This document shows, one piece after another, positions 1-64,000 of a DNA stretch of 64,000 nt. Source of the DNA: Thiobacillus sp. 63-78 (GTDB lineage: Bacteria; Pseudomonadota; Gammaproteobacteria; Burkholderiales; Thiobacillaceae); contig MKWM01000034.1 in assembly GCA_001899765.1 (NCBI GenBank), positions 1 to 64,000 of the forward strand. The letters are read 5' to 3'. A program made the position numbers and the translations under genes. The notes under the pieces are model-generated. The model was not told the origin of the DNA. It did no database searches and saw only the letters and a list, made by a program, of their open reading frames with translations. Within the stretch, counting starts at the first letter, position 1. Every line of letters begins with the position of its first letter.

Positions 1-516
1 GTCGACGACGAAGGCAACCCCACCCAGCGCACCGTGCTGATCGAGGACGGCATCCTCACCGGCTACATGCAGGACATGATGAACGCGCGCCTGATGGGCA
101 TGCAGCCCACCGGCAACGCCCGCCGCGAGTCCTACGCCCACCTGACCATGCCGCGCATGACCAACACCCTCATGCTCGGCGGCGACAAGCACCCGCACGA
201 AATCATCGCCTCGGTCAAGAACGGCCTCTACGCCGTCAACTTCGGCGGCGGCCAGGTCGACATCACCAGCGGCAAGTTCGTCTTCTCCGCCGCCGAGGCC
301 TACATGATCGAAGACGGCAAGATCACCTACCCGGTGAAAGGCGCCACCCTCATCGGCAACGGCCCCGACGCGCTGACGCGCGTCTCCATGATCGGCAACG
401 ACATGGAAATGGATTCGGGTGTGGGCACCTGCGGCAAGGAAGGGCAGAGCGTGCCGGTCGGGGTGGGGCAGCCGACGCTGAGGATCGACGGGTTGACGGT
501 GGGTGGGACGGCTTAA
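1..516 (+). CDS. tldD: TldD metalloprotease, C-terminal part (5' truncated)
   Basis: The open frame enters from the window edge and ends at TAA 514-516, giving about 171 residues of the C-terminal half of a TldD/PmbA-family protein. TldD acts with TldE (PmbA) as a cytoplasmic zinc protease that degrades flexible peptides and matures some modified peptides. The visible part has the family run [19 protein letters not shown], a [13 protein letters not shown] strand, and the terminal [18 protein letters not shown] segment typical of TldD rather than PmbA. The HExxxH metal site would lie upstream of the window. A repeat-filled intergenic region follows. Confidence 0.93.
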
Positions 517-607
517 TGTCCACTCGCAGGGCATAAACTCCGCGAAGCAATCCAGGTCTTTGGCTTGGGGGCGGAGCACGGCCGAGTAGTTGGGCTTTTC
601 GGTAGGC

Positions 608-845
608 TGCTGACCGTTGGCCGGGGGTTGCCCGGCGGCAAGTTACTTTCTTTTGTCTCGCCAAAAGAAAGTAACCAAAGAAAGGCGACCCCGCTCATCC
701 CCGCAACCCCGGAAATCGAACCTGCCGGACGGGCGGCAAAGAACTCGCCCCGCTTTGTCTTGTATTTCGAAGGTGAGCGGGGCTCAGACACCTTTGCCGC
801 CGATCCGCCCGGCAGGCTCGATTTCCGGCGGGACTGAGAGGGGCA
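608..845. repeat. Left arm of a large inverted repeat
   Basis: This arm is about 240 bp and matches, as reverse complement, the arm at 972-1211. Shared blocks include CTGACCGTTGGCCGGGGGTT, GGCGGCAAAGAACTCGCCCC and GGGGCTCAGACACCTTTGCC. Within it, 642-675 forms a perfect 14-bp stem (GTTACTTTCTTTTG) with loop TCTCGC. The two arms have diverged at many positions outside the conserved blocks, which suggests two old copies of one dispersed element in opposite orientation. Confidence 0.85.
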
Positions 846-971
846 TAAAGTCAAAACCAGGTCAGGGATGATGGGGCGGCCTGTGTACTTGAGTGAGGAT
901 GTATCCCAACGGCGAAGCCCTCAATTCCGATCTGAGGCAGTTGCTGACCATCAGACTGGTTTTGATCTGCC

Positions 972-1211
972 TCCCCTTACAGCCCCGCCGAAGATCAAGT
1001 GCGTCGGGTGGATCAGCGGCAAAGGTGTCTGAGCCCCGCTCACAAAAATCAAATCGGCTTAGCAAAAGCGGGGCGAGTTCTTTGCCGCCCGCCCGACGCG
1101 CTTGATCTTCGGGAATTCGGGACTGTCGGGGTCGCCTTTCTTTGGTTCCTTTCTTTGGCGAGACAAAGAAAGGAACTTGCCGCCGGGCAACCCCCGGCCA
1201 ACGGTCAGCGG
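972..1211. repeat. Right arm of a large inverted repeat
   Basis: This is the reverse-complement partner of 608-845. It carries the equivalent hairpin at 1145-1176, a perfect 13-bp stem (GTTCCTTTCTTTG) with the same loop sequence when read on the minus strand. Compared with the left arm, one A-T pair in the stem has become C-G, so pairing is kept. Confidence 0.85.
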
Positions 1212-1241
1212 TCCTGCGAACACCTCCACTACAGCGAACAG

Positions 1242-1268
1242 GCCCTTCGACAAGCTCAGGGCGAACGG
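1242..1268. repeat. Short dispersed repeat (CCTTCGACAAGCTCAGGG type)
   Basis: The motif CCTTCGACAAGCTCAGGG, followed by CGAACGG, is a familiar intergenic repeat seen in many proteobacterial genomes. It directly follows the right arm of the large inverted repeat. Only one copy was noticed in this window, so the call rests on recognition rather than on copies seen here. Confidence 0.5.
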
Positions 1269-1371
1269 TGCCGGGGGCAGCGCGTTCTGCGAACCGCGGC
1301 GGCATTCAAGCGCAGAACTGGATTGCTTTGCCGCGGCGCGCTTCGCAACGACGGCCGCATGAAGCGAGGTC

Positions 1372-4300
1372 TCAGGCCAGCGTCTCCAGCGCCCTCGGCT
1401 CCCCGATCAGATACCCCTGCACGCAATCCACCCCCATCTCCACCAGCTTGGCCAGTGTCTCTTCGTTCTCGACAAACCCCGCCACCGTCCTGATCCCGAG
1501 GAAACTCCCGGTTTCCAGAATCGACCGTACCAGCGCCTCGTCGATCATGCTGGTGCCGATTTCGCGCACCAGCGCACGGTCGAGCTTCAGGTAATCCAGC
1601 TTCATGCTCTTCAGGCTGGTATAGGCGCTGTTGCCGGCGCCGAACTCGTCGAGGGTGAAGCGGCAGCCGTGGCGCTGCAGCTGGCGCATGAACAGCTGGG
1701 TCTGGGCGTGGCCTTCGACGGCATCCACCTCGCTGATTTCGAAGATGAGCTTGCCGCCGGGGAGATCGCCGCGCGCCAGTTCGGCCTGCAGGTATTTCAG
1801 AAACAGCGGGTTGGTGACCGATTGTCCGGACAGGTTGATCGACAGTCCGCCGATCCGGGCGAGCGTGTCGGGGTGCGCACGCATCCATTGCAGGACATGA
1901 CGCACCACCCAGCGATCGATTTCGGTGATGCGCTGCAGGCGCCCGGCCACGGCAATCAGGTCGCGCGTGGCGATGCTGCGTCCGCCTTCCGCGATGGGGT
2001 GCAGCAGGACTTCGTAATACAGCGGGGTCCGCGCAGCGTCGGTTGCGGCGGTCACCGGCTGGCAGTTGAGGCTGAGCTGGTTGTGAGCGAGGAGGGCGGT
2101 CAGCTCGTGCGCCCATTCCGCCAGGGCCAGCACGCCGCCGCTCTCGTCGGCCTCGCTGTCGTACTGGACGACGGCTGCGCCCGACTCGCGCGCGTGCGCG
2201 CAGGCGGCGTTGGCATTGTCGTAATAGGTCTCGGGGTTGATGCAGTCGCGCGCCCAGGCCAGGCCGGTCGCGGGCTGGACGCGGTAACGGATGCCGTTGA
2301 TTTCCTGGGGATGGGTGGTCAGGGCGTGCAGCAGGGCATCGGTTTGCGCCTGGGCCGAGGCCCGGCCCGCAGCCTCGATCCAGAATGCAATGCCGGATTC
2401 GCCGGAGCGTGCGAGCAGCGCATTGGACGGCAGCAGCGTGGGCATGATCTGGGCGTAATCGCGCAGGATGGGCGTGCGGATCTCGACCCCCGCGGTTTCA
2501 CCCGAGGGCTTGCTGATGTCGAACTGGATGACGCCGATGGCATAGCCGCCGTCGTTCATTTTGCTGCGCAGCCAGTTGCGGCGGATGGCGCGGAAGAAGC
2601 TCTTGCGATTGGCGAGCCCGGTGGCGGGATCGTGGGACGCCTGCCACAGCAGGTCGCGCTGCATTTTCTGGATCATCGCGCTGTAGGAACGATCCATCAG
2701 CGGCAGTTCCAGATCCTCGGTCCACTGCGCGCCGCCGTCTTCCAGCGATTGCAGCAGGTCCTGACGCTTGAGGTCGAGCTTCTTGATGCCGCGGTAATTG
2801 GCGAAGACATACACCGGCGGCTGGTCGCCGATCCAGATCAGGTTGAGCGGGACATCGAGTGATTTGAATTGCAGCCAGTCGCCGACGCGCAGGCGTTCGG
2901 CCAGATTGTCCTGCGTCTCGGAGAGTGGCTCGCTGGCCGCGTCGTCGAGACGGGCGGCGACCGAGGTGCGCTGATGCTGCGATTTGCCTTCGTCAAACAG
3001 CGCGGCAGCGAGTCGATCGACGATGCGGTCCTGCGCGAATTTGTCGGCGCACACCTGGGTCAAGGCCTGGTCGATCTGCTGCAGCAGGGCCTGGACCTGC
3101 GCGGTCGTGAGCGGCTCGGCGGGTTCGGCCGGATCCGTGTCCAGCCAGGTACACAGCTGCCGCAACACCTGCCAGGCCTCGCGCGCTTCGTCGCTGTCCG
3201 CGCCGTAGCGCATCTCGGCGATCAGCAGCACATTGCGCCAGCCGCCGTTCAGCAGTTCGATGACGGCATTCGGTACCGCCCGCTCGCTTTCCAGCTGCTT
3301 CAGCAGGTCGCGCAGAATGCGCTGCTTGACGACCTCGGCGTGCTGGCGGCCTTCGCACATTTCCTGCAGGCGGAACACGCGCGCGGCACGCTCGTGCAGC
3401 AGCGGCTTCACCACGCGCTCCAGCTGGGTGCGCGCTTCCTCGAACACCCCCGGATTCTTGTCGGCCTCGGTATTGATGCGATCGGTCCAGCGGCTCATCA
3501 ATCGCAGCAGGCGCGCATCCGTGATCTTGCCGTCATCGCCCGCCACCATGCTGATCCGGTCAAGGGTGTTCAACACCTTGTGCGCGGGATGGACGGGCGA
3601 GGCGAGGAATTCCGGATCGGCCATCGCCAGCTTGATGAGACTGGTTTCCAGCTGCTGAAAAAACGGCCGCATGCCCTCGCTGACCGATTTCTCGGCATGC
3701 ATGGTGTCGAACAGCGCGCCGAACATGTCGACCGAACGCTGCATTTCATGGGTGACGGCTGAGGGCAGCGCGCCGGCTGCGGCCAGACGCTGCAGTACCG
3801 GAGAATGGGCGATACCGGGTGCGCCGGCCATCCCGGCCGGGCCGGGGGCGCCCCCGGCCGCACGCGTGGTCGCGGGCGTGCCCGGTGGCGGCAGGGCACC
3901 ACCGGGCATGGCATTGCCGGCGGCGGGTGCACCCGCGGCGCTCATGGGCGCCATGCCGTCTGGTGCCGCCGTCGACTGGCCACGGAAAAAATCCAGCAAC
4001 GATCCTGCCAGGCGGTTGAGCGTGCCGCGCGGCGGGGGCGTGGGCGTCGATGACGGCGCTTCGGACGATTCGAGCGCATGCGTATCGGAACCGGACGATG
4101 CCTCGTGCCGCGGCGCGGCGACGGGTTGCTCGCGCTCGACTTCTAGCTGCGAAACGGGCAGCAAGGCCAGCAGTTCAGCGTACAGCGGTGCCAGTTGTCC
4201 GGCCAGCACGTCGCGCAGGGCGGCGTAGGCGATCTGGCGTGCCTTGGCCAGCACCGGGACGTCCTGCAAGGCGCCGCGGTAGGCATGGCCGATGACGGCC

Positions 4301-5145
4301 GGGCCGAAAGGGTTGTTGTGGTGATCGCAGGCGAAGCCGAACAGCTGGCCGATGCGGGGCTCGATGTCCGAAAGCTGTTCGCGGAACTGCTCTTCCAGCT
4401 TGTTGGCCTCGCTCGAGGTGGCGAGCCAGTCTTCGAAATCCAGTTCGTCGACCAGCGTCAGACCGCCATCCATCGTGTCGCGGGTAGCCTGGGTCTGGAC
4501 CGGGCGCGCCTGGTTCAGCGCATCGAGCACGCCCTGCACGAAACGGGCCTGCACCGCCGGCGCGTGGTTGGTGAATTCATGCATGGCGCCCAGCAGGCCG
4601 CTGTGTTCGGCAATGCCGGAGGCCTGGACGGCCGCGGCGCCCAGTTTGTCGCCCAGTACCCGCATGATCTGGTCGTGCACCTGGAGCAGGGTCTCGCTCA
4701 ACAGGGCGGTGCTGGCTTCGCGCAGATGTGGGTGGGCGGCGGAGGTCGGCAGGGCGGCCAGTTTTTGCCGGTGCCCGGCCATGCGCAGTCTTTGCAGCGC
4801 GCGCAGCGCGTCGACCGGCTGACGGGCAAACGCCACCCCGACCCCGAGCGGGCTCAGACGCTTGAGCTGCGCAGGTACCTTGAACGTTTGCGTGGCATTG
4901 GCCGACGCCGGCGTGAAGACGATTTCCACCGTGGCATCGGCGCGCCGGGCCAGCGCGGTGATCGCCGCTTCCGGGTTGGTGAACTTGAGAAACAGTCCGC
5001 CCTGGCAGAAATCACGGATTTCGCAGGCGATTTCGGTGTATCCCGGCTGGGTGATGATGGCGGCCTGCGAGACCTGGAAGCGCTTGTCGCGCCGGAGTTC
5101 CTGGCCGGCGTGTTGGTTGTCTGTCGTGTTAGCCATCATTTCCAC
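1372..5145 (-). CDS. PilZ-DUF1631-GGDEF-EAL protein with degenerate cyclase and phosphodiesterase sites
   Basis: This is a 1257-aa cytoplasmic protein. In order it has an N-terminal PilZ-like domain (about 15-120; R..KRF and CQGGLFL), a DUF1631 region (about 140-760, with a Pro/Ala-rich linker near 365-440), a GGDEF-like domain from about 840 and an EAL domain from about 1000. The GGDEF signature is replaced by RSGESG, so cyclase activity is unlikely. The EAL domain keeps EVL, INLS and FEISE but reads DEFGAG for DDFGTG and AGFVE for AEGVE, so hydrolysis is doubtful. It is probably a c-di-GMP-responsive regulator with an unknown partner. A GTG start at 5145 is preferred because AAGGGA lies 5-6 nt upstream; ATG codons follow at 5139 and 5136. 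It diverges from the aroG attenuator. Confidence 0.85.
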   Translation of the reverse strand: MEMMANTTDNQHAGQELRRDKRFQVSQAAIITQPGYTEIACEIRDFCQGGLFLKFTNPEAAITALARRADATVEIVFTPASANATQTFKVPAQLKRLSPLGVGVAFARQPVDALRALQRLRMAGHRQKLAALPTSAAHPHLREASTALLSETLLQVHDQIMRVLGDKLGAAAVQASGIAEHSGLLGAMHEFTNHAPAVQARFVQGVLDALNQARPVQTQATRDTMDGGLTLVDELDFEDWLATSSEANKLEEQFREQLSDIEPRIGQLFGFACDHHNNPFGPAVIGHAYRGALQDVPVLAKARQIAYAALRDVLAGQLAPLYAELLALLPVSQLEVEREQPVAAPRHEASSGSDTHALESSEAPSSTPTPPPRGTLNRLAGSLLDFFRGQSTAAPDGMAPMSAAGAPAAGNAMPGGALPPPGTPATTRAAGGAPGPAGMAGAPGIAHSPVLQRLAAAGALPSAVTHEMQRSVDMFGALFDTMHAEKSVSEGMRPFFQQLETSLIKLAMADPEFLASPVHPAHKVLNTLDRISMVAGDDGKITDARLLRLMSRWTDRINTEADKNPGVFEEARTQLERVVKPLLHERAARVFRLQEMCEGRQHAEVVKQRILRDLLKQLESERAVPNAVIELLNGGWRNVLLIAEMRYGADSDEAREAWQVLRQLCTWLDTDPAEPAEPLTTAQVQALLQQIDQALTQVCADKFAQDRIVDRLAAALFDEGKSQHQRTSVAARLDDAASEPLSETQDNLAERLRVGDWLQFKSLDVPLNLIWIGDQPPVYVFANYRGIKKLDLKRQDLLQSLEDGGAQWTEDLELPLMDRSYSAMIQKMQRDLLWQASHDPATGLANRKSFFRAIRRNWLRSKMNDGGYAIGVIQFDISKPSGETAGVEIRTPILRDYAQIMPTLLPSNALLARSGESGIAFWIEAAGRASAQAQTDALLHALTTHPQEINGIRYRVQPATGLAWARDCINPETYYDNANAACAHARESGAAVVQYDSEADESGGVLALAEWAHELTALLAHNQLSLNCQPVTAATDAARTPLYYEVLLHPIAEGGRSIATRDLIAVAGRLQRITEIDRWVVRHVLQWMRAHPDTLARIGGLSINLSGQSVTNPLFLKYLQAELARGDLPGGKLIFEISEVDAVEGHAQTQLFMRQLQRHGCRFTLDEFGAGNSAYTSLKSMKLDYLKLDRALVREIGTSMIDEALVRSILETGSFLGIRTVAGFVENEETLAKLVEMGVDCVQGYLIGEPRALETLA

Positions 5146-5230
5146 ACTTTTCCCTTTATTTTCCCCGCCTGCTCAATACAACGGCACGGCCGCGTTGTCC
5201 AGACAGGGCGCGTCCGCCCGCGCAAGGCGC

Positions 5231-5260
5231 TTGGCGCTCCCCGTCTGATTTTGGTAAACT
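5231..5260 (+). promoter_or_regulatory. Candidate sigma-70 promoter for the aroG leader
   Basis: TTGGCG at 5231-5236 and TAAACT at 5255-5260 are separated by 18 nt. Transcription would begin around 5266-5268, almost at the leader-peptide ATG, so the leader would be leaderless or nearly so. No good Shine-Dalgarno precedes that ATG, which agrees. The call is by eye only. Confidence 0.4.
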
Positions 5261-5267
5261 CCCATGC

Positions 5268-5336
5268 ATGAATTGTGCCGCAAAGTTCTTCTTTAGCCGT
5301 TTTTATCCCACGCCACAGGCGGTCGGGAGGCGCTGA
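5268..5336 (+). CDS. Phe/Tyr-rich leader peptide of a DAHP synthase attenuator
   Basis: This is a 22-codon frame (ATG 5268, TGA 5334-5336) with the run FFFSRFYP at codons 7-14: four Phe and one Tyr in eight residues. It lies just upstream of an intrinsic terminator (5361-5387) and the DAHP synthase gene, the first enzyme of Phe/Tyr/Trp synthesis. This is the layout of classic attenuators such as the pheA and pheST leaders. Ribosome stalling at the Phe/Tyr codons would favour an alternative pairing of 5318-5323 (GGCGGT) with 5361-5366 (ACCGCC) and break the terminator. Function is inferred from sequence. Confidence 0.8.
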   Translation: MNCAAKFFFSRFYPTPQAVGRR

Positions 5337-5360
5337 GACGAGCAGCAACGCCTTGACGAA

Positions 5361-5387
5361 ACCGCCAGCCCGCTGGCGGTTTTTTTG
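5361..5387 (+). terminator. Intrinsic terminator of the aroG attenuator
   Basis: ACCGCCAG (5361-5368) pairs with CTGGCGGT (5373-5380) across a 4-nt loop, and the stem runs into a tract of seven T (5380-5386). It sits between the leader peptide stop and the aroG start, so it works as a regulated terminator rather than a gene end. The upstream GGCGGT at 5318-5323 can compete for the left half of the stem. Confidence 0.88.
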
Positions 5388-5429
5388 TTTAAGCCGTCGC
5401 GATCGAAGCACACCAACCGGAACCTGAAC

Positions 5430-6506
5430 ATGTCTGCCACCCGAACCGACGACACCCGTATCGAACAAAGCGGCGAATTGCTTGCCCCGATGCAGATCAT
5501 GCGCGAACTGCGCGCCGACGAAACCGTGCTGGCCCATGTGGCGCATGCACGCAGCGTCATCCACGATGTGCTGCGTGGCGCGGACGACCGCATGTTCGTC
5601 ATCGTCGGTCCCTGTTCCATCCACGATCCGGCCGCCGCGCTTGATTATGCACGCAAGCTGAAGCCGCTGGCCGACGAACTGGCGCATGAGATCATCGTCG
5701 TGATGCGCGTGTATTTCGAGAAGCCGCGCACCACGGTAGGCTGGAAAGGGCTGATCAACGACCCGCACCTGGACGAGAGCTTCGACATCAACGAAGGCCT
5801 GCGGCTGGCGCGGAAACTGCTGCTGGAAATCAACGAGATCGGCCTGCCCTGCGCGACCGAATTCCTCGATCTGATCTCGCCGCAATACATCGCCGACCTG
5901 GTGAGCTGGGGCGCCATCGGCGCGCGCACCACCGAATCGCAGTCGCATCGTCAGCTGGCATCCGGCCTGTCGTGCCCGGTGGGTTTCAAGAACGGCACCG
6001 ACGGCAGCCTCAGGATCGCGGTCGACGCGATCAAGGCGGCGGCGGCGCGCCATCATTTCATTTCCATCACCAAATCCGGCCACGTCGGCGTGTTCAGCAC
6101 TTCCGGCAACGAAGACACGCACGTGATCCTGCGCGGCGGCAAGACGCCCAACTATGATGCGGCGAGCGTCAATCTGGCGTGCGGCGAACTGGCGTCGGCG
6201 GGCTTGCGCCAGCAATTGATGATCGATTTCTCGCACGCCAATTCGAGCAAACAGTACCAGCGCCAGATCGACGTCGCGACCGAGGTGGCCACGCAGGTGG
6301 CCGGCGGTGACACCCGCATCATCGGCGCCATGGTCGAAAGCCACCTGAACGCGGGGCGTCAGGACCTGATCGCCGGACAGTCGCTGGAATACGCGAAATC
6401 GATCACCGATGCCTGCATCGGCTGGGACGACACCGTCCCGCTGCTGCGGATGCTGGCCGATGCGGTGAAAAAACGTCGACTGGCCATGCCGGCGGACGAG
6501 GAATAA
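5430..6506 (+). CDS. aroG: 3-deoxy-7-phosphoheptulonate (DAHP) synthase, AroG/AroF type
   Basis: This 358-aa cytoplasmic enzyme condenses phosphoenolpyruvate and erythrose 4-phosphate in the first step of the shikimate pathway. It is a class I-alpha DAHP synthase of usual length. The motifs VGPCSIHDP near residue 50, GARTTESQSHRQLASGLS near 170 and a KSGHVGVFSTSGNEDTHV segment near 215 hold substrate- and metal-binding residues. The ATG at 5430 is chosen because the upstream in-frame TTG (5385) lies in the terminator T-tract. The FFFSRFYP leader peptide and terminator upstream suggest control by charged tRNA-Phe/Tyr. Which amino acid feeds back on the enzyme cannot be read here, so aroG versus aroF is open. 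Confidence 0.93.
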   Translation: MSATRTDDTRIEQSGELLAPMQIMRELRADETVLAHVAHARSVIHDVLRGADDRMFVIVGPCSIHDPAAALDYARKLKPLADELAHEIIVVMRVYFEKPRTTVGWKGLINDPHLDESFDINEGLRLARKLLLEINEIGLPCATEFLDLISPQYIADLVSWGAIGARTTESQSHRQLASGLSCPVGFKNGTDGSLRIAVDAIKAAAARHHFISITKSGHVGVFSTSGNEDTHVILRGGKTPNYDAASVNLACGELASAGLRQQLMIDFSHANSSKQYQRQIDVATEVATQVAGGDTRIIGAMVESHLNAGRQDLIAGQSLEYAKSITDACIGWDDTVPLLRMLADAVKKRRLAMPADEE

Positions 6507-6530
6507 GCGTGTTTCATGCGACATCCGGGT

Positions 6531-6536
6531 TAAAAT
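6531..6536 (+). promoter_or_regulatory. -10 element of the SRP RNA promoter
   Basis: TAAAAT at 6531-6536 lies 5 nt before the predicted 5' end of the SRP RNA at 6542, as expected for a -10 box. No good -35 match was found. Confidence 0.45.
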
Positions 6537-6541
6537 GCGCA

Positions 6542-6638
6542 TGGCGGGCCTCCCCGCATGGTTAAGTTGTGAATCGGGTCAGGTCCGGAAGGAAGCAGCC
6601 ACAGCGACCGATACCAGTGCCGGGGTTCTGGCTCGCCA
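6542..6638 (+). ncRNA. ffs: Small signal recognition particle RNA (4.5S RNA)
   Basis: The sequence contains the near-invariant domain IV core (GGTCAGGTCCGGAAGGAAGC), with the GGAA tetraloop and the asymmetric internal loop that Ffh binds. The ends pair (TGGCG at 6542-6546 with CGCCA at 6634-6638), giving a 97-nt hairpin. With Ffh this RNA delivers nascent membrane proteins to FtsY. It lies directly upstream of dnaX. Confidence 0.95.
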
Positions 6639-6653
6639 CTTTTCCAGGATTCA

Positions 6654-6740
6654 GGGGTCAGGATTCAGGGATCAGGGTGTACGGCTTTGCAGTGCAAACC
6701 GTGAGTAAATGGATTTTCCTGACCCCTGAATCCTGACCCC
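6654..6740. repeat. Inverted repeat of GGTCAGGATTCAGG units between ffs and dnaX
   Basis: The 23-nt arms 6654-6676 and 6718-6740 are reverse complements with one mismatch. Both are made of short GGGTCAGG/GATTCAGGG units. The same unit family recurs at 39781-39895 in the pilus operon. The dnaX start lies 14 nt beyond the right arm, so the repeat forms the dnaX leader. Confidence 0.75.
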
Positions 6741-6753
6741 TAGCCCCTCAAAC

Positions 6754-8484
6754 ATGACTGACCTCTTCGGCGACTCCGCATCCCCCGCACTTGCGCTGGC
6801 GCGCACCTGGCGGCCGCGCACGTTTGCCGACCTCAAGGGCCAGGAACACGTCGTGCGGGCGTTGTCGAATGCGCTCACCCAGGGGCGCTTGCATCATGCC
6901 TATCTGCTGACCGGCACGCGCGGGGTCGGCAAGACCACGCTGGCGCGCATCCTCGCCAAATGCCTCAACTGCGAAAGCGGTGTCACCGCCACCCCGTGCG
7001 GCGTCTGTTCGGCGTGCAGCCAGATCGACGCCGGCCGCTTCGTCGATCTGCTTGAACTCGACGCGGCGTCGAACACCGGCGTCGACAACATGCGCGAGGT
7101 GCTCGACAACGCGCAGTACGCGCCGACGGTGGGGCGCTACAAGGTCTACATCATCGACGAAGTGCACATGCTGTCGAAGCCGGCGTTCAACTCCATGCTG
7201 AAGACGCTGGAAGAGCCGCCGGCGCATGTGAAGTTCATTCTCGCCACCACCGATCCGCAGAAGATTCCGGTGACGGTGCTCTCCCGCTGCCTGCAGTTCA
7301 ACCTGAAGCCGATGCCGCCCGCGCTGGTGGCGCAGCATCTGGGCGAGGTGCTGGCGCATGAGCAGGTCGACGCCGAGCCGGCGGCGTTGAATCTGCTGGC
7401 GCGTGCCGCCGCCGGCAGCATGCGCGATGCGCTGTCGCTGACCGACCAGGCGATCGCCTATGGCGGCGGCAGGATCGAGGCGAACGCGGTCGAAATCATG
7501 CTCGGCACCGTGCGGCGCGATTATCTGTTCGACCTGCTCGACGCGCTGGCGGCGCACAACGGCGATGCCCTGCTGGAACAGGCGCGGCAAATGGCCGAAC
7601 GCGGGATTGCCCTGGATGCGGCGCTGCAGGATCTGGGCAGCCTGCTCACTCAATTGGCCCTGATGCTGCATGCGCCGGGCGCAATGGACACCACGATCGA
7701 CAGCGAACGCATGCAGCAGGCTGTCGCACGACTGGACGCCGAAACCGTGCAGCTGTATTACCAGATCGCGTTGAACGGCCGCCGCGACCTGCCCTTTGCG
7801 CCGGACGAGTTTTCCGGTTTTTGCATGACGCTACTGCGCATGCTGGCTTTCGCGCCCGATGCGACGAATGGCGGCGTGCCTACGGCCCCTGCCTCGCGCC
7901 CGGCACCGGCTCGGATTGTCCCGGCTCGAATTGTCCCGACACGAACTGAACGGACGGCCCCTGTGCGCGAGCACGTCGCAGCCGGGGCCGCACCCGGTTC
8001 CACATCCAATGCCGGCGCTGCGGTCGAACCGATTGCGGCCGCCCCGGCCACGCCCGCCGAGCCTGTCCGTGTGGTACGCGAGCCGGTGCCGCACGCCGCC
8101 TGGGACTGGCTGGCCGTGGTGGCCGAACTGCGCCTGGGCGGCATGGCCAAAATGCTGGCCGATCATAGTGAACTGGTGTCGCAGACCGGCGATGCCGTGA
8201 CTCTGCGCGTGGCCGAGTCGCATAAGCATTTGCTTGATCGCGCCTACCAGAACAAACTGGTCGCGGCGTTGCACGACAAGTACGGCGCTGCGCTCAAGGT
8301 GAATTTCGAGGTGGGCGCCGCCGCCGGACAGACCCCGCAGCAGGCGCGTACCCGTATCAGGGAAGCCCGCCAGGCCGAGGCTGTGGCGGCGATCGAAGCA
8401 GACCCATTCGTGCGTGAGCTGGTCGACCAGTTTGGCGGCCAGATCGACGCATCCACCATACAGCCATTAGGAGAATCGACATGA
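6754..8484 (+). CDS. dnaX: DNA polymerase III subunits tau/gamma
   Basis: This 576-aa clamp-loader ATPase loads the beta clamp and organises the replisome. The AAA+ module at the N-terminus has Walker [10 protein letters not shown] (about 54-62), the four-cysteine zinc site (CLNC, then CGVCSAC, about 70-87), a YIIDEVHML Walker B segment (about 132-140) and a sensor segment with [13 protein letters not shown]. The C-terminal part after an Ala/Pro/Thr-rich linker (about 370-450) is the tau-specific region. No clear slippery site for a gamma frameshift was noticed. The stop overlaps the ebfC start (ATGA), as in the common dnaX-ebfC-recR arrangement. Confidence 0.96.
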
Positions 8485-8807
8485 TGAAGGGCGGCCTCGG
8501 CAACATGATGAAGCAGGTCCAGCAGGTGCAGGAAAACATGGCCAAGATGCAGGCCAAGCTGGCTGAAATCGAAATCGAGGGGCAGAGCGGCGCCGGCATG
8601 GTCAAGGTGACGATGACCTGTAAATACGACGTGCGCCGTATCGTCATCGACCCGAGCCTGATGGCCGACGACAAGGAAATGCTGGAAGACCTGGTGGCGG
8701 CGGCGGTGAACGACGCCGTGCGCAAGGTCGAATCCACCGTGCAGGAAAAAATGGGCAGCGTGACCGCCGGACTGCCGATTCCGCCGGGGATGAAGCTGCC
8801 GTTCTGA
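8481..8807 (+). CDS. ebfC: YbaB/EbfC nucleoid-associated DNA-binding protein
   Basis: This is a 108-aa protein of the EbfC/YbaB family, a small dimeric DNA-binding protein linked to nucleoid organisation. It has the family's Met/Gln-rich helical start ([15 protein letters not shown]), the [19 protein letters not shown] strand-turn segment and a C-terminal [10 protein letters not shown] tail. It overlaps dnaX by 4 nt and is followed 10 nt later by recR, so the three are probably co-translated. Confidence 0.95.
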
Positions 8808-8817
8808 GACGCCGCCC

Positions 8818-9411
8818 ATGCAGCCTGCCGCGCTGGAGCACCTGATCGCCGCCCTGCGCGTGCTGCCGGGCGTCGGCCCCAAGTCGGCGGCGCGCATGGC
8901 TTACCACCTGCTGCAGCGCGACCGGCGCGGGGCCGAAGCATTGGCCGGCGCACTCAATCATGCGTTGACGCATCTGCATCATTGCCGTCTGTGCAACAAC
9001 TTTTCCGAGGCGGAAGTGTGCGAGGTATGCGCGAGCCCGCGCCGTGACAAGAAGCAGCTGGCGGTGGTCGAAATGCCGGCCGACTTCAACATGATGGAGG
9101 CCACACAGAGCTACAGAGGCCTGTACTTCGTACTGATGGGACGGCTCTCGCCGCTCGACGGTATCGGCCCGCGCGAAATTCACCTCGACCGCCTGATCAG
9201 CCGTGCACTCGACGGCACGGTCGAGGAGGTGATCCTGGCGACCAACTTCACGCCGGAAGGCGAAGCCACCGCGCACACCATCGGCGAACTGCTGAAGGCA
9301 CGCGGATTGAAAGTGAGCCGGCTGGCGCGCGGAGTACCCGTGGGCGGCGAGCTGGAATACGTCGACAGCGGCACGCTGGCGCAAGCCGTTCGCGATAGGC
9401 GAACCGTTTAG
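8818..9411 (+). CDS. recR: Recombination protein RecR
   Basis: This 197-aa protein works with RecF and RecO to load RecA at single-strand gaps. It shows the N-terminal helix-hairpin-helix ([17 protein letters not shown]), a C4 zinc finger (CRLC, then CEVC, about 57-72) and a Toprim domain (about 80-175). Its last codons (RDRRTV and stop) lie inside the first copy of a 26-bp tandem repeat that continues downstream, so the C-terminus may have been replaced or extended by the repeat. Confidence 0.95.
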
Positions 9412-9509
9412 GACAGCGCGATAGGCGAACCGTTTAGGACAGCGCGATAGGCGAACCGTTCAGGGTAGCGCGGTAGGCGAACCGTTCAGGCTGACGCGAC
9501 AGGCGCCGG
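9391..9509. repeat. 26-bp tandem repeat, four full copies plus a remnant, at the recR 3' end
   Basis: Units begin at 9391, 9417, 9443 and 9469, with a degenerate partial unit at 9495. The core is CGCGATAGGCGAACCGTTTA. Units one and two are identical, and units three and four carry a few changes. Unit one encodes the last six recR residues and its stop codon. Confidence 0.9.
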
Positions 9510-9514
9510 CGCCG

Positions 9515-10195
9515 TCACCCCAGCGCGCTGGCGACGAGATTGATCGTCAGCGCCAGCACCAGCAGGTTGAAGCCGAACGACACCAGACCATGCACCAGCA
9601 CCAGACGGCGCATCGCCGTCGTGGTGATGGCGACGTCGGCCACCTGCGAGGTCATCCCGATGACTGCGGCAAAATACGCAAAATCGGCATAACCGGGCGC
9701 GTCGCCGGGAAATGCCAGGCCGCCCGTGTCGGTGCCCGCCTGGGGGCGATAGTAATGACGCGCATAGCGCAGCGCGAACACGGTCTGGATCAACAGCCAG
9801 GTCGATGCCAGCGCAGCGAGCGCCAGACCGATGTGCAGACCGCGTGCAACGCCTGTCGACGTCCTGACTGAATCGGTGACCAGCAGCACGCCCAGCAGGC
9901 TGACCCAGGATGCCGCGATCAGCACGATATACAACGCGGTGGCGCCGGGATCTTCGCTGGATGCACGCAGCCGGGTCCGGACAGCGTCGAGGCGCCCTGT
10001 CCCCCACCACACCAGCAGCAGATAGGTCAGGCTGCCGGCCAGCCAGCCGGTCAGCAGCCGGGTTTCCCACAAGCCGGCATGGGTCGACGTCGTGCCCAGA
10101 ATACCGAGCGTGAGCGCGAGAAAAAGCCGGTGCCATGCGCGCAGACGGGCGATCGGATGAAGCTCGCGATGCGGATAGGGCAGTAACAGCTTCAT
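9515..10195 (-). CDS. DUF1345 family membrane protein
   Basis: This 226-aa protein has about five hydrophobic segments (about 24-42, 50-68, 88-108, 120-142 and 200-222) and the pattern FALRYARHYY near residue 140, matching the DUF1345 family of unknown function. A PGDAPGYADFAYFAAVIGMT segment, also typical of the family, follows. Its start overlaps the stop of the upstream DedA gene by 4 nt, so the two are translationally coupled. No substrate can be assigned. Confidence 0.8.
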   Translation of the reverse strand: MKLLLPYPHRELHPIARLRAWHRLFLALTLGILGTTSTHAGLWETRLLTGWLAGSLTYLLLVWWGTGRLDAVRTRLRASSEDPGATALYIVLIAASWVSLLGVLLVTDSVRTSTGVARGLHIGLALAALASTWLLIQTVFALRYARHYYRPQAGTDTGGLAFPGDAPGYADFAYFAAVIGMTSQVADVAITTTAMRRLVLVHGLVSFGFNLLVLALTINLVASALG

Positions 10196-10749
10196 GACCG
10201 GATATGGCGTGAGTGCAGATAGCCGCGCAAGATCAGCAAGGTCGCCACGAGCCCCAGCATCACCCAGTGTTCAACCCGGTGCAGCACGGCCAGATGGCGG
10301 CTCAGGAGCGCGCCAAAGAGATAGCCGGTGCCGCCCACCAGAGGCGCCCACAGCGCGGCCGAGGCGAGATTGAGCCAGAAAAAATGCCAGCGGTTCACCT
10401 TGCTCAATCCGACCGCGACGGGCAGCGCGATGCGCAAGCCCCACATGAAGCGCATCGCCAGAATGATGCCGGCAGGGTGTTTCTGGATCAGGTCGAGCGC
10501 GCGCTGGACCTTGCCATGCAAGGCCGGGCGGCGCCGCAGCAGAATCGTTCCGTGACGGCGGCCAAGCCAGAAAAAGAACTGGTCGCCGGTCAGCGCGCCC
10601 AGTCCGGCAACGCCGGTCAGCACGACAAAATCGAGATAGCCGAGATGTGCCGCGTAACCGGCCAGCAGCAGCACGCTTTCGCCTTCGAACAGGGTGCCGA
10701 GGAATACCATGGCGTAACCGTATTGGGCGATGAGGGCGGCAATATCCAT
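10192..10749 (-). CDS. DedA family membrane protein
   Basis: This 185-aa integral membrane protein belongs to the DedA/VTT family, some members of which flip undecaprenyl phosphate or phosphatidylethanolamine. It has the family's FLGTLFEGESVLLLAGY segment (about 17-33), LGALTGDQFFFWLGRR (about 50-65) and an AMRFMWGLRIALPVAVG segment (about 96-112) with the conserved Arg. The ATG at 10749 opens the conserved part; a longer frame upstream reads into the divergent response regulator promoter. TACAAT lies 6 nt upstream of this ATG, so a leaderless transcript is possible. Confidence 0.88.
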   Translation of the reverse strand: MDIAALIAQYGYAMVFLGTLFEGESVLLLAGYAAHLGYLDFVVLTGVAGLGALTGDQFFFWLGRRHGTILLRRRPALHGKVQRALDLIQKHPAGIILAMRFMWGLRIALPVAVGLSKVNRWHFFWLNLASAALWAPLVGGTGYLFGALLSRHLAVLHRVEHWVMLGLVATLLILRGYLHSRHIRS

Positions 10750-10832
10750 GTGTGGATTGTAGGGCGGGATCGCAGGGTATGATGGCCGGACGGTAATGAC
10801 ACGGTTGCGAGGAAGCGGCCAAGCATGCATCC

Positions 10833-11516
10833 ATGCATATCCTGATTGTTGAAGATGACCGGGAAGCCGCCGCCTATCTGCGCAAAGGCCTGACCGAATC
10901 CGGCCATGCGGTCGACTGGGCGGCCGATGGCGATGCAGGACTGTACCAGGCGATCGAAGGCGCGTATGACGTGCTGGTGATTGACCGCATGCTGCCCCGG
11001 CGTGACGGCCTGTCCCTCGTCCGCATGTTGCGCGCAGATGGCCGGACGACGCCGGTGCTGGTGCTCTCGGCGCTGGGGCAGGTCGATCAGCGGGTCGAAG
11101 GATTGCGTGCGGGCGGCGACGATTATCTGGTCAAGCCGTATGCGTTCTCGGAGTTGCTGGCGCGTATCGATGCCCTGGCGCGACGTGCCCGGCCAGGCGA
11201 CACTGCCGCGTCCGGCGTACTGAAAGTCGCCGACCTCGAACTCGACCTCGAACGCCGTCGTGTCACCCGGGCCGGACAACTCATCCGCTTGCAGCCGCGT
11301 GAACTGCGCCTGCTCGAATACCTGATGCGACGCACGGGGCGCATCGTGACCCGCACCATGCTGCTGGAACAGGTGTGGGACCTTGCGTTCGATCCACAGA
11401 CCAATGTGATCGACAGCCAGATCAGCCGCCTGCGCGGCAAAATCGATCGCGATTTCGACAAGCCGCTGCTGCATACCCTGCGCGGCATCGGCTACCGGCT
11501 GGGCGATGAGGTGTGA
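10833..11516 (+). CDS. OmpR/PhoB-type response regulator
   Basis: This 227-aa transcription factor has a receiver domain (acidic pocket EDD at 7-9, phospho-acceptor Asp51 in VLVIDRMLPRRDG, Lys near 101 in VKPYAFSELLAR) and a C-terminal winged helix with RRTGRIVTRTMLLEQVW and the terminal GIGYRLGDE hairpin. It resembles the QseB/PmrA/TctD group. The kinase gene overlaps its end by 11 nt. The targets are unknown; the PepSY and COG4705 genes just downstream on the other strand are plausible but unproven. Confidence 0.93.
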   Translation: MHILIVEDDREAAAYLRKGLTESGHAVDWAADGDAGLYQAIEGAYDVLVIDRMLPRRDGLSLVRMLRADGRTTPVLVLSALGQVDQRVEGLRAGGDDYLVKPYAFSELLARIDALARRARPGDTAASGVLKVADLELDLERRRVTRAGQLIRLQPRELRLLEYLMRRTGRIVTRTMLLEQVWDLAFDPQTNVIDSQISRLRGKIDRDFDKPLLHTLRGIGYRLGDEV

Positions 11517-12921
11517 CTTCTTTTTGCGCCTGAAGCGGCTTTTCCGCACCTCGGCCATCCGGCTGTCCCTGCGCTACGCCTTGTTGCAGACCCTGCTGCT
11601 GGCCGCTTCGCTGGGGGTTCTGCTCAGCCTCGCCAACCGCTATGTTGCCGCGCAACTCGAAGCGGGACTGGCGAGCGAATCCAGTACGCTGGCGGCCCTG
11701 CCTCTGGAACTGCTCACGCGGCGTGTCGAGGCGCTCACCGATGCGCGCGGCCCACGCCATTACCTGCTGCTCGACGCGCGGGGCGTCAAACTGGCCGGAG
11801 ATCTGGCGGCCTGGCCGGAGGCGTTGCCGGCCGATGGACACGTACACCGGATCAAGGCCCGGGCAGACGATCCCGAGGCGCCACACGAAACCGAATCGCT
11901 CGTCCTGCGCGCGTGCGGCACGCGGTTGCCGACGGGCGGGCGGTTATTGACGGCACAGGAACCGGGGGCCGCGGAAGACCTGCGCGATTACGTGTTCGCT
12001 GCGGCCGCCGTCGTGCTGGGGCTGTCCGGGCTGCTCTCGCTGATTCTGGGCTTTGCGCTCGGTCGGCAATGGCTGGCGCGGATCGAGGCGATCAACCGGA
12101 CCGCAGGGGCGATTGCGGCGGGCGACTTTTCGCAACGGGTGAACCTCCACGGACGCGCCGACGAGTTCGACCTTCTGGCGGAACATCTCAACCACATGCT
12201 CGCACGCATCGAGGCCGCCGTGGCGGGCATGCGCGACGTATCCGACAACGTGGCGCACGATCTGCGCAAACCGCTGACGCGACTCAAAACCCGTATCGAA
12301 GTGCTGCTCGCCCAGCCGCGCGAGGCGGGCGAATATCGCGCGGCACTGGCACAAACCGGCGCCGATGCCGACGAGCTCATGCGCACCTTCGACGCACTGC
12401 TGTCCATCGCGCGGCTCGAAGCCGGCGGTGAAATGATCGCCCCGCAACGCTTCGACCTGGCCGATGCCGTGCGCGGCGTGACGGAGCTCTATGCTGCCGA
12501 AGCCGAGGATGCCGGCCGGCCATTCCGGATGGCCATCGAAAGCGGCGTATGGGTCAGTGGCGCCCCTGCGCTGCTGTCGCAGGCACTGGCCAACCTGCTC
12601 GACAACGCCTTCAAGTACACGCCGCCCGATGCGGCGGTCACAGTGAAGGCCCATCTTGCCGAGGATGGCGTGCACGCGCGCCTCGGCGTATGCGACAGCG
12701 GGCCCGGCATCGCGCCCGCCGATCGCGTGCGGCTGGTACAGCGTTTTGCGCGCGGCGACGCGGCCCGCAGCCAGCCCGGCAGCGGACTCGGCCTGTCGCT
12801 GGTCACGGCGGTTGCGCGCGCACACGGCGGCACGCTGGAACTCGCCGATGCGCCGGGCGGTGGATTGGCCGCCACCCTGCTACTGCCGCTCGCCCCGGCC
12901 CCTCGAAGAGACGGACCCTGA
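11506..12921 (+). CDS. Sensor histidine kinase, partner of the upstream response regulator
   Basis: This 471-aa inner-membrane kinase has transmembrane helices at about 22-42 and 163-187 around a periplasmic sensor of roughly 120 residues. A HAMP domain (about 188-240), a HisKA domain with His251 in AHDLRKPLTRLKTR, and a HATPase domain (N box NLLDNAFKYTPPD, G1 DSGPGIAP, G2 SGLGLSLV) follow. The short periplasmic domain has no recognised ligand motif. Translation is coupled to the response regulator by an 11-nt overlap. Confidence 0.93.
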   Translation: MRCDFFLRLKRLFRTSAIRLSLRYALLQTLLLAASLGVLLSLANRYVAAQLEAGLASESSTLAALPLELLTRRVEALTDARGPRHYLLLDARGVKLAGDLAAWPEALPADGHVHRIKARADDPEAPHETESLVLRACGTRLPTGGRLLTAQEPGAAEDLRDYVFAAAAVVLGLSGLLSLILGFALGRQWLARIEAINRTAGAIAAGDFSQRVNLHGRADEFDLLAEHLNHMLARIEAAVAGMRDVSDNVAHDLRKPLTRLKTRIEVLLAQPREAGEYRAALAQTGADADELMRTFDALLSIARLEAGGEMIAPQRFDLADAVRGVTELYAAEAEDAGRPFRMAIESGVWVSGAPALLSQALANLLDNAFKYTPPDAAVTVKAHLAEDGVHARLGVCDSGPGIAPADRVRLVQRFARGDAARSQPGSGLGLSLVTAVARAHGGTLELADAPGGGLAATLLLPLAPAPRRDGP

Positions 12922-13018
12922 CGGGCCTGGCATCGCTGCCGGAATGGCCATCGATGGCGCAACTCGCCCGCCTGGCAACTGCGCCCGCATGCAGGGCGGA
13001 AGCCGGCCCGAGGGAGCC

Positions 13019-13816
13019 TTACCGGGAACGCTGCATCGAGCCTGCCGGAGTCAGGGCGGATTTCTCCCGCAGGGCCGGATACACAACCAGCGCGAGGATG
13101 GCGGCGATGAACGCGAGGCTCGTCATCACGGTGCCCCAGCCGAGGCCGCCGTGGGCGACCGGCTGCGACAGCCAGTCGCCGAACGAGGCGCCAAGCGGCC
13201 GGGTGAGGACGTAGGCCATCCAGAATGCGGCCACGGCGTCGAGTTTGAACACGTAGTGCGCGATGGCGACCAGGCTGATGATCGCGGCGAACATCAGTGC
13301 CGACGGTGCGTAGCCGAGTTTCAGCGTTTCCGCCGCCAGGTCGCCTGCCGCCGTGCCCAGCGCAAAGGTCAGCAGAATCGCCAGCCAGTACCAGCCTTCG
13401 CGCGACGGCGTGTCGATATGGTGCATGGACAGGGTTTTCTCCCGTGAATACCACAGGCCGAAGCTGGCCAGCAGGGCGACGGCAAAAATCGGGGTGAGAA
13501 TTTGAAGCGGGACGCCGAAATGATCGACCAGATTGTCGGTAACGAGGGTGCCGACCACGCTGACCAGTACGACCACCAGCCAGTAGAGCGGCTGGACGCA
13601 GCGGCGCGCATGCATCTGCCCGGCCAGCGCGATGGCGAATAGCGCACTCATCAGCAGTGAGGTGCCGGTGAGTCCCAGGCCGAGATTGAAGTTGAGAAAG
13701 TCGGCGCCGGTCTCGCCGACGGTCGTGGCCATCAGCTTGATGAGCCAGAAGACGAGCGTGACCTCCGGCACCTTGTTGAAGCGCTGGCGGACGGCGGGAT
13801 CAGGGTTTGCGTTCAT
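13019..13816 (-). CDS. COG4705 family membrane protein (paralogue 2)
   Basis: This 265-aa polytopic protein belongs to the uncharacterised COG4705 family. Four internal copies of a short motif, roughly T-x2-G-[ET]-x3-D, lie in successive hydrophobic segments: TTVGETGADF near 33, VVGTLVTDNL near 88, FALGTAAGDL near 154 and LTRPLGASFGDWL near 212. The start at 13816 follows GAGG at a normal distance. It is a paralogue of the next gene upstream (13842-14615), 25 nt away, so the pair arose by tandem duplication. Its function is unknown; the repeated in-membrane acidic residues suggest ion or metal binding, which is inference. Confidence 0.75.
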   Translation of the reverse strand: MNANPDPAVRQRFNKVPEVTLVFWLIKLMATTVGETGADFLNFNLGLGLTGTSLLMSALFAIALAGQMHARRCVQPLYWLVVVLVSVVGTLVTDNLVDHFGVPLQILTPIFAVALLASFGLWYSREKTLSMHHIDTPSREGWYWLAILLTFALGTAAGDLAAETLKLGYAPSALMFAAIISLVAIAHYVFKLDAVAAFWMAYVLTRPLGASFGDWLSQPVAHGGLGWGTVMTSLAFIAAILALVVYPALREKSALTPAGSMQRSR

Positions 13817-13841
13817 GGGGGCCTCTTGCATGAAAGACGGA

Positions 13842-14615
13842 TCAATGCATCCTGCCGGCGGCGCGATGCTTGAACAGCATGAGGGTGGCGGCGATGAAAA
13901 CAAGCAAGCTGACCGAGGCGGCATAGCGCGACAGCGCGAGCCCCCCGGTGGCGACCGGTTTGTCGAGGAAGTCGCCGACCACGGCGCCGAGAGGGCGGGT
14001 GAGAACGAAGGCTGCCCAGAACAGCAGGGTGCGGGAAATGCTCGTCCGGTAGTACGCCGCCGCGACCAGTGCGAGCAGCGCAGCAAACACGACCGCCCCG
14101 CCGGTGTAGCCGAGACCCGCGGTGTCAGCCGTCCAGTCGCCGAGGGCGGTGCCGAGCGTCTGCGAGAACATGATGGTCATCCAGTAGAACATTTCGGCCC
14201 GGGGCGCACTGATCGACCCCACCGATACCGTGCCCAGCGTGCGGTGCCAGATGGCGAACGAGGCGATCAGCAGCGCGAGCAGAAGCGTGCTGCCGCCCGC
14301 ATAACCGATGCCGAGCGAGCGGTCGGCAAAATCGGCAAGCGTGGTGCCGACCATGGTGGTGGCGATGATCGTCGTCCAGTACACCGCGGGATGAAAGCGT
14401 TTGGCGGCGATCTGCGTCCCGACTGCGACAAGGAAAATCACCGCAAGAATGCCGGTGGCGGTCAGATAACCGAGCTTCATCGACATCGACAGTGCATCGC
14501 CGCCGGTTTCCCCCAGCGTGGTGGCGGCGATCTTGACGATCCAGAACAGCAGGGTGATTTCAGGTACCTTGCTCAGGGCCTGCTCAACTACCGTGTCTTG
14601 CATGAAGCGAGTCAT
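13842..14615 (-). CDS. COG4705 family membrane protein (paralogue 1)
   Basis: This 257-aa protein is homologous along its length to the adjacent 13019-13816 product. The same four-fold motif is seen: TTLGETGGDAL, TTMVGTTLADF, SQTLGTALGDW and LTRPLGAVVGDFL. The ATG at 14615 is preceded by GGGAGT at a good distance; an earlier in-frame region overlaps the PepSY gene and is not conserved-looking. The order PepSY gene, paralogue 1, paralogue 2 on one strand suggests an operon. Its function is unknown. Confidence 0.75.
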   Translation of the reverse strand: MTRFMQDTVVEQALSKVPEITLLFWIVKIAATTLGETGGDALSMSMKLGYLTATGILAVIFLVAVGTQIAAKRFHPAVYWTTIIATTMVGTTLADFADRSLGIGYAGGSTLLLALLIASFAIWHRTLGTVSVGSISAPRAEMFYWMTIMFSQTLGTALGDWTADTAGLGYTGGAVVFAALLALVAAAYYRTSISRTLLFWAAFVLTRPLGAVVGDFLDKPVATGGLALSRYAASVSLLVFIAATLMLFKHRAAGRMH

Positions 14616-14713
14616 TGGGGACTCCCGGGTAAACGGAACCCGCAAGCCTGCGGATTCCTGTTGCGAATCGAAAACCTGTACGAGGCAACCGGCCCGGCGA
14701 CCGGCTGGCGGGA

Positions 14714-15103
14714 TCAACCACGTTCGTTGCGGTCTTCGTGGCCGTGGTCGTCTTCTTCGTTCTCGGCTGCCAGTGCGTGGCCGTTGCCGGGGTCGACTGC
14801 GATCTCGGTGGTGCCCCCGGCATGTCTGACATCGACCTGCCACACGAGGTAGCCGTGTTCGTCGTCGAGTGCCGCTTTCACCACCTGGCCGGGTTGCACC
14901 GCGAGGGCGGCGGCTTCGGCCTGTTGCCGGGTGATCCTGGCGTGTCTGGCGAAATCAGCCTGCGATTCAACGCCACGCGGCAACTTGACGCTGGACGACC
15001 GGACCTCGGCGGGAAGATTGAGGGCGCCGGTGGCGAATGCGGCGCCGGTGGCGAGCAATGCGGCGAGGGACGCCGCAGCGAGAATTTCAGCGTTGCGTTT
15101 CAT
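14714..15103 (-). CDS. PepSY-domain periplasmic protein
   Basis: This 129-aa protein has a signal peptide (about 1-26, MKRNAEILAAASLAALLATG) and a PepSY-like domain (ITRQQAEAAALAVQPGQVVKAAL ... WQVDVRHAGGTTEIAVD). Its C-terminal tail is rich in Glu, Asp and His (EEDDHGHEDRNE), which could bind metal. The ATG at 15103 is chosen over 15118 because GGAAA lies 6-8 nt before it. It probably heads the operon with the two COG4705 genes. PepSY proteins are usually inhibitors or sensors in the periplasm; the specific role is unknown. Confidence 0.8.
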   Translation of the reverse strand: MKRNAEILAAASLAALLATGAAFATGALNLPAEVRSSSVKLPRGVESQADFARHARITRQQAEAAALAVQPGQVVKAALDDEHGYLVWQVDVRHAGGTTEIAVDPGNGHALAAENEEDDHGHEDRNERG

Positions 15104-15246
15104 GAGGTTTCCTTTCATCCAGCGCGGCGGGAGTGCCGTGAGGTGAACGGTACGCTGTGAAACTCGCCATCCACTGCCGTGAACATTGTCATTTCGTCAT
15201 CTTCGGGCGCGCGTCGAATTGCGGTTTCTAGGATAATCCGGGATGA

Positions 15247-16659
<1,413 letters not shown>

Positions 16660-16698
16660 ACCAGCCGGCCTGGGCCGGCCCCTTCACGCGGAGGTCTC

Positions 16699-17541
16699 AT
16701 GTCCGAACACGCACTTGATGTCGGGTTGGCTGATTTCACCCGACACGTTCTCGAGGAATCGAGACTTCGTCCCGTCGTGGTCGATTTCTGGGCGCCCTGG
16801 TGCGGCCCGTGCAAATCGCTGAAACCCATTCTGGAAAAACTGGCCACCGAATACGGCGGCAAGTTCCTGCTTGCCAAGATCAATTCGGACGACAATCAGG
16901 AACTTGCCGCGCGTTATGGCGTGCGCGGCATTCCCAGCGTCAAGGCCTTCGTTGACGGCGAACCGGTCGACGAATTTTCCGGTGCGTTGCCGGAAGGCGA
17001 AGTGCGCGCCTTCCTCGACCGGCTCATTCCCGGCCCCGTGGACGAACTGCGCCGACAGGCAGCCGAAGCCCGCGCGGCGGGCAATACGCCCGCCGCGCTG
17101 CAATGGCTGGCTGATGCATCGAGAATCGATCCGGATCACCTGGGGGTGCGGCTCGATGCGGCGGAAATCATGCTGGATCTGAACGAGACCGAGGAGGCCC
17201 GCCGCCTGGTCGGAAGCGTGCCGGACGAGGCCGATCCGCGCATTCCGGCCTTGAAGGCGCGCCTGCAATTCATGGGTGTGGCAGGCGAGGACGAAACGGC
17301 ATTGCGTTCACGGGTCGGGGCAAACGAAAACGATCTGGAGGCGCGGCTGAAGCTTGCCAACCTGCTGGTTGCGGCCGGACAGTATGAAGCAGGCATGGAT
17401 CAGCTGCTGGAAATCGTTCGTCGCGATCGCGGTTTCGAGGACGATGCCGGTCGCAAGACGCTGCTGTCGGTATTCAACCTGCTCGGTGGCGATGAACGGG
17501 TGAGCCATTACCGGCGTCTGCTGGCCAGCGCGTTGAACTGA
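16699..17541 (+). CDS. cnoX: Thioredoxin-domain co-chaperone (CnoX/YbbN type)
   Basis: This 280-aa protein has an N-terminal thioredoxin fold with WAPWCGPCK (Cys35 and Cys38) and a C-terminal TPR-like region of about 170 residues (QWLADASRIDPDHLGVRLDA and similar), the YbbN/CnoX layout. CnoX proteins protect substrates from oxidation and hand them to chaperones. Here the active site is a full CGPC, unlike the E. coli SxxC form, so it may also be redox active. GGAGG lies upstream of the ATG. It follows purB by 39 nt and faces the cytochrome gene at a strong hairpin. Confidence 0.88.
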   Translation: MSEHALDVGLADFTRHVLEESRLRPVVVDFWAPWCGPCKSLKPILEKLATEYGGKFLLAKINSDDNQELAARYGVRGIPSVKAFVDGEPVDEFSGALPEGEVRAFLDRLIPGPVDELRRQAAEARAAGNTPAALQWLADASRIDPDHLGVRLDAAEIMLDLNETEEARRLVGSVPDEADPRIPALKARLQFMGVAGEDETALRSRVGANENDLEARLKLANLLVAAGQYEAGMDQLLEIVRRDRGFEDDAGRKTLLSVFNLLGGDERVSHYRRLLASALN

Positions 17542-17549
17542 GCGACCGC

Positions 17550-17576
17550 CTGCGTGCGTGCCCGGCACGCACGCAG
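17550..17576. terminator. Perfect 12-bp hairpin between convergent genes
   Basis: CTGCGTGCGTGC (17550-17561) and GCACGCACGCAG (17565-17576) pair fully across a CCG loop, 8 nt after the cnoX stop and 4 nt before the cytochrome gene end. There is no T-tract, so a bidirectional stop or mRNA 3' stabiliser is likely but not certain. Confidence 0.55.
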
Positions 17577-17580
17577 CGCG

Positions 17581-17979
17581 CTATTCGCCCGCGTAAACCG
17601 AAGCTGCCGCGAGTTCCGCTTCGCTCAGGCCGGCGACTGCCTTCACCATGACGGCCGGGTGTGCGCCCCGCCCCTTGCCGGCGCGATCGTCCAGCAGCTT
17701 CTGGTACATCACGGCGCGCGTCATGCCCTTGAGTGCGGGATTTTCGGCATCGCCCTGTCCGAGCGCGCCGTGGCAGTTCGCGCATTGGGCCGTGTACACA
17801 TCAAGTCCATATGGCTGGGCATCCTGCGGCAGCGCAGCCAGGATATCGCCGGGTTCCGGGCCGGCGGATGCGGCCGGCATGGCGGTTTGTTGTCTGCCGC
17901 TGGGGGGCGCATCCTTGCCGCAGGCAACAAGGATGACGAGCAGGAACAGACTGGCGGTAAACGGAACAGGTTTCATCAT
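17581..17979 (-). CDS. Small lipoprotein cytochrome c, class I
   Basis: This is a 132-aa monohaem cytochrome c. The N-terminus has a lipoprotein signal with lipobox ILVAC (Cys20), so it is probably membrane-anchored on the periplasmic side. The haem site CANCH is at 66-70, and the sixth ligand is one of the C-terminal Met residues (VMYQKLL or HPAVMV). It is of the cytochrome c5/c551-like size and presumably shuttles electrons in respiration. No partner gene is adjacent, and no strong Shine-Dalgarno precedes the ATGATG start. Confidence 0.85.
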   Translation of the reverse strand: MMKPVPFTASLFLLVILVACGKDAPPSGRQQTAMPAASAGPEPGDILAALPQDAQPYGLDVYTAQCANCHGALGQGDAENPALKGMTRAVMYQKLLDDRAGKGRGAHPAVMVKAVAGLSEAELAAASVYAGE

Positions 17980-18078
17980 GGTGTCGGGAAATCAGGAAAT
18001 CAGGAAATCGATAGGAATATCTGCGGTTGCATCGTGAGGCAGCCAGCGGCCAGGGCGGTTCCGTTTGGTCATGGGGGA

Positions 18079-18639
18079 TCAATCGATGGCCTGGTAGCGC
18101 ACCTCGATAATTTCAACTTCGCGGTGCCCGTCGGGCGTCTGCACGTTGACGGTGTCGCCTTCGCGCGCTTTCAGCAGGGCGCGCGCCATCGGTGATATCC
18201 AGGCGATGCGGCCACGTCCCGCATCGGCTTCGTCGAGGCCGACGATGGCGAAGGTGGACTCGCGGCCGTCTGCATCCGCGATCGTGACGGTGGCACCGAA
18301 AAACACCTGGTCGGTATCCTCGCGGGTGGCCGGGTCGACGACTTCGGCGTGCTCCAGACGCCTGGACAAGAAGCGGATGCGCCGATCGACTTCACGCAGG
18401 CGCTTCTTGCCATAAATGTAGTCGCCGTTTTCCGAGCGGTCGCCGTTACTGGCGGCCCACGAGATGGTTTCCACCAGTTTGGGCCGCTCGACCTTCCACA
18501 ACTGGTTGAATTCAGCGTCGAGCCGCGCGTAGCCCGCGGGTGTCATGTAGTTTTTTGATCCGGCGGGCAACGCGGGCGCGGCGATGTCGTCTTCGTCGGC
18601 ATCCGCTGCATCGGTTTCCTTGACGAATGCCTTATTCAT
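18079..18639 (-). CDS. greB: Transcription elongation factor GreB
   Basis: This 186-aa protein rescues backtracked RNA polymerase by stimulating transcript cleavage in its secondary channel. The GreA/B coiled-coil N-terminus carries the catalytic acidic tip in SNGDRSENGDYIYGKKRLRE (about 64-83), which reads as GreB rather than GreA. The C-terminal FKBP-like domain ends with GDTVNVQTPDGHREVEIIEV. An acidic N-terminal extension of about 28 residues (ADADEDD) precedes the conserved part. Confidence 0.95.
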   Translation of the reverse strand: MNKAFVKETDAADADEDDIAAPALPAGSKNYMTPAGYARLDAEFNQLWKVERPKLVETISWAASNGDRSENGDYIYGKKRLREVDRRIRFLSRRLEHAEVVDPATREDTDQVFFGATVTIADADGRESTFAIVGLDEADAGRGRIAWISPMARALLKAREGDTVNVQTPDGHREVEIIEVRYQAID

Positions 18640-18673
18640 GCGGGATCACGCATCGTTTGAACAGAGGTCGTAC

Positions 18674-18874
18674 TCATCGGCCGAACAGATGGACGAGCAG
18701 CGTGAGTGCGAGCGACATGAGGATGACGCTCGCGAAGGGGAAGTAGAATACGCCTCGTTTATGCCGGATCTGGACGTCGCCGGGCAGCCGGCCCAGCCCC
18801 AGCCGATTGAGCCAGGGAGTGAGCAGGCCCAATACCAATAACGCCAGAACGAGGGTGATCAGCCATTTCATCAT
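18674..18874 (-). CDS. DUF2905 family small membrane protein
   Basis: This 66-aa protein has two hydrophobic helices (about 3-22 and 45-63) around the conserved middle LGRLPGDVQIRHKRGVFYFP, which marks the DUF2905 family. It has no known function. It is transcribed towards greB, 34 nt away, and diverges from tcdA. No good ribosome-binding site is visible before ATGATG. Confidence 0.82.
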   Translation of the reverse strand: MMKWLITLVLALLVLGLLTPWLNRLGLGRLPGDVQIRHKRGVFYFPFASVILMSLALTLLVHLFGR

Positions 18875-18890
18875 GAAGGGATTCTAGCCG

Positions 18891-19619
18891 ATGGACGCCA
18901 GCCTGCCGCAATTCGAACGCACACGGATTCTGCTCGACCCCGACGAGCAGGCGCGGCTGGCGCGGGCGCACGTGCTGGTGGCGGGCCTGGGCGGCGTCGG
19001 CTCGTATTGCGCCGAGGCGCTGGCGCGTGCCGGGGTGGGGCGGTTGACGCTGATCGACCATGATGTGGTCGGCGTGTCGAACATCAACCGCCAGTTGCCG
19101 GCCTTGCTGTCCACCGTGGGACAGTCGAAGGCTGAACTGATGGCCGCACGTATCCGCGATATCCACCCCGGCTGCGAGCTGACCGTGATCCGCGAATTCC
19201 TCATTCCCGAGACCGTGGCCGGCATCGTGCCGGCCGACGCCGACTTCGTGGTCGACTGCATCGACTCGCTCAACTGCAAGGTCGCGCTGATCGCCAGCAG
19301 CATCGAGCGTGGCCTCAACGTGGCGTCCAGCATGGGGGCCGGCAACAAGCTCGACCCGACCCGGATCCAGGTTGCCGACATTTCGAAAACCAGCATGTGT
19401 CCGCTCGCTTCGGTGATGCGCAAACGGCTCAGGAAACGCGGGATTGCCAGGGGCGTGCTCACCGTGTTTTCCGACGAAGCCGGACGGGCGCCCTTGCCGC
19501 CGCAGCCGGTCGAAGGCCGGGGTCGCGACCGGGCGGTCAACGGCACCATCAGCTATATGCCGCCGTTATTTGGCCTGATGCTGGCGGGCGCGGTGATCCA
19601 GCGGCTGATCGAACCCTGA
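18891..19619 (+). CDS. tcdA: tRNA threonylcarbamoyladenosine dehydratase (TcdA/CsdL)
   Basis: This 242-aa E1-like enzyme cyclises t6A37 in tRNA to ct6A using ATP. It has the adenylation-fold motif VAGLGGVGSYCAEALARAGV near residues 26-45, LTLIDHDVVGVSNINRQLPA near 48-67, and DCIDSLNCK near 122-130. Its length is close to the family. It lies alone between a divergent DUF2905 gene and a convergent small lipoprotein gene. Confidence 0.93.
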   Translation: MDASLPQFERTRILLDPDEQARLARAHVLVAGLGGVGSYCAEALARAGVGRLTLIDHDVVGVSNINRQLPALLSTVGQSKAELMAARIRDIHPGCELTVIREFLIPETVAGIVPADADFVVDCIDSLNCKVALIASSIERGLNVASSMGAGNKLDPTRIQVADISKTSMCPLASVMRKRLRKRGIARGVLTVFSDEAGRAPLPPQPVEGRGRDRAVNGTISYMPPLFGLMLAGAVIQRLIEP

Positions 19620-19648
19620 GCAGGCCGCAGCCGGGCCGCAATGGATAT

Positions 19649-19849
19649 TTACTGTTGCGTGGCCTGGTCGATCTGCCGGCGCTGTGCCTCGGCGGCATCC
19701 ATGACCTGACCTTCCACTGCCTGGGCTTTCTGCACGGCCTGGATCTGCGTGTCGAAGATCGCGTTGGCTTTGTCCCCGGTTTTCGGCTGTGGCGGTGCGG
19801 GATTGCAGGCGGTCAGCAGTAACGCCAGCGGGATCAGGAATCCTTTCAT
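19649..19849 (-). CDS. Small lipoprotein of unknown function
   Basis: This 66-aa protein has a lipoprotein signal (FLIPLALLLTAC, lipid Cys15) followed by a short, Gln- and Ala-rich helical tail (IQAVQKAQAVEGQVMDAAEA). No domain is recognised. Its ATG overlaps the stop of the upstream PNPOx-fold gene by 4 nt, making it the last gene of the long minus-strand train. Confidence 0.75.
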   Translation of the reverse strand: MKGFLIPLALLLTACNPAPPQPKTGDKANAIFDTQIQAVQKAQAVEGQVMDAAEAQRRQIDQATQQ

Positions 19850-20397
19850 TCTTCGTCCTCCAGCAATCGGGTGGGCAGACCGTCGATGCTGACCTGGTTT
19901 TTCGTGCGCCAGTAATCGAGCAGGCCGACGGGCCCTTTTTTCTCGGCCCAGCGTGCCAGGGTTTCGCGCTCACCCGTATAGGTATAGTGCGGCACGGCAT
20001 AGCCGCACGAAGTCTGCACCGAGTCGATGTCAAGGACGATGATCTGGCGTTCGCTGGGCAGCGTCGTGAAATACTGCCGCAACTCACCCCACTCCGGATC
20101 CTGCCGGCGCACGATACGGCCGCGGCCGTACAGGCGCAGAATCAGCGGATCGGCATCGAAGCTGCACCACATCATCGTCATGCGCCCATCGTGGGTGAGA
20201 TGCGCCCCGGTTTCGTTGCCGCTGCCGGTGAGATCGAGGTAGGCAACGCGACGCTCGGAGAGGATGCGCAGACTGTCCATGCCCTTGGGCGACACATTGA
20301 TGCGACTTTGCGCGGTGCCTGTGGCGGTGAAAAATATCCGCTGCACGGCGATGAAGGCACGATGTTTTTCTTCGAGCGCCGGGTAGAAGCGTGCCAT
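19846..20397 (-). CDS. Pyridoxamine 5'-phosphate oxidase-fold protein
   Basis: This 183-aa protein is of the flavin-reductase-like split-barrel (PNPOx-like) type: FYPALEEKHRAFIAVQRIFF, then a NVSPKGMDSLRILSERRVAY segment, DLTGSGNETGAHLTHDGRMT and WCSFDADPLILRLYGRGR. Such proteins bind FMN, haem or F420, and the substrate is unknown. The start ATG 20397 overlaps the preceding gene's stop by 1 nt (TGATG). The PNPOx enzyme of B6 synthesis is a less likely identity because the family arrangement differs. Confidence 0.8.
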   Translation of the reverse strand: MARFYPALEEKHRAFIAVQRIFFTATGTAQSRINVSPKGMDSLRILSERRVAYLDLTGSGNETGAHLTHDGRMTMMWCSFDADPLILRLYGRGRIVRRQDPEWGELRQYFTTLPSERQIIVLDIDSVQTSCGYAVPHYTYTGERETLARWAEKKGPVGLLDYWRTKNQVSIDGLPTRLLEDEE

Positions 20398-20993
20398 CAG
20401 TTGGTCTGCCTCCTGAGAAATTCGGTGAGGATACGCATGCGTGTCACGCTGTCGTTCATTTCCAGCAGATCCTGCTTGATGCTGAGTTTCAACGGCAGCA
20501 CCTCGGACAGCCGGTAGCCGACCCATACGGCATCGTCGAAAACGTGCGGGCCGGGGAAACGCGTGTGACCGTATTCGTCGATGATGTGGCGCAGGATTTC
20601 CACGGCCAGTTCAAGCTCCTGAGGAATTGCGCTGACAGGCTCGGCACTGACTTCGTCCACTGTGCCCATCAGCAGCCCATTGGGCTTGACCCGGGTGTGG
20701 CGGATGACGAAGCGTGTGTCGGCCTGGGTATCGATATGCAGGATACCGGTTTCCGGCATGTCCCAGTCGACGATGCGGACCCGCGTGCCAATCGAATAGG
20801 GCATGGCGGGCGTGCCGGTTTCCTGGCCTTCCCGGATGGCGCAGACGCCGAACGGGCTGCCGTCGGCGATCGCCTGCTTCACCATGTCGAGGTAGCGCTG
20901 TTCGAAAACCCGCAAGGGCATCCGGCCGCCGGGGAACACTACGGTTTTCAGCGGAAACAGCGGCAGGACGGTCTGCCTGGCGGCGGCGCTCAT
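20397..20993 (-). CDS. LON substrate-binding-domain protein
   Basis: This 198-aa protein is a stand-alone LON N-terminal domain with no ATPase or protease part: [20 protein letters not shown] at about 9-28, then FEQRYLDMV and [19 protein letters not shown]. Such proteins are common and uncharacterised. The start ATG 20993 overlaps the ubiX stop (ATGA). The longer reading frame upstream is a shadow of ubiX. Confidence 0.88.
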
Positions 20994-21607
20994 CGGTCGT
21001 CGCCCCAGCGTGCCATGAGATCGTGCCGGATGCCGAGCTGGTCGAGAATGCGCGCGACGACGAAATCCACGATATCGGCGACCGACTCGGGCTGATGATA
21101 GAAGCCCGGATTGGCTGGCAGGATGACCGCGTTCATCCGCGACAGCGCCAGCATGTTTTCCAGGTGCAGGGTGGAAAACGGCGCTTCGCGGGGGACGAGG
21201 ATGAGCTTGCGCTGTTCTTTCAGCATCACGTCGGCGGCGCGTTCGATCAGGTTGTCGGACAGGCCGTGGGCGATGGCGGCGAGCGTGCCCATCGAGCAGG
21301 GGCAGACCACCATCGCATCGGCGGGATTGGAACCGGATGCGACCGGTGCATTCCAGTCCTCGCGGCCGAACACGCGGAGCTGGCCAGTGCGCGCATTGAG
21401 GCCTTCCGACAGCTGCCTTTCGAGGTCGCCAGCACGTGCAGGCAGCACCACGCCGAGTTCCTGTTTGGCGACGATGTGCGCGGCCTGCGATACCAGCAGA
21501 TAAACCTGCAGGTCGGCAGCCAGCAGGCACTCAAGGAGACGCAAGCCGTAGGCCATGCCGGAGGCGCCTGAAAGCGCCAGGGTAACAGTGTTCAGGGAAG
21601 GGAGCAT
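20990..21607 (-). CDS. ubiX: Flavin prenyltransferase UbiX
   Basis: This 205-aa enzyme makes prenylated FMN, the cofactor of the UbiD decarboxylase in ubiquinone synthesis. Motifs are [17 protein letters not shown] at the flavin site near residues 9-25, [20 protein letters not shown] (about 100-119) and [17 protein letters not shown] (about 140-156). The start at 21607 gives a normal length and overlaps the Gx transporter end by 16 nt. No ubiD is in the window. Confidence 0.94.
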
Positions 21608-22143
21608 GACGAGGATTGTCGCCTGTCCGGTACGGGGGCGGCAAGCATGCGCATCACGATCAGTCCGTTTACCGTGCCGAAAACCAGCGCAGCCGCGGCG
21701 AACACCGGCAGCAGCTTGATCAGCGAGGCGGCAGGCAGCAGCCAGACGCCCACCAGCGCAAGCTGCCCGCCGATGTGGCCGAATGCCGCCAGCACCGACA
21801 GGCTGACCGGGCCGAAATGGCGGCTGGGAAGATAGCGCGCCAGCGCCAGCACCGACAGGCTGACGCACGCTCCGGACGCCGACAGCCAGAAACCCGGCGC
21901 AAACAGGCTGCCCAGCAACAGGCCGCCGGCCAATACCCGCAGGCCCGAGACCCAGGCGGCGGCGCGCCAGCCGTATTGCAGGAGCACCAGCAGGATCACG
22001 ATATTGGCCAGTCCGGGTTTTACTCCGGGCACCGGGCTCGGCAGCGCGGCCTCCGCGAGCGTCAGGCCGATCGCCAGGGCCGCCAGCCGGGCGATGCGGC
22101 GGTCGTCCGCATGGACCGGCAAGTCAATAACCGAGTGTGTCAT
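21592..22143 (-). CDS. Gx transporter family membrane protein
   Basis: This 183-aa protein has about five hydrophobic helices and the family motifs [20 protein letters not shown] and a [15 protein letters not shown] segment, as in the Hpre_diP_synt_I (Gx transporter) family. These are probably small-molecule uptake components; the old name component I of heptaprenyl diphosphate synthase is misleading. It overlaps the NusG-II gene upstream by 20 nt and ubiX downstream by 16 nt. The two genes are often paired, but no substrate is known. Confidence 0.82.
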
Positions 22144-22489
22144 AGGCGGTGGTCCGTCCACGGATTTCGAGGCTGACCTGATTGGGCAGACACAGTGCCG
22201 CCTGACCGGACTGCGTCAGCCAGCCCTGCTTGACGCATAGCTGGCGCGGCGACGGATCGCGTGCGATACGGGCACGACCGGGTTCGATTTCGATATGCGT
22301 CGTGCCGAGCGGGCCGTCGACGGCAAGCGTCCGGGCCTGTGCGAGCGATACGGTTTTTATCACCTTTCCGGCCGCGCGAATGACGACCGTGTCGCCACGG
22401 CTGCCGCCCCAGGCCCACACCGTGAGCGCGACGACGAGGCTGCCGCCGGCCAGCAGTACGCCCAGGTCGCCGGCGCGCAGGGAGGTCAT
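22124..22489 (-). CDS. NusG domain II-containing protein
   Basis: This 121-aa protein has an N-terminal membrane anchor (about 9-28, GVLLAGGSLVVALTVWAW) followed by a stand-alone NusG domain II fold with a conserved LCVKQGWLTQSGQAALCLPN segment holding two Cys. Such anchored proteins commonly neighbour Gx transporters, as here. Its role is unknown. It begins 1 nt inside the rapZ stop (TGATG). Confidence 0.82.
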   Translation of the reverse strand: MTSLRAGDLGVLLAGGSLVVALTVWAWGGSRGDTVVIRAAGKVIKTVSLAQARTLAVDGPLGTTHIEIEPGRARIARDPSPRQLCVKQGWLTQSGQAALCLPNQVSLEIRGRTTAYDTLGY

Positions 22490-23325
22490 CAGCTCAGTTC
22501 GCGGTGCCGCACCAGCACCTGCTCGCGTTCACGGAAGGCGATGGCCAGCGTCTCCGCGAAATACACGCTGCGGTGCTGGCCGCCGGTGCAGCCGATGGCG
22601 ACCGTCAGATAGGCGCGATGGTCGCGGATGAAACACGGCAGCCAGTTCTCGACGAAGCCGCGGATGTCGGCCAGCAACGCCATGGCGTCAGGGCTGGCTT
22701 CGAGAAAATCCTGCACCGGCCGGTCGCGCCCGGTAAGCGGACGCAGATCGGCGACGTAATGCGGATTGGGCAGGCAGCGCACGTCGAACACCAGGTCGGC
22801 ATCGAGCGGGATGCCGTGCTTGAAGCCGAAGGATTCGAACAGCAGGGTGATGCGCGAGCGATCCTGCCCGATCAGGTCCTTGATCCACAACCGCAGTGCC
22901 GAGGCGGACAAATCGCTTGTATCGATACGGTGCGCCAGCGGTGCGATGTCGGCGAGCGTTTCGCGCTCGAGCTGAATGGCTTCCTGCAGCGAAACGGTCT
23001 CGCCGGAAAGCGGATGGCGCCGCCGCGTCTCGGAGAAGCGCTGGACCAGCGTCAGCGTCTTGGCTTCGAGGAAAATCACCCGCAGATCGGCGCCCTGGCC
23101 GCGCAGCGCCTCGGCGATCAGCGGAAACTGGACAAAGCTTGCGCTGCTGCGCGCATCGATGGCGATCGCGATACGGCCATGGCCCTCGCGCGTCAGGTAG
23201 TCGACCAGCGGTTGCAGCATGGCCAGCGGCAGGTTGTCGACGCAGTAATAGCCCATGTCTTCGAGTACCGCGATGGCGATGCTCTTGCCCGAACCCGATA
23301 GCCCAGAAACCAGAACGATTTGCAC
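22489..23325 (-). CDS. rapZ: RNase adapter protein RapZ
   Basis: This 278-aa P-loop protein has Walker A GLSGSGKS (about 8-15), DNLP (about 33-36) and a C-terminal half with [20 protein letters not shown] and [15 protein letters not shown]. In enterobacteria RapZ guides RNase E to the sRNA GlmZ and so adjusts GlmS. In betaproteobacteria the family keeps its place next to hprK and ptsN, although GlmZ may be absent. It is the next gene after hprK, 0 nt apart. Confidence 0.95.
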
Positions 23326-24279
23326 TCAGTTGTCTCCGTCGATGGCAGCCTGCTGACGCTTGATGAACTGTTCGACCGGATTGATGCCGCGGCTCTTGAG
23401 AATGTGGTTGCGCACGGCCACTTCGACCAGTACGGCGAGGTTGCGGCCGGCGGCCACCGGAATGCGTACCTTGGGGATGGCGACGGCGAGGATGTTCTCG
23501 GTCGACGCCACCATGTCGAGGCGGTTCAGTCCGACTTCGCCGATTTCCTGGGGATGCACCAGCTCGACGATGAGTCTGAGATTCTTTTGCAGCTTGACCG
23601 CTGTCTCGCCGAACAGGTAGCGGATGTTGAGGATGCCGAGGCCGCGTACTTCGAGAAAATCGCGGATCAGCGCGGGGCAGCTGCCTTCGAGCGTGTCCGG
23701 TGCCACGTGCTTGAGTTCGACGACGTCGTCGGCCACCAGCCGGTGGCCGCGTGTGACGAGTTCCAGGGCCAGCTCGCTTTTGCCGACCCCGGCGTCGCCC
23801 TTGATCAGCACGCCCATTCCCAGCACTTCGAGAAATACGCCGTGCTGCGAAGTCGTTTCGGCCAGGCTTTGCGTCAGGTAATGGCCCAGGTAGGACATCA
23901 GGGTCGTGCTGGCCAGCGTCGAGGAGAACAGCGGCGTGCCGGTGCGTTCGGCGGTCTCGCACAGAACGGCCGGAACGGTCTCGCCATTGGCAATGACGAT
24001 GGCCGCGAGCTCGTTCGAAAACAGGTGGTCGATCGCCTCCTGCAGGCTGGGCCCGGACAGGCTGCGCAGATAGTCCATTTCGGCGCAGTCCAGCACCTGG
24101 ATCCGGTTGGGGTGAACGAAATTCAGGTGGCCGATGAGCGCCAGGGCCGGTTTGTGCAAGGCCCCGAAAGACAGGCTACGATGGCCGCCGGCGCGTCCGG
24201 CCAGCCATTGCAGGCCCAGTTGCTCCGCCAGATCGTGGAACAGGGTCTCGACCGAAACGTATCCTGGCTGGCTGTCCAT
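23326..24279 (-). CDS. hprK: HPr kinase/phosphorylase
   Basis: This 317-aa bifunctional enzyme phosphorylates and dephosphorylates HPr on serine. Walker A GDAGVGKS is near residues 156-163, and the HprK signature GLGILNIRYLFGETAV is near 204-219. In betaproteobacteria it works in an incomplete, regulatory PTS. The gene lies between ptsN and rapZ, the usual arrangement, 16 nt after ptsN. Confidence 0.96.
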   Translation of the reverse strand: MDSQPGYVSVETLFHDLAEQLGLQWLAGRAGGHRSLSFGALHKPALALIGHLNFVHPNRIQVLDCAEMDYLRSLSGPSLQEAIDHLFSNELAAIVIANGETVPAVLCETAERTGTPLFSSTLASTTLMSYLGHYLTQSLAETTSQHGVFLEVLGMGVLIKGDAGVGKSELALELVTRGHRLVADDVVELKHVAPDTLEGSCPALIRDFLEVRGLGILNIRYLFGETAVKLQKNLRLIVELVHPQEIGEVGLNRLDMVASTENILAVAIPKVRIPVAAGRNLAVLVEVAVRNHILKSRGINPVEQFIKRQQAAIDGDN

Positions 24280-24295
24280 CCGGCATTCCGTGCAC

Positions 24296-24751
24296 TCAGC
24301 TTGACCACGAGTGGAGCAGCGCGATCAGGCCGGACGGGCTGTCGGCCGCCCGCATTTTTGTGCGCATGGCCTCGTCGCCAAACAATTGGGCCAGTTCGCC
24401 CAGAATCTGCAGATGCCGTTCGTTGGCATCCTGGGGGACCAGCAGGATGAAACACAAGGTCACGGGTTGATTGTCGGGGGCGTCGAATTCGAGCGGATCC
24501 TTCAGCCGGTAAAATGCGCCGCATGCTTCTTTCAGACCCTTGATGCGTCCATGCGGAATGGCGATTCCGTGGCCGAGTGCGGTCGATCCCAGGCGTTCGC
24601 GCTCGAACAGGCTGGTGAAGATGTCGGAGGCTTTGAGACCGCGGGTCCGGGCGAACAGGTCGGCCGCATGCTCGAAGATTTTTTTCTTGCTGGTGAAGCT
24701 GATGTCCAGCAAGGTGGTGTCGGGGGTGATGAGGGGGGCGATTAGGTTCAT
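24296..24751 (-). CDS. ptsN: Nitrogen-PTS EIIA protein PtsN
   Basis: This 151-aa PTS_EIIA type-2 protein carries the phosphorylated His in ALGHGIAIPHGRIKG (His about residue 73). It takes part in the regulatory PTS with effects on nitrogen, potassium and sigma-54 functions. ATG 24751 is the conserved start (MNLIAPLI); upstream in-frame codons are not family-like. It lies 93 nt downstream of hpf. A 9-bp hairpin (24803-24811 with 24822-24830) and a TATAAT at 24796-24801 (minus strand, without a -35) lie in that gap. Confidence 0.95.
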   Translation of the reverse strand: MNLIAPLITPDTTLLDISFTSKKKIFEHAADLFARTRGLKASDIFTSLFERERLGSTALGHGIAIPHGRIKGLKEACGAFYRLKDPLEFDAPDNQPVTLCFILLVPQDANERHLQILGELAQLFGDEAMRTKMRAADSPSGLIALLHSWSS

Positions 24752-24844
24752 GCCTTTGCACAGCCGGGGAAAAGAGGAGTTGTCCGGCACGGCAGATTAT
24801 ACGCCCGAAGGCTGTTTGAAACCTTCGGGCAGGGCGTTGCAGTG

Positions 24845-25180
24845 TCAGGCGGGGCTTTCCGATGGTCGATGCTTCAACCCGCCGCCGTCTTGATGGACGT
24901 CCGAGGATTTTTCCTTGTGTCGGACGATCTGGCGATCCAGCTTGTCCGCCAGCAGGTCGATCGCGGCATACATGTTCCCGTCTTCGCTGCGGGCATGGAA
25001 ATCGTGGCCCTTCACATGCAGCGTGGCTTCCACCTTGTGTACCAGTTTCTCCACCTGCATGATGACCGTGACTTTGATGACGTGGTCGAAATGGCGTTTG
25101 ACGCGGTCGAGTTTCCCGGAGACATAGTCGCGGATGGCTGGGGTAACTTCCAGGTGATGGCCAGAAATCGTTAAATTCAT
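24845..25180 (-). CDS. hpf: Ribosome hibernation promoting factor
   Basis: This 111-aa protein of the HPF/YfiA family binds the 30S decoding region and dimerises or silences ribosomes in stationary phase. It has the beta-alpha-beta-beta-beta-alpha pattern MNLTISGHHLEVTPAIRDYV ... HVKGHDFHARSEDGNMYAAI DLLADKLDRQI. The AGGAGG 6 nt before ATG 25180 fixes the start; the longer frame is rejected. It is the classic gene after rpoN. Confidence 0.94.
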   Translation of the reverse strand: MNLTISGHHLEVTPAIRDYVSGKLDRVKRHFDHVIKVTVIMQVEKLVHKVEATLHVKGHDFHARSEDGNMYAAIDLLADKLDRQIVRHKEKSSDVHQDGGGLKHRPSESPA

Positions 25181-25335
25181 AGAGCCTCCTAAATCAGCTG
25201 AAAACAACTGGACGCCGACGTGTGGCGGCACATCCAGGAGCGATCCATACGCTCGATTTCATTGTGAGACGAAAGCCCTGCACATTCAAGCGTGGCGCAG
25301 GTATTCGGACATCCGTGCGGAAAAAGCCTTTGCGA

Positions 25336-26769
25336 TCAAAGTGCGCGACGCATGTTGGCGGGCGGAATCTGCAACGACTCGCGATATTTGGCGACCGTGC
25401 GACGGGCCACCACGATCCCCTGCTGGCCCAGCACGCCCGCCAACTGGCCGTCGGACAAGGGCTTTTTGGTGCTTTCGGCGGCGACCAGCTGTTTGATGAG
25501 GGCGCGGATGGCGGTCGAGGAACAGGCCCCCCCGCTGTCGGTGGAGACGTGGCTGCCGAAGAAGTACTTCAGTTCGTACAGGCCGCGTGGCGTCATCATG
25601 TATTTTTGCGTGGTGACGCGCGAGATGGTCGATTCGTGCAGTTCCACCGCGTCGGCGATCTCGCGCAGGACCAGCGGACGCATCGCCACCTCGCCGTGTT
25701 CGAAAAACTGTTTCTGGCGGTCGACGATGGCCTGCGAGACGCGCAGGATGGTATCGAAACGCTGTTGCACGTTCTTGATCAGCCAGCGGGCTTCCTGCAA
25801 CTGGCTGGCGAGCTGGTTGCCGCCGCTTTCACGATGACGCGACAGGATGTCGGCGTAGACGCGGTTGACGCGCAGCTTGGGCATGGCGTCGGCATTGAGG
25901 CTGGCGATCCACATGCCCTTGATCTTGCGCACATAGACGTCGGGAATCACATAGTGCGTGTCATCGGCACCGAAGGCGGCGCCCGGGCGCGGGTTCAGGG
26001 ACAGGATCAGCGCGCGCGCGGCGCGCAGCATGGCGTCGTCGATGCCGAGCATTTTTTTCAGCTTGCCGACATCGCGTGCGGCGAGCAGATCCAGATAATG
26101 CGTGGTGAGCCGCATGGCGGCGTCGCGCGCGGGGGTGTCCGGGGGCAGCGCGCGCAACTGCAGGGTCAGACATTCGGCCAGATTGCGTGCGCCGACCCCG
26201 GTCGGGTCCATGTTCTGCAGGTGCTTGAGCGCGATATCCAGTTCTTCGGGCTCAAGTTCTTCGAGTTCGCCCTGAAGGCTGGCGGTAATGTCTTCCAGCG
26301 GCTGGGTCAGAAAACCCGAATCGTCCAGGTCGTCGATCAGCGCGGCGACCAGCGTGCGGTCGCGCAGGGTGAGGGGGCTGACGATCAGCTGATTCAACAG
26401 ATGTTCGCGCAGGGTCGCACCTGATATCGAGCCCTGGGTGTAATCGTTGTCTTCATCGTCGCTGCTGGCCACGCTGTAGTCGTTCCAGTCAGCATCATCC
26501 AGCGTCGCGCTGGGTTCGGGCTCGCCAGGTTCGGGCGGCGCCGTGTCCGTGTCCTGTATTTCGGCTTCGGCCGTATGGGCCGGAGTTTCCGTCGCGGCGG
26601 GGCTGGCTTCGTCTTCCTCCTCGCGCTCCAGCAGAGGATTGTCCTGCAGCATTTGCTCGAGTTCCTGGTTCAGTTCCAGCGTCGACAGCTGCAGCAGCCG
26701 GATCGACTGTTGCAGCTGGGGGGTCAGTGTGAGGTGTTGACCGAGTTTGAGTTGAAGACTGTGTTTCAT
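25336..26769 (-). CDS. rpoN: RNA polymerase sigma-54 factor
   Basis: This 477-aa sigma factor needs AAA+ activators and reads -24/-12 promoters. Region I is Gln/Leu-rich (KLGQHLTLTPQLQQSIRLLQ), region II is acidic (about 50-120), and region III holds the core-binding part, the helix-turn-helix and the RpoN box ARRTVAKYRE near residue 455. It lies between lptB and hpf. A consensus sigma-54 promoter and a sigma-54 activator gene occur in the pilus region of this window. Confidence 0.97.
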   Translation of the reverse strand: MKHSLQLKLGQHLTLTPQLQQSIRLLQLSTLELNQELEQMLQDNPLLEREEEDEASPAATETPAHTAEAEIQDTDTAPPEPGEPEPSATLDDADWNDYSVASSDDEDNDYTQGSISGATLREHLLNQLIVSPLTLRDRTLVAALIDDLDDSGFLTQPLEDITASLQGELEELEPEELDIALKHLQNMDPTGVGARNLAECLTLQLRALPPDTPARDAAMRLTTHYLDLLAARDVGKLKKMLGIDDAMLRAARALILSLNPRPGAAFGADDTHYVIPDVYVRKIKGMWIASLNADAMPKLRVNRVYADILSRHRESGGNQLASQLQEARWLIKNVQQRFDTILRVSQAIVDRQKQFFEHGEVAMRPLVLREIADAVELHESTISRVTTQKYMMTPRGLYELKYFFGSHVSTDSGGACSSTAIRALIKQLVAAESTKKPLSDGQLAGVLGQQGIVVARRTVAKYRESLQIPPANMRRAL

Positions 26770-26841
26770 GAATCTTGACTACGGCAAAAAGCATGCCGGC
26801 TTGAGGCCAGTTTAACGTGGTTCGCAAGGAGATGGCGTGTC

Positions 26842-27564
26842 CTACAGGCGGAAATTTTCGCCGAGGTATACCTTGCGGGCGTTGTCGTCCTGGATGATGA
26901 GATCGGGCGTGCCGGCAATCAACACGCGGCCTTCGTTGATGATGTAGGCACGATCGCAGATACCCAGGGTTTCACGTACATTGTGGTCGGTGATCAGTAC
27001 GCCGATATCGCGCTGGATGAGGAAGTGTACCAGCTTCTGTATATCGAGCACCGCGATGGGATCGACGCCCGCGAAAGGTTCGTCGAGCAGGATGAAGCGC
27101 GGGTTGATGGCCAGTGCGCGGGCAATTTCCACGCGGCGGCGCTCGCCGCCGGACAGACTGACGGCGGAAGCTTCGCGCAGGTGGGCAATGTGCAGATCCT
27201 CGAGCAGATTGCCGAGGTGTTCCTCGCGTTCGGCCCTGTCGTAGGACTTGAGTTCGAGAATGGCGCGGATGTTGTCTTCCACGGTCATCTTGCGGAAGAT
27301 CGAGGGCTCCTGGGGCAGGTAGGACAATCCCAGACGCGCGCGCCGGTGGATCGCCATGTGGGTGAGATCGTGCGTATCCATCTGCACACTGCCGCCGTCG
27401 GCCGCGACCAGTCCCACCACCATGTAGAAGCAGGTGGTTTTTCCGGCACCGTTGGGGCCGAGCAGTCCCACGACTTCGCCGCTTTCGACCTCGAAGGACA
27501 CGTCGTGCACTACGGTGCGCTTGCCATACGTCTTGCGCAGGCCCCGGGCGGTAATCCTGCTCAT
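26842..27564 (-). CDS. lptB: Lipopolysaccharide export ATPase LptB
   Basis: This 240-aa ABC ATPase powers LPS extraction with LptFG. Walker A GPNGAGKTT (about 36-44), the signature LSGGERRRVEIARAL (about 138-152), Walker B FILLDEPFAGVDPI (about 158-171) and the switch His in LITDHNVRETL are all present. It lies between lptA and rpoN as in many betaproteobacteria. Confidence 0.96.
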   Translation of the reverse strand: MSRITARGLRKTYGKRTVVHDVSFEVESGEVVGLLGPNGAGKTTCFYMVVGLVAADGGSVQMDTHDLTHMAIHRRARLGLSYLPQEPSIFRKMTVEDNIRAILELKSYDRAEREEHLGNLLEDLHIAHLREASAVSLSGGERRRVEIARALAINPRFILLDEPFAGVDPIAVLDIQKLVHFLIQRDIGVLITDHNVRETLGICDRAYIINEGRVLIAGTPDLIIQDDNARKVYLGENFRL

Positions 27565-27711
27565 CCCGGAAACCGTGGTTGGGCGCGTCCGCCGGCCCGC
27601 CCGGGCATCCCGGCGGGCGGGTCGTCCCGGCGAGCGTGATCAAAGGAAAAAAAGCGAATAACCATGCGAAATTCCTCAGGCTTGTGATGGGGTCAACGCC
27701 GGTTCCCGGAA

Positions 27712-28248
27712 TCAGGGTTTGGCGGCGGGCTGTTCGCCGGTACGCGGTTTCGGACGGATGACGGCACGCACGCGTCCACTCGGGCTCTGGGCGTTGGGCT
27801 GACCGACGACCTTGTAGAATCCGGTGTTGGCGTTGTAGGAAATCTGCGCCCCGCGCAGTTCGTCGCTGCCGCGCCGCAGCCGCGCCTGGCCGATCAGTTC
27901 GAGCTGGCTGGTGACGCCGTCATATTCGATGCGGTCGGCGAAGCCCTCGATGTATTCATCGCCGCTATCGGTCTTCTGGCGGAACGCCACGGGGCGGCCG
28001 ATCGCGCTGACCTTGTCGAGTCCGTCCGCATTCTGGGTCACCTGCACGCGGTCGGCGCGCAGCATCAGCGTGCCCTGGCTCAACACCACGTTGCCCTGGT
28101 AGACGCTGATCTTCTTGATGTCGTCGAGCGTGACGGTATCCGCTTCAAGGTTGACCGGTTTGTCGCGATCCGCTTTTTCCGCATGGACGGACGTGGCCAG
28201 CAGGGTGGCGCACAGCATCGCATAAAACCTGAGGGTCGATTTGTTCAT
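27712..28248 (-). CDS. lptA: Lipopolysaccharide transport periplasmic protein LptA
   Basis: This 178-aa protein has a signal peptide (about 1-22, cleaved after SVHA) and an OstA-like beta-jellyroll (about 30-150) that bridges LptC to LptD. The segments NLEADTVTLDDIKKISVYQG and VVLSQGTLMLRADRV match the family. The start at 28248 is 4 nt beyond the lptC stop. The C-terminal tail is Pro/Arg-rich, and 147 nt without a gene follow before lptB. Confidence 0.92.
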   Translation of the reverse strand: MNKSTLRFYAMLCATLLATSVHAEKADRDKPVNLEADTVTLDDIKKISVYQGNVVLSQGTLMLRADRVQVTQNADGLDKVSAIGRPVAFRQKTDSGDEYIEGFADRIEYDGVTSQLELIGQARLRRGSDELRGAQISYNANTGFYKVVGQPNAQSPSGRVRAVIRPKPRTGEQPAAKP

Positions 28249-28252
28249 GGTG

Positions 28253-28828
28253 CTAGCCTTTTTTCCCGGAAATATAGCGGGCTTGCACCCGCCCTGAAAG
28301 TTTGAGGATGCGTTGCCTGGCGTCGTACTCCATCGTATTGGCGCGCAGATCCAGGGTGGCATCGTGAATCGTCACCGGACCTGGAGAGCGCATCAGGTTG
28401 CGCTCCGGGAACACCAGCAGTCGCGTCGAGCGCATGGTCATGAGCGATTGTCCGGCGTGGGCGGCGCGCTCCACGAGCACCTCGCCGAGCAACTCGACCT
28501 CGTGGCCATCGGGCGACACGGTCGCGCGATTCGACACGGCGCTCACATCGCCTGATCCCGCGTCAAGCTGGGTGAAGCGGGGAGACTCCAGTTCGGTGAA
28601 TTTGCTGTTCGAATAATGTCTCAGTTCCCTGGCGGAGAGCCGGTACTGTGGCTTGCCGTCCAGGTCGGTACGCAGCGCATTGAAGTTTTCCATGATGCCT
28701 TCCGGATCGGTCCGGGTGGCCACGGCGCCGCTGGCCGGGAGTTCCACCATGCGTTCGAGCCAGAAACTGAGCGCGGCCAGCAGCGCCAGGATGGTCAGTG
28801 GCAGCCACAAGGACCCGCGTGAAATCAT
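28253..28828 (-). CDS. lptC: LPS export ABC transporter periplasmic protein LptC
   Basis: This 191-aa protein has a single N-terminal membrane helix (about 7-24) followed by a periplasmic LptC domain (FNALRTDLDGKPQYRLSARE ... HYSNSKFTELESPRF). It passes LPS from LptBFG to LptA. It lies between kdsC and lptA in the usual order. Confidence 0.92.
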   Translation of the reverse strand: MISRGSLWLPLTILALLAALSFWLERMVELPASGAVATRTDPEGIMENFNALRTDLDGKPQYRLSARELRHYSNSKFTELESPRFTQLDAGSGDVSAVSNRATVSPDGHEVELLGEVLVERAAHAGQSLMTMRSTRLLVFPERNLMRSPGPVTIHDATLDLRANTMEYDARQRILKLSGRVQARYISGKKG

Positions 28829-28874
28829 GCCGCCCCCGCGTGCCCGGGGCCCGGCGCGCGTCGCGTGCGGACGG

Positions 28875-29420
28875 TCATTTCAGATACGGCGCCAGCGCCG
28901 CGTCCAGCGTGCCCTGCGCCCGCATCAGGAACTCGCAGGCCTCGCGCACCGCGCCGCGGCCCGCTTCGCGCGTGGTGGTGTAATGGCTGTGGGCCTTCAC
29001 CAGTTCGGGGGCGGCCGGCACGGTGATCGCGAGGCCGGCGCGGCGCATGACGGGCAGGTCGACCACGTCGTCGCCCATGTAGGCGGTGGCTTCGCAATCG
29101 AGGTTCAATTCACGGCACAGGGCCTGATAGACGGCCAGCTTGTCGTGTGCGCCCTGGTGCACGATCTCGATGCCGAGGTTGCGTGCCCGGTGTTCCACCA
29201 CGCGTGAATTGCGTCCGGTGATGATGGCCAGCTCGACGCCGCTGCCCTTGAGCATTCTCAGGCCATGGCCGTCCAGCGAATTGAATCCCTTGTATTCCTG
29301 CCCGTCGTCGGCGAGGAAGAGCGTGCCGTCGGTCATCACGCCATCGACGTCGAAGGCGACCAGCCGGATGTTCCGCGCCCGGGCGATCAAGGCCGCATTC
29401 ATTGCGTCGGCGGGCATCAC
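28875..29420 (-). CDS. kdsC: 3-deoxy-D-manno-octulosonate 8-phosphate phosphatase
   Basis: This 181-aa HAD-family phosphatase releases KDO from KDO 8-phosphate, a late step in making the KDO precursor. The nucleophile motif is AFDVDGVMTDG (about 22-32), and GRNSRVVEHRARNLGIE and GDDVVDLPVMRRAG supply the other HAD motifs. The start overlaps the kdsD stop by 4 nt. Confidence 0.95.
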   Translation of the reverse strand: MMPADAMNAALIARARNIRLVAFDVDGVMTDGTLFLADDGQEYKGFNSLDGHGLRMLKGSGVELAIITGRNSRVVEHRARNLGIEIVHQGAHDKLAVYQALCRELNLDCEATAYMGDDVVDLPVMRRAGLAITVPAAPELVKAHSHYTTTREAGRGAVREACEFLMRAQGTLDAALAPYLK

Positions 29421-30403
29421 ACCACCCCCGCTTTCAGCAGATCGTGCATGTTGAGCGCACCCACCAGAGTGTTGTCGGCGTCGACTACCAGCAGACCATT
29501 GATTTTCAGCGTGTCCATTTTTTCCACTGCCGCCACGGCGAGCTCATCCGCACGGATCGTTTTCGGGTTGCGGGTCATCAGCTCGGCGATCCGGGCTTGC
29601 TGCAGGTCGAGCGTATGCTCCAGGGCGCGCCGCAGATCGCCGTCGGTGAACAGCCCCGCCACCTTGCCGTCCGCCTCGGCCACTGCGGTCATGCCGAGGC
29701 CCTTCGTGGTCATTTCGAACAGGGCGGTCTTGAGCGAGGCATCGCGGCCGACCCTGGGCAGCTCATCTCCGGCGTGCATGACGTCGCGTACGTGGACGAG
29801 CAGGCGCCGCCCCAGACTGCCCCCGGGGTGGGTGCGGGCAAAGTCGTCTGCGGAAAAGCCGCGCGCATCGAGCAGCGCCACCGCCAGCGCATCGCCCAGC
29901 GCGAGTGCCGCGGTGGTGCTGGCGGTGGGCGCCAGGTTGAGCGGGCAGGCCTCCTTGTCGACCGCGGCGTTGAGGTGTACGTCGGCCTCCCGCGCCATGG
30001 TCGAACCGGGATTGCCGGTCATCGCGATGAGCTTGGCGCCGCGCCGCTTGATGAGCGGCACGATGCTGACGATCTCGTTGCTCTCGCCCGAATTCGACAG
30101 CGCCAGCACCACGTCGTCAGGAGCGATCATGCCGAGATCGCCATGGCTGGCTTCGCCCGGATGCATGAAGAAGGCAGGGGTGCCGGTGGAGGCCAGGGTG
30201 GCGGCGATCTTGCTGCCGATGTGCCCGGACTTGCCCATTCCCGACACCACCACGCGGCCACGGCATGCCAGGATCAACTGCACGGCAGCGGTAAAACCGC
30301 TATCGAGCCGGGTCGACAGGGCGCGCAGGGCATCGGCTTCGATATCGAGCACCTGTCGCGCAAGCACCAGCAAATGTTCGTTGGAGGGGGGGTGGGGTCG
30401 CAT
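29417..30403 (-). CDS. kdsD: Arabinose-5-phosphate isomerase
   Basis: This 328-aa isomerase turns ribulose 5-phosphate into arabinose 5-phosphate, the KDO precursor. The length equals the E. coli protein. It has a SIS domain (GRVVVSGMGKSGHIGSKIAA, about 48-67; LSNSGESNEI) and two CBS domains in the C-terminal half (VRDVMHAGDELPRV and IAELMTRNPKTIRADE). ATG 30403 is the conserved start. It is the first gene of the minus-strand train and diverges from the Kef-type gene across about 100 nt. Confidence 0.95.
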   Translation of the reverse strand: MRPHPPSNEHLLVLARQVLDIEADALRALSTRLDSGFTAAVQLILACRGRVVVSGMGKSGHIGSKIAATLASTGTPAFFMHPGEASHGDLGMIAPDDVVLALSNSGESNEIVSIVPLIKRRGAKLIAMTGNPGSTMAREADVHLNAAVDKEACPLNLAPTASTTAALALGDALAVALLDARGFSADDFARTHPGGSLGRRLLVHVRDVMHAGDELPRVGRDASLKTALFEMTTKGLGMTAVAEADGKVAGLFTDGDLRRALEHTLDLQQARIAELMTRNPKTIRADELAVAAVEKMDTLKINGLLVVDADNTLVGALNMHDLLKAGVV

Positions 30404-30507
30404 GGTCGCCAAGTATACTAAAGCCTGTCCGTCCGGCCGCGTTGACACGGCGATTCCGGCGCGACGATCCCGACACCAGAACATGGGCTGACGCCTACGA
30501 AATATCC

Positions 30508-32475
30508 ATGCACAGCCTCCAGCTCGTCTTGATTCTGCTTGCGGTCGCCGTGCTGGTCGCGGCCGCCGCGCGTGCCTTGCGTCTGCCGACCATGCTCGGC
30601 TACCTGGTGACCGGCATTGCCATCGGTCCGTTTGCGCTGGGGTGGATTCCGGACAGCGAAGAAGCGCGTTATCTGGCCGAATTCGGCGTGGTATTCCTGA
30701 TGTTCTCGATCGGGCTGGAATTCAGTCTGGCCCGTCTGATGACCATGCGCATGACCGTATTCGGGTTTGGCGGCGCGCAGGTCGTATCGACCATCGCGCT
30801 GACCGCGGCGATCGCCTGGCTGCGGCATTTACCCTTGCTCGCGGCGCTGGCGCTGGGCGGCATCATGTCGATGTCGTCCACCGCCATCGTGTCCAAGCTG
30901 CTGGCCGAGCGGCTGGAAATCCAGACGCCGCACGGCCGCCAGATTTTCGGTGCGCTGCTGTTCCAGGATCTGGCCGTGGTGCCGTTGCTGATCCTGATTC
31001 CTGCGTTTGCGAAGGAGTCCGACACCATGGCCATCAGCCTGGGGCTGGCCATCCTCAAGGCAGTCGTGGTGCTGGGGTTTCTGCTGTTCGTCGGGCAGCG
31101 CATCATGCGTCCGTGGTTTCAGTGGGTGGCCGCACGCAAGTCGCCCGAACTCTTCACGCTCAACCTGCTGCTGTTCACGCTGGGGCTGGCGTTCCTGACC
31201 GGCAGCGCCGGCCTGTCGCTGGCGCTCGGCGCCTTTCTGGCCGGCATGCTGATTTCGGAGACCGAATACCGCTACCAGGTGGAAGACGACATCAAGCCTT
31301 TCCGCGATGTCCTGCTGGGCCTGTTTTTCGTCACGATCGGCATGCGGCTCGATCCGCTGCAGGTCATGCAGAACTGGGGCGAGGTATTGCTGCTGCTCGC
31401 GGCGATCGTCGTCGGCAAGGGCCTGCTGGTCGGCGGGCTGGCCCTGGCCTTCGGCAACCCCCGTCCCACCTCGGTGCGCACCGCGCTGGCGCTGGCGCAG
31501 GCGGGCGAATTCGGCTTTGTGCTGCTGGCCCAGGCCGCCGATCTGCAATTGCTGGGCGCGTCCATCACCCAGCCGGTGCTGGCGGCGATGGTGCTGTCGA
31601 TGCTGATCGCCCCGCTGCTGATCCATCGCATGGACGTGCTGACCCGGCTGATCGCCGGCAGCGAATGGGCCGGCCGCGCCAAGGAAGTACACGACATCGC
31701 GGTCAAGACCTTCGGCAAGACCCGGCACGTGATCGTCTGCGGTTACGGCCGCAGCGGGCAGAATCTGGCGCGCCTGCTGGAAGCCGAGGGGATTTCGTTC
31801 GTCGCGCTCGACGCCGATCCCGAACGGATCCGCGCGGTGGCGGCCGCGGGCGTCAGCGTCATCTACGGCGATGCCAGCCGGCGCGAGGTGCTGGTCGCCG
31901 CCGGCCTCGGCCGTGCGCAGGCCGTGGTGGTCACGTATTCCGACCTGCGTTCCAGCATGGCCATCCTGCGCCATGTCCGCGACCTGCGGCCTGAATTGCC
32001 GGTGGTGGTGCGCACCATCGACGATACGCACATCGACGCGCTGAAGGCCGCAGGCGCGGCTGAAGTGGTGTCCGAAGTGATGGAAGGTTCGCTGATGCTG
32101 GCGTCGCATGCGCTGATGCTGCTCGGCGTGCCGCTGAGCCAGGTGCTGAAACGGATTCGCGCCGTGCGCGAAACGCGCTACGCCATGATGCGCGGTTTCT
32201 TTCGCGGCGCCAGCGATATCGACGACGAACTCGACCAGCAGGCGCAACCGCGCCTGAATACCGTGCTCATCACGCAGGGCGCGGCCGCGGCGGGACACAG
32301 CCTGGAAGAACTGGCGCTGGACGATTTGCTGGTGGACGTGGTGGCGATCCGCCGTCAGGGAATCACCGGCGTGGATCCCCAGCCCGACGCACGCATCCAG
32401 GCGGGCGACGTGCTGGTGCTACGCGGCGCCGCCGATGGACTGGCGGCGGCGGAGTTCAGGGTGTTGCAGGGTTAA
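30508..32475 (+). CDS. CPA2 family cation:proton antiporter, KefB/KefC-like
   Basis: This 655-aa protein has an N-terminal Na+/H+-exchanger membrane domain of about 12 helices (about 5-380). A TrkA-N NAD-binding domain (HVIVCGYGRSGQNLARLLEA, about 409-428) and a TrkA-C domain (about 560-650) follow. The SSTAIVSKLL segment in the membrane part is typical of Kef. It probably exports K+ or Na+ under control of nucleotide and redox state. The stop overlaps the convergent prepilin gene end by 4 nt. Confidence 0.9.
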   Translation: MHSLQLVLILLAVAVLVAAAARALRLPTMLGYLVTGIAIGPFALGWIPDSEEARYLAEFGVVFLMFSIGLEFSLARLMTMRMTVFGFGGAQVVSTIALTAAIAWLRHLPLLAALALGGIMSMSSTAIVSKLLAERLEIQTPHGRQIFGALLFQDLAVVPLLILIPAFAKESDTMAISLGLAILKAVVVLGFLLFVGQRIMRPWFQWVAARKSPELFTLNLLLFTLGLAFLTGSAGLSLALGAFLAGMLISETEYRYQVEDDIKPFRDVLLGLFFVTIGMRLDPLQVMQNWGEVLLLLAAIVVGKGLLVGGLALAFGNPRPTSVRTALALAQAGEFGFVLLAQAADLQLLGASITQPVLAAMVLSMLIAPLLIHRMDVLTRLIAGSEWAGRAKEVHDIAVKTFGKTRHVIVCGYGRSGQNLARLLEAEGISFVALDADPERIRAVAAAGVSVIYGDASRREVLVAAGLGRAQAVVVTYSDLRSSMAILRHVRDLRPELPVVVRTIDDTHIDALKAAGAAEVVSEVMEGSLMLASHALMLLGVPLSQVLKRIRAVRETRYAMMRGFFRGASDIDDELDQQAQPRLNTVLITQGAAAAGHSLEELALDDLLVDVVAIRRQGITGVDPQPDARIQAGDVLVLRGAADGLAAAEFRVLQG

Positions 32476-33101
32476 GGCGCCTTGCAGACGACGTAGAATT
32501 TGGTGCCGTCATCAATATAACTGGTGTCCGGGGTAGAGCCTGCTGTCGTGCCTGCTGCAGCGCGCACAGTACCGGTATCCGACTTGCCGTCGTCGAACTG
32601 CGTATCGATCGCCTGTGCAATCTTGGCAGGGAGATTGTTGGAGCAAATCACAAGGCCGGGAATTCCGAAAGCCCCATTTTGCACGCCGGTCACACCTGAC
32701 GCGGCGTTAGGGGGGGTTGTGTCGTCGGTGACCGCGCCGCCTACCAGACCTGCACGCCGTAATTGCAGCCAGAACTGCCGGGACTCGTCAGTCGACGTGG
32801 CTGAATTGTAAGTGCCAGAAATAATACCGTCGCCCAGCGTGCCCCCACTGGGCGGGGTGATGGTCCAGCGTGCCGCAGCGCCCGGATCATCTCCAGGTAA
32901 AGCCCGATATCGATCCTGGTACAAATTAATGGCGGCCGTCATCGACTGGAAATCGTTCGATACGTTGCGAATGCGGGCCTGCGTGATGAGTTCCTGGCCC
33001 TTGAGAATGCCGCCGAGCAACAGCCCGATGATGACCAGTACGATGGCGATCTCGATCAGGGTGAAGCCCGACTGGCGTCGCGCGAGTGGGGGGTGCGACA
33101 T
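32472..33101 (-). CDS. Type IV prepilin (candidate major MSHA-like pilin)
   Basis: This 209-aa prepilin has a short basic leader ending RRQSG, then FTLIEIAIVLVIIGLLLGG with Glu5 of the mature protein. A Gly/Thr-rich globular domain follows (ALPGDDPGAAARW; two Cys, at VICSNNL and YVVCKAP, could form a disulfide). It stands apart from the pilus operon and has its own consensus sigma-54 promoter at 33140-33155. GGAGA precedes ATG 33101. Its separate, activator-dependent promoter suits a major pilin made in large amount; that is inference. Confidence 0.85.
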   Translation of the reverse strand: MSHPPLARRQSGFTLIEIAIVLVIIGLLLGGILKGQELITQARIRNVSNDFQSMTAAINLYQDRYRALPGDDPGAAARWTITPPSGGTLGDGIISGTYNSATSTDESRQFWLQLRRAGLVGGAVTDDTTPPNAASGVTGVQNGAFGIPGLVICSNNLPAKIAQAIDTQFDDGKSDTGTVRAAAGTTAGSTPDTSYIDDGTKFYVVCKAP

Positions 33102-33139
33102 GATGGGGGTCTCCAGTGGGTGTCTTCTGCGGGTCGATT

Positions 33140-33155
33140 TGCAAAATGCGTGCCA
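33140..33155 (-). promoter_or_regulatory. Consensus sigma-54 promoter of the prepilin gene
   Basis: Read on the minus strand, TGGCACGCATTTTGCA matches the -24/-12 consensus TGGCACG-N4-TTGCW at every fixed position. Start of transcription would fall near 33128, leaving a leader of about 27 nt with GGAGA before ATG 33101. The AT-rich stretch further upstream (33160-33210) could hold activator sites. rpoN and a sigma-54 activator gene are both in this window. Confidence 0.9.
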
Positions 33156-33367
33156 TACTGACGTCATCCATAATTGATTGATCGGAAAGAATAAAACTCC
33201 GATAAACGTCTCGCGTTTGGCCCGGTTTTGATGAAAGTGCAACGCTGGTGCCAGATTTTCGTCAGGTTTGATGCGGGGTCCGGCATCGGTGTCCTCTCCA
33301 TTTCCGGGGTGGAATGCCGATACCATGGGCATGCTGATCGTTCCGTCTTTCCCCCGGTTCCCCTTGC

Positions 33368-35101
33368 ATGAGCGAACGCACTGAAACGGCATCTCCTCTG
33401 GCCTGGCTGACCGCGCTCGCCACGTACTTTACCCGTGTGGCACCGGGGCGCTGGCTGGGATCGATGCTGCTGGCCCTGCACGTGGCCGTGGTATTCGATG
33501 CCGACGCGACGGTGACGCGGGCCTTCCTGCTGGCGCATTACGGCCTGTTCCTGCTGTGGCAGCCACTGGTGCGCAGCGAGGCGCGCATCGAGCCGCGCCT
33601 GGCGTTCCCGGTGTTTGCCATGGCCGCGCTGCTGGTGCTGGCCGACAGCACCTGGGTGATGGCGCTGTGGCTGGCGATCCTGGCGGGGCTGGTGGGGGCG
33701 GTGGCGGCGTCGCAGAACACGCGCAGCCAGCGCCTGGGGTATCTGCTGGCGCTGGGGTATCTGCTGGCGCTGCTGCTGGCCTGGGTGTTGCCGCAGGCGC
33801 TGGGCGGGACGTCGCTGCCCGATGCGCTGCGGATCGTGGTGCGTTACGGCCTGCCGCTGCTTCCCGCGGCGATCCTGTTCCTGCCGGCCAGCCGCCAGCG
33901 CAGCGCTTCGTCGGCGCTCGATTTCATCTACGGCCTGATGCTGTCGCTGCTCATCATGGTGATGGCGCTCGGCGTGTTCGCGGTGGTGGCGGTGGCCAGG
34001 GTGAGCTACGCCTGGGCGCTGGTGCAAACCCTGCTGGGCATGGCGGCGCTGCTGCTGGCCTTGTCGTGGCTGTGGAATCCGCGCGCCGGCTTCGCCGGGC
34101 TGGGGCAGGCGACGTCGCGCTATCTGCTGTCGGTGGGCCTGCCGTTCGAAGGCTGGGCGCAGCGGCTGGCGACGCTGGCCGAGCGCGAGCGCGATCCGGA
34201 ATCCTTCGTGCGCGACGCGCTGTCCGATCTGCACGAGCTGACCTGGATCCGCGGCGGCCGCTGGCAGGCGGCGCGCGGCGAAGGCCGCTTCGGCGAGCCA
34301 GCCGGCCATGCCGTGAGCCACGCGTTCCATGGCCTGACGCTGATCTGGTATTCGGCGCGGTCGCTGACGCCTGCGCTGGCGTTGCACGTGCGCCTGCTGT
34401 CGCAGTTGCTGGGCTATTTCTACGCCGCCAAGGTGCGCGAGCAGACGCTGCGCGAGCAGGCCTACAGCCAGGCCATCCACGATACCGGCGCGCGCCTGAC
34501 GCACGACGTGAAGAACATCCTGCAGTCGCTGAAGACCCTGCTCGCCGCCGCCGACACCTCGACGCCCGAGGACAGCGAGCGCCTGCTCGCGCTGATGAAG
34601 CGCCAGTTGCCGCAACTGGCGACGCGCCTGTCGCAGACCGTCGACAAGCTCAAACAGCCGACCGAGATGGATGTCGCGCATATCGCCGCGCACGCGTGGT
34701 GGGCGGCGTTGCAGACGCGCTACGAACACGACGACGTGCAGTTCTTCGCCGAGGCGGTCGACGGCACGCCGCTGCCGCAGGACCTGTTCGACAGCGTGGC
34801 CGACAATCTGCTGACCAATGCGCTGCGCAAACGGCAGAGCCAGCCGGGCGTCGCGGTGGAAGTGCGCCTGGCGCTGCATCCGTGGGTGAGCCTGACTGTC
34901 ACCGACAGCGGGTCCGCCGCACCCGAACACGTGGCCCGCAACCTGTTTCTCAGCCCGGTGGCGTCGGATTTCGGGCTGGGCGTGGGGCTGTATCAGGCCG
35001 CGCGGCAGGCGGCGCGTTCGGGGTACCGGCTGGAGCTGCCGGACAATCAGGCGGGGCGGGTGGCGTTCCGGCTGGAAGCTATTGGCAGTCCAAAGCCCTA
35101 A
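33368..35101 (+). CDS. Membrane sensor histidine kinase, PrsK-like
   Basis: This 577-aa kinase has about eight hydrophobic helices (about 25-245) and a variable middle (about 255-360). Its dimerisation/phosphoacceptor site has His379 in RLTHDVKNILQSLKTLL, followed by an ATPase domain (N box DNLLTNALRKRQ, G1 TDSGSAAPE, G2 FGLGVGLYQAAR). The H-box HDVKN resembles PrsK, the kinase of the PrsK/PrsR system. It lies divergent from the sigma-54-driven prepilin gene and overlaps the end of the pilus operon by 23 nt. It probably pairs with the sigma-54 activator at 46085-47515. Confidence 0.82.
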   Translation: MSERTETASPLAWLTALATYFTRVAPGRWLGSMLLALHVAVVFDADATVTRAFLLAHYGLFLLWQPLVRSEARIEPRLAFPVFAMAALLVLADSTWVMALWLAILAGLVGAVAASQNTRSQRLGYLLALGYLLALLLAWVLPQALGGTSLPDALRIVVRYGLPLLPAAILFLPASRQRSASSALDFIYGLMLSLLIMVMALGVFAVVAVARVSYAWALVQTLLGMAALLLALSWLWNPRAGFAGLGQATSRYLLSVGLPFEGWAQRLATLAERERDPESFVRDALSDLHELTWIRGGRWQAARGEGRFGEPAGHAVSHAFHGLTLIWYSARSLTPALALHVRLLSQLLGYFYAAKVREQTLREQAYSQAIHDTGARLTHDVKNILQSLKTLLAAADTSTPEDSERLLALMKRQLPQLATRLSQTVDKLKQPTEMDVAHIAAHAWWAALQTRYEHDDVQFFAEAVDGTPLPQDLFDSVADNLLTNALRKRQSQPGVAVEVRLALHPWVSLTVTDSGSAAPEHVARNLFLSPVASDFGLGVGLYQAARQAARSGYRLELPDNQAGRVAFRLEAIGSPKP

Positions 35102-35837
35102 GGCATACGCGACCAATCAATTCGGTCAGGGAGGTCCATGCGACAAGGTCGTCGAATTCGCCGAGAGCATCGTCGGCCTTGGTCGGTGCGCGTGTGACCA
35201 AGATAGGGTCAGCAGGATTTGAGGCAAGGTTCTGCGTTTCGTCAGGCCCAGTTGGCGCGGCTTGCGAAATACCTGGCGCATTGTTCATATTCTGCGCCCC
35301 CCAGCCATTGGGGCCGTGCGATATCAGGGCGAACGCCACGCTTGCCGCTTTCGACGACAGAGCGGGACAGGCATGAGTGGTGCAGATGGTGATCAGGGTG
35401 CCTGGGGGAGGCGTCCCCGAGAATCCGGTGCCCGGCTTGGCGAATTGCGAAATGACGACATAACGCAAGCGGTTGCCCCAGGCATCCTGGGGGGCGACGC
35501 CCAAAGTAACCCAAGGAAACCACCCGTAAGAGATGGGGGTTACAACACCTCCAATGGACCCTGAGCATTCTCCGGTCACAGTGTCTCTGTCTTCGCGGCC
35601 ATCTCCGGTAATGTCAGGGCAAGGGAGATACGGATGTCCGATGGGGATTAGTTTCGCCGTCAACATCGCATAGCCCGTGAGCGCATTGTGTGCCTCCTCC
35701 AGCGTTTTATTGGTTTCGGCAATCCGTCGTGCCTGAATCTGCGCCGACAGCGGCATGGCCAGCCCGCCGATCAGGATGGTGACGATGACCAGCACGATGG
35801 CCAGTTCGATCAGTGTGAAGCCGCGCGCGCGCGTCAT
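35079..35837 (-). CDS. Second type IV prepilin-like protein
   Basis: This 252-aa protein has leader MTRARG and FTLIELAIVLVIVTILIGG (Glu5 present). A large C-terminal domain with several Cys (YLPCPDITGDGRED, ICTTHACPALSSK, VCLRALDC) suggests disulfides and a minor-pilin or tip role. The start overlaps the upstream mshK-like gene by 4 nt, so it is the last gene of the operon. Confidence 0.82.
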   Translation of the reverse strand: MTRARGFTLIELAIVLVIVTILIGGLAMPLSAQIQARRIAETNKTLEEAHNALTGYAMLTAKLIPIGHPYLPCPDITGDGREDRDTVTGECSGSIGGVVTPISYGWFPWVTLGVAPQDAWGNRLRYVVISQFAKPGTGFSGTPPPGTLITICTTHACPALSSKAASVAFALISHGPNGWGAQNMNNAPGISQAAPTGPDETQNLASNPADPILVTRAPTKADDALGEFDDLVAWTSLTELIGRVCLRALDCQ

Positions 35838-36241
35838 GGTATGGAGTCCTTCATATCCGGGTTGACCGGCTCGGGCGGGCGGGGGCGCAATACCTGATAG
35901 GGTTCGTAGACCTTGCCGTTGGCACGGATCTGGCCGGGCTTCAGGCCCGGCACGGCAGCCCCGCCGCGTTGCGCCTGGCCGTCGATCCAGCGCGTGGTGG
36001 CGCCGTCGGAGCGGATGACCACGCCGTCGTAGCGCAGCGGCGCCGGGGCGCTGTCCGGGGAATCTGGTTGGCCGGGGCCGGCTTGGGTGACGCTGCGCGC
36101 GCGCAGGGCTTCGAGCTGGGCGCGCTGCTCGGGCGTGTAGAACAGGCGCCCGGGCAGGTCGGGCGAGGATGGCGCTGCAAACCCTGAACCACAGAGGCAC
36201 AGCGACACAGAAAACATCCAGGCTGAGCAGTGATGCAGCAT
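35834..36241 (-). CDS. MshK-like pilus assembly protein, signal region inside a repeat
   Basis: The mature part (about 100 residues) has LPGRLFYTPEQRAQLEALRA and DGVVIRSDGATTRWIDGQ ... GLKPGQIRANGKVYEPYQ, a small periplasmic domain in the mshK position after mshJ. The first 20-odd codons (MFSVSLCLCGSGFAA after an optional MLHHCSAW) are the translation of a CACAGAGGCACAG repeat copy, yet they read as a usable signal peptide. Starts at 36241 or 36217 are possible, and neither has a clear Shine-Dalgarno. The stop overlaps the prepilin start. Confidence 0.65.
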   Translation of the reverse strand: MLHHCSAWMFSVSLCLCGSGFAAPSSPDLPGRLFYTPEQRAQLEALRARSVTQAGPGQPDSPDSAPAPLRYDGVVIRSDGATTRWIDGQAQRGGAAVPGLKPGQIRANGKVYEPYQVLRPRPPEPVNPDMKDSIP

Positions 36242-36330
36242 CCCGCGCCGAATGGATCTGCTGTGCTCTGTGTCCCAAGGGATACCGTCCCTGCGGGACA
36301 TACCTCTGTGTCTCTGTGGTGAACAGGTTT

Positions 36331-36337
<7 letters not shown>
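36185..36337. repeat. CCACAGAGGCACAG inverted-repeat element, copy 4
   Basis: The left end ACCACAGAGGCACAG and the right end CTCTGTGTCTCTGTGGTGA are inverted. The middle holds a palindrome-rich block (CCCAAGGGATACCGTCCCTG) shared with copy 2. It overlaps the 5' part of the mshK-like gene and touches the mshJ end. Confidence 0.85.
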
Positions 36338-36926
<589 letters not shown>

Positions 36927-36930
<4 letters not shown>

Positions 36931-38429
36931 GGCCGGACCTCGCGGAAGCGCAGACTGAGGCCGAAACGCGCGGCGGGCGCGTCGCTTGCCTCGGCATTGA
37001 GCGTCTTGCCGGACAGGGTGCTGCTGGAGTCGGCATTCACGGGGCTGCTGCGCAGGGTCACGGCCTGCACGCCCGGCATCGCCTGCAGCGTATGCATGAA
37101 ATCCTCGATGTGCTGCATGGCGACCCGGTAATTGCCGTCGAAGGGGCTCAGCCCGGCATCGAGGCTGACTTGTATCTCGCCGTCCGCCGCCAGGGTCTCG
37201 TCGGTCCAGCTCAGACTGTCCAGTGCAATGCCGGGCATGGCCAGCAGGCTTTGCCCGACCGTCGCGAGGAGGGCGGCCGTATCGGTCTGCGTTTGATCGA
37301 GCCGGCGCGCCAGTTTGACCGTCTGGACAATCTGCTCGGGAGGCATGGCCTGGGTGGGGAACGTCCGGACAATGGTCTGGTAGCGGGCATCGAGTTGCTG
37401 ATATTGCCAGGTCAGCAGGCGTGTCCGCTCGTCCAGATCCCGGGCATGCAGCCAGTACGCCGCCGTGACACCCAGACCCAGCAAGGCGAGGATGCCGGCC
37501 GCTGCATGCAGGCCACGACGCCAGCGGAATTCGCTGTGATGCTGCAGCAATTCGGGCGGTGCCAGATTGAGCTTCAGCGACTCACCCGCGATGGCGGCCA
37601 GCGGCGCGACTTCCGGCGTGGCGGCGAGGAAGTCGTCGGGGATGCGCAGCGCGCGCGCGAGGCTGGGCATGTCGATCCGTCGGGTGCTGAACGCCGGGTC
37701 TGCATTCAACTGTGCCTGCGCGCTGTCGAGCTGGCCGCTGGGATCGAGCAGCAGGACATGCAGCCGGGCTTCGCGCGGCAGGATGCGCTGTCCGCTGAGA
37801 TAAAGCTGCGTCTTCGCGATTTCGTCCGCTGCGTTGATGGGGAGCGGGGCAGGCACGTCGCCGCCGATCAGACGCGAAAACCGCAACAGGCCGTTGTGAT
37901 AGTAGGAGAGCCGCAGGCTGTTGTTGAGGCGGCATGCCAGCAAGGTATGCGCCGACTGTTCGCGCAGTTTTTCCAGCAAATGCTGGCAGGCCATCGCCAG
38001 CGGCGTGATGCCCGCCAGCGGCACGCGTTCACGGTGCAGCACGCTGAGCCAGGGCGTCAGCCACTCGGCGTCGGGCAGCGCCGCCAGCAGATAGCGGTCG
38101 TCGCGGCGCCCGGTCGTTTCGCGCGCCTGGCGCCACGCGCCGGTGAAGCGCGTGTTGCGGAAGACCTGCCTGAGCTTGCGTGCCAGCATTTCGTCGCGCG
38201 CGCGTCCCTGCACATGCGGCAGCACCTCGCTGCGATAGTCCTCGTCGACCGTGTCGACCACCAGCAGCATGGGCAGGTGCGTATGCCTGACGATGATGGA
38301 GCGAAACGCCGCCAGCCCTGACGCATCGGCAGGAAACTCGCCCAGCCAGTGCATGCGCCCCGGGCGCCAGTCGAGTACGCCGATCTGGCGCGGCGTGGCG
38401 AGCAGGATGAGACGGTGGTCGAGGATCAT
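36927..38429 (-). CDS. mshI: MshI-like pilus assembly protein (PilM/PilN-type fusion)
   Basis: In this 500-aa protein an N-terminal PilM/GspL-like actin-fold part (about 1-290) is followed by a membrane helix (about 312-332, GILALLGLGVTAAYWL) and a PilN-like periplasmic part with a coiled coil and ferredoxin-like fold. It is a scaffold linking the cytoplasmic ATPase to the periplasmic parts. The length matches MshI. A repeat element (38446-38570) separates it from mshG. Confidence 0.82.
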
Positions 38430-38445
38430 TGCTGGGGAAAACCAT

Positions 38446-38570
38446 TAACCACAGAGGCACAGAGACACAGAGAAGAAACGAGGCATTGCGGCCTGGTCTG
38501 CCCAGCCTCGGGCGACAGGTTACAAGAGGGTTTCTCTGTGCCTCTGTGCCTCTGTGGTGAGGGGTTGTAA
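38446..38570. repeat. CCACAGAGGCACAG inverted-repeat element, copy 3
   Basis: AACCACAGAGGCACAGAGAC at the left and CTCTGTGCCTCTGTGGTGAG at the right are inverted ends of a roughly 125-bp element that fills the gap between mshG and mshI. The middle (about 75 bp) is unlike that of the other copies. Confidence 0.88.
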
Positions 38571-38571
38571 T

Positions 38572-39777
38572 TCATAGCGGCAAATTCCCGATCAGGTCGT
38601 AAATCGGCAGCAGCACCGACACCAGGATGCCGCCGAGCAGCAGGCCGAGAATGGCGGTGAGCAGCGGCTCCAGAACCCGCAGGCCGTTTTCGATCGAGTC
38701 GAGCACTTCACGGTTGTAGAAGAACGTCACGTTGTCCAGCGCCTCGTCGAGCGCGCCGGTGCTTTCGCCCACGCGCAGCATGCGGATCACCAGCGGTGGA
38801 AACAGCGCCAGCGACTGGAAGCTTTCCGACAACCCGCGCCCGTCGGCAATCTGCTGCGCGGCGCGGCGGATGCCGCCGGCGATCACCCGGTTGCCGGCCA
38901 CCATTTCGCCCGCGCGCAATGCGTCGAGCACCGTCACCCCCGAGCGGTACATCATCGCCAGCGTGTTGGTGAAGCGCGACAGCACGATCTTCTGCACGAT
39001 CGGTCCGATGACGGGCAGCCGCAACTGGATGCGGTCCCACCATTCGCGCCCGGCTTCGCTTCCCTTCACCCAGAGCGGCAGCCCGATGCCGAGTAGCAGC
39101 GCGAGCGCCAGGCCGATCAGCCAGTACGTGCGCAGCGCGCTCGATACCGCCATCAGGATCAGCGTCGGCAGCGGCAGCGCCACGCCCATGGTCTTGACCA
39201 GGCCCAGCACCTGCGGCACCAGATAGATCAGCAGAAAGAGGATGGCCGCCCCGACGACGACCAGGACCATCGCGGGATAGATCATCAGGCGCTTGGCCTT
39301 GGCGGCAACCTCCTCCTGCCATTTGAGCGACTCGGCCAGCCGTTCGAATACCGTGTCCAGCAGGCCGGTCTGCTCGCCCGCCTTGACGCTGTGCACGAAC
39401 ACGGCGCCGAATACCGCCGGGTGCGCCGCCAGCGCCTGCGACAGCACCTTGCCGCCTTCCAGGTCTTCCAGCAGCGCGGTCAGCACATCGCGGAATCCAC
39501 GTTTCTCCATGGTGTCGCGCAGATCGCGCAGCCCTTCGAGCAGCGGAATCCCGGCGCGGGTGATGTAGCGCATGTGGATGCAGAACGTCACCAGATCGCG
39601 CCGTGTCACGCGTTCGCGGCCGGTCGGGGCGTATTGGCGCGACAGCTCGACCAGTGTGACGAGGTCGAGCCCCATGCGTTTCAGCCGCAGTTCGAGATCG
39701 ACGTCGTTGACGGCCGACAGCGTGCCGCGGACGGTGCGGCCGGTCTGGTCGATGGCGCGGTAGTCGAAGAAGGGCAT
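38572..39777 (-). CDS. mshG: Type II secretion/type IV pilus platform protein (MshG, GspF family)
   Basis: This 401-aa inner-membrane protein has two GspF domains (about 68-190 and 272-394). Membrane helices lie at about 168-190, 208-230 and 372-396 (LTAILGLLLGGILVSVLLPI). It turns the work of the assembly ATPase into pilin extraction. The N-terminal FFDYRAIDQTGRTVRGTL is typical. It follows mshE after a short repeat cluster. Confidence 0.92.
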   Translation of the reverse strand: MPFFDYRAIDQTGRTVRGTLSAVNDVDLELRLKRMGLDLVTLVELSRQYAPTGRERVTRRDLVTFCIHMRYITRAGIPLLEGLRDLRDTMEKRGFRDVLTALLEDLEGGKVLSQALAAHPAVFGAVFVHSVKAGEQTGLLDTVFERLAESLKWQEEVAAKAKRLMIYPAMVLVVVGAAILFLLIYLVPQVLGLVKTMGVALPLPTLILMAVSSALRTYWLIGLALALLLGIGLPLWVKGSEAGREWWDRIQLRLPVIGPIVQKIVLSRFTNTLAMMYRSGVTVLDALRAGEMVAGNRVIAGGIRRAAQQIADGRGLSESFQSLALFPPLVIRMLRVGESTGALDEALDNVTFFYNREVLDSIENGLRVLEPLLTAILGLLLGGILVSVLLPIYDLIGNLPL

Positions 39778-39780
39778 GGG

Positions 39781-39895
39781 GGTCAGGGGTCAGGGATCGG
39801 GGATCAGGGATCAGGGATCAGGGATCGGATTTACGCCGCGCAGCGGCACAGGGACTGATTTCTGATCCCTGATTTCTGATTCCTGAAACCCGCCC
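39781..39895. repeat. GGGATCAGG-type short repeat cluster between mshE and mshG
   Basis: Several GGGATCAGG and near-copies occur in a row at 39781-39828, and an inverted group (CTGATCCCTGATTTCTGATT type) lies at 39856-39888. Together they can fold back. The mshE stop codon falls inside the cluster, so the last 20 or so residues of MshE are repeat-encoded. A related pair lies at 6654-6740. Confidence 0.75.
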
Positions 39896-41581
39896 CGTCA
39901 AATCCACCACCCGTGACACCTCCGACAGCGACGTCACGCCATCCAGCACGCGCTTGACGCCATCTTCGGCCAGCGGGTGATAGCCATGCTCGAATGCGGC
40001 GCGTCGGACTTCGTGCAGCGGCGCATGGTTGGCGACGAGTTCGTCCAGCGTCGGGTCCATCCGCAGCAGCTCGATCAGCGCCAGCCGGCCTTTGTAGCCC
40101 TTGTTGCTGCAGCGCGGGCAGCCGACGGGTCGATAGATCTGCGGCGGCTGGGCGGGATCGACGCCGAGGATGCGCGCCTCGTCCGCGTCCGGCGTATAGG
40201 CTTCCCGGCAGTGCGAACACAGCTTGCGCACCAGGCGCTGGGCGATGACGCCGATGATATTGCCCGACAGGATGCCGGGCTGGATGCCGATGTCCATCAG
40301 GCGCGGGAACACGCCGAGGGCGGAGTTGGTGTGCAGGGTGGTGAACACCTGGTGGCCGGTCATGGCGGCGCGGAAGGCCATTTCGGCGGTGTCCTTGTCG
40401 CGGATTTCGCCGACCAGGATGATGTCCGGGTCCTGCCGCATGATCGAGCGGATGCCGTTGGCGAAATCGAGCTTGAGCGTTTCGTTGACCGAGCTCTGAC
40501 GCATCAGGGTGACCGGGTATTCGACTGGATCCTCCAGCGTCATGATGTTGACGGTCTCGTTGTTGAGATGCGAGAGCATCGAGTACAGCGTGGTGGTTTT
40601 CCCTGAACCCGTGGGACCGGTGACGACCAGGATGCCTTCGGGGCGCGCCATCATCAGCTGCAGTTCGCGCAGCGCGTCGGGTGTGAAGCCCATGTAATCC
40701 AGCGGCATGATGGATTTCTCGCGGTCGAGGATGCGCAGCACCACGTTCTCGCCGTGGATGCCGGGCTGACTGGAGACGCGAAAATCGATCGGGCGGCCGT
40801 TCAGCGTCAAGGACATGCGGCCGTCCTGCGGCGCGCGCGTCTCCGCGATGTTCATGCCGGAGAGCACTTTCAGCCGCACCAGGATGCCGGGCCAGTAGGT
40901 CTTGTGCAGGCTGCGGATCTGTTCCAGCACGCCGTCGATGCGGTAGCGGATGCGCAGGAAGGCGTGCTCGGGCTCGAAGTGGATGTCGGAGGATTCGCGT
41001 TTCACCGCATCGGTCAGCAGTGCGCCGACCAGCCGCACCACGGGCTGGGTGTACTCCTCGGTGTCGGGGTTGAGGCTGGCGTAATCGACCTCGCCGGTCT
41101 CGATCTCGCGCAGGATGCCGTCGAGCGAGAGGTCGAAGCCGTAGAACTTGTCGATGCATTCGAGCAGCTGCGCTTCGGCCGCCAGCAGGGTATCGATTTC
41201 GATCTGGCCGCCGAGCGAGGCTTTCAACTGGTCGAGTGCGACGACGTTGAACATGTCGGTGGTCGCCAGCGTCAGCACGTTGCGCGCGGCGTCGTGGGCG
41301 ATCGGCAGCAGATGATGGCGGCGCGCGAATTCCTCCGGCACCAGTTGCAGCGCCTCGGGGTCGGCCACCACCTGGGTAAGGTCGATGCCCTGGCTGCCGA
41401 GCGCGTTGGCGAGCTGGTCGCGCAGCACGGCCTCGGTGATGAAACCGAGCGCGACCAGCTGGCGGCCGATCGGCAGGCCGGTGGATTTTTGCTCCTTGAG
41501 ACCGATGCGCAACTGGTCGAGCGTAATCAGACCCTGGGTGACCAGGGTTTCGCCCATGCGGAGTTTCTTGCGGCGCTCCAT
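39818..41581 (-). CDS. mshE: Type IV pilus assembly ATPase (MshE, GspE/PilB family)
   Basis: This 587-aa hexameric ATPase drives pilus extension. An N-terminal MshEN/T2SSE_N domain (about 1-150; MshE N-domains bind c-di-GMP) precedes the motor. The motor has Walker A GPTGSGKTTTLYS (about 324-336), an Asp box, Walker B IILVGEIRDKDTAE and a tetracysteine zinc site (CSHC, then CPRC). ATG 41581 gives MERRKKLRMGETL. The C-terminal tail after DLTGRV comes from a short repeat cluster and looks acquired. Confidence 0.92.
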   Translation of the reverse strand: MERRKKLRMGETLVTQGLITLDQLRIGLKEQKSTGLPIGRQLVALGFITEAVLRDQLANALGSQGIDLTQVVADPEALQLVPEEFARRHHLLPIAHDAARNVLTLATTDMFNVVALDQLKASLGGQIEIDTLLAAEAQLLECIDKFYGFDLSLDGILREIETGEVDYASLNPDTEEYTQPVVRLVGALLTDAVKRESSDIHFEPEHAFLRIRYRIDGVLEQIRSLHKTYWPGILVRLKVLSGMNIAETRAPQDGRMSLTLNGRPIDFRVSSQPGIHGENVVLRILDREKSIMPLDYMGFTPDALRELQLMMARPEGILVVTGPTGSGKTTTLYSMLSHLNNETVNIMTLEDPVEYPVTLMRQSSVNETLKLDFANGIRSIMRQDPDIILVGEIRDKDTAEMAFRAAMTGHQVFTTLHTNSALGVFPRLMDIGIQPGILSGNIIGVIAQRLVRKLCSHCREAYTPDADEARILGVDPAQPPQIYRPVGCPRCSNKGYKGRLALIELLRMDPTLDELVANHAPLHEVRRAAFEHGYHPLAEDGVKRVLDGVTSLSEVSRVVDLTGRVSGIRNQGSEISPCAAARRKSDP

Positions 41582-41589
41582 GCTTAAAA

Positions 41590-41712
41590 ACCCTTGACCA
41601 CAGAGGCACAGAGGCACGGAGAAAACCCTGACCCGGGTGGTTTCCTCTGTGTCCCAAGGGATACCGTCCCTGCGGGACATCTCTCTGTGTCTCGGTGGTG
41701 AGTGGTTTTCAT
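41590..41712. repeat. CCACAGAGGCACAG inverted-repeat element, copy 2
   Basis: GACCACAGAGGCACAGAGGC at the left and CTCTGTGTCTCGGTGGTGAG at the right flank a middle containing CCCAAGGGATACCGTCCCTG, as in copy 4. It fills the mshN-mshE gap; its right end touches the mshN stop. Confidence 0.88.
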
Positions 41713-42830
41713 CGCACTGTTTTAAGTTGCCGCACGCGTGTTTCGGCCTGGGCCCTGTCATATTGGTGCACACCGCCGGTGGCCAGTGCTTTCTCGTAAT
41801 ACGTCAGCGCGCTTGGATACTGATGCAGCTGGTCGAGACTGACCGCCAGGTTGAAGGCGTAATCGGCATTGTCGGGGGCGCCCCGATAGGCCTCGAAGTA
41901 GGCCGGCTGGGCATCGTCCCAGCGCCCCTGCCCGGCGTAGAGATTGCCGAGCGTCTGGTAGAGCTGCGGACTGGGGCTGCGTTCGAGCAGCATCTTCAAC
42001 TGGCTTTCGGAAGCCTGGCTGTCGGGGTTGCCCGGCCGATCAAGCAAGGCGCCCTGAGCGGCGGCATTGCGGGGATCGAGATCAAGCACTTCGCGATACA
42101 GGCGCCGAGCGTCCGTATCGCGGTTTTGTGCGCTGGCGATGGCTGCGAGCCCCAGCAGCGCATCCACTGAACGCCTGTGCGCGTTGGCCTGGATGTACAA
42201 CTGTTGTGCCTCCGTCAGCGCCCCGCGTTGGTAGGCGGCATAGGCCTGGATGAGCAGGTTCGTCTGGGCATCGGGCTGGAACTGGAGCGCGGGCGGTGTC
42301 GCCGCAGCCGGCTGCACGCTGGATGCGCGCGGGGCGGCGTGCCGTGAAGGGGCAACCGGGAGGGCGGGTTTGGCGGATAAGGAGCGGGCGGCCGCGGCGG
42401 GCCCGGGGGGACGCATGGGTACGGTCGGCGATGCGGCCGGCAGCGGTTGCGGCGGAGACGGAGCGGCCACGATGGGCGCCGCGACGTGGGGGGTAACGGG
42501 CAGCGGCGCTGCCGCGGGCGGTTGCAGGGCGAAATACAGATACAGCCCATAGCCGAGCGCGACGAGGACGGCCAGCAAGGCGGTGAGCGGCACCAGCGAA
42601 AGCTGCGGCCAGCGCCGCCGCGCCGCCGGCCGCACGCCTGCCGCGGGCTCGCTGTTGCCGAACAGCAGGCCGGGCGGCTCAACCCATTCGCGCGTCTTCG
42701 CCGTGCCGGGAAGGACCGGCTCCAGTTCGAGATCGCCCTCGATCCGCTTGTCGGGGTCGGATTTACCCGAGGCCAGCCGCCCCGGATGGGCGGCTTCAGC
42801 CTGTTTCAGCGCTTTGAGCAGCAGGCTCAA
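41709..42830 (-). CDS. mshN: MshN-like TPR protein
   Basis: This 373-aa protein has a short cytoplasmic start (SLLLKALKQAEAAH), one membrane helix (about 80-100, LTALLAVLVALGYGLYLYFA), a long Pro/Ala linker and a periplasmic TPR domain (about 190-373; YQTLGNLYAGQGRWDDAQPA, YAFNLAVSLDQLHQYPSALT). The start is TTG at 42830, overlapping the secretin stop as TTGA; no ATG lies nearby in frame. It is in the mshN position after the secretin. Confidence 0.8.
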   Translation of the reverse strand: MSLLLKALKQAEAAHPGRLASGKSDPDKRIEGDLELEPVLPGTAKTREWVEPPGLLFGNSEPAAGVRPAARRRWPQLSLVPLTALLAVLVALGYGLYLYFALQPPAAAPLPVTPHVAAPIVAAPSPPQPLPAASPTVPMRPPGPAAAARSLSAKPALPVAPSRHAAPRASSVQPAAATPPALQFQPDAQTNLLIQAYAAYQRGALTEAQQLYIQANAHRRSVDALLGLAAIASAQNRDTDARRLYREVLDLDPRNAAAQGALLDRPGNPDSQASESQLKMLLERSPSPQLYQTLGNLYAGQGRWDDAQPAYFEAYRGAPDNADYAFNLAVSLDQLHQYPSALTYYEKALATGGVHQYDRAQAETRVRQLKTVR

Positions 42831-44599
42831 GGCTGGCTCCGCGCCCCGTCGGGAAGCAGCCGTTGAAACGGCTGCAGCGCCTCGCTGGACAGGGTGGGGT
42901 TGGACACCACGGTGGGCCGCAGGAAGATCACCAGTTCGGTCTGGCTGTTGAGGCGTTCGTGCTGGCCGAACAGGGCGCCGATGCCCTCCGGGCGCGACAG
43001 GCCGGGGATGCCGTCGCGCGCATTGTTGGTGTCGTCCTGGATCAGTCCGCCGAGCACGACGGTCTGACCGCTGCGCACCTGCAATAGCGATTCCATCTCG
43101 CGCACCTGGATGATGGGGATCTTGTTGGTGACGGAGGCGGGAAGGTTGGGATTCGGATCGGTCGCATCGCCCACCTTGCGCGAAATGGTGGGACGCACGG
43201 TCAGCGACACCATGCCATTTTCGTTGATTTGCGGCAAGACCGACATGACAATGCCTACCGGCACGGTATGGGCGGTGGTGGTGAACGTCGCAGGTTGCAC
43301 GATCCCGGAAGCAATCGCACCTTGTTGGGCCTGCACTGAAAAATACACCAGATTGTCGACGACCTTGAGCAGCGCGGTCTGGTTGTTCAACGCCATGAGC
43401 TTGGGGCTGGACAGCACCCGAGTCTTGCCGAACGATTCCAGCAGGTCGATGGCCGCGGTGAAGCCGTTGTGGCCGGTGTTGGTGTAGGTCGCCTGGATGA
43501 AGGGCGAGAGCGTGCCGGCCAGCGCGTTGGCGCCGCCGCCTGTGGACGTGGTGATCGACCAGCCGGTGGCACCCTGAATAGCTTTTGTCCAGTCGATGCC
43601 GGCGCGGTACTGGTCCTTGAGCGTAACCTCGACGATGGTCGCCTCGATCAGCACCTGACGTTGCGCGGACTGCATGACGCGGTCGAGATATTGCTGCACC
43701 AGTTCCTGCTGCCTGGCGGTGCCGAGGACGGTCACAGTGCCGGCGACCGGATTGACCGCCACGTCGTATTTGCCGTCGCCGGCCGGCTGGTTGGCGAACG
43801 CGGCGGTGAACAGGTTGGCGGCCCCCGCCCCGGCCTTGCTGGCCGCTTCGGCCTGCGACACCCGTTCGGCGCGCTCGGCTTTCTCGGCGTCCAGCCGCGC
43901 CGTGCGTTCCTCGCTGCTCTGGGTGACGGCACGCGTGCCGGCGAGCATGGTGCGGATGTTGTCGGCCAATACCGTCCACAGGTCGTTGTTCGATTGGCTG
44001 GCGACGGTGGTGGTGGAGGAATTCCCGGTGCTGGTCGAAGAGGACAGGTTGCCGGTTCCCGTGCCGATGCCGATGCCGCCGCCGGTACTGGCGATCTGCG
44101 CCGCCACGCCGACGCTGGAGGTCGTGTTGCGGGCGACATTGACGTAATTGACGGTATAGGTCTTGGCGTAGGGGGTGTCGGGCATGATCGACACCGTGCG
44201 GCCGTTCATCTCGTAGCGCAGGCCGGCCTGTCGGGCGATACGGTCGAGAATGGCGGGCAGCGGTTCCTGTACGGCATTGAGCGAGACATTTCCGGAGATG
44301 CCGGGATACAGGTCGATGTTGTACTGGGTGTCGCGCGCGATGGAGAACAGCAGATCCTTCACCGGCACGTCGTTGACGACGACGGTGTACGTCGGGACCG
44401 GCGCATTCAGCCTGGGCGGGGCCAGGGTGGGAACGGCCTTGACGGGCGCGGGCGGCACCCCGGCTGGCACGGCGGCCGGGCCGGGGCGGGTGATATGGTC
44501 GGGCGAGGTGTTGAACGCCCGCGGGGGAACGCAACCCGCCAGCACGAGACCGGACAGCGTCAGGCCCGTCAATACGGAACGTTTCAACACAGCATTCAT
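42827..44599 (-). CDS. mshL: Outer-membrane secretin MshL
   Basis: This 590-aa lipoprotein secretin forms the pilus exit pore. The signal ends LAGC (Cys22). An STN/N0 domain (about 80-130) and N1-like domain precede the C-terminal secretin domain with VLSSPKLMALNNQTALLKV, VPVGIVMSVLPQINENGMV and QTVVLGGLIQDD. A Ser/Thr/Gly-rich insert lies near 170-200. It lies 9 nt downstream of the mshM-like gene. Confidence 0.93.
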   Translation of the reverse strand: MNAVLKRSVLTGLTLSGLVLAGCVPPRAFNTSPDHITRPGPAAVPAGVPPAPVKAVPTLAPPRLNAPVPTYTVVVNDVPVKDLLFSIARDTQYNIDLYPGISGNVSLNAVQEPLPAILDRIARQAGLRYEMNGRTVSIMPDTPYAKTYTVNYVNVARNTTSSVGVAAQIASTGGGIGIGTGTGNLSSSTSTGNSSTTTVASQSNNDLWTVLADNIRTMLAGTRAVTQSSEERTARLDAEKAERAERVSQAEAASKAGAGAANLFTAAFANQPAGDGKYDVAVNPVAGTVTVLGTARQQELVQQYLDRVMQSAQRQVLIEATIVEVTLKDQYRAGIDWTKAIQGATGWSITTSTGGGANALAGTLSPFIQATYTNTGHNGFTAAIDLLESFGKTRVLSSPKLMALNNQTALLKVVDNLVYFSVQAQQGAIASGIVQPATFTTTAHTVPVGIVMSVLPQINENGMVSLTVRPTISRKVGDATDPNPNLPASVTNKIPIIQVREMESLLQVRSGQTVVLGGLIQDDTNNARDGIPGLSRPEGIGALFGQHERLNSQTELVIFLRPTVVSNPTLSSEALQPFQRLLPDGARSQP

Positions 44600-44608
44600 C
44601 GCGAGCTT

Positions 44609-45919
44609 TTATCCCGTTGGCAACACTACGCTGCGCATTTTGCCGACCGTGCGCGGAAACGGCACGCCTGTCGATGCGGCGGGCAAGGCGCGCATGGCCG
44701 CCAGGGCGGTCTCCCGGTCGGGAAATTCACCCACCAGAATCATCCAGGCGGGTGCGCCCTGGCTCAGGCCATGCAGCACCCGCACCGGTTGCGGCGTGAC
44801 GGCGTTCAAATCCCCCAATAATACGGCTGCCTGCGCCGCTTCTTTAGCCGACGCGACCTGGATCACATGGATGCCGGGCGCGGCGGTGGCAAGCCAGCGC
44901 TGGGTCTGCCGCGCCAGTTCGATCACGTGGCTGACCGCAATCGGGGCGGGCGGGCGCGGCGTCTCCGCCACCCGGGGCGGCGCGACGCTCGGCTGCGCCG
45001 CGGGCGTACGCGTCTGCCAGACAACGAACACAAGCAGGCCAAGCCCCGCGGCCAGGCCGGCACCCAGCCACCCCCAGCGCGGCAGACGCATGGGGCGTAC
45101 AGGGTGGGCAGAGGGCCGGATTTCAGCGTCGCCTGCCGCGGCGTCCAGATGCGCCGTGGTGAGCGTATGGGTCTGCGCGGCGTAGGCGGCGAGCAGGGTT
45201 TTGTCGGCCAGTACGTTGATGCGGCGCGACAGGCCGCCGGACAGGCGCGTCAACTGCGCGATCAGGGCCGGTGAAAACAGGTCGGGCCCGCGATAGCCGG
45301 CGACTGCGAGCCGCGCCCGCAGATATTCGGCGACCTCGGGTTCAGTCAGCGGAGACAGGTTCAGGCTGAGCGTGATGCGGTCCTTCAGTTGGCGGATACG
45401 TGGATCGGCCAGCTGGGCGTCGAGTTCGGGCTGGCCGAACAGGATGATCTGCAGCAGCTTGTCGGTGGCGGTTTCCAGATTGGTCAGCAGCCGCAGAAAC
45501 TCCAGATTGTCGAGCGCGATGCCTTGCGCCTCCTCGACGAACACCACCACGCGCCGCCCTGCTTCATGGCGGGCGAGCAACGCGGCATTGAGCTGAGCCA
45601 GCCGGGCCTGCCGGCTGTCTGCGGCGACGTCGAGTCCCAGGTCGGAGAGGATCGCCGCCAGCATGTCATCGGGCGACAGGGTGGGGTTGCCGAGATAGAC
45701 GCTGTCGATCGTGCCGGGAAGCTGCGCCGCCAGCTTGCGGCACAGCATGGTCTTGCCGCTGCCGACTTCGCCCACCACCTTGATGATGCCTTCACCCTGA
45801 TGGATGGCGTACAGCAGGGCGGCGAGCATTTCCCCCCGCTGGCCGCCGGCATACCAGTACTCGGTATTCGGCGTGATGCGGAAAGGGGCTTCTTTCAGGC
45901 CGAAGTAGTCAAGGTACAC
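44609..45919 (-). CDS. mshM: ExeA/MshM-like AAA ATPase with C-terminal SPOR-like domain
   Basis: This protein has about 436 residues from GTG 45919 (YLDYFGLKEAPFRITPNTEY is the family's usual N-terminus). The AAA part has Walker A GEVGSGKT near residue 50 and VVFVEEAQGI near 125. A membrane helix (about 284-304) and a C-terminal SPOR-like domain (HVIQVASAKEAAQAAVLLGD) follow. ExeA/MshM proteins help place or assemble the secretin at the cell wall. The region just upstream is repeat copy 1, and neither this GTG nor the one at 45949 has a Shine-Dalgarno. Confidence 0.85.
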   Translation of the reverse strand: MYLDYFGLKEAPFRITPNTEYWYAGGQRGEMLAALLYAIHQGEGIIKVVGEVGSGKTMLCRKLAAQLPGTIDSVYLGNPTLSPDDMLAAILSDLGLDVAADSRQARLAQLNAALLARHEAGRRVVVFVEEAQGIALDNLEFLRLLTNLETATDKLLQIILFGQPELDAQLADPRIRQLKDRITLSLNLSPLTEPEVAEYLRARLAVAGYRGPDLFSPALIAQLTRLSGGLSRRINVLADKTLLAAYAAQTHTLTTAHLDAAAGDAEIRPSAHPVRPMRLPRWGWLGAGLAAGLGLLVFVVWQTRTPAAQPSVAPPRVAETPRPPAPIAVSHVIELARQTQRWLATAAPGIHVIQVASAKEAAQAAVLLGDLNAVTPQPVRVLHGLSQGAPAWMILVGEFPDRETALAAMRALPAASTGVPFPRTVGKMRSVVLPTG

Positions 45920-45943
45920 AGAGGCGGTTTGTCTTGAAAAATG

Positions 45944-46078
45944 AACCACAGAGACACGGAGGCACAGAGAAGATCGAGAAATATTTCCGTCTTACGTGCT
46001 TTTCCTGATTCATCCATTGGGTAGAAGCGGTCTGGCATCAACGTTCTTGTTTTTCTCCGTGTCTCTGTGGTGAGGAAT
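45944..46078. repeat. CCACAGAGGCACAG inverted-repeat element, copy 1
   Basis: AACCACAGAGACACGGAGGC at the left and CTCCGTGTCTCTGTGGTGAG at the right flank a unique, more AT-rich middle. It fills the gap between the sigma-54 activator gene and mshM, so any mshM start signals lie in or beside it. Confidence 0.88.
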
Positions 46079-46084
46079 CCAGGC

Positions 46085-47515
46085 TTATTCGGTACCGTAG
46101 GTCTGCATGCGGCTGTAGAGCGTGGTGCGGTTGATGCCGAGCAGCTTGGCGGCCTGCGACAGGTTGCCGTGAGTCATGTTGAGCGCGGCCTCGACATAGG
46201 CCTTTTCCCACTGGCGCAAGGTGACGTCAAGGTTGAAGTGGGCCAGCGTCTGCAACTGCTTGCGCGCCAGCTCGATCAGCATCTTGCCGTCGCTGGCGAG
46301 CGGGATTTCCTGCGGATAGGCCTGGTCGGTGTCGAGTTCGGCCTCCAGCTGCTGCGCATTGACCGCCATGCCGGGATATTTGGTCGTCAGGCGAATGGCG
46401 ATGTTGCGCAGTTCGCGCACGTTGCCGGGAAAGTGATAGTCCTCCCACATCTGCTGCGCGCGCGCGTCGAGCGAGAACGCCTGGCTCCTGGCTTCGCGGG
46501 CGTAGAAGTCGCGGAAGTGGTTGAGCAGCGTGAGCTTGTCCCGGCCCATCTCGCGCAGCGGCGGCACGGCAATGGAAAACACCGACAAGCGGTGATAAAG
46601 GTCGGCACGGAAGCGCCCGGCCTTGATTTCGGCGCGCAGGTCGCGGTTGGTGGCGGTGACCACGCGGGCGTTGGAAAAACGCGGCTGGGTTTCGCCGACG
46701 CGCTGGTATTCGCCGTTTTCCAGCACACGCAGCAGCTTGGCCTGCAGTTCCAGCGGCAGTTCGCCGATTTCGTCGAGGAACAGCGTGCCGTTTTCGGCTT
46801 CCTCGAAATAGCCGGCGCGGGCGCTGGTGGCGCCGGTGAAGGCGCCCTTGGCGTAGCCGAACAGCGTCGGTTCGACCAGCGTCGGCGAAATCGCCGCGCA
46901 GTTGAGCGCAAGGTAGGGCTTGGCCGAGCGCGGCGACAACTGATGCAGGCTGGACGCGACGCGTTCCTTGCCGCTGCCGGATTCGCCCTCGATCAGCACC
47001 GGAAAGGGCGCCGCGGCATATTGCTTGATCTGTTCGCGCAGCTTGTCCATCGCCGGGCTGTCGCCGACGATGCCGGAATCCTTGGCGGGGGCCGGCGCCT
47101 TGTCGGCGCTGCGTTCGGCATCCTGCACCAGCAGGGCGTTGAACAGCAGCGACTTCAGTCGTTCGGGCTCGCACGGCTTGGCGACGAAATCGATGGCGCC
47201 GAGCGCGCGCGCGTGCCGTGCGTTGGCCTCGTCGCTCTGGCCGGAGAGAACCAGGATCTTGATGCTGGGCGAGATGCTCAGCAGGTCTGCGATCAGGGCG
47301 AAGCCTTCGTCGGGCTTGTGCGGCTGAGGCGGCAGACCCAGATCGACCAAAGCCAGCTGTGGCGGTTCGTCCAGCTGCATCATCAGGCTTTTTACCTGTG
47401 CGCGAGATTCGGCGGCAGAGATATCAAAATCCTTGCTCAGAACATACGTGAGCGTGTCGGAGATCAGCGGATCGTCATCGACGATCAACAGGCTGGGCTT
47501 GCTGGTTTGGGCCAC
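46085..47515 (-). CDS. NtrC-family sigma-54 response regulator, PrsR-like
   Basis: This 476-aa activator has a receiver (Asp58 in [10 protein letters not shown]), an AAA+ domain (GESGSGKE at 177-184; GAFTGA at 224-229, the sigma-54 contact) and a C-terminal Fis-type helix-turn-helix ([20 protein letters not shown]). The receiver insert around [13 protein letters not shown] resembles PrsR of the PEP-CTERM system. It lies upstream of the pilus operon and probably drives the prepilin's sigma-54 promoter with the kinase at 33368. Confidence 0.88.
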
Positions 47516-47711
47516 ATGTCCTCCAGATTTATGGATGCCGGTACGCGCCCGTCTCTGCGTACGGGAGATGTCGTTGCAGGGCGTGTCGGATTTTCGACGA
47601 TTGTGCCAGAGGCCCGGTGAAAATTAAACCCGGGGACACATTCGGAATCAGGCCGGCGCCGCGCACGAATACACGTTAGCGGCGGAATAACGGAGGGGCT
47701 TGAGGGTCCGG

Positions 47712-49400
47712 TCAGCTGTTGACCGGTTCGAAGGCTACCCGGGTCCAGCCTTCGCTGCGTTCGATCGGGTTGCCCAGCGCGATGAATCGGCGTTCTGATG
47801 CGCCATGGATCCGGAACACCTTGCCCAGCCCGAAGTGGATCGGATCGAGTATCAGGGTCTTGCGGTCGCCATCCAGCCATAAACCCGGGTGAGGCAGGCC
47901 GGTGCTGCCATTGTCGAATCCGTTGACGGTATACCCTGACGTGGCGGTGTCGTGCAGCATGGTCAGGACGGGTTTTTCGGCCAGGGTTTCTATACCGACC
48001 GAGCTGGTGTCGTCGTTGAGGCGGGACAGGCGGCGCACGATGCCGAGCTGCCAGTCGCGGGCGTCGTGCGGCTTGATGCCGATGAGCGCCCCCACGCGCA
48101 GCCAGTCCTTGTCGCGCGATTCGACGATGGCGCCATATCCGAATTCGCTTTCGTCGTGCATGACCCAGCGTTCGACGTCCGGCGAATGCCGGGTGGCCGG
48201 CAAGGTCATTTGCGAGACGCGTTCGCGCGTGCGGTCGGTGATGAAGCCGTATACCTGTACATCGTCGGCTTCGTTGTAATTCAGGCCGGTCCCATAAGGC
48301 GAAACGCTGGCGGGGGTTTCGATGGCCTTGATCTGGCCGACGATGGCATCGAGGCCGTGAGTCACGTCGACCAGCCGCTTGACCGATTCGCGCGGCGCAC
48401 GCCGCTGCTCGCGCGTGGCCAGCGAAGCCCATTGATGTTGCAGGTGTTCGAGCAGGTCGAGGCTTTCGGCTGCGCGTGCGGTATCCGTCAGGCCAAGTTG
48501 CGCCGGTGGAGTGCCGGCCTGGAGCGCCGCGCGCAGCTGCTGCAGCGTGTGCAGCAGCTCGGTGGTGGACCAGAAACGCAGGGGTTTGTCGGTATCGGGT
48601 TTGCGCATGCGGCGCGGGCCGTGATCGGCCGACAGGTCGACGACGAAATGATCGGTGCCGGGGTCGAGCCGCCTGTCCATTCGAAGCAGGTCGTGCCAGC
48701 CGCACAGCCAGCGGTCGGCCTGGTCGAGCTGACGCGGATAGAGCGTGCCGGAATGGGCCAGACTCAGCATCAGGACGTGCAGGTAGGCGGTTTCGCAACT
48801 GCAGCCGGCCGCGTCCTCGGCGTAGGCACGCTGAGTCTGGCGATGAAAGTCCTCGGTTTCGGCGATGCGATACAGGTTGTGGAGCCGCAGCCAGAGTTTT
48901 TCGCCCGCCGGCAGATAGCGGATGGCGCGCCATTTCAGCAGTTGGCCAAAGGTCTGGATGGCGCGCAGGGTGATCAGCGGGACCGATTCTTCGTGCGGCA
49001 CCTTGCCGGCCGTCTGTGCCAGATGCAGCACAAAGGCGTGGTAGCCGCGCGCAATCTCCCAGTAGAGGCCATACACGGCATGCCAGAGCTGGCTTTCGGC
49101 GGGGCGCGACATGCGCGGATTGCGCAGGTACTGGCGCACCAGCGTGTCTTGCAAATCGCGTGATTTCTCGTCCAGCAGCATGAAGATGGCCAGGCGATCT
49201 TTCGTGTATTGCGTCGAGTTCTCGTTGAAGCGCTTGAGCGCAACGAGAATGGCGTCCTGGCATTTGAATGCATCGCCGATGGGCAGGCTCTCGATCCAGC
49301 GGGTAGCCGTCTTGAGGTTGGCCAGCGGATCGTCGGTGCGCTTGCCAAAAGGCGCCAGGTTGGCCAGGCGCGAAGCGAATTTATCTGCCAGTGAAGTCAT
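47712..49400 (-). CDS. Uncharacterised 562-aa protein
   Basis: No family is recognised. The first 370 residues are mainly helical, without a signal peptide or membrane helix, and hold WHAVYGLYWEIARGYHAFVL. The last 120 look like a beta-barrel: WLRVGALIGIKPHDARDWQL, VRRLSRLNDDTSSVGIETLA. That part recalls PilZ-type or similar ligand-binding barrels, but the RxxxR and D/NxSxxG motifs are not both clear. It lies between the PrsR-like gene and alaS with its own orientation. Codon use is like its neighbours, so it is probably a native cytoplasmic protein. Confidence 0.7.
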   Translation of the reverse strand: MTSLADKFASRLANLAPFGKRTDDPLANLKTATRWIESLPIGDAFKCQDAILVALKRFNENSTQYTKDRLAIFMLLDEKSRDLQDTLVRQYLRNPRMSRPAESQLWHAVYGLYWEIARGYHAFVLHLAQTAGKVPHEESVPLITLRAIQTFGQLLKWRAIRYLPAGEKLWLRLHNLYRIAETEDFHRQTQRAYAEDAAGCSCETAYLHVLMLSLAHSGTLYPRQLDQADRWLCGWHDLLRMDRRLDPGTDHFVVDLSADHGPRRMRKPDTDKPLRFWSTTELLHTLQQLRAALQAGTPPAQLGLTDTARAAESLDLLEHLQHQWASLATREQRRAPRESVKRLVDVTHGLDAIVGQIKAIETPASVSPYGTGLNYNEADDVQVYGFITDRTRERVSQMTLPATRHSPDVERWVMHDESEFGYGAIVESRDKDWLRVGALIGIKPHDARDWQLGIVRRLSRLNDDTSSVGIETLAEKPVLTMLHDTATSGYTVNGFDNGSTGLPHPGLWLDGDRKTLILDPIHFGLGKVFRIHGASERRFIALGNPIERSEGWTRVAFEPVNS

Positions 49401-49491
49401 GGTGTGAAAACGATCCCAGGATGACGAAGCATGCTTTCAGACACTTAACGGGTAATAGATGAGGAGAATTGAGCAAAATCCGTACCTGTCG

Positions 49492-52179
49492 TCAGGCGAG
49501 CCGGGTTTGTAGCCACTCCCGTACCGATGCCAGGGCGGCCGGCAGTTGCCCGGGTTCGCTCCCCCCCGCCATCGCCATGTCCGGTTTACCGCCCCCCTTG
49601 CCGCCGACCTGGGCGGCAACGAAGTTCACCAGTTCGCCCGCCTTGATCCGGCCGGTGACGTCGGGCGTCACGGCAGCAATCAGGTTGACTTTGCCGTCGA
49701 CGACCGTACCCAGTACCAGCGCGCAGGACTTCAGCTTGTCGCGCAGTTTGTCGGCGGTTTCACGCAGCGCGCGGGCGTCGACGTTGTCGAGTTGCACCGC
49801 CAGCACACGAATGCCCTTGACGTCGGCGGCCTGCTGCGCCAGATCGTCGCCCTGGCTGGAGGCGAGCCTGGATTTCAGGCGTTCAAGTTCCTTCTCCAGT
49901 GCGCGGCTGTGTTCCATCAGTTGCGCCACGCGCTCGGCGGCGTCGGTCGGAGCGGCCTTGACCAGGTGTGCAATCGAGACGAGATTCTGCTCGGTTTCGC
50001 CAAGATAGGCGAGCACACCGGTGCCGGTGGTCGCCTCGACCCGGCGGATGCCCGCCGCGACGCCGCTCTCCAGCAGGATCTTGAAGGCGCCGATATCACC
50101 GGTGCGCGCCACGTGGGTGCCGCCGCACAGCTCGCGTGAACTGCCGATGTCAAGCACCCGCACCTCGTCGCCGTATTTTTCACCGAACAGCATCATGGCG
50201 CCGGTTTTCTGCGCTTCGTCGATCGCCATCACGCGCGCCTGGGTCGCGGTGTTGGCGAGGATTTCGCTGTTGACGCGTGTTTCCACTTGATGGATCTGCG
50301 CGGCAGTCATCGGGCTCGGCTGCACGAAATCGAAGCGGGTCTTCTCGCTGTCCACCAACGAGCCTTTCTGCTGTACGTGCTCGCCCAGCACTTCGCGCAG
50401 CGCCTTGTGCATCAGGTGGGTCGCCGAGTGGTTGCGCATCGTGCGCGCGCGCGCGTCCTCGTCGACGCGCGCGAGCAGGGTGTCGCCGACCACCAGCGAG
50501 CCGGTTTTCACGACCCCGTGATGGCCGAATACCTGTGCCTGGATCTTCTGCGTGTCTTCCACTTCGAACACGCCCTGGGTGCCCTGCAGCGCGCCGCGGT
50601 CACCGACCTGGCCGCCGGATTCGGCGTAGAAAGGCGTGTGATCGAGCACCACCACGCCGGATTCGCCTTCCTTCAATTCGTTGACGGCGGCGCTGTCCCG
50701 GTACAGGGCGAGCACGGTGGCGTCGTGGGTCAGCGTGTCGTAGCCGTGGAAGGTGGTCGCCGCACCGGCGTATTCCAGGCCGGCACCGAGCTTGAACTTG
50801 CCGGCGGCGCGCGCCTGGTCTTTCTGCCGCTGCATGGCGGCATCGAAGGCGGCGGTGTCGACGCTCACATTCGCCTCGCGGCAGATATCGGCGGTGAGGT
50901 CGAGCGGGAAGCCATAGGTATCGTGCAGCTTGAACGCCAGTTCGCCGTCGAAGGTGCCGCCGGAGGGCAGGGTTTCAAGCATGGCTTCGAGGATGCCCAT
51001 GCCATGCTCGATGGTCTCGAAGAAGCGCGCCTCCTCCTGCCGCAGAATATCGATGATCCGATCCTGCGCCCTGATCAGTTCGGGGTAGGCTTCGCCCATC
51101 GCCGCCGCGAGGTCCGGCACGATGCGATGGAAGAAGGCGGTGCGCGCGCCGAGCTTGTAGCCGTGGCGGATGGCGCGGCGGACGATGCGGCGCAGCACGT
51201 AGCCGCGGCCCTCGTTGCCGGGGATGACGCCGTCGACGATGAGGAAGGCACAGGCGCGGATGTGGTCGGCGATGACCTTGAGCGAGTTGTTCGTCAGGTC
51301 GTAAATCGGTTTGGGCTCAGCTTTCACCTCTTTATGCCCTTCAGGGTGCTCTCCCTCGGGGAGAGGGTTGGGGTGAGGGAGTTCGCGCGCAGCGGCCTTG
51401 ATCAGTGCCTGGAACAGGTCGATGTCGTAGTTGGAATGCACGTGCTGCATGACCGCAGAGATGCGCTCCAGTCCCATGCCGGTGTCGACCGAAGGCTTGG
51501 GCAGGAGGTGCATGGTGCCGGCCTCGTCGCGGTTGAACTGCATGAACACGATGTTCCAGATCTCGATGTAGCGGTCGCCGTCCTCGTCGGGTGAGCCGGG
51601 CGGGCCGCCCCAGATTTCGGGACCGTGGTCGTAGAAAATCTCGGTGCAGGGGCCGCAGGGACCGGTGTCGCCCATTGCCCAGAAATTGTCGGACGCATAG
51701 CGCGCGCCCTTGTTGTCACCAATTCTGACGATGCGATCCATCGGCACGCCGATGTCGTGGTGCCAGATATCGTAGGCTTCGTCGTCGTCAAGGTAGACCG
51801 TGACCCACAGCTTGTCGGCCGGCAGTTGCAGCACGTCGGTGAGGAACTCCCATGCATACCGGATCGCCTCGCGCTTGAAATAATCGCCAAAGCTGAAATT
51901 GCCCAGCATCTCGAAAAAGGTGTGGTGGCGCGCGGTGTAGCCGACATTTTCCAGATCGTTGTGCTTGCCGCCGGCGCGCACGCAGCGCTGCGACGATACG
52001 GCGCGGGTGTAGGCGCGCTTGTCCTGGCCGGTGAAGACGTCCTTGAACTGCACCATGCCGGCGTTGGTGAATAGCAGGGTGGGATCGTTGCCCGGCACCA
52101 GGGAACTGGAGGGAACGATGGTGTGGCCCTTGGAGGCGAAGAAGTCGAGGAAGCTCTGGCGGATGGCGCTGCTTTTCAT
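49492..52179 (-). CDS. alaS: Alanyl-tRNA synthetase with an in-frame repeat insertion
   Basis: This 895-aa enzyme charges tRNA-Ala and edits mischarged Ser/Gly. The class II catalytic domain ([20 protein letters not shown]), the editing domain ([21 protein letters not shown]) and the C-Ala domain are present. Residues about 263-288 ([20 protein letters not shown]) are an insertion between IKAAAREL and [10 protein letters not shown]. They are encoded by a REP-like sequence (51340-51380) and explain the extra length. ATG 52179 is the conserved start (MKSSAIRQ). Confidence 0.96.
51340..51380. repeat. REP-like repeat inside alaS
   Basis: CTCTCCC (51349-51355) and GGGAGAG (51359-51365) form a perfect stem with loop TCG, and GGGTTGGGGTGAGGGA follows. 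This is the widely dispersed CCTCACCCCAACCCTCTCCC family, normally intergenic. Here it is translated as part of AlaS. Confidence 0.85.
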
Positions 52180-52271
52180 TTTTAAAGGAATAGGCCTGAA
52201 CAACGGACAATGACAATCAGGCATTGTATCCGCTAAAGTTCTGCCCTTGACAGGCTGCATGGGTGAGGGAT

Positions 52272-52823
52272 ATGGACGACCAGGCGGTCGTCGCGGCCAC
52301 GCGACGGTGGATCGAACAGGCGGTGATCGGACTGGATTTGTGTCCGTTCACCCAGGCGGTCCATGTAAAGAATCAGGTGCGCTATGTGGTGAGCCGGGCG
52401 CCGCACCTCGACGGTCTGCTGGAAGATCTGGATCGGGAACTGGATTTTCTCGCCGCGGCCGATCCGGAAGAAATCGATACGACCTTACTGATCCATCCAG
52501 CCCTGCTGCCGGATTTTGCCGATTTCAACGATTTCATGCAGGTGGTCGAAGCGGCGGTGGGTGAACATGGGCTGGAAGGCGTGATCCAGATCGCCAGCTT
52601 CCATCCGGCTTTTCGATTCGAAGGCGCCGAGCCCGATGATATGGGCAACTTCACCAACCGGGCGCCGTTCCCCACCCTGCATCTGCTGCGCGAGGCGAGT
52701 ATCGAGCGCGCGATCGCGGCGTTTCCCGAGACCGCAACGATATGCGAACGCAACATCGAGACGCTGCAGGCCCTGGGCCCCGCTGGATGGGCTGCTTTGT
52801 GGGCAACCCAGCCGGAGCGTTAG
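52272..52823 (+). CDS. DUF1415 family protein
   Basis: This 183-aa protein starts [20 protein letters not shown] followed by DLCPFTQAV (conserved Cys). The later [20 protein letters not shown] and [20 protein letters not shown] segments mark DUF1415. Its function is unknown. ATG 52272 is preferred over GTG 52263. It diverges from alaS and meets the HMA-like gene end to end. Confidence 0.88.
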
Positions 52824-53081
52824 CTAGCTCCCGCAACCGCCGCAACAACTCCCGTTCGCGTGCGGAGACGGTTTTTCTTCGACGAGCATACCGGCTTCGG
52901 CGAGCGCCGACACCAGTTGCGCACGTGTCGTCGTTTTGTCGTCGATGTGCGCGAACAGTCGCGCCGGGGCGTCGAGAAACGATACGTCATGCACGCCGGG
53001 AATCGCCTTCAGGCTGGCGCTGGCACGCTCCGTTGCTTCGGCATTGACGGTTCCTAGGATAGTGAGGGTCTCGGTTTTCAT
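52824..53081 (-). CDS. Small HMA-like protein with C-terminal Cys cluster
   Basis: This 85-aa protein has a beta-alpha-beta-beta-alpha pattern of a heavy-metal-associated domain (LTILGTVNAEATERASASLK, VSFLDAPARLFAHID). It lacks the usual CxxC in the first loop. Instead it ends in GSCCGGCGS, three Cys that could bind metal. It lies downstream of the sox locus on the same strand but has its own candidate promoter (53174-53202). Role uncertain. Confidence 0.65.
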   Translation of the reverse strand: MKTETLTILGTVNAEATERASASLKAIPGVHDVSFLDAPARLFAHIDDKTTTRAQLVSALAEAGMLVEEKPSPHANGSCCGGCGS

Positions 53082-53173
53082 GCGTGCGCTTTCATGGAAA
53101 AAATAAAGGAGGGGTGACTCGCCTGGCGGCAGGGTTCGTCATACCGATTGCCCTGGCTGGGACGACCAGCAAT

Positions 53174-53202
53174 AATATACATATTGAATACTTGTTAAGC
53201 AA
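53174..53202 (-). promoter_or_regulatory. Candidate sigma-70 promoter of the HMA-like gene
   Basis: On the minus strand TTGCTT (53197-53202) and TATATT (53174-53179) are separated by exactly 17 nt in an AT-rich patch. Transcription would start near 53167, about 85 nt before ATG 53081. Confidence 0.5.
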
Positions 53203-53428
53203 GGGTAAATGCCCCCATTTACAGGCCTGGGTCTTGACGCTTGCAGCGACACATACGGCGCTGGATTGCGCATCTTGCAGTAGAACGTGTGTCCGGCATC
53301 GCCCATCCCGGTGGAGGATGCCTGGGATCATCGCTCCCTTTATTTGCGCGCAAAAAAAAGCCCCCGACATGGGGGGCTTTGTCAGTAGTCTGAAAAGGGG
53401 CGTAAGCCCTTTCTTCCGTTTCCCGGGC
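53203..53428. other. Gene-free stretch downstream of soxB
   Basis: The 347 bp from 53082 to 53428 carry no supported gene. The half next to the HMA-like gene holds its candidate promoter, and the half next to soxB holds the soxB terminator. The short frames here lack ribosome-binding sites and family features. Confidence 0.7.
53352..53380 (-). terminator. Intrinsic terminator after soxB
   Basis: On the minus strand AAAGCCCCCC and GGGGGCTTTT pair around CATGTC and run into eight T. It lies about 50 nt past the soxB stop. Confidence 0.88.
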
Positions 53429-55174
53429 TCAGGATACCCCGCCCCTGTAGTCGGCGATGCCAGGGTTGGATCGACCGATGCCGGTGATCCTGGGCTCGTT
53501 CAGCTTCAACCCCTTGATGACCTTCTTGTCGCGCAGGTAGGTGGCGACGACTTCCCAGATCGGCTCGCCGACGGCACCCTCGCCGACCGGCGCCCAGCCG
53601 GCAACCTTGTAGGTCTTTCCGGCATCGACCGGCTTGCCCTTGATGGTCATGTTGCTGATCCGCTTGCCAATGGTCTGGTTCGGGCTGACGGTGTATTCGA
53701 TTCCCCCCACGCGCACCATGTCTCCCCCCTGCTGATAGTAGGGATCGGCGTTGAACAGGTTGTCGCAGACGTCCTCCATGATGGTCTTGATCGTTTCGCC
53801 CGTCATGTTGGTCAGCGTGGTCTGCGGATAGGTGATCGCGGTCTGGTCCATCAGGCGTTCCATGGTGATGGCGTCGCCCGGCAGCAGCGTGGTGCCCCAG
53901 CGGAAGCCGGGCGAGAAGGCGGCATCCGCGCCTTTGACTTCCATCAGCGCGTCGACCAGCAATTGGTCCCAGGTGCCGTTGAAGTTGCCGCGGCGGTAGA
54001 GGAAGTCGTCGGTGACGGCGAGTTTCTCGCTGAGCTTGTCTTCGTAGGGCGCACGCACTTTCCTGATCAGCGCGTCCATCGCCGGGTCGGCCGGCAAGAG
54101 GTTGGAGAACACCGGCAGCAGGCGGTATTTGTAGCTTTGAATCTTGCCGCCGCGCACATCGAAGTCCATGACGCCGAGGAACTTGCTGTTGGAGCCGGCA
54201 TTGGTCACCAGGGTGATGCCCCTGGCGTTCTTGACCTTGACCGGCAGCGGCACGCCGTCGTGCGTATGGCCGCCGAAAATGGCATCGATGCCGGTGACGC
54301 GGCTGGCCATCTTGAGGTCGACGTCCATGCCGTTGTGCGACAGCACCACGACGACCTGCGCGCCCTTGGCGCGTGCCTCGTCCACCCATTTCTGCATGCT
54401 GTCGTCGCGGATGCCGAAACTCCAGTCGGGCACCATATAGCGCGGGTTGGCGATCGGCGTGTAGGGGAAGGCCTGGCCGATCACGGCCACCTTGATCCCG
54501 TTCATTTCCTTCATCACATAGGGCTTGAACACCTGGTCGCCGAAGTCGTTGGTGACGATGTTCTGGGCGATGAACTCGATCCCCGCCTTCTTGAAATCCT
54601 TGTTGACGATTTCCACCATGCGGTCTGCGCCAAAGGTCGCTTCCCAGTGTGACGTCATGATATCCACGCCCAGCGCGATCCCTGCGTCGACCATGTCCTG
54701 CGCATCGGTCCACAACGACGTGGCGGAGCCTTGCCAGGTGTCGCCACCATCGAGCAGCAACGCGCCGGGGCGTTGCGCGCGCAGCTTGTCGATCAGGGTC
54801 TTCAGGTGGGCGAAGCCGCCAACCTTGCCGTAGACCCTGGCGGCTTCGGTGAAGTCGAGGTAGGTGAATGCGTAGGCTTCGGCGCTGCCGGGCTTGATGC
54901 CAAAGTGTTTCAGCAGGCTCTGACCGACCAGGTGGGGCGGCTTGCCGAGCGCGGTGCCGACGCCAAGGTTGACGTTGGGTTCGCGGAACCAGATGGGCAG
55001 CAGTTGGGCGTGACAGTCGGTGAAATGCAGCAGCGAGACGTTTCCGTGGCGCGGCACGTCGTAGAAATTGGCGGGCAATTTGCCGCCCGCCAGGACGGAT
55101 TTGCTGTCCAGTGCCATGCCGGACGCGGCGGCGACAGCGAGCATTTGCAGAAACTCGCGGCGGTTCATGTGCAT
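53429..55174 (-). CDS. soxB: Thiosulfohydrolase SoxB
   Basis: This 581-aa periplasmic dimanganese enzyme hydrolyses the sulfone group from SoxY-bound thiosulfonate, releasing sulfate. The Tat signal has NRREFLQMLAVAAASG. Metal-site motifs are LLHFTDCHAQ (Asp53, His55), LLDGGDTWQGS, VVLSHNGMDVD and IFGGHTHDGVP. ATG 55174 has GAGGAAA 5-8 nt upstream. A terminator separates it from soxA, so it may have its own promoter or rely on read-through. Confidence 0.96.
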   Translation of the reverse strand: MHMNRREFLQMLAVAAASGMALDSKSVLAGGKLPANFYDVPRHGNVSLLHFTDCHAQLLPIWFREPNVNLGVGTALGKPPHLVGQSLLKHFGIKPGSAEAYAFTYLDFTEAARVYGKVGGFAHLKTLIDKLRAQRPGALLLDGGDTWQGSATSLWTDAQDMVDAGIALGVDIMTSHWEATFGADRMVEIVNKDFKKAGIEFIAQNIVTNDFGDQVFKPYVMKEMNGIKVAVIGQAFPYTPIANPRYMVPDWSFGIRDDSMQKWVDEARAKGAQVVVVLSHNGMDVDLKMASRVTGIDAIFGGHTHDGVPLPVKVKNARGITLVTNAGSNSKFLGVMDFDVRGGKIQSYKYRLLPVFSNLLPADPAMDALIRKVRAPYEDKLSEKLAVTDDFLYRRGNFNGTWDQLLVDALMEVKGADAAFSPGFRWGTTLLPGDAITMERLMDQTAITYPQTTLTNMTGETIKTIMEDVCDNLFNADPYYQQGGDMVRVGGIEYTVSPNQTIGKRISNMTIKGKPVDAGKTYKVAGWAPVGEGAVGEPIWEVVATYLRDKKVIKGLKLNEPRITGIGRSNPGIADYRGGVS

Positions 55175-55292
55175 GGAATTTTCCTCAGAAGTGGTCGGGA
55201 AGGGTGCGGCTATTGTCGGGTGACGATCCCTTCCCGTAAATAGTAGCTCCCGCTCATATCCACCAGATGAGCAGCGCATCGTGCCAAAAAAT

Positions 55293-55320
55293 GAAAAAGC
55301 CCGGCTATCCGGGCTTTTTC
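55293..55320. terminator. Intrinsic terminator between soxA and soxB
   Basis: GAAAAAGCCCGG and CCGGGCTTTTTC form a 12-bp stem with loop CTAT. Both flanks are A/T-rich, so it can act in both directions; on the minus strand it ends the soxXYZA transcript 18 nt after the soxA stop. Confidence 0.88.
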
Positions 55321-55337
55321 ATTGCGGTTGAGACCGT

Positions 55338-56183
55338 TTATTTACGGAACACCGATGCCTTCATCGGCAGGCCGTTCGACATGGCGGAGTGGAAATACTC
55401 CAGATTGTTCATGGCGGCGCTGTCTTCGGCGGGCGGCACGGCACGCACCTGCTTGAAACAACCCGTATAGCGGTTCTGCAGCGTCACCAGCGTGTCGCCG
55501 CCACGAAATACCGGCCAGTGCACGGCCTGGCCGACAACCGGGGAGATCAGTTCGGAACGCAGATGATTGCCGGCATTCTGTACGTGACAACTGGCGCAGG
55601 CGAAGTTGAGCTGGCCCCTGCGACTGAAGAAGGTTCTCTTGCCGTCCTCATACGCGGCCACGGCCTTGGGGCCCTGAACCTTGATGTTCATGATCATGCC
55701 GTCGGACAGCGTCCGCATATAGGAACCGAGCAGGCCGATCGTCTTCGGGTCGCTGATCTTGAAGGGTGCTTCGCCATTCGCCACGCGGCAGTCGTTGACG
55801 ACGTCTTCCAGCGTCACGACCTTGCCCTTGGCTTCGTCGAACATGGGATAGTTGCCGGCGATCTGCTTGCCGCCATTGGGCAGGCAATCCGCATAGGTTT
55901 TACCGTTCTTGAAGGGCGTTTCCCACATCTTGCGACCGGCTTCGACCTGCGAGTCGAAAGGAGGAAATTCCATGATGGCGTCGTACTGCGCCTTGCTGTC
56001 GGGGTCCAGAGCCAGCGCGCCGTAGACATAATCCTCAAGCTTGACGTTGGGGAATTTGCTTGCGTAGAACTTGATGAGATCCTGCTTGTCCTGCTCGGGC
56101 GTGGCGTATGCCGTGGCGACCCCCAGGACCATGCCCAAACCTGCCATCCCTGTCAGCAGTTTCATGATGATTTTTTGTTTCAT
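55338..56183 (-). CDS. soxA: SoxA c-type cytochrome
   Basis: This 281-aa periplasmic subunit of SoxAX oxidatively couples thiosulfate to the SoxY cysteine. The signal peptide ends near residue 27. It has one haem site, CASCH (196-200), the active-site Cys242 in RYTGCFKQV (carries the persulfide) and a disulfide pair (Cys100 and Cys132). It is the single-haem SoxA type; the N-terminal second haem site is replaced by the disulfide region. A GGAGG precedes the ATG. Confidence 0.96.
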   Translation of the reverse strand: MKQKIIMKLLTGMAGLGMVLGVATAYATPEQDKQDLIKFYASKFPNVKLEDYVYGALALDPDSKAQYDAIMEFPPFDSQVEAGRKMWETPFKNGKTYADCLPNGGKQIAGNYPMFDEAKGKVVTLEDVVNDCRVANGEAPFKISDPKTIGLLGSYMRTLSDGMIMNIKVQGPKAVAAYEDGKRTFFSRRGQLNFACASCHVQNAGNHLRSELISPVVGQAVHWPVFRGGDTLVTLQNRYTGCFKQVRAVPPAEDSAAMNNLEYFHSAMSNGLPMKASVFRK

Positions 56184-56252
56184 GCCGTCCTCCAGAAACC
56201 TGATGATTTGAAGCGTGGGCGGGGCCCGAGGCCCCGCTCGTGCATGGCCGAT

Positions 56253-56567
56253 TTAGCCGATGATGGCTTCGGCGCTGTTCTTGTCACCTTTGTTATCGGT
56301 CCAGTTGACGACGACCTTGTCGCCTTTTTTCGGCCCCTTGACCCTGAATCCCAGGTAGGGATTCTTGGAGATGCCGCCGGACAAGCCCGCATCGAGCACT
56401 TGCGCGCCGTTGACGGTGGCCGTCACGTCGGTGATGTAGTGCGCAGGGACCAGTTGCCCGGTCTTGGCATCTTTGCGCAGGCCGGTTTCCATCGGGTGGT
56501 TCATCAACACTTTGACATCGGCAACATCGCCAGCCATCGTGGCGCGGATACGCATCGGTTCAGCCAT
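56253..56567 (-). CDS. soxZ: Sulfur-carrier accessory protein SoxZ
   Basis: This 104-aa protein pairs with SoxY to carry sulfur intermediates. The segments VLMNHPMETGLRKDAKTGQL and HYITDVTATVNGAQVLDAGL match the family. It is cytoplasmically made without a signal and is exported in complex with the Tat substrate SoxY. It lies between soxY and soxA. Confidence 0.95.
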   Translation of the reverse strand: MAEPMRIRATMAGDVADVKVLMNHPMETGLRKDAKTGQLVPAHYITDVTATVNGAQVLDAGLSGGISKNPYLGFRVKGPKKGDKVVVNWTDNKGDKNSAEAIIG

Positions 56568-56642
56568 TTGGCTTTCCTTTCCTGAAAATGGTTGTCCCCT
56601 GTGACGGGGGGTTCAATTCGATCGACCGGGTGGGGCTGTGAA

Positions 56643-57110
56643 TCAGCCGCCGCAACCGCCGATGGTGACCTTGACTTCCTTGGCGGCCGTATAGGCTTTG
56701 CCGCCGGCCATCACGACGGCCCGAACCAGTGAGGTTTGTCCCATCTTGATGCGGGTCGAGATATACGCCTCGGCGCCGCCCATCAGACCGAAGTCGGCCA
56801 CCAGGGGGGTTGCATTCTTTTCGGCCAGGATGGCAATGGCGGTGGTGCCGGGGATTCCGCTGGTCACTTCCACCGGCACCACGGCGCCGTTTTCGGCGAT
56901 GTCCGGTGCCTTGATGGTGATGTCCTTGGAATCGGCCGGAGCGCTGACGCTCATGTTTTTCAGTGCGTCGCCGACATTCTTGGCCTCGAAGGCGCTACGC
57001 GGGACGCCCGCCAGGGCCTGGGTGGGCTTCAGCAGGCCGGCAGCCACGGCCATGGCCACGGTGCCAGCGCCAGCGGCGCCTTTCAGTACGTTTCTACGAA
57101 GTGCATTCAT
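56643..57110 (-). CDS. soxY: Sulfur-carrier protein SoxY
   Basis: This 155-aa protein carries intermediates on the Cys153 of its terminal GGCGG swinging arm. The Tat signal is ALRRNVLKGAAGAGTVAMAV. ATG 57110 follows GGAGA; the upstream in-frame ATG would add an arbitrary leader. It is co-transcribed with soxX, soxZ and soxA. Confidence 0.96.
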   Translation of the reverse strand: MNALRRNVLKGAAGAGTVAMAVAAGLLKPTQALAGVPRSAFEAKNVGDALKNMSVSAPADSKDITIKAPDIAENGAVVPVEVTSGIPGTTAIAILAEKNATPLVADFGLMGGAEAYISTRIKMGQTSLVRAVVMAGGKAYTAAKEVKVTIGGCGG

Positions 57111-57147
57111 TTGGGCATATCTCCTGATTGAACAATGCAACGGGTAA

Positions 57148-57510
57148 TTACAGACCGTATACGAAATCGGTCACCTTATCGATTTCAGCTTCCGTCAGCA
57201 CCCCGTGCTTGCCGAACGGGATCATGCTGCTGGAAGGATTGGCGACGGTCGCATCCCAGATCTGGGCGCGCAGCTTGGCCTTGTCGGGATAGCGTGCGCT
57301 CATGGCGATCAGAGGAGGGCCGTACGTGCCGGGGGATTCCGCATCAGGCACCGTGGGCATGGCATGACAGGCCAGGCAATTGCCTTTTGTCTTGTCGAAC
57401 GCAAGCTGCTTGCCGGTGAGATCCTTGGCGGGTTCGGCGGCGAGCGCGCTGCCCGCCAGCGTGATGGCGCCCAACGCGCATGCCGTGAATAGCTGATGCA
57501 ACTTTCGCAT
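57148..57510 (-). CDS. soxX: SoxX c-type cytochrome
   Basis: This 120-aa monohaem cytochrome is the partner of SoxA. The signal ends near residue 25 (SALAAEP). The haem site is CLACH (45-49), and the axial Met is in SSSMIPFG (Met96). ATG 57510 is chosen over 57516 because AGGAGG abuts 57516 directly but leaves 6 nt to 57510. It is the first gene of the sox operon. Confidence 0.95.
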   Translation of the reverse strand: MRKLHQLFTACALGAITLAGSALAAEPAKDLTGKQLAFDKTKGNCLACHAMPTVPDAESPGTYGPPLIAMSARYPDKAKLRAQIWDATVANPSSSMIPFGKHGVLTEAEIDKVTDFVYGL

Positions 57511-57601
57511 GGTCATCCTCCTCGTTTTTACTTGATGGTGAAAGCGTCTGCCGTCTGGATGTGCCGTGCAGTGAACGCTATCCAGTTAATGGATGAGCCG
57601 A

Positions 57602-57631
57602 AGCATAGTGGAATTGCTTTTTGTCATGCAA
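57602..57631 (-). promoter_or_regulatory. Candidate promoter of the soxXYZA operon
   Basis: On the minus strand TTGCAT (57626-57631) and TATGCT (57602-57607) are 18 nt apart. Downstream, an inverted ATCCA/TGGAT pair (57580-57594) and a further CTGGAT at 57555-57560 could be operator sites. By-eye call. Confidence 0.4.
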
Positions 57632-57712
57632 GACCAAGCGGGATTTTTTACAGCCAGACGGCGGGGTAAATTCCTACCAGCGCCGCCCAATAAGGGTTTC
57701 TGCTGCGGAAGC

Positions 57713-59131
57713 CTATTTTTTGCGCTGCGATTTTTCGGCTTCCTGCCATTCGCGCCGCCGCGCTTCGGCTGCGGACATTTCATGGAAACTGCCGTCGCCG
57801 GCCTTGAGGCCCAGATTGATTTGTTCGATGGCGGCGACCAGATTGCCGCTCAATGCGTCGGCCTCGGCCTGGGCGCTATGACTCAGCAGGCGCTGACCGA
57901 GTTGAGCGTGGGTTTGGGCGGCGAGCCGCCACAGGCGGCGGTCGAGCGGATACAGCGCCAGTTGTTTTTCGACCAGCGTCAGGGCGTCGCGGCTTTGCCC
58001 TGCGGTCAGCAGGACATTGAGGTAGCCATACTGCAAGGGGCGGTAGCCGGGGTAGGCTTCGCTGGCTGCCCGGTAGCGCTGCACGGCAAGTTTCTGGTTG
58101 CCGCCGACGAGCGCTGTATAGGCGGCCAGTTGCAGAATCATGGGGTCGGCATTCCTGCCGGAGGGCAGTTTCTGCACTTCGGCCTCGGCCTCGCCGAACT
58201 GGCGGGCGCGCAGCAGCGCGGCGACCAGACTGTAGCGGGCGGCCATTTCGTTGCTGTAACGCTTGTCTTTCAGCGTGTTGCGTGCGGCGAGCACGGCGTC
58301 GTCCGGAGTGCCCTCCCGGGCGCGCAGGCGGGCACGCACCAGCTTGAAGTCGAGACTGTCCTGGACCTGGTGATACTGCGCCGATTCGCTGCGCGCTTCC
58401 ATGTCGGCGATGCGGTCGCTGGTGAGCGGGTGGGTGCGCAGATAGGCCGGGGCGCTCGTATCGTAGAACCGATTGGCGCGTTGCAGCCGTTCGAAGAATT
58501 CACTCATGGCATGCGGGTCGAAGCCGGCCCGGGTCAGCGTGTCATAACCCAGACGGTCGGCTTCGCGTTCGTAGTCGCGGCTGTAATTGAGCTGGTTCTG
58601 GATCGAATAGGCCTGGGTGGAAGCGATGGCCGCGCTCGCCACATTGGGATTGGAACGCGAGGCCAGCAGCGCCAGCGCCAGCGCGGCCATGGTGGGCCAG
58701 TAGCTCTGGCTTTGCGCGGCCACCATGCGGGCGAGGTGATTCTGGGTGACGTGGGCGATTTCGTGCGCGATCACGCTCGCCAGTTCGGATTCGCTTTGCG
58801 CCGCGAGCAGCAGGCCGGTATGGACGCCGATGTTGCCGCCCGGCATGGCGAAGGCATTGATGGTGGGGTCGTCGACCACGAAGAAATTGAAGGTCCGCTG
58901 ATTGCGTGCGCTGGCCGAAACCAGCTTGTAGCCGAGCTGGTTCAGGTAGTTCTCGATTTCCGGATCGTCCAGATAGCGCGGGTCGGCATAGACGTCGCGC
59001 ATGATGGTGCGTCCCAGCGCCTGTTCTTCCTGGTCGGAGAAATACTGCCGTGACACTTCACCCAGGTCGGGCAGGTCGGCAGCCAGCACGGGCTGAATGG
59101 CCAGAATCAGGGCAAGCAGGGTTCTCAGCAT
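57713..59131 (-). CDS. bepA: BepA-like M48 metalloprotease with TPR domain
   Basis: This 472-aa periplasmic protease/chaperone takes part in outer-membrane protein quality control. The signal peptide (about 1-18) starts [11 protein letters not shown]. Zinc site HEIAH is near residue 130, and a downstream ligand lies in [15 protein letters not shown]-terminal TPR part (about 280-460) matches YfgC/BepA. It diverges from moaC. Confidence 0.88.
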
Positions 59132-59212
59132 GGGTGGGTGGATCGCGAACGGATGACGGAGAGCGGAAACATTTGGATTAGGATGCACGGATTGTTGACT
59201 AGGTTCCTGAAT

Positions 59213-59698
59213 ATGAGCGAGTTCACCCATTTCGATGAACGTGGCCGGGCCGTGATGGTCGACGTGGCGGACAAGGACGATACCCGCCGCATCGCGGTGG
59301 CGAGTGGGCGCATCCGCATGTTACCCGATACCCTGACCCGCATTCTGGGCGGCCAGGCGGCCAAGGGCGACGTGCTCGGCATCGCCCGCATCGCCGCGAT
59401 CCAGGCGACCAAGCGTACCGCCGAACTGATTCCGCTCTGCCACCCGATCGCCTTGACCCGGGTAGGCGTCGAATTCAGCCATGACGTCGGGGAATCGTGG
59501 GTTGCCTGCGAGGTGACAGCCGAAACCGTCGGCAAGACCGGGGTTGAAATGGAGGCGCTGACCGGCGTCAGCGTGGCGCTGCTGACGATCTACGACATGT
59601 GCAAGGCGGTCGATCGCGGTATGCGCATGACGGACATCCGGCTGCTGGAAAAACAGGGCGGCCGTTCCGGTCACTGGCAGGCGGAACGCCACGCTTAG
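59213..59698 (+). CDS. moaC: Cyclic pyranopterin monophosphate synthase MoaC
   Basis: This 161-aa hexameric enzyme closes the pyranopterin ring in molybdenum cofactor synthesis. The segments [17 protein letters not shown] near 70 and [20 protein letters not shown] near 107 hold active-site residues. ATG 59213 is the conserved start ([18 protein letters not shown]). Its product would serve the molybdoenzyme SoeA about 2 kb downstream. Confidence 0.95.
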
Positions 59699-59759
59699 TC
59701 ATATCGTCATCTTGCAGGATCTGGCGATCACGGCAGGATGGCGTCTGGATCCTTTGGGC

Positions 59760-60467
59760 ATGCGCATGCGAATTTTCAGTTTTTTTCTGTCGGGGCTGTG
59801 GCTGTGTGCGCTTGCGGCGCATGCCGGCATGCCGGAGTATCAGACTTTTCCGGCTGACGGCCAACGCCTGCTGCTTTGGGTGGCATCCGGGCAGGGGCGC
59901 AGCGATGCCGAGCTTGTCGCCGCGCGGAATCTCGCCAGGCAGGGCGTGGAGGTCTGGTCGCTCGATCCGACCAGCGCGTATTTTCTGCCTCCGGTCGCAA
60001 GCAGCATGGATGCCCTGCCGGTCGAGGATTTGGCCGCATGGTTCGGCGCCGCCCAGGAAACCGGCAAACGGGTGGCGGTGTTCGCCGTGGCGCGTGCGGC
60101 CGTGCCGGTCCTGCGGGCCGCCGCTTTGCTGCAACCCGGGCCGCGCAGTCGGCTCTGCGTCGTGTTGATGCACCCGAATCTCTATACGGTGACCACGCCT
60201 CTGGACGAGCCGGACTATCTCGATCCGGGCGATTTGAGCGGCCTGCGCGTGCGCGTGCTGCAGCCGCGTCGTTCGGCGGCGACGCCCTGGCTGCCGGGTT
60301 TGCTGGAGCGTCTGTCGCAACATGGCGCGATCGTGAGCGACGCGCTCCTGGAGAACCTGCGCGAAGACTATTGGATGCGCGAAACGCCGACTGATTTTGA
60401 AATGGCCGCAGGCCGACATATGGATGGCATGCTGCTGCACCAACTGGATAGATGGGGATGCAAGTGA
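59760..60467 (+). CDS. Uncharacterised secreted protein, alpha/beta-hydrolase-like
   Basis: This 235-aa protein has a signal peptide (about 1-22, IFSFFLSGLWLCALAAHAG). A Rossmann-like beta/alpha pattern follows (LLLWVASGQGRSDAELVAAR, RVAVFAVARAAVPVLRAAAL). The expected GxSxG nucleophile elbow reads VARAAVP, so catalysis is doubtful. It ends inside the tlpA-like start and is probably co-expressed with it. ATG 59760 is used; an upstream ATG at 59712 is possible. No function assigned. Confidence 0.65.
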   Translation: MRMRIFSFFLSGLWLCALAAHAGMPEYQTFPADGQRLLLWVASGQGRSDAELVAARNLARQGVEVWSLDPTSAYFLPPVASSMDALPVEDLAAWFGAAQETGKRVAVFAVARAAVPVLRAAALLQPGPRSRLCVVLMHPNLYTVTTPLDEPDYLDPGDLSGLRVRVLQPRRSAATPWLPGLLERLSQHGAIVSDALLENLREDYWMRETPTDFEMAAGRHMDGMLLHQLDRWGCK

Positions 60468-60991
60468 GACACGTATTGGCAGTCCTGTTTGTTGGCCTGT
60501 GCTGGATCAGCAGTGCGAAAGCCGCGGGCTTCGAGACACGTGCCGCCCTGCCGGCCCCTGAGTTAAAGGCGCACGACCTGTCAGGCGCGACAAGAACCCT
60601 GGCCGACTACCGGGGCAAGGTGGTGCTGCTCAACTTCTGGGCGACCTGGTGTCCTCCCTGCCTGCGCGAAATGCCGTCGCTGGAGCGCTTGCGGATCCGG
60701 ATGGCGGGACAGGCGCTGGAGATCGTCGCGATTTCCAGCGCGGAAACGCCGGAGGAGGTGAAGGCCTATCTGTCGAAAATGAAACTGGGCTTTCCTATCC
60801 TGCTCGACAGCGACAGCAGCAATACCCGACGCTGGAAAGTGTTCGCGCTGCCCACCACGTTTGTGCTGGATGCCGAAGGGCGTATCCGTCATGTATTGAC
60901 CGGGCCGACGGAATGGGACGAGGGCGAAGCGCTGGCCGTGATTGACGGGATGCTGGCAGATCGGCCGGGCCATGCGAATAAAAAGAAATAA
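60452..60991 (+). CDS. TlpA-like thiol-disulfide oxidoreductase
   Basis: This 179-aa protein has a signal peptide (about 1-25) and a thioredoxin fold with NFWATWCPPCLREMPSLERL (Cys67, Cys70). Such periplasmic proteins reduce disulfides, for example for cytochrome c maturation. Starts at 60452, 60458 or GTG 60464 (GTGA overlap with the previous stop) are all possible. The sox and haem proteins nearby are plausible clients, by inference. Confidence 0.85.
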   Translation: MGMQVRHVLAVLFVGLCWISSAKAAGFETRAALPAPELKAHDLSGATRTLADYRGKVVLLNFWATWCPPCLREMPSLERLRIRMAGQALEIVAISSAETPEEVKAYLSKMKLGFPILLDSDSSNTRRWKVFALPTTFVLDAEGRIRHVLTGPTEWDEGEALAVIDGMLADRPGHANKKK

Positions 60992-61007
60992 AGATTTATA
61001 AATCTTT
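60990..61007. promoter_or_regulatory. Perfect 18-bp palindrome at the tlpA-like stop
   Basis: AAAGATTTATAAATCTTT is fully self-complementary and begins on the last two bases of the stop codon. It has no GC-rich stem or T-tract, so it looks more like a DNA-binding site than a terminator. Confidence 0.45.
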
Positions 61008-61094
61008 AATAAACAAGGGCTTTTTGTTGGACGGGTTTATGGGGCTATCAGCCGTTTTGCTTGCCATCCAGCAGGTATGACGTGCAGAATGACG

Positions 61095-61118
61095 ATATAT
61101 TAGTAATATTTAATATAT
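61095..61118. promoter_or_regulatory. AT-rich inverted repeat upstream of soeA
   Basis: ATATATTA (61095-61102) and TAATATAT (61111-61118) are perfect inverted arms 8 nt apart in a GC-rich genome, 136 nt before the soeA start. It is a candidate operator or promoter-proximal element. Confidence 0.45.
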
Positions 61119-61253
61119 AACCGTCACCCGCAGCATTCAGTGCCGAGGCACTGGCGCTGTCTTCAGTCGTCACCTAGAGTTGCATCCGGGCAGGGCAATG
61201 CGGCGCCTGAAAACAAGGGGCCGGCGGAGATCATTTTTGAATCCAGGGACCGC

Positions 61254-64000
61254 ATGAACGCCAAGATCAAACTCGAACATCACGACGCGCAGGAAATCCG
61301 GTACACCACCTGCTACATGTGTGCCTGCCGCTGCGGCATCAAGGTCACGCTGGAGGACAACAAGGTCCGCTTCATCCAGGGCAACCGCAACCATCCCACC
61401 AACCAGGGCGTGCTGTGCGCCAAGGGCTCGGCCGGGATCATGAAACAGTATTCCACCGCCAAGCTGACCCAGCCGCTGATGCGCAAGCCGGGCACCGAGC
61501 GCGGCGAGGGCATTTACGAGGCGATTTCCTGGGACCAGGCGCTCGACACCTTGACCGACCGCCTGGAAGAGATCCGCGCGACCGACCCCTCCAAACTGGG
61601 CTATTTTACCGGACGCGACCAGATGCAGGCGCTGACCGGCCTGTGGGCGCAGCAGTTCGGCACCCCCAACTGGTCGGCACACGGCGGCTTCTGCTCGGTC
61701 AACATGGCGGCGGCCGGCCTGTATTCCATCGGCTTCTCGTTCTGGGAGTTCGGTGCGCCCGACTGGGATTACGCCAAGTACTTCATCATGTGGGGCGTGG
61801 CGGAAGACCACTCGTCCAACCCGATCAAGATCGGACTGGAAAAGTTGAAGCGCCGCGGCGGCAAGTTCGTCACCGTCAATCCGGTGCGTACCGGCTATTC
61901 GGCCATTGCCGACGAATGGCTGCCGATCAAGCCCGGCATGGACGGTCTGCTCGCCATGTCGATGGTGCACGTGCTGCTGAAGCACGAAAAATTCGACTAC
62001 GAATTCCTGGTGCGTTACACCAACGCCTCCTGGCTGGTGGTGCAGACGCCTGGACAACTGGGCGACGGCCTGTTCCTGCGCGGCGAGAACGACCATCCCC
62101 TGGTCTGGGATATCGACAAGGAAGCCTTCCGCAACGGCCTCGACGGCGACATCGCCCCGGCGCTGTTCGGCGAGTATGTCGCGCCCGACGGACGTCGTGT
62201 CAAGACCGTGATGTCGATCATGGTCGAGCGCTATCTCGACGAGCGCTATGCGCCGGAGAACGTCGCGCTGGAATGCGGCCTGCCGGCCGAGGCCATCGAA
62301 CGCATCGCGCTGGAAATGGCGCACGTGGCATTCAAAGAGACCGTCGAGCTGCCCATCGAGTGGACCGACGTGTGGGGCCGCAAGCATGACAAGGTCGTCG
62401 GCCGCCCGGTCGCCATGTACGCGATGCGCGGCATCGCTGCCCACTCCAACGGCTTCCATTCCTGCCGCGCCATTCACATGATCCAGATGCTGCTGGGCGC
62501 GCTCGACGCGCCGGGTAATTTCCGCGCCCGCGCGCCGTACCCGAAGCCGATCCCGCCGCACCAGCTGCCGGAAAACAACATCGACGTCATCAACGCGCCG
62601 AACACGCCGCTGTCGCGTCCGCCGCTCGGCTTCCCGACGCGGCCGGAAGACCTGGTGATCGACGAGTTCGGCAACCCGCTGCGCATCGACAAGGCCTATT
62701 CGTGGGAAGTGCCGATCGCCTCGCACGGCCTGATGCACATGGTCATCACCAACGCGACCAACCACGATCCCTACGCGCTCGACACGCTGATCCTGTTCAT
62801 GGCCAACATGGCGTGGAACTCGACCATGAACACGGCTAACATCCAGGACATGCTGCGCGCGAAGGATCCGGAAGAGCCGGGCCAGTACAAGATTCCGTTC
62901 CTGGTGGTGATCGACGCCTTCCACTCGGAAATGACCAACTTCGCCGACCTGATCCTGCCGGACACCACGTATCTGGAGCGGCACGACTGTATTTCACTGC
63001 TCGACCGGCCGATTTCCGAGCCGGATGCGGCGGCCGATGCGATCCGCTATCCGCTGGTCAAACCCGACCGCGACGTGCGCCCGTGGCAGGAGGTGATGGT
63101 CGAACTGGCGGGGCGGCTGAAATTCCCGGCCTTCACCAGGCCGGACGGCACGCGCAAGTTCAGGGACTACCCGGACTTCATCGTCAATTTCGAGCGTTCA
63201 CCGGGGGTGGGCTTCCTCGCCGGCTGGCGCGGCAAGGACGGCAGCCAGTCGTTGAAGGGCGAGCCGAACCCCAACCAGTGGCAGAAGTACATCGAAAACC
63301 AGAGCTTCTTCGCGCATCACTGGCCCGACAACCAGAAGTACATGCGCTACGCCAACAAGGATTATCTCGACGTGGCGGCGGACGCCGGCTTCGTCGGCAA
63401 GGTCGAGCCCATCATCATGCAGTTCTATTCCGAGCCGCTGCAGAAATTCCGCCTCGCCGGGCAGGGCCTGTACGACGGCCCGCAGCCCACCAACCAGGTC
63501 GACCGCGAGCGCCTGATGAAGTACTTCGACCCGCTGCCGATGTGGTACGAACCGCTCGAACAGCAGCGCGTCGACAAGGAGGAGTATCCCTTCTTCGCGC
63601 TGACCCAGCGCCCCATGTTCATGTACCACTCGTGGGATTCGCAGAACGTGTGGCTGCGTCAGATCATGGCGCAGAACTACCTGTACATGAACGCGCGCCG
63701 CGCGGCCGAAATGGGCATCCAGGACTTCGACTGGATCTGGGTCGAGTCGCACAACGGCAAAATCCGCTGCCAGGTCAAGACCATGGAAGGCACCCAGGAA
63801 GACACCATCTGGACCTGGAACGCGATCGGCAAGCAGAAGGGCGCCTGGGGTCTGAAGGAGAACGCGTCGGAGGCGACCAGGGGCTTCCTGCTCAACCACC
63901 TGATCTCGGAATTGCTGCCGGAAAAAGCCGGCGAGCGACGCGTGACCAACTCCGACCCGGTGACCGGCCAGGCGGCATGGTTCGATCTGCGCGTAAAAAT
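61254..64000 (+). CDS. soeA: Sulfite dehydrogenase (quinone) molybdopterin subunit SoeA, 3' truncated
   Basis: At least 915 residues of a DMSO-reductase-family enzyme are present. A [4Fe-4S] site is at Cys20, Cys23, Cys27 and Cys55 (TTCYMCACRCG; VLCAKG), with no Tat signal before it, so the subunit is cytoplasmic. That fits SoeA, which oxidises sulfite to sulfate and passes electrons to quinone through SoeBC, and argues against periplasmic PhsA or TtrA. The active-site region has WSAHGGFCSVNMAAAGLYSI (about 139-158). AGGGA precedes the ATG. The gene runs off the window, so soeB and soeC are not seen. Other molybdoenzymes of the same branch remain possible. Confidence 0.82.
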   Translation, partial: MNAKIKLEHHDAQEIRYTTCYMCACRCGIKVTLEDNKVRFIQGNRNHPTNQGVLCAKGSAGIMKQYSTAKLTQPLMRKPGTERGEGIYEAISWDQALDTLTDRLEEIRATDPSKLGYFTGRDQMQALTGLWAQQFGTPNWSAHGGFCSVNMAAAGLYSIGFSFWEFGAPDWDYAKYFIMWGVAEDHSSNPIKIGLEKLKRRGGKFVTVNPVRTGYSAIADEWLPIKPGMDGLLAMSMVHVLLKHEKFDYEFLVRYTNASWLVVQTPGQLGDGLFLRGENDHPLVWDIDKEAFRNGLDGDIAPALFGEYVAPDGRRVKTVMSIMVERYLDERYAPENVALECGLPAEAIERIALEMAHVAFKETVELPIEWTDVWGRKHDKVVGRPVAMYAMRGIAAHSNGFHSCRAIHMIQMLLGALDAPGNFRARAPYPKPIPPHQLPENNIDVINAPNTPLSRPPLGFPTRPEDLVIDEFGNPLRIDKAYSWEVPIASHGLMHMVITNATNHDPYALDTLILFMANMAWNSTMNTANIQDMLRAKDPEEPGQYKIPFLVVIDAFHSEMTNFADLILPDTTYLERHDCISLLDRPISEPDAAADAIRYPLVKPDRDVRPWQEVMVELAGRLKFPAFTRPDGTRKFRDYPDFIVNFERSPGVGFLAGWRGKDGSQSLKGEPNPNQWQKYIENQSFFAHHWPDNQKYMRYANKDYLDVAADAGFVGKVEPIIMQFYSEPLQKFRLAGQGLYDGPQPTNQVDRERLMKYFDPLPMWYEPLEQQRVDKEEYPFFALTQRPMFMYHSWDSQNVWLRQIMAQNYLYMNARRAAEMGIQDFDWIWVESHNGKIRCQVKTMEGTQEDTIWTWNAIGKQKGAWGLKENASEATRGFLLNHLISELLPEKAGERRVTNSDPVTGQAAWFDLRVK

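Follow-up and report, generated by a model that had tools for sequence, protein, structure and literature searches.

A probable ribosome-mediated attenuator, likely leaderless in Thiobacillus, ahead of the DAHP synthase gene aroG

The DNA immediately upstream of aroG in Thiobacillus holds a short frame crowded with Phe and Tyr codons, followed by a terminator, which raises the question of whether translation of this frame decides if transcription reaches the gene. We addressed it in a 64-kb stretch of contig C34 of a 3.2 Mb Thiobacillus genome (G000); the whole stretch is referred to here as the window. Among the best 80 of at least 591 matching places, the closest named relative is a Thiobacillus at 91% identity. 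An earlier note on this DNA had interpreted the region as a Phe/Tyr attenuator, and that interpretation is largely supported. Sequence comparison and modelling indicate that aroG is very probably preceded by a ribosome-mediated transcription attenuator in a leaderless setting, a switch that probably turns the gene on when aromatic amino acids run short.

Anatomy of the region upstream of aroG

The aroG gene (5430–6506, + strand) encodes a class I-alpha DAHP synthase of 358 aa, with GGAA in front of its start codon at 5430. Its product scores 529.6 bits against TIGR00034 (cut-off 173.2) and falls just below the cut-off of the narrower AroG model NF006723 (557.3 against 568). G000 contains this one class I-alpha DAHP synthase and none of class II; its only other PF00793 match is a frame of 280 residues that adjoins pyrG- and eno-like frames and is taken to be KDO-8-phosphate synthase. 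Phe/Tyr control would therefore extend to the only DAHP synthase recognised in the genome. A long frame of 1257 residues upstream is divergent (1372–5145, minus strand), so the terminator before aroG is not the end of a long same-strand gene; judged by eye, the C-terminal part of this frame resembles GGDEF/EAL signalling domains. On the other side, a small SRP RNA (RF00169, 70.5 bits) lies at 6543–6640 on the + strand, 36 nt past the aroG stop, and the same order of aroG and SRP RNA is repeated in L111 and L004.

The elements of the putative attenuator all lie on the + strand. The leader frame (5268–5336) translates as MNCAAKFFFSRFYPTPQAVGRR, comprising 22 codons and a stop codon at 5334, and is probably translated as a leaderless message. 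It contains FFFSRFYP, and among frames of 8–45 codons on both strands of the window it is the only one with at least five Phe or Tyr per 8 codons. Its control codons form an upstream group, Phe7-Phe8-Phe9 (5286–5294), and a promoter-distal pair, Phe12-Tyr13 (5301–5306). The antiterminator 5′ arm, or region 2 (GGCGGT, 5318–5323), is complementary to region 3 (ACCGCC, 5361–5366), which is both the antiterminator 3′ arm and the terminator 5′ arm. The intrinsic terminator occupies 5358–5386, with a stem of 11 pairs at 5358–5383 and a T-run extending to 5386. A possible pause or protector hairpin between regions 1 and 2 (5305–5328) is predicted from the sequence of the window. The earlier note had described most of these parts. 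Translation confirms its 22-codon leader with FFFSRFYP, the profile score bears out its naming of aroG as a DAHP synthase gene, and its competing pair is in the sequence; the terminator it had placed at 5361–5387 is likewise present, although slightly shifted from that position.

Occurrence in Thiobacillus and across the order

Matches were found in 51 genomes, of which 46 supplied the 47 loci of the Thiobacillus set (two from G037); the remaining five have fragments. Two further rows, L002 and L003, duplicate L150 and L108, and are included in counts of 49 rows and excluded from counts of 47 loci. In the alignment of the 49 upstream regions, the leader, the competing arm and the terminator recur with small changes in the 47 loci. 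The leader ATG is conserved in 47/47; an extra ATG that the window has four bases upstream (5264) is unconserved (A32, T23 and G43 of 47). The leader frame is intact in 46/47 loci. In the exception, L089 (1338–1367, G055), the Phe run is longer by one T, a 1-nt insertion with which the leader stops after MNCAAKFFF, and which represents either a real change or a homopolymer sequencing error; this locus was excluded from codon and stall counts.

We then considered 239 upstream regions (L001–L239), comprising the 49 Thiobacillus rows and 190 others, with some species represented twice (e.g. L024, L127). The sample from the order, a part of all the matches, was made up of the 30 best loci, one of them the window, and the next 80 places by rank, down to 58% identity. 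To pass the test, a region had to combine a short frame rich in aromatic codons with a terminator 20–110 nt past the frame and show complementarity between the two. The test was passed by 109/239 real regions, 1/239 shuffled regions and 0/239 reverse-complemented regions. Within Thiobacillus, 48 of the 49 rows pass and L144 fails. Outside the genus 61/190 pass, distributed as 28/78 named records, 33/109 in the order sample and 0/3 second-copy genes (L157–L159), and the remaining 129/190 fail. Passing genera include Paraburkholderia, Caballeronia, Cupriavidus, Rugamonas, Janthinobacterium, Massilia and Variovorax, and the loci examined from Rhodocyclus, Thauera, Azoarcus, Chitinimonas, Chromobacterium, Thiomonas and Methylotenera failed. 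Two loci that fail the test itself, L078 and the Tepidiphilus locus L004, whose weaker leader was accepted, were included manually alongside the 61, giving 63 non-Thiobacillus loci.

A covariance model (R1) was built on 42 diverse members and used in many-genome searches with stricter filters, in which weak members may be missed. In the order Burkholderiales, 85/300 genomes have a match at E ≤ 1e-4, and full-length matches at E ≤ 7e-8 occur in 76 of the 300, representing 14 families. All 33 of the covariance-model loci examined lie 25–241 nt ahead of the start of an aroG match. In G000 a single strong match, the attenuator itself, stands out at 95.6 bits; a terminator-only match of 24.6 bits follows. 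In a sample of 274 genomes from the class, 22 genomes have a match at E ≤ 0.001, and five of the matches are strong: three within the order and two (G216, G368) in one family outside it, again before aroG. Of the weak matches inspected in this sample (L251, L253, L254, L261, L262), four are without an aromatic run, and in L253 the sequence RFYPTPMAV lies in an open frame that lacks a start codon at the point where the match begins. Sequence anatomy, conservation and placement are thus matters of observation: in the comparison with relatives that the earlier note had proposed as a check, Thiobacillus retains the Phe/Tyr codons along with the two pairings, and the arrangement stands before aroG across the order.

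Genomes with two copies of the gene were also compared. In the six two-aroG genomes with a passing copy (G104, G148, G153, G174, G188, G193), the element is found at one copy only, and in the remaining two-copy genomes tested it is at neither aroG-like gene. A second DAHP synthase gene, 62–63% identical to that of the window (L157, L158, L159; G047, G013, G046), fails the leader–terminator test. On contig 1 of G077 (2636360–2638529) the element precedes the first gene of a tandem aroG pair, and the region before the second (L160) fails. In L113 (G184), from the family of the window, a terminator and a promoter-like box stand before aroG with no aromatic-rich leader frame seen, making it a possible decaying attenuator; L112, from the same genus, has such a frame. 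In L039 (Candidatus Burkholderia humilis) the frame is apparently broken after FYFYF, with the promoter-like box and the terminator still there.

Control codons, competing structures and the proposed switch

Among the 45 Thiobacillus leaders of 22 codons, Phe7, Phe8, Phe9, Phe12 and Tyr13 are retained in 33, 40, 44, 44 and 44, respectively; His replaces Tyr13 in one locus and Cys replaces Phe12 in L144. TTC and TTT interchange at Phe8 (9 versus 31) and at Phe9 (5 versus 39), a pattern indicative of selection for the amino acid and hence for translation. Phe12 and Tyr13 are without synonymous change (TTT 44, TAT 44), so these codons alone give no sign of such selection. From codon 18 onward the codons are nearly invariant, as expected from their overlap with the antiterminator arm. 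Taken together, the Phe codons 7, 8, 9 and 12 (5286–5303 in the window) are TTT 115 times and TTC 46 times in these 45 leaders, and five frames of the window have TTT 14 times and TTC 51 times.

In a set of 36 dissimilar leaders, Phe and Tyr account for 213/396 codons located 4–14 codons before the GGCGG arm, compared with 17/462 elsewhere (Fisher p 7e-68, for codons that are not independent), and they are absent from the stretch that begins two codons ahead of the start of the arm and ends five codons past it. Trp is also enriched in this sensing window, at 18/396 versus 5/462 codons in the same leaders (Fisher p 0.002). It is present in the sensing window of 31/58 non-Thiobacillus leaders, many of them mutually related, and anywhere in the leader in 4/46 Thiobacillus leaders. 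The sensor of Thiobacillus looks like a Phe/Tyr sensor only, and, given the Trp codons of many relatives, this label may be too narrow for the wider family. We tentatively entertain a broader and somewhat doubtful reading, a pan-aromatic attenuator in which Phe, Tyr and Trp are read jointly and, in several lineages, on a leaderless message, so that the initiation machinery would be sensed as well. The Trp codons outside Thiobacillus and their enrichment support the three-amino-acid half of this reading.

The competing structures share the GGCGG/CCGCC/GGCGG core of region 2, region 3 and the terminator 3′ arm (region 4), which does not vary among the 42 aligned members and is present in 105/110 loci; the five loci without a placed core were left out of flank counts. 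Because the core is invariant, compensatory change is visible only in the flanks. In the first flank outside Thiobacillus, the matched forms are T-A-T in 26 and C-G-C in 9 of 58 loci. Region 2 is unpaired with region 3 at this position in 16/58 non-Thiobacillus loci and in 43/47 Thiobacillus loci, the window included, so the helix between regions 2 and 3 is often merely the core and one or two pairs; uninterrupted, it measures 5 bp in 4/58 and 6 bp in 17/58 of the non-Thiobacillus loci. In the window, this pair forms in the predicted fold of an RNA cut inside the terminator loop, and the predicted fold of a longer RNA contains the terminator and an upstream hairpin. Neither fold energy is unusual (longer RNA, z −1.46, 17/200 shuffles as good; cut RNA, z +0.66, 150/200 shuffles as good), and the case therefore rests on conservation.

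We modelled the stalled ribosome with the codon in the A site and the RNA hidden to 12 nt past the first base of that codon, and took as readout the probability of upstream pairing by region 3 at a time when region 4 has yet to be transcribed. The sample consisted of 46 Thiobacillus and 37 other leaders, with L007 and L078, which have no placed T-run, left out of the first 39 collected from outside the genus. With a stall at the last aromatic codon, the antiterminator probability is at least 0.9 in 46/46 Thiobacillus and 30/37 other leaders. That codon is also the last position with a probability of at least 0.9 in 45/46 Thiobacillus leaders, which are related and do not represent 45 independent events, and in the 37 others the boundary of 0.9 lies anywhere between one codon upstream and four codons downstream of the last aromatic codon. 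With a stall at the stop codon, 0.9 is reached in 0/46 Thiobacillus leaders (median 0.39) and 0/37 others (median 0.14). The contrast is incomplete in the window, with 0.99 at Tyr13 versus 0.57 at the stop codon, and a ribosome at the start codon also gives at least 0.9 in 18/46 Thiobacillus and 25/37 other leaders. The model thus sets the downstream boundary only and, with the value of 0.57 at the stop codon of the window, makes no stand-alone prediction of tight termination. As modelled, the geometry of the control codons fits classical attenuation. The terminator stands between the leader and the structural gene, the short leader has a run of codons for end products of the pathway, and, according to sequence and model only, the antiterminator would be freed by a stall at the control codons but not at the stop codon.

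For start site, stalling, termination and regulation we infer the following sequence of events. RNA polymerase would begin the transcript on the A of the leader ATG (5268), or no more than one or two bases from it, producing a leaderless message. When charged tRNA-Phe and tRNA-Tyr are plentiful, the ribosome would reach the stop codon at 5334 and cover region 2 (5318–5323), leaving region 3 (5361–5366) to pair with region 4 as the terminator, and transcription would halt before aroG. When Phe or Tyr is scarce, the ribosome would stall in the aromatic run, and a stall at Phe12-Tyr13 would leave the ribosome's front edge just short of region 2, which would then be free to pair with region 3, and transcription would continue into aroG. 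A shortage of Trp should act likewise in those relatives whose aromatic stretch includes Trp codons.

The leaderless reading, its alternatives and known systems

The putative promoter consists of a −35 box, TTGGCG (5231–5236, + strand), an 18-nt spacer and TAAACT (5255–5260), which is preceded by TTTTGG, forms part of an extended −10 box (TTGGTAAACT, 5251–5260, + strand) and ends 7 nt before the ATG at 5268. In the 47 Thiobacillus loci the columns of the −35 box are T44, T47, G45, G40, C47 and G36. The −10 hexamer is also conserved in the genus, with T, A, A, C and T in 47/47 and a third column that is G in 43/47 and A in the window, so that most relatives have TAGACT. A generic promoter scan of 4800–5800 found none; by our own count 8 of the 12 bases match, and the scan requires 9. 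A search of the window for the TAGACT form gave no match, since the window has TAAACT.

The message could also start further upstream, in a conventional attenuator; the −10-like box close to the ATG would then be either decorative or a second promoter. This is the alternative that survives best, and it draws on the Burkholderia-type and Oxalobacteraceae loci, in which −10-like boxes are separated from the downstream ATG by at least 22 nt; this arrangement does not look leaderless and implies that the leader can function with a 5′ UTR. Several observations nevertheless make it unlikely for Thiobacillus. Of the 49 rows, 44 have the end of the −10 box 7 nt from the ATG and 5 have it at 6 nt, and none of the six columns just before the −35 box (5225–5230) exceeds 38/47. 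A Shine-Dalgarno match of at least 4 bases precedes the leader in 0/47 loci; aroG itself has a Shine-Dalgarno match in 45/47, its GGAA in the window being one of the two without. The same spacing recurs outside the genus, where a −10-like box is found 6–9 nt before the ATG in 20 of the 63 loci, and at 10–21 nt in none, with further boxes at 22 nt or more; the 20 loci compare with a mean of 1.9 and a maximum of 7 at 6–9 nt when the upstream 60 nt were shuffled base by base (500 trials). The TG of an extended −10 is present in 13 of these 20 loci, and the Shine-Dalgarno matches found in 2/63 non-Thiobacillus leaders are not among them. These findings strengthen the suggestion of a leaderless message made in the earlier note, and, as far as sequence can tell, a leaderless leader is likely in Thiobacillus and in part of the other families.

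There is a slim chance that the terminated RNA serves mainly as a stand-alone small RNA or as the source of a trans-acting peptide, functions reported for the trpL RNA and peptide of S. meliloti, with attenuation of aroG being secondary. The product would be a leaderless RNA of about 119 nt, resembling rnTrpL of S. meliloti. The S. meliloti leader RNA starts with ATG, and attenuation releases it as a short leader RNA (PMC7298713). The peptide C-terminus AVGRR is nearly invariant in Thiobacillus, which would suit such a role, but the overlap with the antiterminator arm explains these invariant codons. Moreover, the peptide diverges widely between families outside the aromatic run, and the element precedes aroG in every one of the 33 loci checked.

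We rejected as extremely improbable the reading of an ordinary terminator of another transcript beside a chance frame, for although short frames and hairpins are common and most regions outside Thiobacillus fail the upstream test, it is contradicted by the divergent upstream frame, the shuffled and reverse-complemented controls, the synonymous interchange at the conserved Phe8 and Phe9, and the conservation of the element.

The region upstream of aroG is thus best read as a ribosome-mediated attenuator. Across many families of the order it is predicted to control in cis how the cell enters aromatic amino acid synthesis, and Rfam has no model for it. Its leaderless form would separate initiation at a Shine-Dalgarno sequence from stalling at control codons, two processes usually tangled in attenuation, and the lineages with and without a 5′ UTR provide a natural comparison of the coupling between the leading ribosome and RNA polymerase.

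The mechanism itself is known. Enterobacterial pheA and pheST attenuators of the pheL type operate through ribosome stalling, and, like the aroG element, they have a Phe-rich leader, a terminator before the gene and a competing antiterminator. In contrast to them, the aroG element targets the common first step, its leader combines Phe with Tyr, and with Trp in many relatives, and it is probably leaderless in Thiobacillus. The Rfam model Phe_leader (RF01859) gives 15.5 bits on the aroG element (cut-off 55, E 3.6), and 0/7 relatives reach the cut-off. With the curated cut-offs of Rfam 15, the aroG attenuator belongs to no family and is absent from that release, the SRP RNA being the only match in the window that reaches its cut-off. 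Comparative surveys of proteobacterial attenuators exist; the titles and abstracts searched in the open literature yielded no report of a betaproteobacterial aroG attenuator, and an earlier prediction is possible. The available part of PMC2965389 leaves aroG unmentioned. In Vibrio, putative attenuators have been predicted before an operon of DAHP synthase and tyrA (Table 7 of PMC1173090), so that there too the gene downstream encodes a class I-alpha DAHP synthase; the Vibrio attenuators belong to a different lineage and to a different operon, are listed in a table of tyrA-associated attenuators, and are described in passages that show no leader sequence (PMC1173090). The precedent for a leader frame at the 5′ end of the transcript is S. 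meliloti trpL (rnTrpL/peTrpL), as described in PMC7298713. That system differs in its Trp codons, its trpE(G) target and its alphaproteobacterial host, and its 5′ end is stated there, whereas that of the aroG leader is predicted from the position of the promoter (PMC7298713).
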